Positions 1 through 64,000 of a DNA stretch of 64,000 nt are shown here, one piece after another. This DNA is from Parashewanella tropica. Lineage in GTDB: Bacteria; Pseudomonadota; Gammaproteobacteria; Enterobacterales; Shewanellaceae. The notes beneath the pieces are model-generated. The model saw only the letters and a list, made by a program, of their open reading frames with translations. It did no database searches and was not told the DNA's origin. Numbering within the stretch: the stretch's first letter is position 1; each line of letters begins with the position of its first letter. A program made the position numbers and the translations under genes. The stretch is from contig NZ_CP037951.1 in NCBI RefSeq assembly GCF_004358445.1, forward strand, positions 2,219,501 through 2,283,500. The letters run 5' to 3'.

Positions 1-1730
1 TTTTCGTTTCTCAAGTCACTTGATGCACGAATACCCTGCTTTTTGAATAATCCGACTACTTCTTGAACATAATCGGCTTGTTTATCCGTGATATTCATCA
101 CAACAGCTTGGGTTGGTGCAAGCCAAGTTGGGAATCGACCCGCGTATTCTTCAATTAGAATACCGATGAAACGCTCCAATGATCCTAAAATAGCACGGTG
201 AATCATTACCGGAGTTTGACGACTACCATCTTCAGCTACATAAGTTGCACCTAAACGAGATGGTAACGCGTAATCCAATTGTACAGTGCCGCACTGCCAA
301 GCACGATCTAAACAGTCGTGAAGTGTGAACTCGATCTTAGGACCATAGAACGCACCTTCACCTTCTAGAATACCGTATTCGATATTATTGTTAGCTAAAG
401 CTTGTTTTAACGCTTCTTCAGCTCTGTCCCACATATCATCATCACCGATACGTTTTTCTGGGCGAGTAGAAAGCTTAACAACAATGTCTTTAAAGCCGAA
501 AGTTGAATAAGTGTCGTATACCATCTTGATACACTTACTGACTTCCTGCTGCACTTGATCATCGGTACAGAATACATGTGCATCATCTTGAGTAAAGCCA
601 CGTACACGCATCAAGCCGTGAAGTGAACCAGATGGTTCGTTACGGTGACAGCATCCAAACTCAGCCATACGCAATGGTAAATCACGGTATGATTTCAAAC
701 CTTGGTTAAAAATTTGAACGTGGCCTGGGCAGTTCATTGGCTTCAATGCGTAATCACGCGCTTCACTATGAGTCGTAAACATTGCCTCAGAATATTTATC
801 CCAATGACCAGAACGCTCCCAAAGTACTCGGTCCATGATCATGGGACCTTTAACTTCGTCGTAATCGTAATCAACTAATTTAGTACGAACAAACGTTTCT
901 AGTTCGCGGAAAATGCTCCAGCCATCGTTATGCCAAAACACCATGCCTGGCGCTTCTTCTTGCATGTGATATAAATCAAGCTGTTTACCAATTTTACGAT
1001 GGTCGCGTTTTGCAGCTTCTTCTAAACGATTTAGGTAAGCTTTTAATGCTTTTTTATCAGCCCAAGCAGTCCCATAGATACGCTGCAACATTTTGTTATT
1101 TGAATCACCACGCCAGTATGCACCTGCAACACTCATTAGCTTAAAGTGGTGGCAGAACTTCATATTTGGTACGTGTGGACCACGGCACATATCGATGTAT
1201 TCTTCGTGATGGTACAGCGCTGGCGTCGAATCTTGACTAATATTTTCGTCAAGGATCTGCATCTTATAAGTTTCGCCACGAGCCTCAAACGTGTCTCTCG
1301 CGATTTGCCAGCTGCCGACCTTTTTAACTACGTCATAGTTAGTTTTGGCTAGCTGAAGCATGCGCTTCTCAAGAGCATCAATATCTTCTTGAGTTAATTT
1401 ATGATCAAGATCGATATCATAATAAAAGCCATTATCGATAACCGGACCGATCGCCATTTTGACATCTGGCCACAATTGTTTGATTGCATGTCCCAATAAA
1501 TGTGCGCATGAGTGACGAAGAATTTCTAGTCCCTCATCGTCTTTGGCTGTAATGATTGAGAGTTCTGAATCAGTATCAATCACATCACAAGCATCTTTAA
1601 GTTCGCCATTAACTCGACCTGCGATACAAGCTTTCGCAAGACCAGGACCAATATCAGCAGCAACATCATAAGTAGAGACAGGTTGAGCAAACTCACGTTT
1701 GCTACCATCAGGAAGTGTAATAACAGGCAT
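1..1730 (-). CDS. thrS: threonine--tRNA ligase, 3' end cut by window edge
   Basis: Class II threonyl-tRNA synthetase, which charges tRNA-Thr in the cytoplasm. About 576 of the usual ~642 residues are present; the C-terminal part of the anticodon-binding domain lies beyond the left edge. An N-terminal TGS domain (about residues 1-60, [14 protein letters not shown]) is followed by the editing domain, with the zinc-type His pair in [11 protein letters not shown] (His73, His77) and the later CRGPHVP motif. The catalytic core shows PMNCPGH and the [11 protein letters not shown] region. The ATG at 1728-1730 has an AAGGA ribosome binding site 7 bases upstream. Immediately 5' of that site is a hairpin whose loop displays CGU, the usual target of ThrRS autoregulation. 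The family is certain; only the truncation limits the description. Confidence 0.97.
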
Positions 1731-1741
1731 ATATATTCCTT

Positions 1742-1774
1742 TCCAGTGGTGACCCATACGCAGGGCCACTTGGT
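1742..1774 (-). promoter_or_regulatory. ThrRS translational operator hairpin (tRNA-Thr anticodon mimic)
   Basis: On the thrS strand a 7-bp stem (GTGGCCC paired with GGGTCAC, one G-U) closes a 7-base loop TGCGTAT, with a further CCA/TGG pairing outside. The loop carries CGT at about -30 to -28 from the thrS ATG, directly 5' of the Shine-Dalgarno sequence. In E. coli, ThrRS represses its own translation by binding an anticodon-like arm with CGU at nearly this position. Size, loop length and position match; function is inferred. A second small hairpin (AACG/CGTT) lies further upstream at about 1792-1803. Confidence 0.7.
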
Positions 1775-2038
1775 TGTATAAATAAAAACTCAACGAAAGC
1801 GTTAGTCAGTACCAGAGCCTAAGTAGGCCTTCGATGATAAAAAGAGCGTCTATGATAAGGATTCTCTACCCTTCAAGCAATGCCAGATTAATTATTTCCT
1901 CAATTTTGTGCTTTAATTAGACAAGTGACAAATCTGTTCTATTCTAAATGTTCTACAAATGAGTGGAGTTGTTCTGAACACCCTAACCTTTCAATAAGTT
2001 AGAGTGTCCTTATAAATGTAAATACTGAGGTAACAAGG

Positions 2039-2299
2039 ATGTTAAAAGTGGTAGTATTTGCAGCACTTACATCAACAAATATTTCGATGTATAGCTCGCC
2101 AGCAACAGAAGTAACAATGAGCCACCAATTACATAGCGCTCAAGCTAAAGCAGTTCTTATGCAACACATATCAGAAGATCTGCAAAAACAGCATATCAAA
2201 ATGCTTAATAGCCTTTGCAGTGAAATATTTCATAGGCATAATAAATTGATTATGGATAGGATGAGCGTGCACCCTATGCTTAAGCAAGAGCATATTTAA
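2039..2299 (+). CDS. small hypothetical protein
   Basis: An 86-residue reading frame with an ATG start and a plausible ribosome binding site (GAGGTAACAAGG just upstream). The first ~20 residues are hydrophobic (LKVVVFAALTSTN), which could be a weak signal peptide. The rest looks helical and is rich in His, Gln and Met. The stop overlaps the convergent ribE stop by three bases, which suggests a packed genuine gene. I do not recognise a family and infer no function. It could still be a chance frame. Confidence 0.45.
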   Translation: MLKVVVFAALTSTNISMYSSPATEVTMSHQLHSAQAKAVLMQHISEDLQKQHIKMLNSLCSEIFHRHNKLIMDRMSVHPMLKQEHI

Positions 2300-2910
2300 C
2301 TTAGTTTTTTCTCTGCCAGTACTCGTTCTACCGTATCTACGATAGTTTGGGTTTGAGAGTCTATCTCTATATTAAACAGTGTTCCCGATCCCGCTTCACT
2401 TAAGTTTGTTAGCTTAAGTGTTTCAGGGATCAAATACAGTTCAAATGTATTTTCAGTAAGATTTCCCACCGTTAAACTACACCCATTGACACCAATAAAT
2501 CCTTTATACAAGATGTATTTCATCCAATGAGCATCAACCTCTAATGTTAATTTACAATTATCAACAGTATTATCTACTGAAATGACCTTTGCTTGCGTAT
2601 GAATATGACCTGATAAAATATGGCCACCGATTTCATGACCAAAAGCTAGTGAGCGTTCGATATTAACAGTGTCAGTTTCCTTTAAATCATCAAGATTCGT
2701 TACTCTTAATGTTTCTTCCATTACATCAAAAAAAACCTTATCATGAGTTTGTTCGGTAACTGTCAAACACACACCGTTAACGGCAACACTCGCACCTCTT
2801 AACAAGTTCTCACAAAACTCAGGGTTAATGGCGATCCCAAATTGCTTTAAGCCATGTTGTTTCTTAATCGAAACAACATCAGCTGTCGTTTGTACAATTC
2901 CTGTGAACAT
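2296..2910 (-). CDS. ribE: riboflavin synthase, alpha subunit
   Basis: Catalyses dismutation of two 6,7-dimethyl-8-ribityllumazine molecules to riboflavin, the last step of the pathway. At 204 residues it is close to the family length (about 210). It has the invariant N-terminus MFTGIVQT and two tandem lumazine-binding barrels (about residues 1-95 and 96-190). The first contains NGVCLTV and the second the matching NGCSLTV, the internal duplication diagnostic of the family. It is divergent from norM with a 32-base gap, the same arrangement as ribC/ribE next to mdtK/norM in E. coli. The gene is also named ribC in enterics. Confidence 0.96.
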   Translation of the reverse strand: MFTGIVQTTADVVSIKKQHGLKQFGIAINPEFCENLLRGASVAVNGVCLTVTEQTHDKVFFDVMEETLRVTNLDDLKETDTVNIERSLAFGHEIGGHILSGHIHTQAKVISVDNTVDNCKLTLEVDAHWMKYILYKGFIGVNGCSLTVGNLTENTFELYLIPETLKLTNLSEAGSGTLFNIEIDSQTQTIVDTVERVLAEKKLS

Positions 2911-2942
2911 TTAATTATTCTCTTCAGTATTAAGGTGGTTGA

Positions 2943-4315
2943 ATGAATCGGTTCGGGTATCAAGCTAAGCGTTTACTTCAGCTCGCAGCTCCAATTTTTA
3001 TCGCACAAGTAACCCAAACATTAATGGGATTTACTGATACCGTTATGGCTGGTCAAGTTAGTGCAACTGACATGGCGGCAGTAGCAATTGGAACCAGTTT
3101 ATGGTTTCCGCCTTTTTTATTTATTCTAGGCATATTAATGGCCTTTACCCCTGTTGTAGCAGGACATCATGGTGCCAACAAGCCTGAAAAAATCCGTCCT
3201 TTCATTCATCAGGCTGGTTACATTGCTCTAATCGGTGCGGTGCTGGTCATGGTTACTTTAAGCTTTTCCTCGCTTATTCTCTCAAAAATGGCTCTTGAAC
3301 CCAAGCTATCACTATTAGCTGAAGGCTATATTGATGCTGTTTTGTGGGGGCTCCAGCTTTTATGCTTTACCAAACCTTGAGAGGCTGTAGTGAAGGAATT
3401 TCATATACCTTACCGACTATGATGATTGGCTTTATAGGTTTACTGATAAACATTCCAGTAAATTATATTTTTATCAATGGTTACTTGGGTGCTCCTGCAA
3501 TGGGTGGCGCTGGATGTGGTGTTGCCACCGCCCTAGTTATGTGGTGCATGCTGATAAGTATGGCGGTTTACATTCATGTTCATCCCAAATTCAAACAAAT
3601 TAAGTTATTTCATCAATTCTATAAGCCTGATTTCACTGCAATTAAAGGTCTAACCGTTTTAGGTTTACCGATTGGTTTATCTGTCTTATTTGAAGTCAGC
3701 TTATTTTCAGTCATCGCTCTTATGTTGGCACCATTGGGCTCAAACGTTGTTGCAAGCCACCAAATTGCTCTTAACTTTTCCTCGGTAGTCTTTATGCTGC
3801 CACTATCCATCGGAATGGCTGTATCTATTCGCGTTGGTTATTATGTTGGACGTGAAAATCTAGTACTCTCAAAAAGTGCGACTAAAATTGGTCTGACAAT
3901 CGGCTTATCGATGGCAGTTATAACTGCAATCATTACCCTTTTGTTCAAAGAAAGAATTGCTCTGATCTACAATAATGACCCTATTGTTGTACAGATGGCC
4001 GTTGCTCTTATGGGCTTGGCGGCCTTATATCAAATTTCAGACGCAATACAAGTCGTTGCAGCAGGGGCATTACGTGGCTACAAAGACAATACAGTTACTT
4101 TTTTTATCACCTTAAATTCATATTGGGGTGTGGGTGTAACGCTTGGGTATATTTTAGGCAAAACAAATATACTAGCTCCAGCCATGGGAGCGAAAGGTTT
4201 TTGGATTGGACTTATTGCAGGTTTAACAACCGCAGCTGTTCTATTTTTCTGGCGTCTGCACGTCACACAAAAGAAAATGGAGCAACAGTTTGCTTCCAAT
4301 AACACGTTGAACTAA
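2943..4315 (+). pseudogene. norM: MATE-family multidrug/Na+ antiporter NorM, single-base frameshift
   Basis: Multidrug efflux transporter of the MATE family (NorM/MdtK type), normally ~455 residues with 12 membrane helices in the inner membrane. The reading frame is split. The first part (2943-3380, AKRLLQLAAPIFIAQVTQTL) ends in a nonsense tail. The rest (LYQTLRGCSEG onward) continues in another frame from about 3344 to 4315. Restoring one G in the G5 run at 3346-3350 gives the natural join VLWGAPAFMLYQ and a protein of about 457 residues. Either the gene is inactivated or the G-run is miscalled. No other damage is visible, which favours a recent mutation or a sequencing error. Neighbour ribE supports the identity. 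Confidence 0.88.
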
Positions 4316-4476
4316 AAGTAAGTAACATATCGATCAGAAATAATGCACTCCTTTTCTGGTCGATATTCAAGTTTCTACAAATTTCTGCAGTCTAATGAAT
4401 AGTCAAATAAATAAAGAGAAACGTAGCTGATTTCACAAAGAGAATTTTTGTAAAACAATCCGCAGTTATTTACACT

Positions 4477-5193
4477 ATGAGCCAAATCAAGTCAGCCTAT
4501 ATTGGATTAATGCAAGAAGTACAATTACACATCACCAAAGATGGTTCTCATACTTTGATCAACCCGTCATTAGAAGAGTCATACCATGCCTATAATGGTG
4601 CCCATACTGAGTCTCAATATGTGTATATTCAATGCGGCTTAGAATATTACATTAGCAATAGAAGTGACTCGAGAGACCCTATCACTATTCTTGAATTTGG
4701 TTTTGGTACAGGTCTAAATGCATTGTTAACGTTACAGCATTGCACTCATAGTAATACAAGAGTTCATTATATAAGTTTAGAACCATTCCCAGTTCCAGCA
4801 GCTACTGCGTTACAACTCAATTACACTGATAACTTAGCTCAGCCCTACCCGGAGTTATTCCGGCAATTGCATACCTGTGAGTGGAATAATACAGTTAAAA
4901 TAACTGAAAATTTTGAGCTTAAAAAACTCAATCAAAAATTACATGAAACTAAGCTTGAACCCAATTCAATAGATATAATTTTTTATGATGCTTTCGCCCC
5001 TAGTAAGCAACCAGATGCTTGGGAAAAGCAATTATTCGAAAAGTGTTTTGAAGCCTTAAAACCGAACGGTTTACTTGTTAGCTATTGTGCAAACGGTCAG
5101 TTTAAGCGTGATCTAAAGTCGATAGGCTTCACTCTGGATCAATGTAAAGGGCCTATGGGGAGACGCGAAATTACTCGAGCTTGGAAAAATTAG
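4477..5193 (+). CDS. stand-alone MnmD-like tRNA methyltransferase (DUF752)
   Basis: 238 residues, resembling the SAM-dependent methyltransferase half of MnmC, which converts nm5(s2)U34 to mnm5(s2)U34 in tRNA wobble positions. Visible hallmarks are DGSHTL, EESYHAYNGAHTESQYV, the SAM-binding LEFGFGTGLNALLTL, the catalytic-loop FYDAFAPSKQPDAWE and C-terminal GPMGRREITRA. The FAD-dependent oxidase domain that follows in gammaproteobacterial MnmC (~660 residues) is absent: a stop occurs at 5193 and the downstream sequence is unrelated. No clear ribosome binding site precedes the ATG at 4477; ATG at 4510 is an alternative start. Family assignment is good. Whether it replaces or supplements a full MnmC elsewhere cannot be seen here. 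Confidence 0.75.
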   Translation: MSQIKSAYIGLMQEVQLHITKDGSHTLINPSLEESYHAYNGAHTESQYVYIQCGLEYYISNRSDSRDPITILEFGFGTGLNALLTLQHCTHSNTRVHYISLEPFPVPAATALQLNYTDNLAQPYPELFRQLHTCEWNNTVKITENFELKKLNQKLHETKLEPNSIDIIFYDAFAPSKQPDAWEKQLFEKCFEALKPNGLLVSYCANGQFKRDLKSIGFTLDQCKGPMGRREITRAWKN

Positions 5194-5309
5194 AGCCCAC
5201 TTTCCTGAACGCTTTCTGTATATCTTGAATTAATTCAAAGAATTACCTTGTAACAATTGGGTGTAAAGAGTAATTATTGGTCAATAATTCATGATTAAAT
5301 CAAAATACT

Positions 5310-5755
5310 ATGGCAGCATTTTCACCACAACAGATTCTTGAGACTGTTAAGTCTCAAATCAGTCAGTTGACAATTAATGATATATCTTGTGAACAAAAAA
5401 AATATGACGGGGGATGGGAACCATCTCCTGAGTTTTATAGAGTTCCTGCTTATATTGGCGGAATGCATTATAGCCTTATTTTTACCGAGGGTAGGATACT
5501 TAATGCTGTTAAATCAAGACAAGAAGGTCCCCCCCCAGAGGAGAGGATTTCGATCCCAATAAGAAAAAAATAATAGCAGCATTAAAACCTTTAAACCTTT
5601 TCCATACATTAAAACCCACCCCAGAAGTATTAGATTCACCCTATCGTAGTAGGGAGATTTATACAGAGGAAAGTTACAACCCACCTCATAAATACCCAAG
5701 TATTCAGAGGTATAGAGCAAATTTAACAAACATCAAAACTTCAGAAGTGTTATAA
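5310..5755 (+). pseudogene. unknown protein, frame interrupted at a C8 tract
   Basis: I do not recognise this gene. The frame from ATG 5310 (AAFSPQQILETVKSQISQL) runs 87 codons to a stop just after the C8 run at 5529-5536. Adding one C gives a continuous frame of about 148 residues ending at the TAA at 5753-5755, continuing with PPPRGEDFDPNKKKIIAALK and ending KTSEVL. The downstream frame is open for over 70 codons, so the indel reading is more convincing than a natural stop. The restored protein is hydrophilic, with no signal or membrane segment. It follows the MnmD-like gene by 116 bases. The C8 tract could be a phase-variation switch, a real mutation or a miscalled homopolymer. Confidence 0.55.
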
Positions 5756-5959
5756 AGCAGCGCTAAATTATACTCTTAACTACAACTTACACTTAGAGAA
5801 ATGCTTAGTTACTCGAGATATTCAAAACCAGTTCCGTTTTAAGCTAAAAACTTACAACGCTTTAAAAATGAATAATGGTTCAATGAAAAATAAAAAATTC
5901 AGGTTTATCCCGTAAATGATAAAGACCTGAATTCTGATGAGTATACAGGTTTATTTTAT

Positions 5960-7042
5960 TTAATACTTTTCGATAAACCTTACCAATTCCTTAACACCTT
6001 CTTTGGACATAGCATTATAGATACTTGCTCTTAAGCCACCGACAAAGCGGTGTCCTTTCAGAGCAACTAAGCCTTCACTCTCAGCATCAGCCAAAAACTT
6101 AGCTTCACTATTGGTATCATGCATATGGAAAGTCACGTTCATTAAAGATCGATTATTTAAGGCTACGTCATTGTAAAAGTCATCGGAATTATCAATTACA
6201 TCATAAAGTAATGCCGCTTTTTCTTTGTTGTGCTTTTCGATATATGAAACACCACCAATATCTTTAAGCCACTTGAATACTTCAGCTGCCAAGTACCAAG
6301 CAAATGTTGGTGGAGTGTTATACATAGAATTAGTTTCAAGCTGCGCTTTATAATGAAAGATCGTTGGCTGAGGTAGGCTAGGCAATTGCAACATATCATC
6401 ACGAACTATCGCAATAGATAAACCTGATGGCCCAATATTTTTTTGTGCCCCTGCATAAATCACTGCAAATTTTGATACATCTATCTCTCTAGAAAGAATG
6501 TTAGAAGACATATCGGCAATTACTGGCCAAGGGCATTCAATGTCATCAAAAATCTCGATACCATCCACGGTCTCATTTGGACAATAGTGTAAATATCTAA
6601 AATCACGTTTGTCATTAGAAAAGTCTGGTAGCGTTACTGATTTAGTCGACTCTTTATCTTGATAATTGGAAATATCAAGCGTTTCAATTTGTTCTTCAGC
6701 GACTAAATTTTTTGCTTCAACTGCAGCTAAATGTGACCATTGACCAGAAACCAGATATAGCGCTTTACCTTGCTCTCCTAAAAAGTTATTTACAACAGCC
6801 GCAAATTGAGCTCTTCCTCCACCATGCATGAAGAACACATGATAATTTTCAGGAATGTTCATTAGCTCACGAAGATCTTCTTCGGCTTGTTTAGCTAATG
6901 CTAGAAAAGGCTTATCTCTATGACTTACTTCCATAACTGAAGTACCTAAGCCATTCCAATTAATTAACTCTGCTTGCGCTTTTTGCATGACAGGCTCTGG
7001 GATCATTGCAGGACCAGCACAAAAATTGTAGGTTTTCGTCAC
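5960..7042 (-). CDS. serC: phosphoserine aminotransferase
   Basis: PLP enzyme of serine biosynthesis (3-phosphohydroxypyruvate to phosphoserine), also used in pyridoxine synthesis. The N-terminus reads [17 protein letters not shown]. The PLP lysine lies in [12 protein letters not shown] near residue 199, and the C-terminus has [16 protein letters not shown] choose the GTG at 7042, giving 360 residues (family ~360). It has AAGGAATG 8 bases upstream and starts just before the conserved TYNF motif; the longer open frame reaches into gyrA and is not coding. The gene follows gyrA by 55 bases with a terminator hairpin between. SerC after gyrA is a known Shewanella-type order. Confidence 0.95.
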
Positions 7043-7055
7043 TCTTTCATTCCTT

Positions 7056-7081
7056 AAAAAAAGAGCGCCATTTAGGCGCTC
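7056..7081 (-). terminator. rho-independent terminator between gyrA and serC
   Basis: On the minus strand GAGCGCC-TAAAT-GGCGCTC is followed by seven T residues, a textbook intrinsic terminator 16 bases past the gyrA stop. The T-run ends about 14 bases before the serC GTG, so serC expression would depend on read-through or a promoter within gyrA. Confidence 0.85.
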
Positions 7082-7097
7082 AGTCTGTTCTTTCCGA

Positions 7098-9761
7098 TTA
7101 TTCTTCTGTTGGTTGCGCTGTTGCACCTTCAGCCGCGGCTTCTTCGATAGCCTCTTCGACTTCATCGTCTGCACACTGAACTTCATCAATACGCTGCAAT
7201 CCAACGACGCTTTCGCCATCAGCAGTACGGATAATGGTTACACCTTGCGTGTTACGACCGATGGTCGAAACGCCACTAGCTGGAGTTCGCACTAATGTAC
7301 CTTTGTCGCTGATCAGCATGATTTCGTCGTTTTCGTTCACTTGAACAGCGCCAACAACTTCACCATTACGTTCGCTAACCTTGATAGATACAACACCTTT
7401 GGTTGCACGGCTCTTAGCTGGGTATTCGCTTAGAATGGTACGTTTACCGTAACCATTTTCAGTAACTGTCAGAATATCACCATCGCCTTTAGGAACGATT
7501 AGCGATACTACTTTTTGTCCGTCTTCAAGCTTAATACCACGGACACCGGTTGCAGTACGTCCCATCGCTCTTAATGAGTAAACTTCTTCACCGGTTTCTG
7601 GGTCGCGTCTGATTTCACCAGTTTCAGAATCACGAACTTTCTCACCAAAGCGAACCACTTTACCTTCGTTCGAGAACAACATGATCTCATCATCACCATT
7701 GGTGATATCAACACCAATTAGCTCGTCATCATCACGTAGGTTAACCGCAATAATACCGTTAGAACGAGGATTACTATACGCAGTCAGTGCTGTCTTCTTA
7801 ACTGTACCATGTGCAGTTGCCATGATGATGAACTTATCTTCTGAGTACTCACGTACAGGCAGAATTGCAGTGATACGCTCTTCATCGGTGAGTGGTAACA
7901 AGTTAACAATTGGGCGACCACGTGCGGTACGACTTGCAAGAGGTAATTGATAAACCTTCAACCAGTACATCTTACCTTTGTCGGAGAAGCACAAGATTGT
8001 ATCGTGGGTATTCGCCACCAATAACTTCTCAACAAAGTCTTCGTCTTTAACCTTAGTTGCCGCTTTACCTTTACCACCACGACGTTGCGCTTGGTAATCG
8101 GTTAATGGCTGGTACTTGGCATAACCAAGATGCGATAGAGTTACAACTACATCTTCTTCGTTGATAAGGTCTTCAAGGCTCATATCAACTTCGTTTGCAT
8201 TGATTTCAGTACGACGCTCGTCACCAAAATCAGCAAGAACCACTTCAAGCTCTTCTTTGATCACTTCCATCAAGCGCTCTGGGCTGCGAAGAATGTGCAA
8301 CAGGCCTGCGATGAATTCCAATAGCTCTTCGTATTCGTTTAAGATCTTTTCATGTTCAAGACCAGTTAAACGGTGTAAACGAAGCTCAAGAATTGCTTGA
8401 GCTTGTTGCTCAGTTAAGTAATATTTTCCATCGCGAATACCGTACTCTGGCTCTAACCACTCTGGACGTGCTGCATCATCACCTGCTTTTTCAAGCATCG
8501 ACTTAACATTGCCCAAATCCCAACCTTGCGCAATTAACTTAGCTTTTGCTTCGTTGGGCGTTGGCGAGTTTTTGATAAGCTCAATAACAGGATCGATGTT
8601 AGCCAGTGCAATCGCTAATGACTCAAGGATATGAGCACGGTCGCGGGCTTTGCGTAATTCGTAAACGGTACGACGAGTTACCACTTCGCGACGATGCAGA
8701 ACAAATGCTTCTAGCATTTCTTTTAGGTTGAATATCTTAGGTTGACCATTACTTAGGGCAACCATATTGATACCAAAAGAACACTGCATTTGCGTTTGTG
8801 CGTAAAGATTATTTAGAACAACCTCGCCTACTTCACCACGCTTGATTTCGATAACAATACGCATACCTTCTTTATCAGACTCATCTCTTAGAGCACTGAT
8901 ACCTTCGATACGCTTGTCTTTTACTAACTCAGCGATTTTCTCGATAAGCTTAGCTTTGTTAACTTGGTAAGGAATTTCAGAAACAATAATCGTTTCTTTA
9001 CCATTGTTATCAGTTTCAACAACGGCACGAGCACGCATTACCGCACGACCACGACCTGTTCGATATGCTTCAATGATACCCTTACGACCATTGATGGTTG
9101 CTGCTGTCGGGAAGTCTGGTCCCGGTATGTATTCCATTAACTCATCAATGGTGACATCTGGGTTATCAATTAATGCTAAGCAGCCTTGAACCACTTCAGT
9201 TAAGTTGTGAGGTGGAATGTTCGTTGCCATACCAACCGCAATACCCGCAGAACCATTAACCAGTAATGCTGGAATACGAGTAGGTAAAACGGCTGGAATT
9301 TGCTCTGTACCGTCATAGTTAGGTACAAAATCAACGGTCTCTTTATCTAAATCAGCCAATAATTGGTGAGACAGTTTTTCCATGCGGATTTCGGTATAAC
9401 GCATTGCTGCTGCAGCGTCTCCATCTACCGAACCAAAGTTACCTTGTCCATCAACTAAGGTGTAACGCATAGAGAAAGGTTGAGCTAAACGAACAATGGT
9501 ATCGTAAACCGCTGAGTCACCATGTGGGTGATATTTACCTATTACGTCACCTACAACACGAGCCGACTTCTTATAAGGCTTGTTATAGTCGTTTTTTAAC
9601 TCGTTCATTGCGAATAGAACGCGACGATGTACAGGCTTTAAGCCATCACGTACATCTGGCAGCGCCCTACCTACGATCACGCTCATTGCATAATCAAGGT
9701 AAGAATTTTTTAATTCATCCTCGATGTTTATCGGCGAAATTGATGATGCCAGATCAGTCAT
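7098..9761 (-). CDS. gyrA: DNA gyrase subunit A
   Basis: Type II topoisomerase subunit (887 residues) that introduces negative supercoils together with GyrB. The breakage-reunion domain has the catalytic Tyr122 (AMRYTEIR). The quinolone-resistance region [11 protein letters not shown] keeps Ser83 and Asp87, the sensitive wild-type residues. The QRRGGKGK GyrA-box marks the start of the C-terminal DNA-wrapping beta-pinwheel, and the protein ends in an acidic tail. The start is ATG at 9759-9761; the nearest AGGAG is 12 bases away, a loose spacing. The gene is divergent from ubiG across a 341-base region. Confidence 0.98.
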
Positions 9762-10102
9762 AAACTGCTCGCTCTCCTGAAAATTGCTGACGACACTATG
9801 ATTCCGTGTCCATTCGAGCCCAAAAAAATTGATTTAACATTCTAACACAGTTATTTGAAGCCGCCACTGCAATCTAATTTTGTTTAAACAGCATTTAAAC
9901 ACTTACAAACCCAATTGCTTTTGAAGCCTGTGATATAACGAACTTTTATTTGAGCAACCTTGATATCAAACATTAATACTAATCAAAAAATGACTGATTG
10001 TTAGCACTTTTTTTAAGCGATTGATAAATTAATCACATAGCTAAAGTTATTATTCGTTATATAATCGCAACTAATTTTTAGCCGGATATTTGGCAATTGA
10101 GT
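9762..10102. promoter_or_regulatory. gyrA/ubiG divergent intergenic region
   Basis: 341 bases without a gene. Toward gyrA there is an extended -10 candidate, TGTTAGAAT on the minus strand (-10 hexamer at 9839-9844), with no good -35. A palindrome GTTTAAA-cagca-TTTAAAC occupies 9882-9900. Toward ubiG, TATAAT at 10060-10065 is a likely -10 with a poor -35. Promoter calls are by eye only. Confidence 0.4.
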
Positions 10103-10813
10103 ATGCAAGACAATTTAAATGTAGATAAACAAGAAATCGCTAAGTTTGAAAGTATGGCTGCTACATGGTGGGATCCAAATGGTGAATTTAAGCCTCTTCA
10201 TCAAATGAATCCACTTCGTCTTAATTATATCGATGAAAAAAGCCAAGGATTATTTGGTAAACAAGTACTGGATGTTGGCTGTGGTGGCGGAATTTTATCT
10301 GAAAGCATGGCTAAGCTAGGCGCTAATGTTTCTGGGTTAGATATGGGAACAGAACCATTAGAAGTTGCTCGATTACATGCATTGGAATCTGGTGTTACTG
10401 TCAATTACTTACAACAAACAGCAGAATCTCATCGCGATGAGCACCGTGAACATTATGATGTTGTAACTTGTATGGAAATGCTGGAGCATGTTCCAGATCC
10501 ACTCTCTGTGATTCAAGCTTGTTGCGATATGGTCAAAAAAGACGGCTATGCTTTTTTCTCTACCATCAACCGTAATCTCATGTCATACATTCAAGCGATT
10601 GTTGGCGCTGAATACGTATTAAAAATGCTTCCGGTTGGCACACATGACCACAGTAAATTTATCCGTCCTTCCGAGTTGATTAAATTAGTAGAACAAACCG
10701 AGCTGCAATGTTTTGATGCTATTGGAACTAAATATAATCCAATCACTCAAATTTTTTCATATACCAATAAGCTCGATGTTAACTATATGATTGCTTGTCA
10801 AAAGGTTAAATAA
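10103..10813 (+). CDS. ubiG: ubiquinone biosynthesis O-methyltransferase
   Basis: SAM-dependent O-methyltransferase acting twice in ubiquinone synthesis (on the polyprenyl catechol and on demethylubiquinol). It shows the family N-terminus [14 protein letters not shown] followed by [21 protein letters not shown] motif [16 protein letters not shown] and the post-motif [10 protein letters not shown] use ATG 10103 (236 residues). A TTG two codons upstream is in frame but is a weaker start. The stop overlaps the start of the next gene (TAATG), so the two are translationally coupled. Its position divergent from gyrA is conserved in related genomes. Confidence 0.96.
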
Positions 10814-11472
10814 TGTCAGAAAAAATAAAAGGGATTTTATTTGATCTCGACGGTACTTTACTCGATACAGCTAAAGACCTAACGTATGCTCTGAATCTCA
10901 GTTTAACCGATCATGGTTTTGCTCAAGTTTCAGAGTCTCAAGTTAAGCAAACGATATCACGAGGTAGTTTAGTAATATGCCAAGATGCGATTCCCAATCA
11001 AACACTTGATGTCCAACGGGAAGTCCAACAGGCCATGTTGTCGCATTATCAACGTGTCAACGGAGAAAAAACCGATACTTTTGACGGCATCATAGAGTTA
11101 TTAAAAAAGCTAGACTTGCACGGTTACACATATGGCATCGTCACCAACAAAGCAGCAAAGTTTGCACGACCACTGGTGAAACAATGTCAGTCCTTGAGTA
11201 ATGTCAAAACACTGGTTTCAGGTGACTCTACTATTCACTCTAAACCAAATCCCCAGCCGATGCTGCTTGCGGCTCAGCAGCTGAGTCTACCTGCAAATGA
11301 AATCATTTATGTTGGAGATTCTCAAACAGATATAAGTGCGGCACATAATGCTGGTATGAAATCAGCCATTGCGGCATGGGGTTATTTACATTCAGATGAC
11401 TGCTTAGAAAATTGGAACGCTGATCGAACCTTAAACGATCCCAATGAACTTTTACAATTGTTCAATTTATAA
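10813..11472 (+). CDS. HAD-family phosphatase (Gph / MupP-like)
   Basis: 219-residue haloacid dehalogenase hydrolase. Motif I is FDLDGTLLDT (nucleophile Asp), motif II VTNKAA, motif III Lys in SKPNPQP and motif IV GDSQTDISAA, with a helical cap between motifs I and II. It would be a cytoplasmic phosphomonoesterase. It overlaps ubiG by one base. In pseudomonads the HAD gene next to ubiG is mupP (N-acetylmuramate 6-phosphate phosphatase, peptidoglycan recycling). In other annotations such genes are called phosphoglycolate phosphatase (gph). Position favours MupP, but the sequence alone does not separate the two. Confidence 0.8.
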   Translation: MSEKIKGILFDLDGTLLDTAKDLTYALNLSLTDHGFAQVSESQVKQTISRGSLVICQDAIPNQTLDVQREVQQAMLSHYQRVNGEKTDTFDGIIELLKKLDLHGYTYGIVTNKAAKFARPLVKQCQSLSNVKTLVSGDSTIHSKPNPQPMLLAAQQLSLPANEIIYVGDSQTDISAAHNAGMKSAIAAWGYLHSDDCLENWNADRTLNDPNELLQLFNL

Positions 11473-11606
11473 AATATTGTTTTTAACAATTTGTTAACCC
11501 TTAAGGAAGAAAATTTTGCCGTTCATATATTCACCTTGCGGTGATATAGGTTTTAATAAAAATGCTTCTATGGTTAGCTATTACTAACCTCAATTTTACC
11601 CTCAAG

Positions 11607-11615
11607 TTATCCACA
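11607..11615 (+). promoter_or_regulatory. DnaA box upstream of nrdA
   Basis: TTATCCACA, the exact high-affinity DnaA box consensus, about 225 bases before nrdA and 29 bases upstream of the first NrdR-like box. DnaA binding at the nrdAB promoter is known in E. coli and couples dNTP synthesis to replication. A 9-mer can occur by chance, but the position is telling. Confidence 0.6.
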
Positions 11616-11643
11616 AGATATACATCTTGCAAAATCCAACTAA

Positions 11644-11690
11644 CCTCACTATCTTGTAGGTAACAACATAATAAACACTATATCTTGTGT
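11644..11690 (+). promoter_or_regulatory. NrdR box pair at the nrdAB promoter
   Basis: ACACTATATCTTGTGT at 11675-11690 fits the palindromic NrdR box. A degenerate copy with the same right half (TATCTTGT) lies exactly 31 bases upstream at 11644-11659, the three-helical-turn spacing typical of NrdR pairs. The -10 candidates TACACT (11706) and TACAAT (11711) follow, so bound NrdR would cover the -35 region. A third palindrome, ACAAGAT-atac-ATCTTG, partly overlaps the DnaA box. Confidence 0.75.
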
Positions 11691-11839
11691 ATTAATAACA
11701 ATCGCTACACTACAATTTGCCTGCAAAATAAACAAATTAAGACTTCACCTTGCCTAGCCAAGGGTTGTCATGATTCGATTGTATTACATGAACAACTCAG
11801 CAGTAGTTGCTGACGATATATAGACAAGGCTTATCTTCA

Positions 11840-14128
11840 ATGAACAGCAATATGACAGTTACAAAACGTAGTGGTGAGAGAGAAACGATCGATCTCGAAA
11901 AAATCCACCGCGTGATCACATGGGCAGCCGAAGGGCTTAACAATGTATCTGTATCCGAAGTAGAACTTCGCTCACACCTTCAATTTTATAACGGTATTCC
12001 GACTGAAGCGATTCATGAAACCATCATCAAGGCCGCTGCAGATTTAATTTCTCCACAGTCACCTGATTACCAGTTTTTAGCTGCTCGTTTAGCTGTTTTC
12101 CATTTACGAAAGAAAGCCTTTGGTCAATTTGAACCGCCAAAGCTATATGACCATGTCACTAAACTTATTGAGTTAGGTAAATACGACAATCACATCCTTG
12201 AAGACTATAGCAAGGATGAAATTGATACTATGGATTCTTACATAGATCACTGGCGTGATATGACCTTCTCTTATGCTGCTGTAAAGCAGTTAGAAGGTAA
12301 GTATCTGGTACAAAACCGTGTATCTGGTGAAGTTTATGAAAGCGCGCAGTTTTTGTATATTTTGGTAGCAGCATGCTTATTCTCTCGCTACCCGAAAGAA
12401 ACGCGTTTAGATCACATTAAACGTTTTTATGATGCAACTTCTAAATTCAAAATATCTTTACCAACACCAATCATGGCTGGTGTACGTACGCCTACTCGTC
12501 AGTTCAGTTCATGTGTACTGATCGAGTGTGATGATAGCCTAGATTCAATCAACGCCACTTCATCTGCAATCGTTAAATACGTTAGTCAGCGTGCTGGTAT
12601 TGGTATTAATGCTGGTCGCATTCGTGCATTAGGTAGTCCAATCCGTGGCGGTGAAGCATTCCACACTGGTTGTATTCCTTTCTATAAGCACTTCCAAACC
12701 GCGGTTAAGTCATGCTCGCAAGGTGGTGTTCGTGGTGGAGCAGCTACGCTGTTCTATCCAATTTGGCATCTTGAAGTTGAGTCTTTACTTGTTCTTAAAA
12801 ACAACCGTGGTGTAGAAGATAACCGTATCCGTCACCTTGATTACGGTGTTCAAGTAAACAAAGTGATGTATCAGCGTTTGATTAAAGGCCAAGACATTTC
12901 ACTGTTTAGTCCTTCTGACGTTCCTGGTCTTTACGATGCATTTTTTGAAGATCAAACTGAGTTTGAGCGTTTATATCTTCAATACGAAAACGACAGCAGT
13001 ATCAAACGTCAAAATATTAAAGCGGCTGAGTTGTTCTCTTTATTGATGCAAGAGCGTGCATCAACAGGTCGTATTTATATCCAAAACGTGGATCACTGTA
13101 ATACTCACAGCCCATTTGACTCGAAAGTTGCACCTGTACGTCAATCTAACCTTTGTTTAGAGATTGCATTACCAACTAAACCGTTAACTGACATCAATGA
13201 TCCAAACGGCGAAATTGCACTTTGTACTCTTTCGGCATTGAACTTAGGTGCTATCGAAAATCTAGACGAACTTGAAGAGCTTTCTGATCTTGCCGTTCGT
13301 GCTCTAGATAATTTACTTGATTATCAAGATTACCCAATCAAAGCCGCTGAACTTTCTTCAATGAATCGCCGTACATTAGGTATTGGTGTGATTAACTTCG
13401 CTAACTATATTGCGAAGAACGGGTTGAAATATTCGGATGGTAGTGCCAACGGTCTTACTCACAAAACATTTGAAGCGATTCAGTACTACTTATTAAAAGC
13501 TTCAATGAATTTGGCTAAAGAATATGGTGCATGTCCGTTATTCAATGAGACTACGTATTCGAAAGGTATCTTACCGATTGATACCTACAAAAAAGACCTA
13601 GATAAGATCTGTAACGAGCCATTGCACCTAGATTGGGAATCGTTACGTAGTGATATACAGCAGTATGGTTTACGTAACTCTACCCTGTCTGCATTAATGC
13701 CATCAGAGACGTCTTCACAAATCTCAAATGCTACAAATGGTATTGAACCTCCGCGTGGTTTGATCAGCATTAAAGCAAGTAAAGATGGACAACTAAAACA
13801 AGTTGTACCTGATTTTGATAAGCTAAAAGACAGATACGAACTACTTTGGAACATGGATGGAAATCAAGGTTATCTTGAGTTAGTGGGAATCATGCAAAAG
13901 TTTGTCGACCAAGCAATTTCCGCAAATACTAACTATGACCCAACCAAATTTAGTGATGCCAAAGTCCCAATGCAGACATTATTGAAAGATTTATTGACTG
14001 CATACAAGCTTGGAGTGAAGACTTTATATTATCATAACACTCGAGATGGAGCCTCAGATCAACTGGATGATATAACCAGTGTTGAAGAAGAGGATGATGG
14101 ATGCGCAGGCGGTGCGTGTAAGATTTAA
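11840..14128 (+). CDS. nrdA: ribonucleoside-diphosphate reductase class Ia, alpha subunit
   Basis: Large subunit of aerobic ribonucleotide reductase. It reduces NDPs to dNDPs using the tyrosyl radical of NrdB. The ATG at 11840 gives 762 residues, matching E. coli (761), and the N-terminus has the ATP-cone (TVTKRSGERETIDLEKIHR). Active-site elements are present: the first redox Cys in FSSCVLIE, the radical-site SNLCLEI (Asn, Cys, Glu) and the second redox Cys in IALCTLSA. The C-terminal shuttle pair is CAGGAC near the end. An upstream frame extension of 11 codons is unlikely to be used. The gene forms an operon with nrdB and yfaE under NrdR and probably DnaA control. Confidence 0.98.
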   Translation: MNSNMTVTKRSGERETIDLEKIHRVITWAAEGLNNVSVSEVELRSHLQFYNGIPTEAIHETIIKAAADLISPQSPDYQFLAARLAVFHLRKKAFGQFEPPKLYDHVTKLIELGKYDNHILEDYSKDEIDTMDSYIDHWRDMTFSYAAVKQLEGKYLVQNRVSGEVYESAQFLYILVAACLFSRYPKETRLDHIKRFYDATSKFKISLPTPIMAGVRTPTRQFSSCVLIECDDSLDSINATSSAIVKYVSQRAGIGINAGRIRALGSPIRGGEAFHTGCIPFYKHFQTAVKSCSQGGVRGGAATLFYPIWHLEVESLLVLKNNRGVEDNRIRHLDYGVQVNKVMYQRLIKGQDISLFSPSDVPGLYDAFFEDQTEFERLYLQYENDSSIKRQNIKAAELFSLLMQERASTGRIYIQNVDHCNTHSPFDSKVAPVRQSNLCLEIALPTKPLTDINDPNGEIALCTLSALNLGAIENLDELEELSDLAVRALDNLLDYQDYPIKAAELSSMNRRTLGIGVINFANYIAKNGLKYSDGSANGLTHKTFEAIQYYLLKASMNLAKEYGACPLFNETTYSKGILPIDTYKKDLDKICNEPLHLDWESLRSDIQQYGLRNSTLSALMPSETSSQISNATNGIEPPRGLISIKASKDGQLKQVVPDFDKLKDRYELLWNMDGNQGYLELVGIMQKFVDQAISANTNYDPTKFSDAKVPMQTLLKDLLTAYKLGVKTLYYHNTRDGASDQLDDITSVEEEDDGCAGGACKI

Positions 14129-14156
14129 TCTTACATTTCATTAATAGGATTAATCT

Positions 14157-14177
14157 GGGGACGTTTCGTCCCCTTTT
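14157..14177 (+). terminator. stem-loop between nrdA and nrdB
   Basis: GGGGACG-TTT-CGTCCCC followed by four T residues, 28 bases past the nrdA stop and 20 before the nrdB ATG. It looks like a weak intrinsic terminator or an mRNA-stabilising hairpin that could set the NrdA:NrdB ratio. Confidence 0.6.
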
Positions 14178-14197
14178 AGAGTGCAGAGTATTACAAC

Positions 14198-15328
14198 ATG
14201 GCTTATTCAACTTTTTGTCAACAACCCAACGATGCAACCAAAGAACCAATGTTTTTTGGTCAACCGGTCAATGTTGCTCGTTATGACCAACAAAAATATG
14301 AAGTTTTTGAAAAACTTATAGAAAAGCAGTTATCTTTTTTCTGGCGCCCAGAGGAAGTTGATGTTAGTCGTGATAAAATCGATTATGCTGCATTACCGGA
14401 TCATGAAAAGCACATCTTCATCTCAAACCTGAAGTACCAAACCCTACTTGATTCAATTCAAGGGCGCTCGCCAAATGTGGCATTTTTGCCATTAGTCTCA
14501 ATTCCTGAGTTAGAAACTTGGATTGAAACATGGTCATTCTCTGAAACCATCCATAGCCGCTCATATACTCATATCATTCGTAACATCGTTAATGATCCTT
14601 CGACCGTATTCGATGATATTGTTGTAAATGAAGAGATTTTAAAACGTGCTACTGATATTTCTGAATTTTACGATGACTTAATCAAGCTTACTCAAATTTA
14701 CGAGTTGTTCGGTGCAGGTACTCACACTGTCGATGGTAAAACTTTTACCGTCAATTTAAGAGTCCTTAAGAAAAAGCTCTACCTGTGTATGATGTCAGTG
14801 AATGCTCTAGAAGCCATTCGTTTCTACGTAAGCTTTGCATGTTCATTTGCTTTTGCAGAACGTAAACTGATGGAAGGTAACGCTAAAATTATTCGTTTGA
14901 TTGCCCGTGACGAAGCTTTGCACTTAAATGGCACACAGCACATTCTTAACCTAATGCAATCTGGTAAAGATGATCCAGAAATGGCAGAAATTGCAGCTGA
15001 ATGTCAGCAAGAAGCTTATGATTTATTCTACAAAGCCGCAGAGCAAGAAAAAGAATGGGCAGAATACCTGTTCAAAGACGGTTCTATGATTGGTATGAAC
15101 AAAGAAATTCTTTGTCAGTATGTAGAATACATAACAAACCAACGTATGAAAGCCGTTGGTCTTGCGCAACCCTACTCTGAAAGTTCAAATCCATTACCAT
15201 GGATGAAAAACTGGCTAGAAAGTGATGCAGTTCAGGTAGCACCCCAAGAAGTTGAAGTGTCATCTTATTTAGTTGGCCAAATCGACGCATCAATTGACGA
15301 AAGTGAATTTGAAGATTTCGATTTGTAA
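14198..15328 (+). CDS. nrdB: ribonucleoside-diphosphate reductase class Ia, beta subunit
   Basis: Diiron-tyrosyl radical subunit, 376 residues as in E. coli. The radical tyrosine is Tyr123 counting Met (HSRSYTHI). Diiron ligand helices are recognisable, including FSETIHSR and the late [13 protein letters not shown]. The C-terminal tail ([12 protein letters not shown]...EFEDFDL) is the peptide that docks on NrdA. The stop overlaps the yfaE start (TAATG), so the reductase subunit and its cofactor-maintenance ferredoxin are translationally coupled. Confidence 0.98.
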
Positions 15329-15627
15329 TGAATTTCAAAAAAGCGCCAATTGTTTATCTGCAAGGTAAGCCTGTTTTATTGTTTGATAAACAGGCCACTC
15401 TACTTGAAGCATTAGAAGAAAAACAAATTGATATATTCTCTGAATGCCGCAATGGTTTTTGCGGCTCTTGTAAGACTAAAGTTATTAGTGGCACGGTAAA
15501 TTATATTCAAGAGCCCTTGGCCGTACTTGAAGAAGATGAATGCCTTCCTTGTTGCTGTAAGCCGCAAGAAGACTTAGATCTAGACTTAGCAGCAAATACT
15601 CAAGCACCACTAAATGTTGAAGACTAA
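15328..15627 (+). CDS. yfaE: 2Fe-2S ferredoxin for NrdB cofactor maintenance
   Basis: 99-residue plant-type [2Fe-2S] ferredoxin. Cluster cysteines lie in ECRNGFCGSCKTK and the distal CLPCCCKP, which has two extra adjacent cysteines. In E. coli YfaE supplies electrons to regenerate the NrdB diiron-tyrosyl cofactor. It is coupled to nrdB by a one-base overlap, which makes this role the natural one. It is slightly longer than E. coli YfaE (84 residues) because of an acidic C-terminal tail. Confidence 0.93.
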   Translation: MNFKKAPIVYLQGKPVLLFDKQATLLEALEEKQIDIFSECRNGFCGSCKTKVISGTVNYIQEPLAVLEEDECLPCCCKPQEDLDLDLAANTQAPLNVED

Positions 15628-15633
15628 TAATAT

Positions 15634-16323
15634 TTAGTCCATCACTTTTATCGCACCAGCATTTGAAAATGTAAAAGTATCACTTCTCTGCTGAACATAG
15701 GAGTTATCGGCATTAATAGCGCCACCCACTGCTCCTCCAGCAGCCCCACCGACCACGGCTAACGCTACTGCTAACCCAGATAATTTATTTGCACTTTCAT
15801 AACGTACTGTTGATTCATCAAATGTCATTCCAGTAAATTCCGGCTTAGTGTGAACCAAAATATACTTAGTACTTTCCGGTAATTTAAATGTATTGGTGAG
15901 TACATTATCCTTAAATTGAAATTCATATTTAGGGAGGATCTCTTGGATTTTTTCGTACTTAGAGTCCAAAGTGGTAATAACTGGGTAAAAGAGATAAAAC
16001 TTCTTGTCTTTTGATTTTACAACCTGACTGTTGATGACCAGTGTGTTATTACGCTTTTCATTTAATTCAAACGCGATACTCGCTGATTTGTAGTCTCCAT
16101 AATTCACTAACTGACATGTCTTATTATTAATTTCAAAATACTTTTTATTAAGTCGTTTCAAATTAACTAAGTTTAGCCTTTGTATAGTATGATCATTCAC
16201 ACTTAACGCTGTCTTTTGAATGCAACTTGTTTGTGCTTGTTGATATGTTGACTTTGATTTGTACGTAGGAACAGATACACAGCCTGTTAAAATTAAAATT
16301 GAACAAATTGTAATATTTCGCAT
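15634..16323 (-). CDS. predicted lipoprotein with glycine-zipper segment
   Basis: 229 residues beginning MRNITICSILILTGC, a lipoprotein signal with lipobox LTGC at about residues 12-15, so the protein is probably membrane-anchored. The body is beta-rich without a motif I can name. Near the C-terminus there is a small hydrophobic glycine-rich stretch (VVGGAAGGAVGGAI) like the glycine zippers of outer-membrane-associated lipoproteins. It converges on yfaE with a six-base gap. Function unknown. Confidence 0.8.
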   Translation of the reverse strand: MRNITICSILILTGCVSVPTYKSKSTYQQAQTSCIQKTALSVNDHTIQRLNLVNLKRLNKKYFEINNKTCQLVNYGDYKSASIAFELNEKRNNTLVINSQVVKSKDKKFYLFYPVITTLDSKYEKIQEILPKYEFQFKDNVLTNTFKLPESTKYILVHTKPEFTGMTFDESTVRYESANKLSGLAVALAVVGGAAGGAVGGAINADNSYVQQRSDTFTFSNAGAIKVMD

Positions 16324-16429
16324 AAAAAACTCAGATAAAGTGTGATCGCTAACGCGTGCCCTAACCTATATTTTTAAAATAAACTTCTCAACGATAAGAT
16401 ACTGTTAATGTGACCTTTAGCATATCGCA

Positions 16430-18454
<2,025 letters not shown>

Positions 18455-18601
18455 TTAATATTTATAGTAAGGATAACTTAATGCCTTCGTCAGGTTTCCT
18501 CAAGTACCTATTAGTATTATTAAAAACAGTTACAATTCTCTTTAGAAATTCTTTGATGATTCAGGTAGCATGAAATCATATTCGAATCAAAGGGAGTGGG
18601 T

Positions 18602-20458
18602 ATGTCTTCAGCACAACCTTCTGCAGTCAAGAGCACGTTTAAATTTATATGGAAAGTGATAAATTTTACGCGCCAATTTATCTTAAACTTGGTATTTTTC
18701 TTTTTCCTTTTCATTGCATTGATAGGCATCATTGCTGCTGTTGCAACCGAAGAAAAAGTCTACCTTGCCCCAGATAGTGCATTGGTATTAGATATAAACG
18801 GTCGCGTTGTCGACCAAAAGCATTATGTTGATCCAATCGAAACGATCATCGCAGAAAGCCGAGGACAGACCAAGCAATCTGAAACCTTATTGGCCAACAT
18901 TTTATATGCCATTGACTCTGCGGCCCATGATAAACGCATTAAAACTCTAGTATTAGATTTATCAAACTTTGATTACGCTGAAACAAGCAAACTTGAATCT
19001 ATCGGCCAAGCGCTTCAGAAATTTAAAGACTCTGGTAAATCCATTGTAACTTTCGGGAATTACTTCGATCAGCAGCAGTATTTACTTGCTTCTTACGCAG
19101 ATAAAATTTATTTAAATCCTCAAGGAACCGTTGCTTTGGAGGGACTTGGAAGGTACCGCCTATATTACAAGTCAGCTTTTGAAAAACTTAAAATTAAAAC
19201 TCATGTTTTCCGTGTCGGTACATTTAAATCTGCCGTTGAGCCCTTCTTGCGTGATGATATGTCACCAGAGGCCAAAGAAGCCAACAAAGCACTCTTAAAC
19301 GACATTTGGAGTAGCTATACTGCTATCGTTGCAAAAAATAGAAATATTCAAACAAACCAAGTGCTACTTGAACCTAAAGCTTATTTAACAGCGCTTAATA
19401 ACGCTGGCGATGATGACGCAAAATTAGCGTTAAAGAGAAAGCTTGTTGATGAGTTAGTGACTATCGATCAGTTCCGAAGCAAAATGATCAATGAAGTGGG
19501 ACAATCGAATACTGGTCAGAGCTTCAAACAGATTGATCTACAGGATTATTTAAAACTGGTTAAACCTACTCATTCTTTCAATACTGGTGATACCGTTGCT
19601 ATCATCGTTGCCAAAGGGGTTATTCTAGACGGAAGCCAAAAGGCGGGAAATATTGGTGGTGTAAGTACATCTAAACTTCTGCGTAAAGCACGTTTTGATG
19701 ACAGTGTTAAAGCTGTAGTATTGCGAGTGGACAGCCCTGGTGGTAGCGCATTTGCTTCAGAGCAAATCCGTCAACAGATTGTAGAATTAAAAAAAGCGGG
19801 TAAACCTGTTGTTGTAAGCATGGGAAGTTATGCGGCATCTGGTGGCTATTGGATTTCAGCCAGTGCCAATTATATCTATGCCACTCCAACTACGCTAACA
19901 GGCTCGATTGGGATCTTTGGTATGTTTAATACTTTTGAGGATTCACTATCGTACTTGGGTATACATGCAGATGGTGTTTCGACATCTGAATGGGCTGGTT
20001 TATCTGCGGTAAGAGGCATTACTCCAGATGTATCGCGAGTGATCCAAAAGAAAGTTGAGCATGGTTACCATAAATTTATCTCTTTGGTTGCCAATGAACG
20101 TCATATGTCACTCAAACAAGTGGATAACATTGCACAAGGTCGAGTTTGGAGCGGAAACAAAGCTCTTAAACTAGGCCTAGTTGATGCGATTGGTGACATG
20201 GACCAAGCCGTTACTAAAGCAGCAGAATTAGCGAACTTAGATAATTATCATACTGAAGTCATTCAACAAGAACTCAGCCCTGAAGAGACACTAATTCAAG
20301 AAATGTTCGCTCACGTTTCGGTATATTTACCACAAGCGACACAGTCTCAGTCTCCTGTTGATAGCTTATTACTTCAAGTTGAAGATGTCGCCAAGTCACT
20401 GAAACAGTTCAATGACCCGAACCATTTATATATGCTTTGCGAGCAGTGCTCTCAATAA
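18602..20458 (+). CDS. sppA: signal peptide peptidase SppA, 67 kDa type
   Basis: Membrane-anchored serine protease that degrades cleaved signal peptides. The ATG at 18602 (618 residues, the E. coli length) has AGGGAG 6-7 bases upstream; an in-frame GTG two codons earlier is less likely. One membrane helix spans about residues 27-48. The protein is a tandem duplication of the SppA domain. The general-base lysine lies in the N-terminal half (RVGTFKSAVEPF) and the nucleophilic serine in the C-terminal half (GSYAASGGYWIS). The strong terminator downstream separates it from ansA, its neighbour also in E. coli. Confidence 0.96.
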   Translation: MSSAQPSAVKSTFKFIWKVINFTRQFILNLVFFFFLFIALIGIIAAVATEEKVYLAPDSALVLDINGRVVDQKHYVDPIETIIAESRGQTKQSETLLANILYAIDSAAHDKRIKTLVLDLSNFDYAETSKLESIGQALQKFKDSGKSIVTFGNYFDQQQYLLASYADKIYLNPQGTVALEGLGRYRLYYKSAFEKLKIKTHVFRVGTFKSAVEPFLRDDMSPEAKEANKALLNDIWSSYTAIVAKNRNIQTNQVLLEPKAYLTALNNAGDDDAKLALKRKLVDELVTIDQFRSKMINEVGQSNTGQSFKQIDLQDYLKLVKPTHSFNTGDTVAIIVAKGVILDGSQKAGNIGGVSTSKLLRKARFDDSVKAVVLRVDSPGGSAFASEQIRQQIVELKKAGKPVVVSMGSYAASGGYWISASANYIYATPTTLTGSIGIFGMFNTFEDSLSYLGIHADGVSTSEWAGLSAVRGITPDVSRVIQKKVEHGYHKFISLVANERHMSLKQVDNIAQGRVWSGNKALKLGLVDAIGDMDQAVTKAAELANLDNYHTEVIQQELSPEETLIQEMFAHVSVYLPQATQSQSPVDSLLLQVEDVAKSLKQFNDPNHLYMLCEQCSQ

Positions 20459-20480
20459 CATTGTTACATTGATACGATAG

Positions 20481-20510
20481 AAAAAGGGGAACTTCGGTTG
20501 CCCTTTTTTG
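20481..20510 (+). terminator. rho-independent terminator after sppA
   Basis: GGGGAAC-ttcg-GTTGCCC (one internal mismatch) with a TTCG tetraloop, preceded by A5 and followed by T6, 22 bases after the sppA stop. Confidence 0.85.
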
Positions 20511-20558
20511 TTTTCAGATAGTAAGATCACAATAATGTTTACTTTATAAAAAAGAGCT

Positions 20559-21566
20559 ATGGGCAAGAAGTCAATTTACGTTGCATACACAGGTGGCACA
20601 ATAGGCATGCAACAAACTGAGCAGGGATATGTCCCTGTCGCTGGTTTTTTAACACAATGTGTTGAGAACATGCCTGAGTTTTATCATCAGGAAATGCCTG
20701 ATTTCACAATTAATGAATACAGTCCACTGATTGACTCTTCAAATATGATGCCATCCGATTGGCAAATGATAGCTGATGATATCAAAGCAAATTATGATAA
20801 TTATGATGGCTTTGTGATTTTACATGGCACCGATACCATGGCTTATACCTCTTCAGCCTTATCATTTATGTTTGAAGGGCTCACAAAACCCGTTATTGTG
20901 ACAGGCTCTCAGATCCCATTGGCTCAATTACGTTCTGACGGTCAAGCAAATTTGCTCAATGCGCTGTACATCGCTGCCAACTACCCTATTCCTGAAGTTT
21001 GTTTGTTTTTTAACAATAAGCTGTTTAGAGGAAACAGAACGACCAAAGCCCACGCAGACGGCTTTGATGCTTTTGCTTCTCCTAATTTTCCTGTGTTACT
21101 GGAAGCAGGCATCAAAATCCGTCAGCACATTGACTCACCTATTATCGAAACTAACGTTGCACTTCAAGTTACGAAGATCCAACCTCAACCTATCGGGGTT
21201 GTGATGCTGTATCCGGGAATTTCAGTAGAGTTGATTAATAACATTCTACTTCAACCCGTTAAGGCATTAATCATTAGAAGTTTTGGTGTTGGAAACGCTC
21301 CAGAAAGCCCAGAACTCCTTTCACTTCTTAAGGAAGCAAATGATCGCGGTATCATATTGGTCAATTTAACCCAGTGTTTTCAAGGACGCGTTAACATGGC
21401 AGGTTATGCAACAGGCAATGCACTTGCGGCATCTGGTGTTATTAGTGGTGGAAGTCTAACGATTGAAGCAGCATTGGCTAAACTTCATATTTTACTCTCT
21501 AGTGACCGAAGTACCGATCAGATAAAACAAGACTTCATTACTAATTTATGTGGTGAAATGGACTGA
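20559..21566 (+). CDS. ansA: L-asparaginase, type I (cytoplasmic)
   Basis: Hydrolyses asparagine to aspartate and ammonia. 335 residues, no signal peptide, consistent with the cytoplasmic type. The first catalytic Thr is in YTGGTIGM near the N-terminus and the second in LHGTDTMAYTSSAL, with the downstream KPVIVTGSQIP typical of the family. It follows sppA, an order shared with E. coli. The upstream terminator implies its own promoter or some read-through. Confidence 0.96.
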   Translation: MGKKSIYVAYTGGTIGMQQTEQGYVPVAGFLTQCVENMPEFYHQEMPDFTINEYSPLIDSSNMMPSDWQMIADDIKANYDNYDGFVILHGTDTMAYTSSALSFMFEGLTKPVIVTGSQIPLAQLRSDGQANLLNALYIAANYPIPEVCLFFNNKLFRGNRTTKAHADGFDAFASPNFPVLLEAGIKIRQHIDSPIIETNVALQVTKIQPQPIGVVMLYPGISVELINNILLQPVKALIIRSFGVGNAPESPELLSLLKEANDRGIILVNLTQCFQGRVNMAGYATGNALAASGVISGGSLTIEAALAKLHILLSSDRSTDQIKQDFITNLCGEMD

Positions 21567-21610
21567 TTCTGTGAATCGGTTGGATTCACCAATGATTCAT
21601 TCTACATTTT

Positions 21611-21643
21611 TGACAATGTTCTAGTTGCACAGGAACATTGTCA
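21611..21643 (+). repeat. perfect 11-bp inverted repeat after ansA
   Basis: TGACAATGTTC and GAACATTGTCA separated by 11 bases, 45 bases past the ansA stop. There is no T-run directly after it, so it is either a weak terminator or an mRNA 3' hairpin. Confidence 0.6.
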
Positions 21644-21794
21644 TTGACACTTTATTTCAATCCTCAAAAGCATCCTCATACGAACCTAACCTATTAAAAT
21701 ATAAAGTAAGTTTAATCTAAAATTAACGCCTACCTCACACGACAGGCTATGTAAGTTGTAGACTTTTATCAAGAGTATCTAAAGAAAGTTTACC

Positions 21795-24596
21795 ATGGCA
21801 ATTAATATCGAATTAACAACTTATACCCAACCCGAAGCTACTGATTACACTTCTGAAGTTAAGTCACAACCCCCTCTCTCTGATGAAAGATCGAGCCTTA
21901 GAGCGGTTGATCCTAATTTTGAAATCATTTTTGAGTTTTTAGAGCAAAATAAATCGCTAAATAAAGAAATGATAAGCCGACTAAGTCACTTTGGTCGTTG
22001 TTATCAACAGGTCAAAATGAATTCTTATGATACTGCTAACTGCTTAAGCTTAATGTATGGCAAACCTGAAGCACAGTTAGAGCGACTCTGCCAGCTAATG
22101 GCTGACACTGGCATCCCAACGGAAATAAAGTTAACAGCGCTCTGTCAGCTTCCACAAACAATCTTACCTAACAGAGCCTATGCACATGGACATTTAGCCC
22201 ATTTGGCAATCTGTACATTAGAGCGAGCCAAAGAAGGTAAGCTAGAAGAGCTACAGTTACAGTCGCAGAGATTGCTAGAAGAAATATGCACACTACATGC
22301 TGAGTTATTTGATTATTCTGAACAAGCAGAAATGCTCATAAAACAAGATACATCTTTTACAGGCCTGCTTGGAATTACCTCCAAAGCTAGTGTGAAGGTA
22401 GATGAGCATACACGAGAATGTTGCTACAATACTCTTGCTGCAGCTATATCACCGCTATATCTCGGTAAGCCTAAATTTAATCAGATAAGACCTCTACTGG
22501 CAACGTCATTACAGCCATATCGTCCACTCCACTCAAGTGGTGGCGTTACGATATTCACTGAAGATTTCACTGAATATTATACTACTCCTCAAGGTGAAGA
22601 GCCCGCTAGACATTTGACATTATCAGATCTTGCTCAATGTGAACTCAAGCAGCTTAATTCAACACTACGGAATGCCTTATTTAATTACACTATAGAGAAA
22701 GTAACAAGTTTGGGGGAATTACTAGCCTACTGGGAAAAAACAACTGACGAATTTGAAATACGCAGATGTGAGAAACAATTCCTAGCCTATATAAATAAAC
22801 ATTCTGATGAAGACTTTAAGCTATTGTTGACACACTCGATACCCACAGAAATTTCTTCGGAGCAAATATCATTAATTTTTAAGCAATTGGCCACAATTGA
22901 ACAGAAGAAACAATTCTTAGAATTACTGTTCGAAAACGGGCAATTACCTAAAGATAGTCCAGAGCTATTTCAAGTCGACATCATTTGTGCTGTAAAATCA
23001 GAATTGCTAACAGAGTGTTTATCACAAGAAAGGGCTGAGCGGTTATTAAAATCAACCTCTGAACAACATCAATTTCTGGCTCTAAGATCACTACTCGAAG
23101 CAGATGTAGCTATCGATTTTGAAGCCAATGAGCATAGCACTGCACTACAAAATGCCTGTAGAAAAGGTGATGTTCAAGTTGTAGAATTATTTCTTGAAAT
23201 TCGTCAAAAAGAAGTGCTTACATATCCAAGACATCGTAACAACTGCACACTAATAATGCTAGCAGCCCATAACGGAAGATTGGAGACTGTTCAATGCCTT
23301 TTAGGTGGCTTTACAGCAATTAACGACCACAGCGGCGATTCCTTCAGGTTTGAGGAGTTGAATATAGTCCACCTAGCTTGCTTGAGTGGAAATTACGAGC
23401 TTGTTGACTTATTAATCTCAATCCCTCAATACAACCATATCTTTGTCAGGGGTTTAGATGGCCTCACTCTGCTATCATGGGCTATCAAGTCTAAATGTAA
23501 TATGGACGTGATTTTTTTATTAGCAACGACTCGATATTACTACTACAGAAATAAGGACTGCTATAAATCAGCCACTGCCCCTTACTATAGAGAAGGAAGG
23601 ACATACTCCGAAAACAGACCTGCATATGACCTTTTATGTTCGATAGAAGAAGGTGCTCTACCAGCTGTTGAAGGATTCAAAAAGTTAGGGCTTTTATCTG
23701 CCAACTTTGACGAATTAGATGACGCATTTTTTGAAAAAAGACATACTATTGATCAAACAACCATAGATTCACTTTTCTTAGGAGTACTATATAAACCTCA
23801 AAAAAATCAAACCAAATGGCTACAGCGCCTATTATTAATTCTGAATCACAGTAGATCGCAAGGTTTAAGCAACGACCTTTTGTTTAGACGCTACTTAAAC
23901 CATGAATATAAGCTAATGAAGAGTCTATGTGGCGCTGGATATTATGACGTTATTGCTAAGATGATTAGTAAAGGCGGAGTGGATAGATTTAAACATTATC
24001 AAGATGAATTACTTGAATGCTTTCAATCTGCATATGAAAACAAAAAATTCAATGTCTGTCGTTTATTGTTAGAAACTGGCGCTTTTGTTCCAAATAAAGA
24101 TCATTATAAAGATCTTGCCCCGTTATTCCATACAGCCGTTATGGATCAAAATTTAGATTTATGCGAAATGTTTATAAGCTATGTTAAACCTCTACTTCAC
24201 GTTCAGCATAACGGTGAAACGCCACTCACTTTAGCGGCAAGGTATGATAAACAAGTAGTTATACATAAACTTTGTGAATTAACCCAAGCAGATCAAGACT
24301 ACTTATTTGTACATAATAAAAGAGGTCTTACTGCACTTCATGTTGCAGCAGAGCAAGGCTTTGTTGAATCCGTAAAAGTATTATTACCTTTTTGGCCAAC
24401 TAATAAAATATTCATGAGAGCAGAAGCTAGGACAGCATTGGGAGTAAAACTGCCTGCTGTAAATGCAGTATCCGCCGCAGCCCTAGCTCGTCAACATCAT
24501 CACCTTGAAATCGCAAAACTACTAGATTCAAAAGTATCTGAAGAGCCTGTTATTGTCGATTTGGAAGATGCCGCTGGTTATAATGACGGAGAATAA
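21795..24596 (+). CDS. large ankyrin-repeat protein, 933 residues
   Basis: No signal peptide or membrane segment. The N-terminal ~440 residues are helical and of unknown family. They include a stretch (LERLCQLMADTGIPTEIKLTAL region, residues ~95-120) that by eye resembles the N-terminus of the ankyrin protein at 56.8-59.9 kb. Ankyrin units occur at about residues 445-590 (STALQNACRKGDVQVVELFL, then NIVHLACLSGNYELVDLL) and again at about 720-870 (GETPLTLAARYD, GLTALHVAAEQGFVESVKVL). Such proteins bind other proteins, and in host-associated bacteria many are effectors; that role is inference. It is followed in tandem by a second ankyrin gene. Confidence 0.85.
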   Translation: MAINIELTTYTQPEATDYTSEVKSQPPLSDERSSLRAVDPNFEIIFEFLEQNKSLNKEMISRLSHFGRCYQQVKMNSYDTANCLSLMYGKPEAQLERLCQLMADTGIPTEIKLTALCQLPQTILPNRAYAHGHLAHLAICTLERAKEGKLEELQLQSQRLLEEICTLHAELFDYSEQAEMLIKQDTSFTGLLGITSKASVKVDEHTRECCYNTLAAAISPLYLGKPKFNQIRPLLATSLQPYRPLHSSGGVTIFTEDFTEYYTTPQGEEPARHLTLSDLAQCELKQLNSTLRNALFNYTIEKVTSLGELLAYWEKTTDEFEIRRCEKQFLAYINKHSDEDFKLLLTHSIPTEISSEQISLIFKQLATIEQKKQFLELLFENGQLPKDSPELFQVDIICAVKSELLTECLSQERAERLLKSTSEQHQFLALRSLLEADVAIDFEANEHSTALQNACRKGDVQVVELFLEIRQKEVLTYPRHRNNCTLIMLAAHNGRLETVQCLLGGFTAINDHSGDSFRFEELNIVHLACLSGNYELVDLLISIPQYNHIFVRGLDGLTLLSWAIKSKCNMDVIFLLATTRYYYYRNKDCYKSATAPYYREGRTYSENRPAYDLLCSIEEGALPAVEGFKKLGLLSANFDELDDAFFEKRHTIDQTTIDSLFLGVLYKPQKNQTKWLQRLLLILNHSRSQGLSNDLLFRRYLNHEYKLMKSLCGAGYYDVIAKMISKGGVDRFKHYQDELLECFQSAYENKKFNVCRLLLETGAFVPNKDHYKDLAPLFHTAVMDQNLDLCEMFISYVKPLLHVQHNGETPLTLAARYDKQVVIHKLCELTQADQDYLFVHNKRGLTALHVAAEQGFVESVKVLLPFWPTNKIFMRAEARTALGVKLPAVNAVSAAALARQHHHLEIAKLLDSKVSEEPVIVDLEDAAGYNDGE

Positions 24597-24678
24597 CCTT
24601 TATATGTTAAAGAAATTATGACATTACCGCACTACTTGAGCTAACACTCTATCACCAGCATTGGCTTCAATTCTTTTT

Positions 24679-24720
24679 AATATCAGTTTATTTTTTACTC
24701 TTAAAAAATAAACTGATATT
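24679..24720. repeat. perfect 18-bp inverted repeat between ankyrin genes
   Basis: AATATCAGTTTATTTTTT and its exact reverse complement flank a 6-base loop (ACTCTT). The stem is 18 of 18 paired and AT-rich, lying about 85 bases past the stop of the first ankyrin gene. The arms carry their own T6 and A6 tracts at the loop end rather than after the stem, so it is not a standard intrinsic terminator. Confidence 0.8.
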
Positions 24721-24875
24721 TCAATAACTTCCTCTTAAAGATGTGCACAACCTAAAAAAGTAGTGAATAAACATTCACTTCACTTACCGCAAATATCCTT
24801 GCACAATCTAATTACTTTATAGAGATTAGTAACTTTCTTGTTTTTACTGATCTACTCAATACGAGTTACTTTAGA

Positions 24876-26027
24876 ATGCACAAATATCGAGTTTATCAAG
24901 CTAAGGTAAGTGACTTGGCAGAAACAACTCCGATAACGAGCAAGCATTTAAACAAGGGAAACATATTTACAGACTTTATTCATAAGAATTATGAGCCTTA
25001 TCATAACGACAAGTCAGAAGGTATGTGGACGACTTTAGAGTTATGTGAGCCAAAAAATATTACAAAAGTAGAGCCATTTTTATTAACTCAAACACTTTGT
25101 CCGAAATCCCTTGAATCTGCAATGCTACGCTCGATTTCGGATGACAACCCAGAAGCTGTGAGCAAATTATTAGCAGCCGGTGTCACAATTGATCGCCAGA
25201 AGCACTATCAGTTTCCATGGCTACATGTCTGTGCATTAAATTGCAGCCCAAAAGTGATGAGCTTATTGCTTCACCATAAGGGTAATGTAAATGCCGTTGA
25301 TCAAGATGGTAAAACACCACTGCATATTGCCGCACAATATGATCGCCATTTATTGTTACCCATATTTGTCGAAAATTCTCAATGTGACATCAATGCCATC
25401 GATAATAGTGGTAATACTCCTTTGCTCTGTGCTTCGCTATTTAATTCTTGGACGTTTGCAATGAAGCTTTCTATGGAGCCAAGGATTAATATCAATCACG
25501 AAAACCATACCAACCTTGACGTTTTAACATTAGCAATCAAATCAAATCAGCATAAATTGATAAAGCAATTGCTTATGTCGCCAAAAATAAAACTAAAAGT
25601 AAGACACTTAAAAGCTGCTGTTCATGCAAATAACCAGATTGCACTCCAGCATCTACTACCGAATGCAAGAGAATTACTTAGCCCTTTTCTTAATGCAGAA
25701 CTTCTTAATATTGCAGCATCAAGAGGCTTTCGACCAATCATCCAAACATTACTAGCTCAAGGAGTTAATGTTAATTGTGCCGACATCAATGGAAATACAG
25801 CCATTCACACTGCCTGCTTACATTCTCATTCTGAGCTTGTCTCTGATTTACTTGCCACTCCGAATCTTAACCTTAGCATTCGAAATGAAGATGATCAAAA
25901 TCCTTTAGCCATTGCTAATCAAGCCTATGACAAACAACTAAAAAGTTCGACTAATCACACGCATCACTTAGAATCAGCACGGCAAATAGTCGTTAAGTTA
26001 ACCAAACATATAAAGTCTGAGTACTAA
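24876..26027 (+). CDS. ankyrin-repeat protein, 383 residues
   Basis: Ankyrin units are clear at about residues 89-200 (DNPEAVSKLLAAGVTI, DGKTPLHIAAQYDRHLLL, SGNTPLLCASLFN) and 277-350 (LNIAASRGFRPIIQTLLAQG, NGNTAIHTACLHSHSELV). The first ~85 residues are not ankyrin-like. There is no signal peptide or membrane helix. The ribosome binding site is poor. The protein is smaller than its upstream neighbour and has far more regular repeats, so the pair is not a simple duplication. Likely a protein-binding factor; partner unknown. Confidence 0.85.
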   Translation: MHKYRVYQAKVSDLAETTPITSKHLNKGNIFTDFIHKNYEPYHNDKSEGMWTTLELCEPKNITKVEPFLLTQTLCPKSLESAMLRSISDDNPEAVSKLLAAGVTIDRQKHYQFPWLHVCALNCSPKVMSLLLHHKGNVNAVDQDGKTPLHIAAQYDRHLLLPIFVENSQCDINAIDNSGNTPLLCASLFNSWTFAMKLSMEPRININHENHTNLDVLTLAIKSNQHKLIKQLLMSPKIKLKVRHLKAAVHANNQIALQHLLPNARELLSPFLNAELLNIAASRGFRPIIQTLLAQGVNVNCADINGNTAIHTACLHSHSELVSDLLATPNLNLSIRNEDDQNPLAIANQAYDKQLKSSTNHTHHLESARQIVVKLTKHIKSEY

Positions 26028-26161
26028 AGCAATCTAACCGTTTATTTATATCCTATCCCAGATTCTTTTCTACTTCATATGAACTCGAAATATGATACCG
26101 TCTCACACCTGTTTAAATAGTGTCTAACTCTTTATTTTTGCCAGCAAAAATCCGTAATAAA

Positions 26162-26178
26162 GTGTAATAAAATTACAC
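26162..26178. promoter_or_regulatory. 17-bp palindrome upstream of adhE
   Basis: GTGTAAT-AAA-ATTACAC, a perfect 7-3-7 palindrome about 130 bases before the adhE ATG, in the form of a dimeric regulator site. I cannot name the regulator; it does not match the FNR consensus or the Rex box as I know them. Confidence 0.5.
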
Positions 26179-26250
26179 GGAGTCTCTATTTTTGCAGAAT
26201 TGATCACAGACTATGACTTTGCTTATCTGTAAATTCGTAATTAAAAGAAC

Positions 26251-26283
26251 ATTTAGCCAAAAAGCCTATCTTTTTAGCTAAAT
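26251..26283 (+). promoter_or_regulatory. stem-loop in the adhE leader
   Basis: ATTTAGC/GCTAAAT plus AAAAAG/CTTTTT pair around a 5-base loop, with one C-A mismatch: 13 pairs ending about 10 bases before the AGGA ribosome binding site. In E. coli the adhE leader folds over the ribosome binding site and needs RNase III. This hairpin could play a similar role, by inference. Confidence 0.55.
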
Positions 26284-26305
26284 ATTTTTATTAGGAATCA
26301 TTTAA

Positions 26306-28906
26306 ATGACTGTTACTAATGCTCAAGAACTTGATTTATTGGTTGAGCGTGTTGCCAAGGCACAAGCTGAATTTGCCAACTTCTCTCAAGAACAAGTTGA
26401 TAAAATTTTCCGTGCTGCAGCGCTTGCGGCTGCTGACGCAAGAATCTCATTAGCCAAAATGGCAGCGCAAGAAACTCGTATGGGAATCATCGAAGATAAA
26501 GTGATCAAAAACCACTTTGCATCTGAATATATTTACAACAAATATAAAGATGATAAAACCTGTGGCATTCTTGAAGAAGACCACACTTTCGGTACGATCA
26601 CGATTGCAGAGCCTGTGGGTATCATCTGTGGTATAGTTCCAACCACTAACCCAACTTCAACCGCCATATTTAAAGCTTTGATCAGCTTAAAAACTCGTAA
26701 TGGTATTATTTTCTCGCCACACCCAAGAGCAAAGGCATCAACCACCGAAGCCGCTCGCCTAGTATTGAATGCTGCAATTGAAGCTGGAGCACCACAAGAT
26801 ATTATTGGCTGGATTGATGAGCCAAGCGTTGCCCTTTCGAACCAATTGATGACTCACGACAATATCAACCTGATCCTTGCTACTGGCGGCCCAGGTATGG
26901 TTAAAGCAGCATATTCATCAGGAAAACCAGCAATTGGTGTTGGTGCAGGTAATACACCAATCATTATCGATGAAACGGCCGATATTAAACGTGCAGTAAG
27001 TTCAATTTTAATGTCTAAGACTTTTGATAACGGCGTTGTTTGTGCATCTGAACAAGCGGTTGTTATTGTTGACAGTATTTATGATCAAGTAAAAGAGCGT
27101 TTTGGTACTCACGGTGGTTATATTCTTAATAAGAAAGAAACCAAAGCCATCCAAAAAGTGATTTTGAAAAACGGTTCACTGAATGCTGATATCGTTGGAC
27201 AGAGTGCCATTACCATCGCAGAAATGGCAGACATTAAAGTTCCAAGTTCAACAAAGGTTCTAATTGGTGAAGTAACAGAAGTTTCAGAAGCTGAAGCTTT
27301 TGCACACGAAAAGCTATCTCCTCTCTTAGGTATGTATCGTGCAGCCAACTTTGATGAAGCGCTTGATAAAGCAGCAGCTTTAGTCGCTTTAGGTGGTATT
27401 GGACATACATCTGGTTTATACACCAATCAAGATACTCAAGAGGAACGCGTTAAACAGTTCGGTTTCCGCATGAAAACCGCGCGTATTTTGATCAACACAC
27501 CAGCTTCTCAGGGTGGTATTGGTGACTTATACAATTTCAAACTTGCGCCATCATTAACACTCGGCTGTGGCTCTTGGGGTGGTAACTCAATTTCTGAAAA
27601 CGTTGGCCCAAGTCACTTAATCAACAAAAAAACAGTAGCTAAGAGGGCTGAAAACATGCTTTGGCACAAGTTACCATCTTCAATCTACTTCCGTCGTGGT
27701 AGCTTAGCGATTGCTCTTGAAGAGTTAAGTGATAAAAAACGTGCGCTAATCGTTACCGATAAATTCCTATTCAACAATGGCTACTGTGACGAAACCATTA
27801 AAGTTCTGAAAGCTCAAGGACTAGAAACTGAAGTATTCTATGAAGTTGAAGCCGACCCAACCCTTGCGGTAGTTAAACGTGGTGCTGAAGTGGCTCAGAG
27901 TTTCCAACCTGATGTGATCATTGCCCTTGGTGGTGGTTCACCAATGGATGCTGCGAAAATCTTATGGGTAATGTATGAACATCCAAATGTTCATTTTGAA
28001 GACTTAGCTTTACGTTTTATGGATATCCGTAAACGTATTTATAAGTTCCCTAAAATGGGCAAAAAGGCCACTATGGTTGCAATCCCAACAACCTCAGGAA
28101 CAGGTTCTGAAGTTACACCTTTTGCAGTGGTTACTGATGAAGTAACAGGTCAAAAATACCCAATTGCTGATTATGAATTAACTCCTCAAATGGCGATCGT
28201 CGATCCGAACCTAGTTATGGATATGCCGAAATCACTAACTGCTTTTGGTGGTATTGATGCCATTACTCATGCACTTGAAGCTTACGTGAGTGTCATGGCA
28301 AATGAATATTCTGACGGCCAAGCTTTACAAGCACTGAGCTTGTTAACTGAATACCTACCAGAATCTTACGAAAAAGGCGCCGCAGCACCAGTAGCTAGAG
28401 AACGTGTTCATAATGGCGCAACAATCGCCGGTATCGCTTTTGCTAATGCATTCTTGGGTATATGCCACTCAATGGCTCACAAAATCGGTGCAGAGTTCCA
28501 TATTCCACATGGTTTAGCTAATGCCCTATTAATTTCAAACGTTATTCGCTTTAACGCGACCGACTTACCTAAAAAAATAGCGGCATTCAGTCAATATGAC
28601 CGTCCTAAAGCGTTATGTCGTTATGCTGAAATCGCAGATCATCTTGATCTCGGAGGTAAAACTGATGAAGAAAAAGTCCAAAAGCTCATTGAAAAAATTG
28701 AACAAATCAAGGCGACGATTGGCATTCCAGCATCGATCAAAGATGCCGGAGTAAATGAGGCTGACTTCTTAGCTAAGCTTGACGAAATTGCTGAAGACGC
28801 ATTTGATGACCAATGTACAGGTGCTAACCCACGCTATCCTTTGATTGCGGAATTAAAGCAAATTTTGTTAGATAGCTTTTATGGAAATGAATACAAGGAC
28901 GAATAA
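26306..28906 (+). CDS. adhE: bifunctional acetaldehyde-CoA / alcohol dehydrogenase
   Basis: Fermentative enzyme reducing acetyl-CoA via acetaldehyde to ethanol with two NADH; it forms spirosomes in other bacteria. 866 residues, close to E. coli (891). The N-terminal aldehyde dehydrogenase half has the catalytic Cys near residue 247 in FDNGVVCASEQAV. The linker contains WGGNSISENVGP. The C-terminal iron-dependent half has GGGSPMDAAK and metal-ligand histidines in GGIDAITHALEAY and CHSMAHKIGAEFHIPHG. A strong terminator follows. It is single-gene with a structured leader, consistent with tight anaerobic control. Confidence 0.97.
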   Translation: MTVTNAQELDLLVERVAKAQAEFANFSQEQVDKIFRAAALAAADARISLAKMAAQETRMGIIEDKVIKNHFASEYIYNKYKDDKTCGILEEDHTFGTITIAEPVGIICGIVPTTNPTSTAIFKALISLKTRNGIIFSPHPRAKASTTEAARLVLNAAIEAGAPQDIIGWIDEPSVALSNQLMTHDNINLILATGGPGMVKAAYSSGKPAIGVGAGNTPIIIDETADIKRAVSSILMSKTFDNGVVCASEQAVVIVDSIYDQVKERFGTHGGYILNKKETKAIQKVILKNGSLNADIVGQSAITIAEMADIKVPSSTKVLIGEVTEVSEAEAFAHEKLSPLLGMYRAANFDEALDKAAALVALGGIGHTSGLYTNQDTQEERVKQFGFRMKTARILINTPASQGGIGDLYNFKLAPSLTLGCGSWGGNSISENVGPSHLINKKTVAKRAENMLWHKLPSSIYFRRGSLAIALEELSDKKRALIVTDKFLFNNGYCDETIKVLKAQGLETEVFYEVEADPTLAVVKRGAEVAQSFQPDVIIALGGGSPMDAAKILWVMYEHPNVHFEDLALRFMDIRKRIYKFPKMGKKATMVAIPTTSGTGSEVTPFAVVTDEVTGQKYPIADYELTPQMAIVDPNLVMDMPKSLTAFGGIDAITHALEAYVSVMANEYSDGQALQALSLLTEYLPESYEKGAAAPVARERVHNGATIAGIAFANAFLGICHSMAHKIGAEFHIPHGLANALLISNVIRFNATDLPKKIAAFSQYDRPKALCRYAEIADHLDLGGKTDEEKVQKLIEKIEQIKATIGIPASIKDAGVNEADFLAKLDEIAEDAFDDQCTGANPRYPLIAELKQILLDSFYGNEYKDE

Positions 28907-28934
28907 TCTAAACTTATTCTTGTCCTCAAATGAA

Positions 28935-28961
28935 CCTCAGCAGTATTGCTGAGGTTTTTTT
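28935..28961 (+). terminator. rho-independent terminator after adhE
   Basis: CCTCAGCA-gtat-TGCTGAGG followed by T7, 28 bases past the adhE stop. Confidence 0.92.
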
Positions 28962-29093
28962 ACTTTGGATTTATCGCGTCAACTGTCACACTCCCATTAC
29001 TCATTACCATACAAAAAACCAACAAATATCGATTGACTCTTTCGCAGCGGGCTATAACCTGAGATTTAAAATTTGATGGCCAAGGAATCGCCT

Positions 29094-30818
29094 GTGAACA
29101 AAAATAATAATATCTTTGCGTTAGTGATCTTTTTAGTGGGTTTATGTTCAGCATTTTATGTGAACCACTACATCAACAAAACATGGGTAGAACAATCGTT
29201 TTTATTTGATGTTTATAAAACGAATAGCGGTGAAAATGCTTATAAGTACAAAGGAAAAGAAATCTTAATTGAAGATGCTGTCCCCTACCTAGACTCTCCG
29301 CTAAATCAACATAATTTATCACTCCACGGTAAAAGCACTGAACTTAATCAACAGTGGGTTGTTAATGAACATCGACAATTAAAGTTATTAAAACCTACGT
29401 TTCATTTTGGCTTATGGTCATTACTGCCCGCTTTCATCACTATTGCTCTTTGTTTACTTACCCGTGAACCTCTTAGCGCTTTGTTTGGAGGAATAGTCAT
29501 CGGTGCTTTTATGCTAGGCCAGTATGATTTAACAGATAAAGTCATTATTCCCAATTTAGCCAAAGAAGGTACAGCAGCATTATTGTTGCTATATCTGTGG
29601 CTGCTTGGTGGGCTACTGGGGATATGGTCAAAAACGGGAGCAGCACAAGCCTTCGCAAATTTTATGACTAAACACTTTGTAAAAGGACAGCGTTCAGCAA
29701 AGCTGGTTTCATGGTTTTTAGGAGTCTTATTTTTTCAAGGTGGCACAATGAGCACGGTGTTGGTAGGTACAACTGTACGACCACTTGCCGATAAAGCAAA
29801 AGTTAGCCACGAAGAGATGAGTTACGTTATCGACTCCACCGCATCGCCAATTGCATCAGTATTAGCTTTTAACGCTTGGCCAGCTTATGTTCAAGCCTTA
29901 ATTTTTGTTCCTGGTGTTTCTTTTTTGGCAACAGAAGCGGACCGATTAGCCTTCTTTTTTCAAAGCATCCCATTTAGCTTTTATGGAATTTTGGCTGTGA
30001 TGGGTACTTTATTACTCAGTCTTAATATAACCACATTTTCTGGCCATCGATTACGAGCCGCTCATCAAAGAGCCCTGCAAACTGGTCAACTTGATGCACC
30101 AGAAGCTAAGCCGTTAAGCGCTAAAGAACTACAAAAAACAAACGTACCCGAAGGGTATTCACCCAGTGTACTTGAGTTTATTCTTCCACTGGTTACCTTA
30201 ATTGGAATTGCTGTGTGTACCTTTATCTATATGGGCTCTCCACAAGTAAATTGGGCATTTGGTACAGCATTACTTTTAGCAGCTTTAATGGCGATGGCAA
30301 AAGGTATGTCATTAACTCATATTATTGAAGGTTTTGGAGAAGGTTTAAAAGGCGTCGTGCTTGCTTCAGTTATTTTAATGTTAGCCGTAATTATAGGCAG
30401 CATTAGTAAAGAAATTGGAGGCGGACTTTATTTAGTATCTCAATTGGGTGGAGAGCTTCCATTTTGGTTGCTACCAGTTATTTTGCAACTCATCACGATG
30501 ATTATTGCTTTTTCAACTGGCACAAGCTGGGGCACTTACGCGATTGCTTTTCCACTGGCAATGCCATTGGCTTGGGCAATTGTACAGTCTCAAGGGCTGT
30601 CCAATCCAGAACTCTTTATGATGGTGTGCTTTGCAGCTGTACTCAATGGAAGTGTTTATGGTGATCAATGCTCGCCAATCTCTGATACCACTATTCTAAG
30701 CTCAATGACGACTGGTTGCGATTTAATGGATCATGTAAAATCTCAGCTTTTCCCTGCAACTTTAGCAGCAACTGCAGCAGCTGGGTTATGGACAGCAACA
30801 GTATATTTATTCGCATAA
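29094..30818 (+). CDS. NhaC-family Na+/H+ antiporter
   Basis: Polytopic inner-membrane transporter, about 574 residues. Family signatures include [30 protein letters not shown], a late [18 protein letters not shown] and [19 protein letters not shown] prefer the GTG at 29094, which has AAGGA 7 bases upstream; an ATG at 29076 is in frame but has no ribosome binding site. After the first helix there is a ~75-residue hydrophilic segment before the second helix ([14 protein letters not shown]), an insertion seen only in some members. Substrate could be Na+/H+ or an organic acid, since the wider family includes malate-lactate antiporters. Confidence 0.88.
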
Positions 30819-30821
30819 AGA

Positions 30822-30849
30822 AAAGCCCCGTCATTTCTGACAGGGCTTT
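30822..30849. terminator. bidirectional terminator between antiporter and tRNA-Asp
   Basis: AAAGCCC pairs with GGGCTTT around a GTCA-ttt(c)-TGAC inner hairpin with one mismatch. It lies 4 bases past the antiporter stop and 8 bases past the tRNA 3' end on the other strand. T-rich sequence follows on the minus side (CTTTTCTTT). Confidence 0.75.
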
Positions 30850-30856
30850 AAAATAT

Positions 30857-30933
30857 TGGCGGAGCGGACGGGACTCGAACCCGCGACCCCCGGCGTGACA
30901 GGCCGGTATTCTAACCAACTGAACTACCGCTCC
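30857..30933 (-). tRNA. tRNA-Asp (GTC)
   Basis: 77 bases including an encoded 3' CCA. The 5' GGAGCGG pairs with CCGCTCC in the acceptor stem. The anticodon loop reads CTGTCAC with anticodon GTC, the T arm has GGTTCGAGTCC, and the variable region GGGGTC precedes it. It is nearly identical to E. coli tRNA-Asp. Its place downstream of dnaQ mirrors E. coli aspV. Confidence 0.98.
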
Positions 30934-31022
30934 AATGACTTTGAATAGTACTGATGCATCTGAACAAGGTCAATGGCTTTTTAGCCAAAACGCCTTTAAC
31001 AGCTCAACCTTTGAGCAAAAAT

Positions 31023-32330
31023 CTATTTATTACCATCTTCCGGCATAGTCAGATCTATATCATTTAAACTATCATCTGACGATACTGAATCAACTTGATC
31101 AGAGTTTATGACAACCATTTCTTCAGCTGCCTTGATGGCTTTCTTTCTTACTTGCAATTTACGCCATACGATAAATGAAATAACACCAAGCAATATCAAC
31201 ACGACATTTAAACTGACTACCCAATAAAGAATTGTACGCTTCGCGGATTCTTCTTTATTTTTGATCTGTTGTGCTTGTTCTTGAGCTATCTCTAATTCTG
31301 ACTTTCCTGGCTCTGGCGGTTGCTCAAGGTTAAAAGTGATATCCGATAAATGAAGCAAGATTTCACGACCTTTGACCGTTGTTGCGGCTGCAAAAGCTGA
31401 AACTACATAATTACCATAGGCTTCAATATGGGGAAGTTTAATTCTTTCTCTCGGTGATTCTAACCCCTGAATAACATAACGCTCGTTCAGGTTATTTGGC
31501 CCCATAATGGTGTATTCAATAACACTGTCTGAAATATTTATTTCATTCGTATCACTGGTAATTTGAAGATAACGAATGTTATCACCCAATGCAGGATTAA
31601 TTACCGAAGAGCTTACCGGTATAGGTTTTAAAAGAATTGGCTCGCTATAATGACGGTCAAAAACCTCATTATGAGCTCGAACATCAAAAAGATATTTGCC
31701 GGGTTCAAGCTCTAAATGAAAATTACTGGTAAAAATACCGTCATCTGGTTTTTCATCCAATAGCTTTCCATCATCTTTATACGAGCCTATTCGACGTTTA
31801 CCAGCTGTTTTTTTTTCACCTTCTTCGTCTGATAGACGCTTGAAAGCTACAGACCATTCAACTAAATAATCTAGGCCAGGTAACCTCATTTGATGACCGT
31901 CAGCATTTAACTGTGCTAAGGCCTTTACTCTCTCTCCAACATAAAGTGGCTGTGGCAATGGTTGAACTTCAATATTTAATTCACTTACCTTAGTGATAGT
32001 AGAGCCATCTGAAATACGACCAAGCAGTTGCCAAGGCCCTGCTTGAGGTTGACTGATTTTAATCATGTCTCCCGTCATACCATCCAACCATTTCACGTTT
32101 TCAGGATGACGGTGCGCATACCATTTTCGACCATCAGGTAAAACAATCACGACAGGCGGAGAGCCGTACTCTCTTTGAACCACTATAGTGATCTCAGACA
32201 CCATATGGTCGATTCTAAAACGATTTTTTAATTCACTAGCCGTCGATATATCGTTTGCTTTTACGAAAGACGAGAAAACAAGGCAAGCAAATAACCAAGT
32301 AATTCCTAAAAATAATACAGCTCGATTCAT
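31023..32330 (-). CDS. TIGR03503-like membrane-anchored periplasmic protein
   Basis: 435 residues with an N-terminal signal peptide (LFLGITWLFACLVFSSFVKA). A long beta-rich periplasmic region follows, with PVVIVLPDGRKWYAH, a Gly-Pro-W pattern (QAGPWQLLGR) and DDGIFTSNFHL. One membrane helix (about residues 370-392, ILYWVVSLNVVLILLGVI) precedes an acidic cytoplasmic tail. It resembles the conserved hypothetical family TIGR03503 of Shewanella and Vibrio by memory; I cannot run the model. The architecture looks like a von Willebrand-adjacent or sensor-type envelope protein, but the function is unknown. It sits 6 bases downstream of dnaQ, so it is probably co-transcribed. Confidence 0.75.
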   Translation of the reverse strand: MNRAVLFLGITWLFACLVFSSFVKANDISTASELKNRFRIDHMVSEITIVVQREYGSPPVVIVLPDGRKWYAHRHPENVKWLDGMTGDMIKISQPQAGPWQLLGRISDGSTITKVSELNIEVQPLPQPLYVGERVKALAQLNADGHQMRLPGLDYLVEWSVAFKRLSDEEGEKKTAGKRRIGSYKDDGKLLDEKPDDGIFTSNFHLELEPGKYLFDVRAHNEVFDRHYSEPILLKPIPVSSSVINPALGDNIRYLQITSDTNEINISDSVIEYTIMGPNNLNERYVIQGLESPRERIKLPHIEAYGNYVVSAFAAATTVKGREILLHLSDITFNLEQPPEPGKSELEIAQEQAQQIKNKEESAKRTILYWVVSLNVVLILLGVISFIVWRKLQVRKKAIKAAEEMVVINSDQVDSVSSDDSLNDIDLTMPEDGNK

Positions 32331-32336
32331 AAACGA

Positions 32337-33065
32337 TCAGTCGCTCCAACGACATTTCCCACCTTTTGCAACTAACTCAAGTCGCTCGGTATGCTTAGTT
32401 AATTCATCGGCTGTAGCCATTAAAACTTTACCCATTTGTCGATCAGTAGCGAGCCTTTTAATTCCTCCAGCTTCACCTCCCACTGAGTCAGCAGAAAGGT
32501 TTAACTTAGTTTGCCCACCCGTCATGAGCAAATAAACATCCGCTAGAATTTCAGCATCCAATAATGCTCCGTGAAGCTCACGGCGGGAGTTATCAACAAA
32601 ATAGCGCTTACACAACGCATCAAGGCTATTTCGTTCACCAGGATGTTTGTATTTAGCAATATCTAAAGAATCAACAATCGAGCATATATCGGCGGTAATT
32701 GGCCCTTTGGGATTTAACAATGAAAACTCATGATCCATGAACGAAATATCGAACGGAGCATTATGTGCAACAATTTCTGCACCACGAATAAATTCTAAAA
32801 ATGCAGGAGCAACTTCATGGAATCTTGGGCAATCAGCAACGCGTTCATTTGTTATCCCGTGAACCGCAATTGCTTCTTCATCAATATCTTGCCCAGGGTT
32901 GATGTACTCATGGAAATGACGACCCGTTAGCTTTCTGTCAATGACTTCAACACAACCAATCTCAATAATTCTGTGACCTATATAAACAGGTCCTCCGCCT
33001 TGGTTCATACCCGTGGTTTCAGTATCGAGAATGATCTGTCGTGACGCTTTAGAAACAATATTCAT
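32337..33065 (-). CDS. dnaQ: DNA polymerase III epsilon subunit (3'-5' proofreading)
   Basis: 242-residue DEDDh exonuclease of the replicase core. ExoI is ILDTETTG (Asp14, Glu16), ExoII is HNAPFDISFMDHE, and ExoIII has the His/Asp pair in HGALLDAEILADVY. The C-terminal segment that binds the alpha subunit follows (TERLELVAKGGKCRW). It is divergent from rnhA with a 61-base shared promoter region, as in E. coli, and followed by the TIGR03503-like gene and tRNA-Asp. Confidence 0.97.
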   Translation of the reverse strand: MNIVSKASRQIILDTETTGMNQGGGPVYIGHRIIEIGCVEVIDRKLTGRHFHEYINPGQDIDEEAIAVHGITNERVADCPRFHEVAPAFLEFIRGAEIVAHNAPFDISFMDHEFSLLNPKGPITADICSIVDSLDIAKYKHPGERNSLDALCKRYFVDNSRRELHGALLDAEILADVYLLMTGGQTKLNLSADSVGGEAGGIKRLATDRQMGKVLMATADELTKHTERLELVAKGGKCRWSD

Positions 33066-33126
33066 AGGCTAAAATAAATAAAATTTGTATAATCTGACGT
33101 AATTATCTAACTATGGTAGCAATTTG

Positions 33127-33597
33127 ATGGCAGAACGGAAACATATCAATATCTATACGGATGGTTCTTGTCTAGGAAATCCAGGTCCAGGTGGCTATGG
33201 TATCGTGATGACTTTTAAGCAGCACCGAAAAGAATTGAGTGATGGCTTTGTAAACACAACCAATAATCGCATGGAGCTTTTAGCTCCCATTATTGCCCTT
33301 GAAAGCTTAAAAGAACCCTGCCAAGTTACTTTAACGAGCGATAGTCAATATATGCGCCAAGGGATCACTCAATGGATCCACAACTGGAAAAAAAATAATT
33401 GGAAGACATCCAATAAAACCCCAGTTAAGAATGTTGATTTATGGCAAAGATTAGATAAAGCTCAGCAAGCACATGAAATAGATTGGAAATGGGTTAAAGG
33501 TCATGCTGGTCATGCTGAAAACGAACGCTGTGATGACTTAGCCAGAGAGGCCGCTGAAGCCAACCCAACTCAAATAGATGTCGGATACGAGAGCTAA
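33127..33597 (+). CDS. rnhA: ribonuclease HI
   Basis: Degrades RNA in RNA:DNA hybrids in the cytoplasm. ATG 33127 gives 156 residues (E. coli 155); a TTG one codon earlier is in frame but unnecessary. Catalytic residues are visible: Asp in [16 protein letters not shown], Glu in [10 protein letters not shown], Asp in LTSDSQYM and the last Asp in [12 protein letters not shown]. The stop lies only two bases from the stop of the convergent yafS-like gene. Divergent partner of dnaQ. Confidence 0.97.
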
Positions 33598-33599
33598 AG

Positions 33600-34307
33600 C
33601 TAGCTTCTATTTACTCTTCCCGCAGAAGGAGCCGTCGACCAGTTAGTGGCGCGCTTCTTCTTCGATGCTTTCGATGGCGTTAACGGACATTCAACTTTTT
33701 TAGCGGTAATAACATAAAAAGCACCAGAAAAAGGAAGCCAGTTTTTCATCCATTGCTGTAATAAACTATTGTCATTAAATTTACCAACTAATGAATGATA
33801 AACTAATTTCTTCTGCTCAATAACCTGATATCCCAAAACTTCTAACCAATCCCTTACTCTATGTGCAGTAAAAAAACGCCCATTCCAAGGGCACTGTTGC
33901 CGATGTTTCGGTGATACTTTACCTAGTGATAACGGGCTAATTGGATTACAACCAATCAAGATCAAATGCCCGCCTGAAATTAAAACTCGACTTATTTCCC
34001 GTAATACTCGGTAAGGGTTTGATTCAAACTCCAAAAGCAATGCCGAAAGAACACAATCAACTGATCTTTTTTGCAATGGCAAATGCGTATATGCTGCATT
34101 AACAGTGGCATCACCTGTTTCTACAATAGAAAACTGATGAGCAATACTTGATTTTGATGTATCGACTTCAGAAGATAATGCACCCAGTTTAAGGAAGTGA
34201 TATCCAAATACTTGTGTCACCTGCTCTGCTATATAGGGTGATAATGTTGCTAAAGCTTGCTCTCCATGAGGTAGAGAAGACCAAGAGATAGGTTTAGTCA
34301 TAATCAT
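33600..34307 (-). CDS. class I SAM-dependent methyltransferase, YafS-like
   Basis: 235 residues with a Methyltransf_11-type core. Motif I is divergent and early (HFLKLGALSSE). The post-I region is LQKRSVDCVLSALLLEFESNP, followed by REISRVLISGGHLILIGCNPISPLS, which is the strongest family marker. The C-terminus is a Lys/Arg-rich tail. It occupies the position of E. coli yafS, between rnhA and gloB. The glycine-rich SAM motif is weak (no GxGxG), so activity should not be assumed. Substrate unknown. Confidence 0.8.
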   Translation of the reverse strand: MIMTKPISWSSLPHGEQALATLSPYIAEQVTQVFGYHFLKLGALSSEVDTSKSSIAHQFSIVETGDATVNAAYTHLPLQKRSVDCVLSALLLEFESNPYRVLREISRVLISGGHLILIGCNPISPLSLGKVSPKHRQQCPWNGRFFTAHRVRDWLEVLGYQVIEQKKLVYHSLVGKFNDNSLLQQWMKNWLPFSGAFYVITAKKVECPLTPSKASKKKRATNWSTAPSAGRVNRS

Positions 34308-34372
34308 GGTATTTTTCGAAATTCCTTTTGGGTATAGTATGGCTTAAGAGTACCCGCTTAATCTAAGAAATT

Positions 34373-35149
34373 ATGCTATCAATTCAGCCAATTCCTGCAT
34401 TTAATGATAATTACATTTGGTGTATCAGCAATCAAGAAAAGCAAGCGCTTATTGTAGATCCCGGCTCAGCTAAAGAAGTCATAGACTATCTCACACAACA
34501 ACAGTTAACTCTAAAGGGTATTTTAATTACTCATCATCATGCTGATCACATCGGTGGCGTAAATGAGATACTTAACACGCTTGGTGAAGAGATTCCTGTA
34601 TATGGTCCTAAATCCAATCGAATACCACAAGTTACCCATTTTGTAGATGATACTTCACCACTCGTTATCAATGAATTAGGCATTGAAGCTCAAATAATTA
34701 CATTAACGGGACATACGCTTGAGCATATCGCATACTTAATTGAAGGAAATTTATTTTGTGGTGATACTTTATTCAGTGGTGGTTGTGGCCGAATTTTTGA
34801 AGGGACGCCTGAACAAATGTTCGAATCACTCAACAAGCTTAAAGATTTACCCCCTACAACGAAGATTTTCTGTGCTCATGAGTACACGCTTTCAAATTTA
34901 AAATTTGCGCTGGCAGCTGAGCCAAATAACCGAGCTTTACAAGCTTATCACGCAAAGGTGGAACGACAACGAAAATTAAACCAAATTACTTTGCCATCTA
35001 CCATTGAAAACGAATTGAAAATCAATCCTTTTTTCCGCTGCGGTCAATCTGAAATTCAATCTAATCTTAGGGCGGCTTTTGAACTCCCTTCCTCTTTACC
35101 TGTGGTCGATTACTTCACACATTTACGAAAATGGAAAGACGTTTTTTGA
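34373..35149 (+). CDS. gloB: hydroxyacylglutathione hydrolase (glyoxalase II)
   Basis: Hydrolyses S-lactoylglutathione, completing methylglyoxal detoxification. 258-residue metallo-beta-lactamase fold with the binuclear metal motif ITHHHADHIGG, plus LTGHTLEHIAY, FCGDTLFSGGCGRIFEGT and CAHEYTLSNLKFA. The C-terminal extension includes the conserved NPFFRC. Divergent from the yafS-like gene and upstream of mltD, the E. coli order. Confidence 0.96.
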   Translation: MLSIQPIPAFNDNYIWCISNQEKQALIVDPGSAKEVIDYLTQQQLTLKGILITHHHADHIGGVNEILNTLGEEIPVYGPKSNRIPQVTHFVDDTSPLVINELGIEAQIITLTGHTLEHIAYLIEGNLFCGDTLFSGGCGRIFEGTPEQMFESLNKLKDLPPTTKIFCAHEYTLSNLKFALAAEPNNRALQAYHAKVERQRKLNQITLPSTIENELKINPFFRCGQSEIQSNLRAAFELPSSLPVVDYFTHLRKWKDVF

Positions 35150-35273
35150 CCAACAGTATAGAATTAGACACTTTATATTATTAATTTTCTATATATACTG
35201 AACCGTTAAAATCAAGCTTCACTAGAAGTTATTGAATATTAATCCTTTTGAAGTTTGGAGAAATTTGTTTTTT

Positions 35274-36826
35274 ATGCGCGTGATTCATTGCCTTTTTGCA
35301 GGAAGCCTTGTTCTACTTGCTGGTTGTAATTCGACTGATAACCTGACTCAGTCAAAAGAACCCGATACTAATGTTCAAACGGCTATAGTAGATACTAAAG
35401 AGATCAACGCTACAGAAGAAGTCAACGCCACTCCTGTCCCTCAAATAGACGTGTGGCAACGAATTCGCAATGGCCTTCAATTCAAAGTTCCAAACGAAAA
35501 ACTCGTTAGACAATACCGTAAGTGGTACCTAAAAATCCAAAGCATTTATTGCGAGTGTCTAAACGCGCGCAGCCTTTCATGTATTTGATTGTTGAAGAGA
35601 TCGAAAAGCGAAACTTACCGCTTGAGCTTGCCCTACTCCCTATTGTTGAAAGCTCGTTTGATCCTTTCGCCTATTCACACGGTTCTGCTTCTGGCCTTTG
35701 GCAATTTACCTCACCAATGGCAAGACACTTTGGTCTAGATATTGATTGGTGGTATGACGGTCGTCGCGATGTTTATGCGGCAACCATTGCTGCATTAGAC
35801 ATGCTTGAATACCTTCATAAAAAAACCAACGGTAACTGGTTGTACGCAATAGCCGCTTATAATACTGGTGAAGGCAGAGTTTTAAGAGCCTCGAGAAACA
35901 ATCGGCGCGCAGGTAAAAGTACGAGCTTTTGGGCTTTAGATTTACCTACTGAAACAGAGCGTTATGTACCACAATTACTCGCTCTAGCTGATATAATCAA
36001 ACATTCTGATAAGTACGGTTTAAAACTGGCTCCAATTCCAAACAAACCCCAACTCAGAGTTGTTCAGATTGATTCGCAAATTGATCTTGCATTAGCAGCT
36101 GACTTTGCAGGTTTGAGCATCGATGAGTTTTATAAACTCAACCCGGGATTTAACCGCTGGGCAACAGGCCCAGAAGGCACGTACAATCTTTTGTTTCCTG
36201 TCGAAAACGCAGAAAGGTTTGAGCTTGCACTTGCGGAAAACGGTCCTGAAAAACGTTTAAAATGGACTCGCTATAAAATCAAATCAGGTGATAGCCTCGG
36301 CCTTATCGCTAAGAAATTTAATACTTCAATTCGCTTTATTAAAAAAGCAAACCACTTAGAAAAAAACGTTATTGTTGCCGGTAAACACTTATTAATTCCT
36401 GTTTCTGCGAGAGAACGTGAGGACTATACGTTATCTCTACCTTCACGCTTAGCTCAAAAGCAAAACACACCTCGTGGACAAGTTAAAATTAATTATCAAG
36501 TAAAATCTGGTGATTCGTTATGGATCATTGCACGTCAGTTCAAAATTAAAACCAGTTCTCTTGCTCGTTGGAATCATATGGCTCCAAGAGATACATTAAG
36601 CGTGGGCAAAAAATTAGTCATCTGGTTGAAGAAAGGTAAAAAAACTGGTGTTATTCGTACTGTAAACTATAAAGTACGAAATGGTGATTCTTTGGCAAGA
36701 ATTGCAAACAAATTTAAAGTCACTGTTAAAGATTTAATCAAGTGGAATCAATTAGACGCTTCTAAATATTTACAACCAGGACAAACATTAAGCTTATATG
36801 TCGATGTGACAAATTATTCTAGCTAA
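35274..36826 (+). pseudogene. mltD: membrane-bound lytic murein transglycosylase D, single-base frameshift
   Basis: Outer-membrane lipoprotein that cleaves peptidoglycan glycan strands. The ATG at 35274 starts MRVIHCLFAGSLVLLAGC with a clear lipobox. The frame runs to about 35530, then must shift. Restoring one A in the A5 run at 35531-35535 joins RQYRKWYLK to NPKHLLRVSKRAQPFMY and gives ~517 residues. The SLT domain has the catalytic Glu in LPIVESSFDP, with SHGSASGLWQF and YAIAAYNTGEGRV. Three LysM repeats follow (RYKIKSGDSL, NYQVKSGDSL, NYKVRNGDSL). Apart from the indel everything is intact, so the break is either very recent or a base-call error. Confidence 0.9.
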
Positions 36827-36830
36827 GTTC

Positions 36831-36857
36831 AAGGCTGCATCACGCAGCCTTTTATTT
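36831..36857. terminator. terminator after mltD
   Basis: AAGGCTGC-atcac-GCAGCCTT followed by TTATTT, five bases past the mltD stop. The stem also precedes the convergent nuclease stop and may serve both genes. Confidence 0.85.
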
Positions 36858-36877
36858 GCATAAATAATCAGTCTCAA

Positions 36878-37669
36878 TTATTTGAAAATTTGATTGAGTT
36901 TATAAGCCAATCTAATACCTGCTTGCTTTAATCTCTGTTCGGATAATTTTCTATTCTTGTAAATATAATCAAAACCTAATCTTGGTATCCCATTTTCCAC
37001 TCTATTGAATTGATAGACTTGATCTCGATAACTCAGTGACTCTTTCGCCCAATCTAAATAGGTTCCCTGCTGCCAATTTTGTTTTTCTTTGGTAGTGAGG
37101 GGTAAAAATTCGACATACTCTTTGTAGCTTAATTTTTGACGATCTATCAAATGAGAGTCCCAAACTCTATGGAGGTTCGAATCCTCATTAAACCACTTCA
37201 CCTTGATTTTATTACCACCTCTGTCTTCTGCAAAGCCCACATGCAGTGGCTGGTGAAGATCTCCAACCATGTGGATAAAGAATGCTAATGACTGCCAACG
37301 TTCTTTTTTAGATAGCTGTGGATCTTGCAATCTCGCTTCCATTCTATTCAAGGTTTTTAAAATATCACCTCTAGGATTGCGATTTTTTCCTGTTAAATCC
37401 TTTTCTGTTTCCGCACTAATATAATGCCAAGGCGAAGCATGGTCCCACTCCCCTGACGAACGCATTTCATCAGGCCAAGTTGACAGGCGCGCTAAAGGCA
37501 CTCCATCAGTAATAGCTAATACTGCCTGTTTAGCCTTTGGCGTTAAATTTAACTGCCCTATTTCACCTACGATTCGATGACCATTTTGTCCATGTGCATA
37601 GCTATGCGAAGCGAGCACTCCACAAGTCAGACCAGTGATTAGTAATCCAGTACATTTTCTTATTTTCAT
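36878..37669 (-). CDS. secreted S1/P1-type nuclease
   Basis: 263 residues with a signal peptide ending about SHSYA. Zinc-nuclease signatures of the S1/P1 family are present: NGHRIVGEIGQLNLT, WPDEMRSSGEWDHASPWHY, FFIHMVGDLHQPLHVG and NLHRVWDSHLID. These supply the His and Asp ligands of the trinuclear zinc site. The family hydrolyses single-stranded DNA and RNA outside the cytoplasm, often for nutrient or phosphate scavenging. The mature N-terminus would be HGQNGH if cleavage follows the Ala, whereas most members begin with Trp. Divergent from the Oar-like receptor. Confidence 0.9.
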   Translation of the reverse strand: MKIRKCTGLLITGLTCGVLASHSYAHGQNGHRIVGEIGQLNLTPKAKQAVLAITDGVPLARLSTWPDEMRSSGEWDHASPWHYISAETEKDLTGKNRNPRGDILKTLNRMEARLQDPQLSKKERWQSLAFFIHMVGDLHQPLHVGFAEDRGGNKIKVKWFNEDSNLHRVWDSHLIDRQKLSYKEYVEFLPLTTKEKQNWQQGTYLDWAKESLSYRDQVYQFNRVENGIPRLGFDYIYKNRKLSEQRLKQAGIRLAYKLNQIFK

Positions 37670-37843
37670 TTACACAACCCCATACATTCAAAGCAGCAAA
37701 ATTTCTGTGACACACGTTGCAAATTTGATGCAAAGGTATCAAAATATGCCCCGAATAAGAAGTGTCATAAACCTGTAATTAACAGTAGTTTAAAATTCAC
37801 CAAACAAAATAAACCTACATACCTACAAAGGGAAATAAAAGCG

Positions 37844-40800
37844 ATGAAAACGCGAAATCGTAAAATAAGCTCTGTAGCCTTAGCCTTGTGTATGGCGTAC
37901 GGCCTTGCTGCTCCAGCAATGGCTGATACCGCAAGTAATATGAGAGGGCATATTACTAATGCATCAGGCGTGGCAGTAACCGATGTTACTGTATCTATTG
38001 TCCATGAACCAACAGGTTCTATCACTAAAGTAAAAGTTGATGGCAAAGGTAACTTCAGCGCAAGGGGTCTACGCGTTGGTGGTCCATACAAGATCATCTT
38101 AGACTCTGAGTCGTTAGCTGATGACACTATTGAAGGTGTTTACCTAAACGTTGGTGAAACATTCCGTCTGAACCGCTCTCTTTCAAACCAAGAAGAAATT
38201 GAGTCAATCACTGTATCAGCTAGCTCACAAGCTATCATCGGTTTAGGTGATTCTCAATATTATGGTGCAAAAGCCATTGAGAATTCTCCAGGATTAGATC
38301 GTGATCTAAAAGATACTCTTCGCCAGAATCCATTCGCTAACTTGGATGCAGATGGAATCAGCCTTTCTGTTGCAGGTATGAATCCTCGCTATAACTCATT
38401 TGTAGTTGATGGCATTCAACAAAATGATGACTTTGGTTTAAATAGCAACGGTTATCCTACTCAACGTTCTCCAATTTCAATCGATGCAGTTCAAAGTGTA
38501 GCTCTAGATACAGCACCATTTTCTGCTCGTCGTGGTGGATTCACAGGTGCTCAAATTAACGTAACAACCAAATCAGGTACTAACGAAGTAGATGGTACCC
38601 TATTTTGGCAAAATACAAATGATTCGCTTGCGGGTGATGGTGAAATAAACGGAAAGAAAGTAAAGCAAGACTTTAAAGAAACGACTTTTGGTGGAACCAT
38701 TGGTCTTCCAATAATCAAAGATAAATTATTCTTCTTTGGTAGTTATGAAAAGTTTGATGCACCTCAAAAGCAATTATATGGTCCAGCTGGTACTGGCTTT
38801 GCAAATGCTAGCCCTGTTACAAAAGCACAATTTGATGATGTTGTTGCAATCGCTAAATCAAAATATGGTTTAAATAACATTGGTAGCTTTGATGCAACGC
38901 CTGTTGAGGAAGATGAAAAGCTTATCCTTAAGCTTGATTGGGAGATTAACAACGATCACCGTGCTTCTTTGACTTATCAAAATACAGATGGTAACAGAAC
39001 ATCAGCGACAAGTGATGACGAAAACTTAAACCTTTCTAGTCATACTTACAACAAAAATGAAAAACTCGAAACATTCGGGTTGAACGTTTATAGTGACTGG
39101 TCAGATGTTTTTTCTACCGAAATCAAAGTTGCCCACAAAGATACTACGACGTCTGTTTCTCCTATCACCCCCCTAAATATTGGTAGCGTTAGGGTTCAAA
39201 CCGATGCTAAAGATAGCGATATTGGTATCAACTTTGGTACCGAGCGTTTCAGACAAGCAAACGAGTTGAATAATCAAAAGTTAGAAATTTCTTTTGCTGG
39301 TGACTACGTTTTAGGTGACCATATACTGGGTTTCGGATTTAATTATAGCGATTTGAAAGTTTATAACTTATTCGCAGCTGATTTCAAAGGACGCTGGGTT
39401 TTCAACTCAATTGAAGACTTCAGAGCAGGCAAAGTAGGTAACTTTACTTACAACAATGCAAAGTCTAAAAATCGTGATGATATTGCTGCAAAATTTGATA
39501 TTCAGAATATTGCACTTTGGGCAGAGGATGTTTGGACTGTAAATGATGATTTGGAGCTTCAATTTGGTTTACGCTATGAAACCATTTCAATGGATAAGAA
39601 GCCTGAGTTAAATAGCAATTTTGTTAAGCGATATAATTTTGCAAACAATCATACTCTTGATGGTCTAGATATTTGGTTACCACGTGCCGGCTTTAACTAC
39701 ACTTTAACCGATAATGTTACTTTGAGAGGTGGAATCGGTCGCTACACTGGTGGTTCACCTAATGTTTGGATTGCAAACAGCTTTTCGAATGATGGTGTAA
39801 CACTTCTTTCATACCGTGATGGTTGGAAAGACAGCTTTGGCAAAATTGATTTCTCTAAAGTACCTCAAGGTGCTGACGATGCAATAGCCAAAATTGACGG
39901 TGACGGTGATGTAAATGCTATAGCTCCTAATTTTGAACTACCTTCCGATTGGCGTTTCAACCTAGCAGCTGATACAACATGGGATCTTGGTTCTTTTGGT
40001 GAAAACTGGTTCTTCGGTACTGAAATTTTATACATCAAGCGTGAAAACGACTTAGCATGGAAAGATTTAGCTCGTAGAAAGCTTAAAGTTGACGGTACAG
40101 GTCGACAAGTGTATGAGACTTGGGATCCACTAGCTAACGAAGGTAAAGGTGGTTCAACTAAACGCCGTGATATACTATTGACCAACGCAGATAAAAGTGG
40201 TCGTAGTTTCAACTGGTCTTTAACAACAGCTAAGGCTTGGGATTTCGGTTTAGACTTCCGCTTAACTTATACTTATAGCGATGTTAAAGAAGGCTTCCCT
40301 GGAACTTCTTCTCGAGCAGTATCTAACTACCAATATGCAATAACTCGATACGATCGTAACGAGCCGACTCTTGGTACAGGTAATTTTGAGACTCCTCACC
40401 GCTTTAGCTTAACTATGGGCTATGAAACTGAGTTCTTCGCAGGTTATAACTCACGTTTCAACTTGTTCTACAATATCAAGAAAGGTCGTCCACTATCTTG
40501 GGTACTAGGCTCTCATAATGACAAGAACCTTGGAGATCAGAGTGGTTTCTCTAAATCTGATGCCTACCTTCCATACATACCTACAGGACCTAATGACCCA
40601 AATGTTAAATTTGAAGGTGATTTAACATACGATCAATTCTTAGCTGCAATTAAGAAAATTGGTCTTGATAAGTATGCAGGTAAGATTATTCCTAAAGGAA
40701 CAAGTAACCAACCTTGGACACACCAGCTAGACTTTAAATTTGCTCAGGAAGTCCCAGGCTTTACATCTGAGCACAAAGGAGAGTTTTATTTCACTATTCG

Positions 40801-41017
40801 AAATGTTCTTAACTTGATAAATAAAGACTGGGGACGTGTTGAAACTCAACGCTTTAATAACAAGATCCTTGTTGACCATGACTATGACGCAAAAACAGGT
40901 GTTTACACATATAAACTCCCGTACCGTCAAGATTCTATAGATACTAGAAACTACAACACTTACAACGTAAATAAGTCTACTTGGCAGATGCAGGTAGGTG
41001 TTAAATACAAGTTCTAA
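37844..41017 (+). CDS. Oar-like TonB-dependent receptor
   Basis: 1057 residues. The signal peptide ends about AAPAMA. Next comes a carboxypeptidase-regulatory-like beta-sandwich (about residues 30-115, MRGHITNASGVAVTDVTVSI). The plug domain contains DRDLKDTLRQNPFANLDADG and NPRYNSFVVDGIQ. A long outer-membrane barrel ends in a C-terminal Phe (MQVGVKYKF), the expected outer-membrane signature. A ribosome binding site AAGGG precedes the ATG. Oar-type receptors are common in Alteromonadales; substrates are probably peptides or organic nutrients, not resolved here. Monocistronic, closed by a strong terminator. Confidence 0.92.
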   Translation: MKTRNRKISSVALALCMAYGLAAPAMADTASNMRGHITNASGVAVTDVTVSIVHEPTGSITKVKVDGKGNFSARGLRVGGPYKIILDSESLADDTIEGVYLNVGETFRLNRSLSNQEEIESITVSASSQAIIGLGDSQYYGAKAIENSPGLDRDLKDTLRQNPFANLDADGISLSVAGMNPRYNSFVVDGIQQNDDFGLNSNGYPTQRSPISIDAVQSVALDTAPFSARRGGFTGAQINVTTKSGTNEVDGTLFWQNTNDSLAGDGEINGKKVKQDFKETTFGGTIGLPIIKDKLFFFGSYEKFDAPQKQLYGPAGTGFANASPVTKAQFDDVVAIAKSKYGLNNIGSFDATPVEEDEKLILKLDWEINNDHRASLTYQNTDGNRTSATSDDENLNLSSHTYNKNEKLETFGLNVYSDWSDVFSTEIKVAHKDTTTSVSPITPLNIGSVRVQTDAKDSDIGINFGTERFRQANELNNQKLEISFAGDYVLGDHILGFGFNYSDLKVYNLFAADFKGRWVFNSIEDFRAGKVGNFTYNNAKSKNRDDIAAKFDIQNIALWAEDVWTVNDDLELQFGLRYETISMDKKPELNSNFVKRYNFANNHTLDGLDIWLPRAGFNYTLTDNVTLRGGIGRYTGGSPNVWIANSFSNDGVTLLSYRDGWKDSFGKIDFSKVPQGADDAIAKIDGDGDVNAIAPNFELPSDWRFNLAADTTWDLGSFGENWFFGTEILYIKRENDLAWKDLARRKLKVDGTGRQVYETWDPLANEGKGGSTKRRDILLTNADKSGRSFNWSLTTAKAWDFGLDFRLTYTYSDVKEGFPGTSSRAVSNYQYAITRYDRNEPTLGTGNFETPHRFSLTMGYETEFFAGYNSRFNLFYNIKKGRPLSWVLGSHNDKNLGDQSGFSKSDAYLPYIPTGPNDPNVKFEGDLTYDQFLAAIKKIGLDKYAGKIIPKGTSNQPWTHQLDFKFAQEVPGFTSEHKGEFYFTIRNVLNLINKDWGRVETQRFNNKILVDHDYDAKTGVYTYKLPYRQDSIDTRNYNTYNVNKSTWQMQVGVKYKF

Positions 41018-41035
41018 AATCACTTAGAACTTAAC

Positions 41036-41067
41036 AAAAAGCCAGTCATAACTTGACTGGCTTTTTT
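41036..41067. terminator. bidirectional terminator between TonB receptor and thiH
   Basis: GCCAGTCA-taact-TGACTGGC, flanked by A5 before and T6 after, between convergent genes. Confidence 0.92.
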
Positions 41068-41089
41068 AATGGCTGACACTTAAAGCTAA

Positions 41090-42202
41090 CTAGCTAATCC
41101 ACTCAGCTTCCCAATCTTTAAATACAGGGTTTAATCCCCTTGCCCGCATAGCTTCAGCAAATTCTAAAACCCCTCGCTCATCACTGATCTCAAATTGTGA
41201 TAACTCAGTTTTAGGGTGCAGATAACCGCCAGGTTCTGTAGAACTTCCTGCACTCACGTGAGTGATCCCTAAAGGCAATAGGTTTTCTCTAAACTGACCT
41301 TCTTCACGAGTGGATAAACTGATATCAAGTTGCGGATTAAACAGCCTAAATGCACAAATCAATTGCACTAACCCCACATCAGTTAATTCCACTTTAGGTT
41401 GCACACCACCAACACATGGACGAAGTCTAGGTAAAGAAATACTGTATCGGCTACGCCAATATTTTTTTTCCATGTAGTCTAAGTGATAGCCCATCATTAA
41501 CGCATCAAGTCGCCAATCATCAAGCCCAAGTAACACACCTAGTCCGATTTTATCAACGCCAGCTTTACCCAATCTATCCGGTGTTTCTAATCGATAATCG
41601 AATTTTGATTTGTTACCACGTAAATGATGTTGAGCATAAGTGTGTGGTTGATACGTCTCTTGGTAAACCATCACGGCATCGAGACCTAGCTCAACTAATT
41701 GATGATACTCATCTTGGGTAAGCGGCTGCACTTCTATAGCAACATGGCTAAAGTGCTTTTTCACTTGGGGAAGTACTTTTTTGAAATATTCGATGCCCAC
41801 TTTGGTTTCATGTTCACCTGAAACTAACAGGATCGAATCTATTCCCCATGATTTTAAGATCTTACACTCAGCTTCGATTTCATCATCTTTCAAGATCACA
41901 CGTTTAATGCGATTACTCATGCTGAACCCACAGTAATCACATTCGTTAGCACATAAATTTGATAAATACATGGGTAAATACATACCTATGTTGGAGCCAA
42001 AACGTTGACGAGTTAGTGCCACTGAACCTTGAGCCATCTGCTCAATATAATCTTCAGCAGCAGGAGACAAAAGCGCCATTAAATTATCTAGGTTACGCTC
42101 TGGACGCAGCAATGCTCGCTCAACATCCCTTTGAGTTTTTGAATAAAGCCTTAGTTTCAAATCGTCACGATCGATTTGACTAAACCTGTCTACAAAGCTC
42201 AT
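41090..42202 (-). CDS. thiH: 2-iminoacetate synthase (radical SAM)
   Basis: Cleaves tyrosine to dehydroglycine and p-cresol for thiazole synthesis. 370 residues. The radical-SAM cluster motif is CANECDYCGFS, with LVSGEHE and VYQETYQPHTY downstream. Last gene of the thiamine operon, as in enterics. It is separated from thiG by 219 bases that hold a folded repeat, whereas the other thi genes overlap or nearly touch, so thiH expression may be uncoupled. Use of ThiH rather than ThiO indicates the anaerobic-compatible tyrosine route. Confidence 0.96.
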   Translation of the reverse strand: MSFVDRFSQIDRDDLKLRLYSKTQRDVERALLRPERNLDNLMALLSPAAEDYIEQMAQGSVALTRQRFGSNIGMYLPMYLSNLCANECDYCGFSMSNRIKRVILKDDEIEAECKILKSWGIDSILLVSGEHETKVGIEYFKKVLPQVKKHFSHVAIEVQPLTQDEYHQLVELGLDAVMVYQETYQPHTYAQHHLRGNKSKFDYRLETPDRLGKAGVDKIGLGVLLGLDDWRLDALMMGYHLDYMEKKYWRSRYSISLPRLRPCVGGVQPKVELTDVGLVQLICAFRLFNPQLDISLSTREEGQFRENLLPLGITHVSAGSSTEPGGYLHPKTELSQFEISDERGVLEFAEAMRARGLNPVFKDWEAEWIS

Positions 42203-42278
42203 TTAAATTACTCACAATAATAAAACTAAAAAAATACCTACTTTGTAATTGATACGATTAAAGGGAGACACTGGCAGA

Positions 42279-42369
42279 AGCAATAGTTTGATAAACCAAC
42301 CGTCCGTGACAGGATGTCACGATCGTCAGCACATGGATGTGCGCTTCCGTTGGTATTCATACTATTGCT
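42279..42369. repeat. cloverleaf-like palindromic intergenic element
   Basis: Four nested pairings in 91 bases: outer AGCAATAGT/ACTATTGCT, inner ACCAAC/GTTGGT, and two side hairpins, CGTGACA-gga-TGTCACG (42305-42321) and GCACAT-gg-ATGTGC (42329-42342). The side loops share the core GGATG. All stems are perfect. This is the shape of a REP/REPIN or MITE-type element or a structured RNA. It lies in the thiG-thiH gap of an otherwise compact operon. Identity as a dispersed repeat is inferred from form only. Confidence 0.7.
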
Positions 42370-42421
42370 CCTTAGAACTAATCATTGACCCACATACTCG
42401 ATAACAACACAGTGACCAAAC

Positions 42422-43198
42422 TTACGCCAACTGACTATCATGTAAAAAGCCGGTTAATGGGCTGGTATTGTGTGCCTTAGTTGACACCACTCCTAACCCT
42501 GCCTCATACGCTAAACGCCCTGCATTAACTGTATCTTTAAAGCACTTTGCCATGATTATTGGATCAGAACTGCTGGCAATTGCGGTGTTGACTAACACGG
42601 CATCTGCACCGAGTTCCATTGCTCTAGCGGCTTGGGAAGGCGCACCAATACCTGCATCCACAACGACTGGTACTTGTGCTTGTTCAATGATGATTTTTAG
42701 AAACTCTTCTGATACCAGACCTTGATTACTACCAATAGGACTTCCCAATGGCATTACTGCATGAACGCCAACTTCTTGTAATCGGCAACACAAAACAGGA
42801 TCGGCATGTACATATGGCAATACTACAAAGCCCTGTTCTACTAATTCTTTTGCAGCTTGTAAGGTTTCAATTGGGTCAGGCATCAGATAACGATGATCTG
42901 GATGGATTTCTAATTTTACCCAGTTGGTATTAAACAATTCTCGAGAAAGCTCGGCTGCAAATATCGCTTCTTTTGCATTACGAGCACCAGATGTATTTGG
43001 CAGTAACTTTACGCCCGAATCCAGCAAAGGCTGCATTAAATCATCAGTACCATTTTCAGCATCAACCCGCTTCATTGCTAATGTTGTTAGCTGACTTTCT
43101 GACGCTTTAATGGAATTTAACATTAATTTTGAATTTCTAAACTTACCTGTACCAGTGAATAATCTTGATTGAAATTGATGATCGGCTATCGTAAGCAT
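42422..43198 (-). CDS. thiG: thiazole synthase
   Basis: Forms the thiazole phosphate moiety from DXP, dehydroglycine and ThiS thiocarboxylate. The ATG at 43198 gives 258 residues, the family length, and begins one base after the thiS stop; the longer open frame would overlap thiS entirely. The Schiff-base lysine lies in [29 protein letters not shown] and VLVNTAIA are the phosphate-binding barrel motifs. Confidence 0.97.
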
Positions 43199-43199
43199 C

Positions 43200-43427
43200 T
43201 TACCCTCCTGCCACTGCTTGAAAGACTTGTAACTCGTCACTTTGCTGACAAACAGTTTCAGTCCATAATCTTCTTGGTAGTACTTTGCTGTTATAAACAA
43301 CTGCAATACTTTTTAAACTTATTGGTTCGTCACTGAGTAAAACTGCTTGCTCAATGGCAGATAGAATGGTGCTGTTCTCATTAATTTTGATTTGCTCACC
43401 ATTATAACTAACTTGGATCACGCACAT
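43200..43427 (-). CDS. thiS: sulfur carrier protein ThiS
   Basis: 75-residue ubiquitin-like carrier ending in the essential Gly-Gly (FQAVAGG) that ThiF adenylates and that is converted to a thiocarboxylate. It contains LPRRLW, matching the conserved VPR region. It overlaps the 3' end of thiF by 10 bases and is followed by thiG after one base, so translation is coupled. Slightly longer than the usual 66 residues. Confidence 0.93.
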
Positions 43428-44179
43428 TCCTCTTTAAGCTGTTGTTCCTTGCAAACTGGACACTCTGGATCTTTTTCTAACTGGGCTGAAAACCAATTGA
43501 AGTTTAATCCGTCAAAGTGCCACAGTTTCCCTGAAATATTTGGTATACCTAATAATAATTTGACGGCTAAAAGCGACTGAATTGACGCAGCAATTCCTAC
43601 CATAGGCCCCAATACGCCAACGGTGGCGCAGTTTTCTGCCGTTTCGGTAGAATCTGGATAAAGACATTGATAGCAGCCAGAATCATCCGGTTGATAGACC
43701 ATGGCTTGTAAGTTGAAGTTAGCGACGGCGACAGAGACAAGAAGCTTTTCATTCTCGACACAAAAGCGATTGATGCTGCGCCTTGCTTCGAAGTTGTCGC
43801 AGCAGTCAATTATTACTAAAACATCTTCATCAATATCATTCTGACTTTGTGCATCGAAGTGCTGATTAGTTACCTTGATTTCACAATCACCGTACTGAGC
43901 CCAGAGTTTTTCCGCAGCCGTTTCGGCTTTATTAAGTCCGATATCATCATCAGAAAACAATAGTTGCCTTGGAAGATTACTTAAATCAATGCTATCTCCA
44001 TCAAATAAGTGAATTTTTCCAACACCTGCCGCCGCTAAATAGTGTGAAACCAATGTACCTAACCCACCAACACCAACAATCACTACAGATGCTTGCTTCA
44101 GCTTTGATTGCCCTTGCTCTCCGACTTCAGGTAAGAGAATCTGCCTTGAATAGCGCATGAAGTCGTTATCCGTGATCAT
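43418..44179 (-). CDS. thiF: ThiS adenylyltransferase
   Basis: E1-like enzyme that activates the ThiS C-terminus. ATG 44179 (253 residues) has GGAGG a few bases upstream and overlaps the thiDE stop as ATGA; the five-residue longer start is unlikely. The ATP-binding motif is VGVGGLGTLVSHYLAAAGVG, followed by DLSNLPRQLLF. Zinc Cys pairs are CYQC and CPVC. A further conserved region is ENCATVGVLGPMVG. Confidence 0.96.
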   Translation of the reverse strand: MITDNDFMRYSRQILLPEVGEQGQSKLKQASVVIVGVGGLGTLVSHYLAAAGVGKIHLFDGDSIDLSNLPRQLLFSDDDIGLNKAETAAEKLWAQYGDCEIKVTNQHFDAQSQNDIDEDVLVIIDCCDNFEARRSINRFCVENEKLLVSVAVANFNLQAMVYQPDDSGCYQCLYPDSTETAENCATVGVLGPMVGIAASIQSLLAVKLLLGIPNISGKLWHFDGLNFNWFSAQLEKDPECPVCKEQQLKEECA

Positions 44180-45750
44180 ACGCCCTCCAACCACATGACT
44201 TTCAACTCTCTAAAAGCATTTTGTGGTGATTCAGCTTGGGTGATTGCTCTCACTACGGCTATTGAATCAACTCCAGTTGATTTAGTATCGAGTAAATTGC
44301 TTTTGTTGATTCCACCAATTGTGACTAATGGCACATGACCTTTGAACAATTGAGTATTTTGGTGAAGCTTAACTAACCCCTGAGGTAAAGATGGCATGTC
44401 TTTAGTCGTAGTTGGGAAAATATGACCAATTGCTAAGTATGAAGGCTGTAATTGATACGCCAATAAGGCTTCAAAAGTGCCGTGACTGGATAACCCCAAT
44501 GCAATATCGGCATCTGCAATAGCTTGTAAGTCAACGCCTATCACATCTTCTTGACCTAGATGGATTCCAAAAGCGTTATGCTTGAGTGCCAGTTCCCAAT
44601 GATCATTAATGAACACTTGAGCGTTATATTGATTGCCTAACTCAATGGCCTTAATAATTTGTGTTTCTAACCATTCAGACTCTTTATCATTCAAGTCTTC
44701 GGCCTTTAAACGTAATTGAACCGTCGTGCATCCAGCTTTAAGTAAAGCTTCGATAAGCTCCACATTGCCCACAACTGGATAAACATCTAAATCAGTATCT
44801 AGCGCTTTAAAGCCTTTTGCTGGTTTACTCGCAACTAACTCAGGTTCAGTTGAAGTGATAATTGGAAAACAATCAATATTTTGTGGCCACCCAGTTCTAG
44901 CCAAAATCCCCGGACCTTTACCTAACTGATAGCTTTGAGTTAAACCCTTAGATAAATAAGCCTTGGCAATGGCAACGGCATCTAAAATGGTGTACCCATG
45001 CGCAGATACTGCCGCAATTGCAGAAGACAAAGTACAGCCTGTGCCATGATTGTTTTTCGTATCTACACGCTCACTTGCAAACCAAAATTCAGCATTATTA
45101 TGATTTTCCGAGCAATGTTCGACCTGATGACAAACAAGTAAATCCGTCGCGTGTTGGCTATCCACAAACTCTGGATTATCTCCACCTTTAGCTAACACAC
45201 TGCAAGCCAAAGATTTTGATAATGCTCTAGCGGCAGTAACTATGTCACTTTGTTTTATGAAGCTAAATTCTGATAACTGTTGTAACTCGTAAAAATTAGG
45301 CGTTATTACATCAATTAAGCCTTTTAAAGGAGCGAAATCTAAGCCCTTAGAATCAGCAAGACCATCACCACTACTGGCAATTAACACTGGATCAAGCACC
45401 ACAACTAAATCTGGATAATCAGCACGCTCTTGCTTTAGCCATTCAGCTACGACCTCGATTTGTTGTTGGTCCACCAGTAAACCAATTTTTATGGCTTGGG
45501 GTGGTAGATCAGTATAAAGTGTTTCAAGCTGCTGCCGTAACATCTGCTCTGAAACTGGCTCAACTAAATCTACAGCGACACTACTCTGTGCTGTAATAGA
45601 AGTGATCACAGTACAGGCATGGCTGTTTAAATCATTGATGGTTGCGAAGTCCGCTTGAATTCCAGCCCCGCCACCACTGTCTGAACCAGCGATTGTCCAA
45701 ACTACAGGGCGCGCAATGCACCCAGTAGTTTCATTTTGGTAAGAAACCAT
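44176..45750 (-). CDS. thiDE: bifunctional HMP(-P) kinase / thiamine-phosphate synthase fusion
   Basis: Fusion of ThiD (N-terminal ~275 residues; AGSDSGGGAGIQAD, LDPVLIASSGD, NNHGTGCTLSSAIA) and ThiE (about residues 310-525; TVQLRLKAEDLND, FINDHWELAL, GIHLGQEDV, SYLAIGHIFPTTTK). It phosphorylates hydroxymethylpyrimidine twice and joins it to thiazole phosphate. The second of two adjacent ATGs (45750) is better spaced from AGGAG than 45753. The gene begins right after thiC and overlaps thiF. Such fusions are known in Shewanella-type genomes. Confidence 0.95.
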   Translation of the reverse strand: MVSYQNETTGCIARPVVWTIAGSDSGGGAGIQADFATINDLNSHACTVITSITAQSSVAVDLVEPVSEQMLRQQLETLYTDLPPQAIKIGLLVDQQQIEVVAEWLKQERADYPDLVVVLDPVLIASSGDGLADSKGLDFAPLKGLIDVITPNFYELQQLSEFSFIKQSDIVTAARALSKSLACSVLAKGGDNPEFVDSQHATDLLVCHQVEHCSENHNNAEFWFASERVDTKNNHGTGCTLSSAIAAVSAHGYTILDAVAIAKAYLSKGLTQSYQLGKGPGILARTGWPQNIDCFPIITSTEPELVASKPAKGFKALDTDLDVYPVVGNVELIEALLKAGCTTVQLRLKAEDLNDKESEWLETQIIKAIELGNQYNAQVFINDHWELALKHNAFGIHLGQEDVIGVDLQAIADADIALGLSSHGTFEALLAYQLQPSYLAIGHIFPTTTKDMPSLPQGLVKLHQNTQLFKGHVPLVTIGGINKSNLLDTKSTGVDSIAVVRAITQAESPQNAFRELKVMWLEGV

Positions 45751-45758
45751 CATGTCTC

Positions 45759-47894
<2,136 letters not shown>

Positions 47895-47903
47895 TCAATT
47901 TTT

Positions 47904-48005
47904 CTTGTTTCCTTCGTAGGTCTTAACCCAATCAGGTTCAACGGATCCCGCTTTTTTATTCCAATATGGAAAGTGCGATCTCAGCCATTTAGGCACTCCG
48001 ACAAG
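47904..48005 (-). ncRNA. TPP riboswitch (THI element)
   Basis: On the minus strand the P1 stem CTTGT...ACAAG closes the aptamer. It contains the conserved GGAGTGCC, GGCTGAGA and GGGATCCGTTGAACCTGAT segments and ends with the CGAAGGAAACAAG 3' arm. It is 139 bases before the thiC ATG. Thiamine pyrophosphate binding would shut down the whole thiCDEFSGH operon. Confidence 0.95.
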
Positions 48006-48030
48006 TGTTTACCAATATCAATTGGTAGTG

Positions 48031-48063
48031 GCTCAAAAGCCTGAAGGCTTCAGAAGTTTGAGC
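48031..48063 (-). repeat. extra hairpin at the 5' end of the thiC leader
   Basis: GCTCAAA/TTTGAGC enclosing CTGAAG/CTTCAG (partly), immediately downstream of the predicted promoter. A second palindrome, ACCAAT-atca-ATTGGT at 48011-48026, sits between it and the aptamer. Confidence 0.5.
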
Positions 48064-48069
48064 GCAATT

Positions 48070-48099
48070 AGTATATTCACAATTTAAATTCATTAGCAA
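48070..48099 (-). promoter_or_regulatory. thiC operon promoter
   Basis: On the minus strand TTGCTA (48094-48099), an 18-base spacer and TATACT (48070-48075) make a reasonable sigma-70 promoter. Transcription would begin near 48063, giving a leader of about 300 bases that holds the riboswitch. Confidence 0.55.
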
Positions 48100-48276
48100 C
48101 AACAATTGAAGATGAAAACGTGAGTCTCTGCAAAATTTTCATGCAGCCTTTCTCAAATGATGTTTTTAATACTCTACTTTGTGAACTTTTATTCATTTAA
48201 CTTTAGAAATTTTAAACACATTATATGATACAAAAGATGTAATGCATTAAGCCCTTACCGCTTAAAAGGGATGAAA

Positions 48277-49467
48277 ATGGCTTCCTCTGAGGTACAAGCT
48301 CAAGTAGCACCGACAAAATATCTATTTAGACTGGGTAACGCTTTTACTACTCCGGCGTTATCAATGTTTTCATTTATTGAAGAAACGGATACTTGTTGTG
48401 TTTCATTTACTACAGAGTCTGGTAACGAAGTCGTATTTACAGTACTCATTGATAAAAGCGATCCTAATCATCAACCGTATTTAGCTAAATTTTTTGCTGT
48501 TGCAGACGTTTCAGAAATTCCACATGTGTTATCTCGTAAACCAACATTTATTGTAACCTCTTCAATCTCTTCTTTTAATCGAACTATAGTTGAACCAAAA
48601 CCTGATGATAAATTTAGATACATAGTACGAGCACACTTTCGTCCTTCACTTCCTATTAGCGATGAAGAAACCTCGCAAATCTGCTCCATATTTCACCAGT
48701 TACCACAGCAACAACGAGCCACTTTAGAACTGAGCTCTCTAGTCAAAGATGGAAAATGGGATTTGATACAAACTCAAATTGAAAGAGGTGTTGATTTAAA
48801 TTATCCCGTAAGAAGTTCAAAAGATTTTATTGCCAGCATGATTGAGCAGTATCCTAATAGCCAGAAAGTGCTGTACCTTATGCTTCAGAATGGCATGAAC
48901 CCATTTTTCATAAATGAGAATGGTACTTCCATATTTCATTACGTTATAAATAGAGATCATGCAGGATTATTATCAACTCTACTTGGCTTTAATGAAGAAT
49001 TTAATGGGCTAAACCTACAAGCAGAGAGACTAATTGCCCTCCAAAGTCACTCTAGCGCAGAACCACGAGGAACTCCTTTGACCATTGCAATGCGAAAAGG
49101 ACTCATAAGTACGGTAGGTGCAATTCTCAGCTGCTGTCCTCAAACCCTCAGCGTGTATAAAAATTGGGAGGAAATTACCAGAGCATTACCGTTTTGGTTT
49201 TTTGGAGATAAAAAAAATAGGCTTGCAACAGTAGTGCGCCCTTATTGGCAACACTTTCAAATACCAAGATTGGTGCCGAAGCGCATAACACATGTCAATT
49301 CTTCACAAGTGCTATATACAGCGAGGGTTTGCGTTCTCCCAAACGAAGAATTATATACACCAGATGGTGAGAGTGATGAAGAGACATATGTTTGCATAAA
49401 AAATAATTATGATACAAGAAGTGTCATATCAAAGCATGAGGACATTACAAAAGGAGATGAAACATAA
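48277..49467 (+). CDS. ankyrin-like protein, about 396 residues
   Basis: The ATG at 48277 has AAGGG six bases upstream; ATG 48271 two codons earlier is too close to it. Residues 1-135 form a beta-rich region of unknown type (YLFRLGNAFTTPALSMFSFI). Degenerate ankyrin units follow at about 145-240 (LVKDGKWDLIQTQIERGVDL, SQKVLYLMLQNGMNPFF, NGTSIFHYVINRDHAGLLSTL), with a further unit near 270-290 (GTPLTIAMRKGLISTVGAIL). No signal peptide or membrane helix. It differs in N-terminal domain from the other ankyrin genes here. A role in protein binding is all that can be inferred. Confidence 0.75.
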   Translation: MASSEVQAQVAPTKYLFRLGNAFTTPALSMFSFIEETDTCCVSFTTESGNEVVFTVLIDKSDPNHQPYLAKFFAVADVSEIPHVLSRKPTFIVTSSISSFNRTIVEPKPDDKFRYIVRAHFRPSLPISDEETSQICSIFHQLPQQQRATLELSSLVKDGKWDLIQTQIERGVDLNYPVRSSKDFIASMIEQYPNSQKVLYLMLQNGMNPFFINENGTSIFHYVINRDHAGLLSTLLGFNEEFNGLNLQAERLIALQSHSSAEPRGTPLTIAMRKGLISTVGAILSCCPQTLSVYKNWEEITRALPFWFFGDKKNRLATVVRPYWQHFQIPRLVPKRITHVNSSQVLYTARVCVLPNEELYTPDGESDEETYVCIKNNYDTRSVISKHEDITKGDET

Positions 49468-49493
49468 ATACCCATAGAGAGCGAATATGACCT

Positions 49494-50504
49494 CTAAGCC
49501 AACCATAATCGATAGCTTTGCGGTAATGCGCCTGTCCAACGCTTAAAAGAGCGACGGAAGTTACTACTATCTTGATAATCCATTTTTTTAGCTACATCAT
49601 TGGGTTCAAGTTTCGACAATGCGATTAAGGCATTAATCAATTGAGCTTCATCCTGCAACACTTGATAACTTGTTTGACACTCTTTCAACCTTCTTTTTAA
49701 AGAGGCAGGACTTAAATTTAACTGCTTAGCCATTTCATCAAGGCTGATTTTTTTACTTTTTAAGCGCTTACGAATAAATCCTTCTAGCCCAATTCGATAA
49801 GGTTGAAGCTTTAAGCTCTTATAAGTACCTCGATGGATGAGCCTCTTTGATGAATAATGGTTAGCCTGTGATTGAAGTGGCTGAATCTCTGTTTTACAAA
49901 TTGACATTCGACAAACAGGCGCTGAAAACTCAAGATTTTGTCCAAAATATTTATGATAATAAGCCAATTGTTGTGGCTGTGCATAAGGGAAGCTATATTG
50001 TGCGATAAGTTGTTTCTTGGTCATTTGCTTATAAACCGATTGCAAATTAGCAAACAGGTTTTCATACAAAAAAACTTGATGTTGATGCCCACCATTATCA
50101 AGACTGAATATTATATGCCAGTAATCTTCTGTCTCTAAAAATGATAATTGCAGCCAAGGATGAGTAAGCCACTTAAATTGATGCCAAAAAGAAAATGCCT
50201 GAGTTGCATCATTTGCCGAAATGAGCCCAGAAGCGAGTTCTTGAGATTGTTCTGCTAACCAAAATTGCCCGAGTAGGAAAGGTAAATCATCTCCTTTCCA
50301 CAGCTTTTTAGCGTTATGGATTAACTGATTGAACTGTTGTGGCGATAACAGCTTTTCCGTTTGTCTAAAATCAGCTAAAAAAATTCCTGTTCCCTTAAGC
50401 AGTTTATCCGCTGTGAGTCCTCTTTGTTTAAATAATGCAACCAAACTCAGTACAAACGGCTGACATCTCAAAGACTTATCGCGATAAAATGCAGGAGTTA
50501 GCAT
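49494..50504 (-). CDS. AraC-family transcriptional regulator
   Basis: About 336 residues. The N-terminal region resembles the ArsR/OruR-type 'arabinose-binding' domain found in many AraC regulators. The C-terminal ~100 residues hold two helix-turn-helix units (ISLDEMAKQLNLSPASLKRR and DVAKKMDYQDSSNFRRSFKR), ending GALPQSYRLW. The ATG at 50504 with GGAAGG upstream is preferred over a TTG at 50516. It overlaps the stop of the upstream GGDEF gene by 7 bases, so the two form an operon. Target genes are unknown; the phytate locus is next door but divergent. Confidence 0.9.
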   Translation of the reverse strand: MLTPAFYRDKSLRCQPFVLSLVALFKQRGLTADKLLKGTGIFLADFRQTEKLLSPQQFNQLIHNAKKLWKGDDLPFLLGQFWLAEQSQELASGLISANDATQAFSFWHQFKWLTHPWLQLSFLETEDYWHIIFSLDNGGHQHQVFLYENLFANLQSVYKQMTKKQLIAQYSFPYAQPQQLAYYHKYFGQNLEFSAPVCRMSICKTEIQPLQSQANHYSSKRLIHRGTYKSLKLQPYRIGLEGFIRKRLKSKKISLDEMAKQLNLSPASLKRRLKECQTSYQVLQDEAQLINALIALSKLEPNDVAKKMDYQDSSNFRRSFKRWTGALPQSYRLWLA

Positions 50505-51427
50505 TGTACCTTCCAAGCGTTATCCGACGTATTTTTGAACTTTATGGATTCCATTTTTTGATTTAATGAACCAATCAATCTAAATAGAATGGATTCTTCA
50601 TCAGAAACTTGATAACAATTTAAAGACTCGACTTCTGAAGGTAGTATCCAAGAATGACTGACATGGATATCATAGAATGCTAAAGCGTCAGAGATCTCTT
50701 TTGCCAAAATAGGAACAAAGTGATCACTATTCGATTCAACCATAGCGATAAATCTATCCCCTGCATAACGGCAAATCAGATCACAGTTTCGCGAACGGTA
50801 GCTTAACCAATGACTGACTTCGTTAAGGAATTTATCTCCACCAGCGATTCCATGAACCTTATTAAATTCTGCAAAGTTATCTAAATCGAACATGACTAAT
50901 CCGAATTTTAGATTTTGTTTTACCGATCGCTCAAGGTGATATTCAAAACTTCTAACATCATTAAGTTGAGTGAGAGGATCAATAAGATGGTGTTGGCGGA
51001 TAAACTGTTCACGGTTGTGAAGTTGTTGGTTAATTATTCGCTGTTCTTTGCGCCACTGCCAAAGTCCAATTGTCAAAATCGTTAACCCAAGAGGTGTTGG
51101 AAGTTTCTCTATGATATTGATAATAAGACCTAAATCATTTCGAATAAAGATTTCATCCATAATATCTAGGTAACAACCGAAGCTATAAAAACTAAGACCA
51201 ATTAAAAGAAAATTGGTAACCCACCCCTTAGGTCTTGCACTGTATACCACTAACAACCAACAAAAACTTACCGCAAACAATGCACCCTCAGTAACGATAT
51301 CCAACCAATCGACAGCAACACTCTGTTTGATTGGTAAAAATTGCAACATAAGTATTAAAGGAGCGAGTAATGCTACGATAATCACTGATAACCAACGCCA
51401 GTTGATCGAATTAACCCCAAATTTCAT
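50498..51427 (-). CDS. membrane protein with degenerate GGDEF domain
   Basis: 309 residues. Four or five N-terminal membrane helices (WLSVIIVALLAPLILMLQFL, ALFAVSFCWLLVVYSA, WVTNFLLIGLSFYSFGCYL, LGLTILTIGLWQW) are followed by a GGDEF-type domain from about residue 150 (DPLTQLNDVRSFEYHLER, FGLVMFDLDNFAEFNKVHG). The signature loop reads RYAGDRF instead of GGDEF, replacing the catalytic Glu by Arg. It is therefore probably not an active diguanylate cyclase and may sense GTP or c-di-GMP instead. Co-transcribed with the AraC regulator, suggesting a signalling pair. Confidence 0.85.
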   Translation of the reverse strand: MKFGVNSINWRWLSVIIVALLAPLILMLQFLPIKQSVAVDWLDIVTEGALFAVSFCWLLVVYSARPKGWVTNFLLIGLSFYSFGCYLDIMDEIFIRNDLGLIINIIEKLPTPLGLTILTIGLWQWRKEQRIINQQLHNREQFIRQHHLIDPLTQLNDVRSFEYHLERSVKQNLKFGLVMFDLDNFAEFNKVHGIAGGDKFLNEVSHWLSYRSRNCDLICRYAGDRFIAMVESNSDHFVPILAKEISDALAFYDIHVSHSWILPSEVESLNCYQVSDEESILFRLIGSLNQKMESIKFKNTSDNAWKVQC

Positions 51428-51733
51428 TTTCTTTGAACCAGACTGAATAGTTCAATTCAAATTAACGACAAGATGTTAAACATTTATTACTAGCGACCTA
51501 TTCTCCTTAGCAGTCAAATCAGCTCACCTAATTATCATATTTAATTAAATATCTAAGCCTTCGAAACACAAAAGCTGACATAGAAAGGGATTCATGGCAG
51601 TCAATTTAGCTCATAGCCACCTTAAAACAGGAGCGAAAACGCGAGTTAAACAAAGGCGCAATATTACAGTCACAAAAATGAAAACTTGATTTCCTACCTT
51701 TGCCGAATCTCAGATGAACTCACAGGAAAAATA
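51428..51733. promoter_or_regulatory. divergent region upstream of phytate receptor
   Basis: 306 bases between the GGDEF gene and the TonB receptor. It is AT-rich. I see no reading frame of note and no confident Pho box or other operator. It must hold promoters for both directions. Confidence 0.3.
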
Positions 51734-54451
51734 ATGAAAAAGCCAACTAAATTATCCATGTTGACACTGTCATTAATTGCAGCAGGGATGACTAATTTTG
51801 CCGTTGAGGCAGGCAAGTTTGAAGGTAACATCCGTGACAACAGCAGCCAGCAACCATTAGCAGGGGCAATTGTTTCGATAAAAGAACTGAATCAAACTCA
51901 AACAGCAGGTCGCGATGGGCGTTTCTTTTTTAATGGCTTAAAAGCTGGAACTTACACTGTCACCATTACTTATCTTGGTGCGGCGCCTCAAACTAAAACG
52001 ATTGAGGTCAAAGACAATACAACCACTAGCTTAAATGTGAAATTAAAAAGTGGCTCAATTGAACGTATTCAAGTTGTTGGTCAAGGCGGGTCGTTAAGTA
52101 AATCATTAAACCGTCAACGCAGTGCCGATAATCTAGTGAGCGTAATCAGTGCTGATGTTCTTGGTAACTTTCCAGACAGCAACGTAAGTGAAGCACTTCA
52201 AAGAGTTCCGGGCGTTTCAATTGAACGTGATCAAGGTGAAGGACGATTTGTTCGTGTTCGCGGTTTAGCGCCAGATTTCAATTCTGTTTCCATGAACGGT
52301 ACTCGCCTTCCAGCCCCTGAAGACAGCCGTCGCGCTGTAGCCCTTGATGTTATTCCATCCGATTTAGTTCAATCTGTTGAGGTCAGTAAAACACTATCGC
52401 CAGATATGGATGCTGATTCATTAGGTGGTGCAGTTGAAGTTAAGAGTTTATCGGCATTTGACCGTGATGATACTTTTTATAATGTTTCAGCTGAAGCCAG
52501 CTATAACCAGCTAAAAGAAGAAACGAGTCCTAAGCTAGCAGTTAGCTACAGTGATATTTTCAATGACAAATTCGGTGTGGCCTTTGCCGCAAGTTGGTAT
52601 AAGCGGGATTTTGGTTCAGACAATGTAGAAGCTGATGGTAATTGGAATTTTTCTGATAAAGGTCCTTTACTCGAAGAAGTTGAAGCACGTAGCTACGATA
52701 TTACTCGTGAACGTCTTGGCATTGGCTTAAACCTAGATTATCGTCCAAACGATAACAACGACCTTTACCTGCGTACTCTTTATAGCCAATTTGATGATAC
52801 CGAATCTCGGAATAGCTCAGCAGCCAAATGGGAAATTGGTGATGATGAGCTCGGACTTGCTGTTGGCCAAAAGCATGAGGCAGAAGTTAAACGCTCCCTT
52901 AAATCTCGTACTGAAGAGCAGAATATTACATCTTATGTATTTGGTGGTGAAAGCCGTTTTACCAAATGGACCATTGATTACCAATTAGCTTATTCTGAAG
53001 CGTCTGCTGGCAAACCACGTCATATAGACGGTGCTGATTTCGAAGCTGACATTGAAGATATGAGCTTCTCTGACACTCATACTCCAAGAATCATCGGCCC
53101 AGCTGCTTACAAAGATGCTGGTGAATACGAACTTAAAGAAATTGAAGTCGCTGACTCAAAAACCAAAGATGAAATGGTGTCTGCAAAAATCAACTTTAGC
53201 CGCAGTCTCGAAATCAACGATAACAGTGGTGAAATCAAATTTGGTTTGAAATCCAGCAAACGCGATAAAACCAACCGTGAAGATGTTTGGATTTTTGAAG
53301 ACTTAGATGAACAAGGCATTAGCGAAGATGCTTTGGTTATGAGTAACTTTACTGGAAGCGACATCGATTATCGACTTGGTCGCTTTGGTCCCTCAATTAA
53401 TGCAGCACCTATCTGGAACATCGTCAACAAGCTCAATGCTGACGATAACCTTGATGAAGTTGAATCTAAAATCAATGATTTTGATATCTCTGAAGACATT
53501 ACCGCAGGTTATATGATGGGTCATATTGACTTTGACAACCTCAGACTATTAGCTGGTGTCCGTTACGAAACCATGGATAGACAAGCCAATGGCTTTAAGT
53601 ATGATGAGTCAACGGAGAAATTCTCAGCGAATAACGTAAGTTCAAGTGAAGATCATTGGTTACCTGCTTTACATGCTAAATATAACCTATCAGATAACAC
53701 CATTATTCGTGCCGCATGGACGAATACCATCACCCGCCCTACTTTTGAAGAATTACGTCCTGGTTTCTTAATAGAAGATCACGATGGTGAACTTGAAGCG
53801 GAATTCGGCAACCCTGATCTCAAATCATTAGAGTCAATGAACTTTGACTTGAGCATTGAACATTACTTTGATGGTATTGGTTTACTTTCTGCGGGTGTAT
53901 TCTACAAAGACATTGAAAATTTCATCTATGAAAGTGACGTAGCTGGAACGGGGCAATATAAAAAGTTCGAAAAAGCCAAAACCTTTATCAATGGTCAAGA
54001 TGCAGAAATTAAAGGTGTTGAGCTAGCCTATGTTCAAGAGTTTAACTTCTTACCTGCGCCATTCAATGACTTAGTGGTAAATGCCAACGTTACATTGACG
54101 GATTCTGAAGCCGATATCGGCGATAAAATCATTCCTATGCCAAGTCAGTCAGATGTTAGCGCAAATTTATCTGTAGGTTATGAAGACGAATGGGCAAGCG
54201 TTTGGTTATCTGCTGCGTATAAATCTGAATATTTACAAGAAGTGGCTAAGACTGATATCTACGACGATAGCCACCTACAGTGGGACTTTGTAGCAAAAGC
54301 AAAAGTAACAGAGCAAGTTACGGTTTACTTTAAAGCTATTAATATCACAGATGAGCCATTCTATAGCTACCAAGGTAAACGTCGCTTCAATAACCAGTTT
54401 GAAGAGTACGGTCGTACCTTCCAGCTTGGTGTTCAAATGGTAAGCTTTTAA
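51734..54451 (+). CDS. TonB-dependent receptor (TIGR01782-like), probably for phytate
   Basis: The ATG at 51734, with AGGA six bases upstream, gives 905 residues; the longer frame from 51686 lacks a ribosome binding site. A signal peptide is followed by a carboxypeptidase-regulatory-like domain (residues ~28-110, GNIRDNSSQQPLAGAIVSI). The plug is typical of the TIGR01782 group (FPDSNVSEALQRVPGVSIER, RFVRVRGLAPDFNSVSMNG, SPDMDADSLGGAVEVKS). The barrel ends ...LGVQMVSF. It lies 11 bases upstream of a phytase gene, so uptake or capture of inositol phosphates is the likely role, by inference. Confidence 0.9.
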   Translation: MKKPTKLSMLTLSLIAAGMTNFAVEAGKFEGNIRDNSSQQPLAGAIVSIKELNQTQTAGRDGRFFFNGLKAGTYTVTITYLGAAPQTKTIEVKDNTTTSLNVKLKSGSIERIQVVGQGGSLSKSLNRQRSADNLVSVISADVLGNFPDSNVSEALQRVPGVSIERDQGEGRFVRVRGLAPDFNSVSMNGTRLPAPEDSRRAVALDVIPSDLVQSVEVSKTLSPDMDADSLGGAVEVKSLSAFDRDDTFYNVSAEASYNQLKEETSPKLAVSYSDIFNDKFGVAFAASWYKRDFGSDNVEADGNWNFSDKGPLLEEVEARSYDITRERLGIGLNLDYRPNDNNDLYLRTLYSQFDDTESRNSSAAKWEIGDDELGLAVGQKHEAEVKRSLKSRTEEQNITSYVFGGESRFTKWTIDYQLAYSEASAGKPRHIDGADFEADIEDMSFSDTHTPRIIGPAAYKDAGEYELKEIEVADSKTKDEMVSAKINFSRSLEINDNSGEIKFGLKSSKRDKTNREDVWIFEDLDEQGISEDALVMSNFTGSDIDYRLGRFGPSINAAPIWNIVNKLNADDNLDEVESKINDFDISEDITAGYMMGHIDFDNLRLLAGVRYETMDRQANGFKYDESTEKFSANNVSSSEDHWLPALHAKYNLSDNTIIRAAWTNTITRPTFEELRPGFLIEDHDGELEAEFGNPDLKSLESMNFDLSIEHYFDGIGLLSAGVFYKDIENFIYESDVAGTGQYKKFEKAKTFINGQDAEIKGVELAYVQEFNFLPAPFNDLVVNANVTLTDSEADIGDKIIPMPSQSDVSANLSVGYEDEWASVWLSAAYKSEYLQEVAKTDIYDDSHLQWDFVAKAKVTEQVTVYFKAINITDEPFYSYQGKRRFNNQFEEYGRTFQLGVQMVSF

Positions 54452-54462
54452 GGTAAATCATA

Positions 54463-56361
54463 ATGACTAACAATAATGATAATAGAATGAAAACATTTAC
54501 AAAAACTCTTTTAGGAATCTCTGTTGCTGCTGGTTTACTTGGCTTGACGGCTTGTAATCAAAGTGAGCCAGTAGCTCAGCAAGCAGCTAAAGCGGCTACA
54601 GTAATTTCACCTCAATATACCAGTTTTAGCGATGTTAAAGGTGGGCAAGCACAACCGTTTGATAACGGTTGGTTAGTTACTAGCGAAAAGCAAGGTTTGC
54701 TTATTGTTAGCAACAACAAAGATCCTAAAGGCAAACTTTGGTTAAAGGGCGAGTTTACGTTACTCGGTATCCATGATGATTTGGTGGTCACTTATGATCG
54801 TCGCAATGATCAAGTGCAACCAATACTCGTCAAAGATGGTAAGCCTGACGTCCAAGTTCAACTACCTAAACGTGACTTTGAAATCAACTGGCTTTGCATG
54901 CAACCGCGTAAAGCAGATGGACTAACTTACGCTTGGTTTGGTAGTGAGCATGGCATCGCCGAGCAATGGTTACTCTCTAACGGCAAAGAGTTTAAGCCTC
55001 GCCTTGTTCGTAAGCTGTCTGTTCCTGTTGGTTCATTAGATTGTGCTTATGATGCAAATAGCGACAGCTTATATATTGCTGAACAAAATGCGGGCATTTG
55101 GAAATACAGTGCTCAGCCTGAAGCCGCTAATGAAACAGAATTAGTTGTTTCTAAACCGAACAACAAGATCACATCGCTATTTGAGTTGAACGGTAACCTG
55201 CTTTATCAGAATGAATCTGGCGACATTTTTGATTTAGAGGGTCAAGTTGCAAAAATTTCCGGTGATGAAGTTGAAAAACTCACGGCTCGCAATGTTGGAA
55301 ATGAAGTTGAAATCGTAAGTTTTGATGATGAGGTCGATAGCTATCGTTTTGCTTCATTAAACCTCGAACTACCTAAACCTGTTAATAAAGAGTCTCTTAT
55401 TTCAGAAATTCCTGCTTGGGTTGAAAGTGGAACTTCAGACCGTTCTGGCGATACTATGGATGATCCTGCTATCTGGGTTCACCCTACCTCACCTGAAAAA
55501 AGCCTGATCCTTGGTGCTCAAAAACGTTGGGGCTTACAAGTTTTCGATATGACAGGTCAAGAGGTTCAATCTATCGCAACAGGACGTATCAACAATGTTG
55601 ATATTCGCCAAGGAATCACTATCAATGGCAATAAGCACGATATTGCCGTGGCCAGTCTTCGTGATGGCGACAGGCTTGCTTTCTACGATGTCAGTTCAAA
55701 CGGAAAAGTTACAGAGCTTGCAAAGCTTACAACTGATTTATCTGACATCTATGGAATGTGTTTGTATAACGATGGCTCTCATTTGTTTGCTTTAGCGAAT
55801 GAAAAGTCAGGTAAAACTATTCAATACAAAGTTTCATGGAAAGGTATGAAACCGAGTATTGAAAATATCCGCACCCTATCTGCTCCTTCTCAAGTAGAAG
55901 GTTGTGTAGCGGATGACAATACTGGTGATTTATTTATTGGTGAAGAAGACACTGGTATTTGGCACTTTAGTGCTAAACCTGAAGCAAGCACTCAAGGCTC
56001 ATTGATCTTGAAGGCGGACGGCAAGCAACTTGTAGCCGATGTTGAAGGGTTAGCCCTTTATCACGGTAAAGATGAAACCTATTTAGTCGCTTCAAGCCAA
56101 GGTAATGATTCTTATGTCATCTATGATGCAAAAGCGCCTTATACATTCAAAGGTCACTTTAGAATTGGTACAAACTTTGACACTGGTATCGACGGCAGCT
56201 CTGAAACTGACGGCCTTGCCGTTACTTCAAAAGCTGTAGGTTCAGGCGCTTGGCAGCAAGGAATGTTGGCGGTTCAGGATGGTCGAAATCGCTTGCCTGA
56301 TGGAAACCAAGTTTTTAAATGGGTGCCTTGGAGTGAAATCAATAAATTATTAGTGAAGTAA
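54463..56361 (+). CDS. beta-propeller phytase lipoprotein, two propeller domains
   Basis: 632 residues. A lipoprotein signal with lipobox LTAC (about residues 28-31) anchors it in the envelope. The C-terminal propeller (about 315-630) carries phytase hallmarks: DTMDDPAIWVHPTSPEKS, GLQVFDMTGQ and VEGCVADDNTGDLFIGEEDTGIWHFSAKPE. The N-terminal ~280 residues repeat the pattern (SLYIAEQNAGIWKYSAQPE) but lack the full calcium and active-site motifs, so it is an incomplete second propeller, as described for other dual-domain phytases. It would release phosphate from myo-inositol hexakisphosphate. Operon with the TonB receptor; ends at a strong terminator. Confidence 0.92.
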   Translation: MTNNNDNRMKTFTKTLLGISVAAGLLGLTACNQSEPVAQQAAKAATVISPQYTSFSDVKGGQAQPFDNGWLVTSEKQGLLIVSNNKDPKGKLWLKGEFTLLGIHDDLVVTYDRRNDQVQPILVKDGKPDVQVQLPKRDFEINWLCMQPRKADGLTYAWFGSEHGIAEQWLLSNGKEFKPRLVRKLSVPVGSLDCAYDANSDSLYIAEQNAGIWKYSAQPEAANETELVVSKPNNKITSLFELNGNLLYQNESGDIFDLEGQVAKISGDEVEKLTARNVGNEVEIVSFDDEVDSYRFASLNLELPKPVNKESLISEIPAWVESGTSDRSGDTMDDPAIWVHPTSPEKSLILGAQKRWGLQVFDMTGQEVQSIATGRINNVDIRQGITINGNKHDIAVASLRDGDRLAFYDVSSNGKVTELAKLTTDLSDIYGMCLYNDGSHLFALANEKSGKTIQYKVSWKGMKPSIENIRTLSAPSQVEGCVADDNTGDLFIGEEDTGIWHFSAKPEASTQGSLILKADGKQLVADVEGLALYHGKDETYLVASSQGNDSYVIYDAKAPYTFKGHFRIGTNFDTGIDGSSETDGLAVTSKAVGSGAWQQGMLAVQDGRNRLPDGNQVFKWVPWSEINKLLVK

Positions 56362-56380
56362 TTTAAGCTCTATTTTAAGT

Positions 56381-56415
56381 AACAAGGCACAGGTCAAAAG
56401 CCTGTGCCTTGTTTT
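56381..56415. terminator. strong bidirectional terminator after phytase
   Basis: AACAAGGCACAGG-(7)-CCTGTGCCTTGTT followed by TT: a 13-bp perfect stem between convergent genes. Confidence 0.9.
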
Positions 56416-56441
56416 CACATCTTATACAATTAATTGAATCG

Positions 56442-56771
56442 CTAAACTTCATCGTCTTGAGTAGATTTTGGTTTTAATTCCACCATAGGTACGCCACCTT
56501 CAAGGCTTAATTCATCCTCAGTTGTTGGCTGTTCAGCTTCAGATAACTCTGTTAATTGAATTTCGGGTTTTGGCAGAGTATCAACGGATACTGTATCTTG
56601 ACGACTATTTAATTCTGCCGCCTGCATGCGTATTGCTAACTCTGCTTCTTGTAGTCGGAATTCTGCCTGAATAGCTTTAACACGTGCCTCCCTTTCTACT
56701 CTTTTCTGCTCCAACCGCTGCATCTTAGCTGCATTAATCTTGTCTATTACACTACGCTCACTAGCTAACAC
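56442..56771 (-). CDS. small coiled-coil protein or C-terminal fragment
   Basis: 109 codons from a GTG at 56771. The first ~55 residues are strongly charged and helical (EQKRVEREARVKAIQAEF, RLQEAELAIRMQAAEL), a likely coiled coil. The tail is acidic (TTEDELSLEG). It overlaps the end of the 1045-residue ankyrin gene by seven bases in another frame. It may be a coupled downstream gene, or the real C-terminus of the ankyrin protein separated by a one-base indel. No convincing ribosome binding site is visible. Function unknown. Confidence 0.5.
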   Translation of the reverse strand: MLASERSVIDKINAAKMQRLEQKRVEREARVKAIQAEFRLQEAELAIRMQAAELNSRQDTVSVDTLPKPEIQLTELSEAEQPTTEDELSLEGGVPMVELKPKSTQDDEV

Positions 56772-59700
56772 TGCACTTGGAAGCCTTTGGTGATCTCTTG
56801 ACCCCCTTTAGTTTCTTTGGAAATTTTATGTGCAATTTGTGCATAGTTTAGGCCATAAAACTTTGAATTATTAGCAGCAGAATTCGCAGGTAAAAGATAT
56901 CCAACTGGAGTAGTGATATCAAAGCCTTCTTTGAGCAAACAACCAATTGTATAAGCATCCCCATTGATTGCAGCAATATGAGCAAGATTGTGCCCTTCTT
57001 CATCAACTAAAGTTTCATCAAACTGTACATGACTCATCAACTCTCCAGCTGCAAATGCTTTTCGTTTTTTCACTGCATATAGAAGAATGGGTTGCTCGCT
57101 TAAGGCAACAACACCACCAAGATCCATGTATAAACTAAACACTCTAATACAACCGATGTTATTGGTATCAACCGCATACTCTAGTGGAGTTTTACCTTCA
57201 TTATTGGTTTCAAATGGCGATAAGCCATTTTGTAGTAACCCCTCAAGACATTTGTCTTTCGAATACCTGACAGCAAAATGTAAGTAGTTATTGCCACCTT
57301 TATCGACAGCTTGAAGGTTGCATTTAAATTTGGAAGCAACATAAAGTAGAATTTGTGGGTTATCTGAAATAATGGCACGTCTTATTAACTCATCTTTTTC
57401 ATCTGTAGTGTCAACGCTTGCTCCAGCTTTTATAAAGGCTTCAACGCCATCCATATCTCCCCTTTCAACAGCCAACATCAAAGGTGATACATCTTTTTTA
57501 TCACTGCCATTAATATCTGCTTTTAAGGTTTTAGCAGAGAGCCATAGATCTCTAATTTCTGAATCCGCATGTAACGCTACAAAATGATGCAAATTTTGTC
57601 CATTGTCGTTAACTACTTCAAGATCTATATCGACAAGAGACATTAGGTACATAGCCGCTTGCTTATTCCCCGAGCTCAAAGCAGTCATAAGCGGTGTATT
57701 TCCTCCTGCACCTCTGCAATTGACATCCGCTGCTGCAGCGTACTTTTCAATTTTGGCACCAGCACTAATCGCTCTCATCAAGAGTGTATCTCTAGAACTT
57801 GTACTGCATTTTTCAAGCATTGACCTAGGGAGCCAATCAAGTAATCTAGAACCGTTAACGACATCTAAATATTTATCCAAAGCTCCAAGCTCATCAGCTC
57901 GAGTAATTGCCAATTGGCGGAACTCAAAAGTGATCAAAAGTGGGGATACTACTTGTAGCTCTTCAATGGAACAAGTCTTCAGAAATTTAGTAAACGCCGC
58001 TTTGACTTTAACCTCATCTCTTAAATCACGTTCGTCAATTCTCTGCGCTTGTCCTTTTAACTCTTCAACTTCCATTTCAAACTCAGCACTATATAGCTGA
58101 TGAAATTCTGTGAGCTTGTTTAAAAATGAAGTTAACATTGTCTCTTGCTTTAACTCATTCAACTTACCCTCTTTTTGTAGCTGATACTCTCTAATTTCAG
58201 CTTCTTTTGCAGCTTTAATTTTTTCTTCTTGTTCTTGTGCTTGCCTTACTGCCCAACTTGATACTCTTTCTTTTATATTCTTAATTCCAGGCCTTAATTC
58301 AGGCTTACCCAGTTGGTGCCACTTTGCTATTTTTTCTTTTATTGCTTCTTTCCAAAAAGAAACATCGTCATCCGTAATCGGTAGCTTTGAATTGCCAAGG
58401 TTGTCGAATAAGTTAGTTAATTGCATCCAAATTGGATCATTTACATCTTCAGGAAAATGACCCTTGGCATATAAGTCAGTAACTGTTGCAACGGTTTCTG
58501 CCTTTTTAAGTTCCCGTTCAACCAAAGGTGGAAAACCTTTGAACAGCAACTCAGCTTGTTCTTTCGCCAAAGGATTCTCCAGTTCCTTGATATACAAACT
58601 GTCAGGTAATTCCTCTAATGCTTTTCTGGCTCCTGAACGTGCCAAACACCATTCCAATATCTGTTGACGGCGAAAATCAACGATTTCATCAGAAAGCTTT
58701 GCAACAGATAATGCTTGCTCAACAGCAATTCCTAACTCAATAACCGACAATTCTCCTTCATAAGTCATTTTTGCTGTCTCAGCAGTATATTTTGCCGCTA
58801 CTCGGCTTGAGGTTAAATCTGCAACTACAATTGCAAATGGCTCTTTCCTAATTGCCCACTGCCATGCATACGGTTCGGTAAGCTTAATTTTGCCATCTGC
58901 AACAAGCTTTTCTAATGTAATTAACATCGCATGCTCAGCAATCATAGAAAGTGGAGGTACTACTTTTGCACTCAGCTTTTGATGATAAAATTTGTCCCAT
59001 TCCTCGAGACTATCGATTGACGATATAATTTGAATAACAAGAGCGTTACCATCTTCAGAATTTAACAGCTCTTTGAATTCACTGGGAGTAAGATCAGCAG
59101 ATGTGACTAATTTAGGGATTCCAGTCTGCTTATCTGCACAATAAAATCGAACACCATCAGCAGTTTTTACACCATTTGCTTCTGTCACAAAGCGCATGTT
59201 CTCCATAGCGACCACATCTGAAGGCACAGATTGCTTTGTTAAATGAACTAATGATTGAACTGGAACAAGCTGCCTAACTTGCGCCACAATACCCTTTATA
59301 TTTCGTACATTTTTAGGTGATGATTTTGGGGATACTCTAGCCCCTAGAACGATACCGTATTCCTGACGTAGTTGATCGACAATCGCTTTTTTTTCTTCAG
59401 TAGTTAGCTTCCTTTTCGGGCTTGCTTGTGAAACCTCCACACCATCTATGGCTTTTAATAGTAACTCTTGAGTTTTTTCACAACGTTCATGGCGATCATC
59501 TTCACTTTTATCAGTCTCTAGGATTACAAGCGGGTAATCTAGAAGATCGGCATCTAGAACATTGGATTTTATTACAAAACAGCGTGTCATTTGTGCTACA
59601 GCATCAACTTTACTCTGAACTGGAACATTAGAATCATTTAAAAGTTGTGTAATTTTTTTTAACCTAGCAACAAAAAGCGGTGATGATTTTTCTATGTCGA

Positions 59701-59902
59701 TAGAGTTCTCCTCCAGCTCCATTAAGGCTGTTTCAAATCGCTGAAGATCAACAGAGTTTATATGCTCAGATTGCGCAATATTTGCAAGTGACCGGATGAA
59801 ACCTTCTGAAAGTGCACGAGAATCTACACCTTCCAACTCTTGAAAGTCCGAACTTAATTCTTGGCTAGCCATTACACCGCTTGCTGTTTGCTCTACTGAC
59901 AT
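56765..59902 (-). CDS. large ankyrin-repeat protein, 1045 residues
   Basis: No signal peptide. The N-terminal ~150 residues are helical, with a pattern (VARLKKITQLLNDSNVPVQS near residue 85) that by eye resembles the 933-residue ankyrin protein at 21.8 kb. The middle is unknown. A charged coiled-coil-like helix spans about 552-590 (QAQEQEEKIKAAKEAEIREY). Ankyrin units cover about 700-1015 (GNTPLMTALSSGNKQAAMYL, VSPLMLAVERGDMDGVEAFI, GNNYLHFAVRYSKDKCLEGL, GKTPLEYAVDTNNIGCIRVF, GHNLAHIAAINGDAYTIGCL). It is divergent from the J-domain operon. A large intracellular scaffold or an exported effector are both possible; no secretion signal is visible. Confidence 0.85.
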   Translation of the reverse strand: MSVEQTASGVMASQELSSDFQELEGVDSRALSEGFIRSLANIAQSEHINSVDLQRFETALMELEENSIDIEKSSPLFVARLKKITQLLNDSNVPVQSKVDAVAQMTRCFVIKSNVLDADLLDYPLVILETDKSEDDRHERCEKTQELLLKAIDGVEVSQASPKRKLTTEEKKAIVDQLRQEYGIVLGARVSPKSSPKNVRNIKGIVAQVRQLVPVQSLVHLTKQSVPSDVVAMENMRFVTEANGVKTADGVRFYCADKQTGIPKLVTSADLTPSEFKELLNSEDGNALVIQIISSIDSLEEWDKFYHQKLSAKVVPPLSMIAEHAMLITLEKLVADGKIKLTEPYAWQWAIRKEPFAIVVADLTSSRVAAKYTAETAKMTYEGELSVIELGIAVEQALSVAKLSDEIVDFRRQQILEWCLARSGARKALEELPDSLYIKELENPLAKEQAELLFKGFPPLVERELKKAETVATVTDLYAKGHFPEDVNDPIWMQLTNLFDNLGNSKLPITDDDVSFWKEAIKEKIAKWHQLGKPELRPGIKNIKERVSSWAVRQAQEQEEKIKAAKEAEIREYQLQKEGKLNELKQETMLTSFLNKLTEFHQLYSAEFEMEVEELKGQAQRIDERDLRDEVKVKAAFTKFLKTCSIEELQVVSPLLITFEFRQLAITRADELGALDKYLDVVNGSRLLDWLPRSMLEKCSTSSRDTLLMRAISAGAKIEKYAAAADVNCRGAGGNTPLMTALSSGNKQAAMYLMSLVDIDLEVVNDNGQNLHHFVALHADSEIRDLWLSAKTLKADINGSDKKDVSPLMLAVERGDMDGVEAFIKAGASVDTTDEKDELIRRAIISDNPQILLYVASKFKCNLQAVDKGGNNYLHFAVRYSKDKCLEGLLQNGLSPFETNNEGKTPLEYAVDTNNIGCIRVFSLYMDLGGVVALSEQPILLYAVKKRKAFAAGELMSHVQFDETLVDEEGHNLAHIAAINGDAYTIGCLLKEGFDITTPVGYLLPANSAANNSKFYGLNYAQIAHKISKETKGGQEITKGFQVQC

Positions 59903-60074
59903 TACCTAGGCTCTCACTAATATAAATAATACTAATAATAGATAAATGAGGGCGTGGCACAGTTAATTTTCCTTAATTTATGTCTTATTTATTAACTGTT
60001 TATCATTATCATGAAATGCACTCTTCATGGATTTAGAAAACGAAATATATCCAGCGTCCCTTTAATTTTCTACT

Positions 60075-60103
60075 GAGACAAAGTCGATAACTTTTGATAT
60101 TAT
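60075..60103 (+). promoter_or_regulatory. candidate promoter of the J-domain operon
   Basis: GAGACA (60075-60080), a 17-base spacer and TATTAT (60098-60103), about 78 bases before the ATG. It matches sigma-70 moderately; there is no heat-shock sigma-32 pattern. Confidence 0.4.
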
Positions 60104-60180
60104 GTGCGGTCGTGGTAGTTTTTAACTCTCTAAAGCTATTCTGTCGAAATTATATTTTCATATATAAGTCAGGAACATAC

Positions 60181-60462
60181 ATGATAAATCACTTTACTGT
60201 GCTGGGTATTAAAGCCAACGCAAAAGACGATGAGATCAAAAAAGCGTATAAACGTTTATCAAATAAATATCATCCCGATAAACTCATAAATGCATCAGAG
60301 GAAGAAAAGCAACACGCTGCTACTTTATTACAACGCATTCAAAATGCTTATGAAGTCTTGTCTTCCCCTAAATCTCGTAAAGCATTTATTCGTGACTTTA
60401 ATAATGTCATTGTTAACGATCCAACCGCTGCCATGAAAGAGCTGTGGGATGGTTATTTTTAA
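60181..60462 (+). CDS. small J-domain (DnaJ-like) protein
   Basis: 93 residues starting at ATG 60181 (AGGAAC upstream). It is almost entirely a J domain: helix I HFTVLGIKANAKDDEIKKAY, helix II KRLSNKYHPDKLI with the essential HPD, and helix III QRIQNAYEVLSSPKSRKAFI. There is no Gly/Phe region, zinc finger or substrate-binding domain. It would stimulate an Hsp70 ATPase and recruit it to a partner, presumably one of the three downstream products. First gene of a tight four-gene operon. Confidence 0.9.
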   Translation: MINHFTVLGIKANAKDDEIKKAYKRLSNKYHPDKLINASEEEKQHAATLLQRIQNAYEVLSSPKSRKAFIRDFNNVIVNDPTAAMKELWDGYF

Positions 60463-60486
60463 TTCTATTGGTACCTTGAGATTACT

Positions 60487-60981
60487 ATGACTGATCAACT
60501 CGATCTTAATTACGTCAACCAATTAAAGTTAGACGCGCTTGAAAACATTGAGTCTTACCAAGACCCTGATACACCTGAAGCCTTGGCTCAATACACCAAT
60601 CAAATGAAGAAAGCGCTATTGGCTGACGCCAGCATGCTAAGTTCGTTACCTGAATACCTCACTGTCGCTCTATATGGCAATGTTCGTTTTCCAGAGCAAG
60701 TACACCTTAAATGGCAAAACTGGATAGATAACAACACCATGCCTTCATGGGATGAATTTAAAGTCAGTGTTGCATTTAATAATGAAGATATTCCACTGGT
60801 TAAGGCTGTAAAAGATGAATCTGAAGCCTTATTAAAGCAAAGTTGTGCCGCATTATTTCAAATGATGATTATCGACACTAAGCCTGTTGCAAAAAAAGAA
60901 GGCTTAGAAGATCTCAACGAACATAACGATGATTACAGTGACGAATATCAAGATCAGTATGATTATGATGAGGAATATTAA
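60487..60981 (+). CDS. acidic protein of unknown family (J-domain operon, gene 2)
   Basis: 164 residues, no signal or membrane helix. It is mostly helical with a highly acidic Asp/Glu/Tyr-rich tail (DDYSDEYQDQYDYDEEY). It starts 24 bases after the J-domain gene and its stop overlaps the next start (TAATG). I do not recognise the family. The acidic, apparently disordered C-terminus could be a chaperone client tag or interaction tail; that is speculation. Confidence 0.85.
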   Translation: MTDQLDLNYVNQLKLDALENIESYQDPDTPEALAQYTNQMKKALLADASMLSSLPEYLTVALYGNVRFPEQVHLKWQNWIDNNTMPSWDEFKVSVAFNNEDIPLVKAVKDESEALLKQSCAALFQMMIIDTKPVAKKEGLEDLNEHNDDYSDEYQDQYDYDEEY

Positions 60982-61739
60982 TGAATAGTCTCATTGAGTT
61001 AACCGCAGCAGAAATCAAACAACTAGCGGATGTTGAACCTAAGCAAGCCAGCAAGAAGTTTGAACTGATCGCCAATACCATGAATGATGAGCAGTTAGTT
61101 GAAGTCATCGAAAACATGGATATTGTGACGCTCACTCAAATCAACAGCAACCATGATATTTCTTGCCCATCTATCATGTCAGAGTTGATGACGCCTGAAC
61201 AAATTCGTGACATCGTTTGTCAGCAACCGCTTTATTGGGAAGAAAAAGTCAAAAGTAATGCAGATGAACTGATGCAGCAAACCTTCGACTTTTTAACCTA
61301 TTTAATTCGAGTTCAGCCAAGCGAGGAAAAGCAAGCTGAAGTACTTGAGTGTATTGCAGAAGAGCCAGCAGGTTTATTTTATCTTTCAATTCCATTTATC
61401 GAATTGTTGATGACACCGTCTGAAGACGATCTGGACAATAATATTGCCGATGTTTTTGATGATGAAGATGACGGAACCACTGTGGGTTACACAGACCGCA
61501 CTGAAGCAGAAGAGTCTCGCAGTCTAGAAATTGATGATCCGCGTAGTTTACTGGCGCTCATCAAAGAACTTGCACCTGAAGTCGAGCAGCAAATCAAGAA
61601 CCTACTGAAAAACCAATCATCAAACTGGCAAACCATCATAAATAAGTTTGTAGGTGAAATCGTTACTCAAGCTAAAGAAAAGAACGAGTCAAAAGATGAG
61701 TATTCAGAAGTTGACGATATGTTTAGCTTTTTAGACTAA
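60981..61739 (+). CDS. acidic helical protein of unknown family (J-domain operon, gene 3)
   Basis: 252 residues, helical and acidic, without signal peptide. Two folded-looking parts (residues ~1-145 and ~180-250) are separated by an acidic linker (DNNIADVFDDEDDGTT). The end (DEYSEVDDMFSFLD) is acidic with aromatic residues, like a docking tail. It overlaps the upstream gene by one base and has GAGGAA as ribosome binding site, so it is translationally coupled. No family recognised. Confidence 0.85.
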   Translation: MNSLIELTAAEIKQLADVEPKQASKKFELIANTMNDEQLVEVIENMDIVTLTQINSNHDISCPSIMSELMTPEQIRDIVCQQPLYWEEKVKSNADELMQQTFDFLTYLIRVQPSEEKQAEVLECIAEEPAGLFYLSIPFIELLMTPSEDDLDNNIADVFDDEDDGTTVGYTDRTEAEESRSLEIDDPRSLLALIKELAPEVEQQIKNLLKNQSSNWQTIINKFVGEIVTQAKEKNESKDEYSEVDDMFSFLD

Positions 61740-61749
61740 GGAATACTCA

Positions 61750-62649
61750 ATGCAAATCGTATTAAGAGATTTGGATCAAGGTCCTTTTCTATCAAAAGTA
61801 TTGAACTTCGCCAAAGAAGAGGAAATTTTCTCTGAAGAAGAAGTAGCTCAAATCAAGCACAAAGGCGTGCTTATGAGCCTAAAACTTGCGGATAAGTTTT
61901 ACAATAAATACAAAATGCATTTATTGGAACAAGCCTCACAAGATGTGATTGGTGTTGCCAGCCTAGGTCTTGCAGCACTGACGAATCATGATCAAGTGAA
62001 AGCTATGCTTCTGCTTAAAAAGCCTGATGGCTTGGTTAAGAGCTTTCAAAAAGGCTGGAGCATGTTGACGGTTGCCAGTAAGTATCGCTTACTGCATGCT
62101 AAATCGGTATATGGTGATGTTGACCAACGCCTACTTGAAAGTGTCTCGGCTCCTGCTGATACTGATGAATGGAACGGTTGGGACAATTACCAAGAAGTGC
62201 TTAAAGAGTTTGAAACTCAACAAGCGGCTGAAGCCGTTAAAGCGTTATTTTTTGCTAATGGAAAATACGACCCCTTCGATTGTTTAACTATTGAAGAAAT
62301 GTTTGCCGAAGCCATTATTTATCGATTGTTCTTTGGTGTTCACACAAAAGTGAAAGAGGATCTAAAGAAAAACATCGTTACAATAGATTTCGAAGAACAA
62401 TGGCTAGAGCCAGAATTTGTTGAAGAGTTTATTAATAAACAGCTGGAACCTTTACCAGACTCGATACAAGATGTTATCAATGCAGATCTTAATAAAAACT
62501 TTAATGCAGCAGTTATTCGTACTTTAAGTTTTGCTAAGGTTTATCAGGCTGAAACACTCAAAGGTTCAACACCTGAAAAGCTTGATAGAATCGAGCAGAA
62601 AGCAGGAATGAATGGGCTATTAGGCTGGCCTCAGTATTTCGTTCTGTAA
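61750..62649 (+). CDS. helical protein of unknown family (J-domain operon, gene 4)
   Basis: 299 residues beginning MQIVLRDLDQGPFLSKVLNF, with no signal peptide. A moderately hydrophobic central helix (VIGVASLGLAALTNH) is too short and polar for a sure membrane span. It contains a Trp-rich stretch (DEWNGWDNYQEVL) and ends GLLGWPQYFVL. It starts 10 bases after gene 3 with GGAATA upstream and is followed by a strong terminator, so it closes the operon. Family unknown. Confidence 0.85.
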   Translation: MQIVLRDLDQGPFLSKVLNFAKEEEIFSEEEVAQIKHKGVLMSLKLADKFYNKYKMHLLEQASQDVIGVASLGLAALTNHDQVKAMLLLKKPDGLVKSFQKGWSMLTVASKYRLLHAKSVYGDVDQRLLESVSAPADTDEWNGWDNYQEVLKEFETQQAAEAVKALFFANGKYDPFDCLTIEEMFAEAIIYRLFFGVHTKVKEDLKKNIVTIDFEEQWLEPEFVEEFINKQLEPLPDSIQDVINADLNKNFNAAVIRTLSFAKVYQAETLKGSTPEKLDRIEQKAGMNGLLGWPQYFVL

Positions 62650-62674
62650 TTTTCAAGAATGAAATCTTCTTAAC

Positions 62675-62699
62675 CCCCGATTATATATCGGGGATTTTT
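62675..62699 (+). terminator. rho-independent terminator of the J-domain operon
   Basis: CCCCGAT-tatat-ATCGGGG followed by A and T5, 25 bases past the last stop. Confidence 0.9.
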
Positions 62700-62721
62700 G
62701 TATCTACCGTCAGCTAAAAGT

Positions 62722-63414
62722 TTACCAAGGAATAGAGTTACCCTTAGGATCAAAAAAGCCGCCATTTTGCTCTTCGGAAAAATTATCTAAAACGTATTTT
62801 AATCCCGTTGCTGACTCTAATGGTGTGATAAGGGCATTCGGTCCGCCCATATCGGTTTGTACCCAACCCGGATGAAGCGCCACAGCATTTACACCATCGA
62901 CTAAACCATCAAGGGATAAAGATTTGGTAACTGAATTTAATGCCGCTTTTGAAGAACGATAAATATAGCTGCCGCCACTGCCGTTATCTTCCATCGATCC
63001 CATTTTTGATGACATATTTGCGATTAAGCCTTGAGACGATTTTAACTGTGGGTAAAAAGCTTCTGCCAGTTTTAGTGGAGCGATAGTATTGATTTCAAAT
63101 ACTTTTCGCCATTCATCAACATCGGTTTCACCAAAACCATAACCTTTAGGTCCGTAGTAACCCGCATTGTTGATAAACAGATCAAAATCAGCATCCCCTA
63201 ATTCATTAGATAAATCAGCCACCGCATCGTAATCGGTCACATCTAAAGCGAAGATCTCTAACTTATCAAATTCTTCAATCAATGCGGTTAACTCATTAGC
63301 CGATTCAGGATCTCGACAAGTTGCCATAACCTGCCAGCCATCACTAAGATAAGCTCTGGTTAACGCTAATCCAATACCGCGATTTGCACCTGTAATAAAA
63401 AGTGTCTTACTCAT
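62722..63414 (-). CDS. short-chain dehydrogenase/reductase (C-factor-like)
   Basis: 230-residue classical SDR. The NAD(P)-binding motif TGANRGIGLALTRAY is at the N-terminus, NNAG follows, the catalytic Ser is in NMSSKMGSM and the Tyr-Lys pair is in YRSSKAALN. The C-terminal HPGWVQTDMGGPNA is typical of the CsgA/C-factor-like subgroup of SDRs. Substrate unknown. Single gene convergent with the J-domain operon. Confidence 0.92.
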   Translation of the reverse strand: MSKTLFITGANRGIGLALTRAYLSDGWQVMATCRDPESANELTALIEEFDKLEIFALDVTDYDAVADLSNELGDADFDLFINNAGYYGPKGYGFGETDVDEWRKVFEINTIAPLKLAEAFYPQLKSSQGLIANMSSKMGSMEDNGSGGSYIYRSSKAALNSVTKSLSLDGLVDGVNAVALHPGWVQTDMGGPNALITPLESATGLKYVLDNFSEEQNGGFFDPKGNSIPW

Positions 63415-63502
63415 AATGACTCCTCATTTTTTTGTGAAGATATCATATAGCAAGACACTTGGCAGCATTACTTGTTCAGTACAGAGTTGAATAAACCAAA
63501 CT

Positions 63503-64000
63503 CTAACGACGTTCCATATTCATACCTACAGAATAACCAAGTACAGTGTTCAATTGCTGCATTAACACCTCGTCATACCTCTTGAGTCGACTGTCATCAT
63601 CTCGTGCATTTTGAATGCTTGGATAAAATCGTACTATTTCCTCTAACACTTGCCTTAAAGACATTCTTGAAGGTAAGGCTTTTATATTGAAATTTTTTCT
63701 AATAGCTTGTTGCTGATTTTCTAATTTTACTAGTAATGCCCCCCTTTCTGGCGCAAGTAAATTCAAAGCAAATCTATAAGCTTCAGCTCTTCTTAACCTT
63801 GCACTGTGATGAAACAAACTCTCTTCTATTTCTTTGTATTTAGGTTTGGCACTTCTAGGATTAATTGCACATGCTCGCTCTTGTTTTAAAATATAATCAC
63901 TACAAGTTAAGAGTTCTTTAAAATACTCATCAGAAACCAAGCTCTGATTCCATGTGCAAATTGCAGTACCATCGAAAAATCTTCGTGCCACCCATGTAGG
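63503..64000 (-). CDS. unknown protein, 5' end probably beyond the window
   Basis: At least 163 codons. A GTG at 63991 could be a start, but the frame remains open to the right edge (reads PTW before it) and there is no ribosome binding site, so the gene probably begins outside. It is rich in Arg and helical (RRAEAYRFALNLLAPERGAL, SLRQVLEEIVRFYPSIQ). No family recognised. Confidence 0.6.
   Translation of the reverse strand, partial: PTWVARRFFDGTAICTWNQSLVSDEYFKELLTCSDYILKQERACAINPRSAKPKYKEIEESLFHHSARLRRAEAYRFALNLLAPERGALLVKLENQQQAIRKNFNIKALPSRMSLRQVLEEIVRFYPSIQNARDDDSRLKRYDEVLMQQLNTVLGYSVGMNMERR

What the first reader, a model, noticed from the sequence alone, without database searches (positions are those of the whole stretch)
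60181..62649. Undescribed-looking operon: minimal J-domain protein plus three acidic unknown proteins
Seen: four genes with gaps of 24, -1 and 10 bases, a candidate promoter and a strong terminator. The first product is a bare J domain with HPD and no substrate-binding part; the other three match no family I recognise, and two have acidic tails. Known: J domains recruit Hsp70 to a specific client or complex. Inference: genes 2-4 form a complex assembled or remodelled by Hsp70, possibly linked to the divergent large ankyrin protein.
Basis: partly seen in the sequence, partly recalled or inferred. Interest (0 to 1): 0.75.

Follow-up and report, generated by a model that had tools for sequence, protein, structure and literature searches.

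The report
Known cold-growth chaperone operon, atcJABC
The four genes are the already described atcJABC operon, whose short J-domain protein links the chaperone DnaK to partner proteins needed for growth in the cold; it is an ordinary example of a known system.

Summary
In detail: four genes with gaps of 24, -1 and 10 bases at 60181-62649, then a good intrinsic terminator. They are not undescribed. All four products pass the curated NCBIfam cut-offs for AtcJ, AtcA, AtcB and AtcC, the atcJABC cold-adaptation operon published for Shewanella oneidensis in 2019 (PMC6715715). Pfam knows only the J domain.

The unit is strictly linked: all four genes, in the same order, occur in the same 37 of 144 relatives. 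Around 80 named AtcB loci, A, B and C are in 80 and J in 79; the exception is a contig end.

The J protein is not 'bare': its 21-residue tail is at least as conserved as its J domain and corresponds to the published AtcC-binding peptide.

The ankyrin link is not supported: the nearest upstream ORFs of 71 loci fall into 31 groups, and of one member scanned per group only the two Parashewanella ones are ankyrin proteins.

Likely mechanism: AtcJ bridges DnaK to AtcC-AtcB, possibly at RNA polymerase. Already known; low interest.

The parts
60075..60103 (+). candidate sigma-70-type promoter, GAGACA-17-TATTAT with TG before the second hexamer (weak)
   Evidence: 9/12 match; the region has no excess of such sites over shuffles
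60181..60462 (+). atcJ: 93-aa J-domain protein, HPD at residues 31-33, conserved 21-residue C-terminal tail (residues 73-93)
   Evidence: NF050028 172.1 bits, cut-off 150, positions 1-93/93; Pfam DnaJ 67.4 bits; tail conservation
60487..60981 (+). atcA: 164-aa acidic protein with a poorly conserved but acidic C-terminal end
   Evidence: NF047888 205.2 bits, cut-off 200, profile positions 1-163/178
60981..61739 (+). atcB: 252-aa acidic protein, the most conserved of the three partners, with a conserved C-terminal end
   Evidence: NF047889 493 bits, cut-off 440, positions 1-252/252; alignments; start overlaps the atcA stop by 1 base
61750..62649 (+). atcC: 299-aa protein, nearly all helix in the predicted model, expected binder of the AtcJ tail and of AtcB
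   Evidence: NF047890 489.6 bits, cut-off 370, positions 1-297/297; model pLDDT 79.9
62675..62693 (+). intrinsic terminator hairpin after the operon
56765..59902 (-). divergent 1045-aa ankyrin-repeat protein; neighbour, not counted as part of the atc system
   Evidence: Pfam Ank_2 81.1 bits; found next to atcJ only in Parashewanella

Best explanation
This is the atcJABC operon of a Parashewanella species, orthologous to the cold-adaptation operon characterised in Shewanella oneidensis. AtcJ binds and stimulates DnaK through its J domain and holds AtcC through its last 21 residues; AtcC binds AtcB. The chain brings DnaK to a place or client needed at low temperature, most likely RNA polymerase, which AtcB was reported to contact. 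Shown here: family membership of all four proteins, fixed order and strict co-occurrence, intact HPD, a conserved tail, and a DnaK gene elsewhere in the genome. Shown elsewhere, in S. oneidensis: the DnaK, AtcJ-AtcC and AtcC-AtcB interactions and the cold phenotype. Inferred: that the same holds in this organism, and that RNA polymerase is the destination (a meeting report only; I give that step about 0.5). AtcA's role is open. The confidence below is for the identity and the AtcJ-AtcC-AtcB chain, not for the RNA polymerase step.
For: Four NCBIfam equivalog matches over the curated cut-offs. The same 37 of 144 relatives hold J, A, B and C, adjacent and in the same order by their coordinates; the other 107 have no A, B or C match at E up to 0.001 and no AtcJ over its cut-off. 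Of 80 named AtcB loci, A, B and C are in 80 and J in 79; in the exception, L051, the contig begins 48 bases before the atcA match. HPD in 79 of 79 AtcJ. Tail residues F73, N75, V76, V78, P81, A84, M85 and W89 are invariant in 80 of 80 rows. A DnaK over its family cut-off lies next to the best J-domain match elsewhere in the genome. Biochemistry and genetics: PMC6715715, parts 1-4 of 7 read. 'AtcB contacts the RNA polymerase': a passage of PMC7871303.
Against: No function was tested in this organism. AtcA passes its cut-off narrowly (205.2 against 200). Nothing here shows that Parashewanella grows in the cold, and the S. oneidensis operon is expressed almost constitutively, so cold may not be its only role. 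The RNA polymerase step rests on one meeting report; the 2023 meeting report still calls the mechanism unresolved. The 7 nM AtcJ-AtcC affinity argues against AtcC being an ordinary transient client.
Confidence: 0.95

Rival explanations
1. The DnaK substrate is AtcC or AtcB itself: AtcJ feeds them to DnaK, which remodels the AtcB-AtcC complex, as HscB does with IscU for HscA, rather than targeting DnaK to RNA polymerase. This shares the identification and differs in the last step only.
For: AtcJ binds only AtcC among the Atc proteins, and dedicated class C J proteins such as HscB work this way (discussion of PMC6715715).
Against: Kd of 7 nM and a 13-degree rise in AtcC melting temperature look like a stable complex, not client hand-over; AtcB is reported to contact RNA polymerase.
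Confidence: 0.3
2. The divergent ankyrin protein is the functional partner or client of the J-domain operon.
For: In 4 of 5 Parashewanella genomes the divergent neighbour of atcJ is a large ankyrin protein, and in the fifth an ankyrin ORF lies one ORF further on (ORFs of 150 aa or more considered).
Against: Nearest upstream ORFs of 71 named loci fall into 31 groups. One member each of the 29 groups outside Parashewanella was scanned with Pfam and 0 of 29 has an ankyrin match; the two Parashewanella groups do. Parashewanella genomes carry 83-163 Ank_2 stretches against 0-3 in three sampled genomes of the neighbouring genus. The ankyrin protein diverges far faster: 38% identity against 97% for AtcB between the window and P. 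curva.
Confidence: 0.03
3. An undescribed operon of unknown function that only resembles atcJABC.
For: Pfam has no match better than E 0.005 for A, B or C (window AtcA; 15 AtcB and 15 AtcC); AtcC has no convincing fold match.
Against: Four equivalog matches over their cut-offs in the published gene order.
Confidence: 0.01

Closest known systems
atcJABC cold-adaptation operon of Shewanella oneidensis (SO_1850, SO_1849, SO_1848, SO_1846; PMC6715715)
   Same: Four genes in the same order; 93-94-aa J protein with HPD at 31-33 and a 21-residue tail; atcA and atcB overlap; atcB is 759 bp in both; families match over curated cut-offs.
   Different: J-A gap of 24 bases here against 120 in S. oneidensis (the paper gives 8-24 for 74 of 80 genomes); atcA is 495 bp here against 540 bp in S. 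oneidensis.
HscB-IscU (dedicated class C J protein in an operon with its client)
   Same: Works like it in outline: a J protein dedicated to a partner encoded beside it (comparison made in PMC6715715).
   Different: AtcJ scores far better as AtcJ (172 bits) than on the HscB models (36 bits at most, all below cut-off). The genome has another J-domain match beside a second Hsp70, HscB-HscA by inference.
Bacterial class A and B J proteins (DnaJ, CbpA)
   Same: J domain, 67.4 bits to Pfam DnaJ.
   Different: At 93 aa it has no room for the G/F, zinc-binding or C-terminal domains; far below the full-length DnaJ (58.9 against 377.2) and curved-DNA-binding-protein (33.3 against 403) cut-offs.

Membership tests
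atcJABC cold-adaptation operon | AtcJ: J domain with HPD, about 94 aa, 21-residue C-terminal extension | tested here: met
   93 aa, HPD at 31-33, conserved tail 73-93; NF050028 172.1 over 150
atcJABC cold-adaptation operon | AtcA family protein | tested here: met
   NF047888 205.2 over 200, narrowly
atcJABC cold-adaptation operon | AtcB family protein | tested here: met
   NF047889 493 over 440
atcJABC cold-adaptation operon | AtcC family protein | tested here: met
   NF047890 489.6 over 370
atcJABC cold-adaptation operon | Gene order J-A-B-C with short spacers | tested here: met
   gaps 24, -1, 10; over the named loci the gap is 30 or less in J-A 61 of 79, A-B 78 of 80, B-C 72 of 80
atcJABC cold-adaptation operon | DnaK in the genome for AtcJ to act on | tested here: met
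   one match over the TIGR02350 cut-off, 947.7 against 822.55
atcJABC cold-adaptation operon | Single transcript | not testable with these tools
   spacing and terminator only; RT-PCR is published for S. oneidensis
atcJABC cold-adaptation operon | AtcJ tail binds AtcC; AtcC binds AtcB; AtcJ, B and C needed for growth at 7 deg C | not testable with these tools
   published for S. oneidensis
HscB (TIGR00714) | Score over the HscB family cut-off | tested here: not met
   21.2 bits against 46.75
DnaJ (TIGR02349) | Score over the full-length DnaJ cut-off | tested here: not met
   58.9 bits against 377.2, J domain only

The most novel reading that the evidence does not exclude
In Parashewanella the fast-evolving ankyrin protein divergent from atcJ has been recruited to the Atc network, for example as an added client or anchor for the AtcJ-AtcC-AtcB chain, giving a lineage-specific extension of a DnaK-targeting system.
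Probability: 0.03. Interest if true: 0.4.

Novelty: already known. Interest (0 to 1): 0.12.

Why it matters
The comparison adds a little to the published picture: in the relatives searched the four genes are present or absent as one block, the AtcJ tail is as constrained as the J domain, and AtcB is the most conserved partner, which would fit contact with a conserved machine such as RNA polymerase. How the Atc proteins support growth in the cold was, by the 2023 meeting report (passage seen), still open, so the conserved residues are a ready list for tests in S. oneidensis.

Tried and rejected
Pfam, PHROGs and PADLOC gave nothing usable for A, B or C. The weak Pfam matches (DUF2947 to AtcA, E 0.016; Pfc11 domain to 12 of 15 AtcB, best E 0.0053; TIR_3 to 6 of 15 AtcC, best E 0.017) are treated as chance; for the window proteins the bit scores are below cut-off.

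Solved structures: no AtcB profile match up to E 1. For AtcC nothing better than E 0.028, a short ankyrin design, which vanished in the profile search (best E 0.34); treated as chance. AtcJ matches only J domains, none beyond about residue 73.

Predicted structures: AtcC is nearly all helix, pLDDT 79.9, with no Foldseek match below E 1.6 in the PDB. AtcB is helical at lower confidence, 69.5, with the last 15 residues under 50. Its fold search could not be run. The thought that AtcB resembles MgtE/FliG-type helical repeats is recalled, was not tested and is not claimed.

A defence-system reading was rejected: no PADLOC match for the four proteins. The ankyrin neighbour does match PADLOC candidate PDC-M72A (55 bits, over its repeat region) and, below their cut-offs, NCBIfam ankyrin effector models (at most 46 bits against 600); I take both as shared ankyrin repeats.

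Full data for AtcB and RNA polymerase were looked for and not found in this library, which lacks most subscription journals. PMC8215388 (passages) only cites the 2019 paper.

Full report
Observation. Four ORFs on the + strand at 60181-62649 encode 93, 164, 252 and 299 aa with gaps of 24, -1 and 10 bases. A 7-bp hairpin with a T-rich tail stands at 62675-62693, -12.5 kcal/mol, z -2.5, with 4 of 200 shuffles folding as well. The promoter candidate at 60075-60103 is one of a set of sites that is not in excess over shuffles.

Identity. Pfam recognises only the J domain, but NCBIfam names all four over the curated cut-offs: AtcJ 172.1 (150), AtcA 205.2 (200), AtcB 493 (440), AtcC 489.6 (370). These are the products of atcJABC, described for S. 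oneidensis in PMC6715715; I read parts 1-4 of 7 of that text, that is abstract, introduction, results, discussion and the start of methods. The window lies in a 4.22-Mb single-contig genome. Its nearest named AtcB relative is Parashewanella curva, 97% identical. The genus Parashewanella is therefore inferred; the species is not settled.

Co-occurrence. In 144 relatives, AtcC (E up to 0.001), AtcB and AtcA (over cut-off) and AtcJ (over cut-off) are each found in 37 genomes, and by their handles these are the same 37, from 5 of 43 genera. In each of the 37 the coordinates in those listings give J-A-B-C adjacent and in order. In a thinner sample of the class, AtcC was found in 1 of 369 genomes, the window's own, so the system looks taxonomically narrow. 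A scan of named genomes with an AtcB alignment confirmed 109 places, of which the best 80 were kept and examined: Shewanella, Parashewanella, Moritella, Rheinheimera, Arsukibacterium, Aeromonas and MAGs named only as Gammaproteobacteria. A, B and C are in 80 of 80 and J in 79 of 80; in L051 the atcA match begins at base 49 of the contig, so J would lie off its end. Because that scan started from AtcB, it cannot show C or J without B; the whole-genome searches could, and show none.

Anatomy. Across 79 AtcJ plus the window, the 21-residue tail (73-93) has a mean commonest-residue frequency of 0.88 against 0.81 for residues 1-72, and mean identity to the window of 0.73 against 0.68. Eight tail positions never vary in the 80 rows. 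The J protein is thus not a bare J domain: the conserved tail corresponds in position and length to the peptide that binds AtcC in S. oneidensis with a Kd of 80 nM (7 nM for whole AtcJ). AtcB is the most conserved partner, 70-97% identical to the window over 14 relatives, against 49-74% for AtcC. Most of the last dozen residues of AtcB are nearly invariant although the model gives them low confidence. The AtcA C-terminal end varies in letters but stays rich in D, E and Y.

Mechanism. Published for S. oneidensis: the AtcJ J domain is functional and stimulates DnaK; deletion of atcJ, atcB or atcC, but not atcA, cripples growth at 7 deg C; AtcJ binds AtcC through its tail; AtcC binds AtcB. A meeting report adds that AtcB contacts RNA polymerase (passage seen, PMC7871303). 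A later one says the mechanism is still to be elucidated (passage seen, PMC10939069). I take targeting of DnaK through AtcJ-AtcC-AtcB as most likely, with RNA polymerase as the probable destination at about 0.5, and AtcC or AtcB as DnaK's own clients as the main rival. In this genome a DnaK over its cut-off lies next to the best J-domain match (within 3263412-3265858), and a second, lower-scoring Hsp70 lies beside the weakest J-domain match (within 1827424-1829956), a DnaK-DnaJ and HscA-HscB arrangement by inference.

Ankyrin neighbour. A large ankyrin protein is divergent from atcJ in the window and in three further Parashewanella genomes (1042, 1077 and 1401 aa); in the fifth (G001) a 541-aa ankyrin ORF lies beyond a 279-aa ORF that has no Pfam match (ORFs of 150 aa or more were listed). 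Similarity to the window protein falls from 38% over 1012 residues (G004) to 23% over 344 residues of the repeat region plus one weak stretch outside it (E 2e-4; G003) to a best E of 6e-4 (G002). Elsewhere it was not found. Of 71 named loci with at least 3.5 kb held upstream of atcJ, the window ankyrin protein matches one, L035 of P. curva. The nearest upstream ORFs of the 71 (120 aa or more) fall into 31 groups. One member of each of the 29 groups outside Parashewanella was scanned with Pfam: 0 of 29 has an ankyrin match, while L036 of P. hymeniacidonis and the G004 copy of the L035 gene do. Only the nearest ORF was scanned, so an ankyrin gene further off is not excluded, and some of these ORFs may not be genes. 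The five Parashewanella genomes hold 83, 110, 91, 163 and 148 Ank_2 stretches (in the last two only 150 candidates were scored, so these are lower bounds), against 0, 0 and 3 in three genomes of the neighbouring genus. Adjacency is best read as one ancestral neighbour in an ankyrin-rich genus.

Verdict. The finding is real but already known.

Noticed in passing
whole genome G000 and relatives G001-G004: Ankyrin-repeat expansion in the genus: 83-163 Ank_2 stretches per genome against 0-3 in three sampled genomes of the neighbouring genus. A search for papers holding both 'Parashewanella' and 'ankyrin' gave none in this library.
   Followed up: partly
window 56765-59902; L119:6879-10112, L120:5312-8440, L122:4812-9017: The ankyrin gene next to atcJ keeps its place in 4 of 5 Parashewanella genomes while its sequence diverges very fast (38% or less, against 97% for AtcB between the window and G004).
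   Followed up: partly
window 56442-56771 (-): 109-aa ORF directly after the ankyrin gene, overlapping it by 7 bases, with no Pfam or NCBIfam match and no tblastn relative in the 80 named loci.
   Followed up: no
window 51686-54451 and 54463-56361 (+): TonB-dependent receptor followed after 11 bases by a protein with a Pfam Phytase match (PF02333); perhaps a phosphate-scavenging pair (inference). An ORF of the same size, 632 aa, lies beyond the ankyrin gene in G004; its identity was not tested.
   Followed up: no
G078:C15:156532-157053: The AtcA match of one relative contains one in-frame TAA, so atcA may be broken or shortened there, which would fit AtcA being dispensable in the cold.
   Followed up: no
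   Followed up: no
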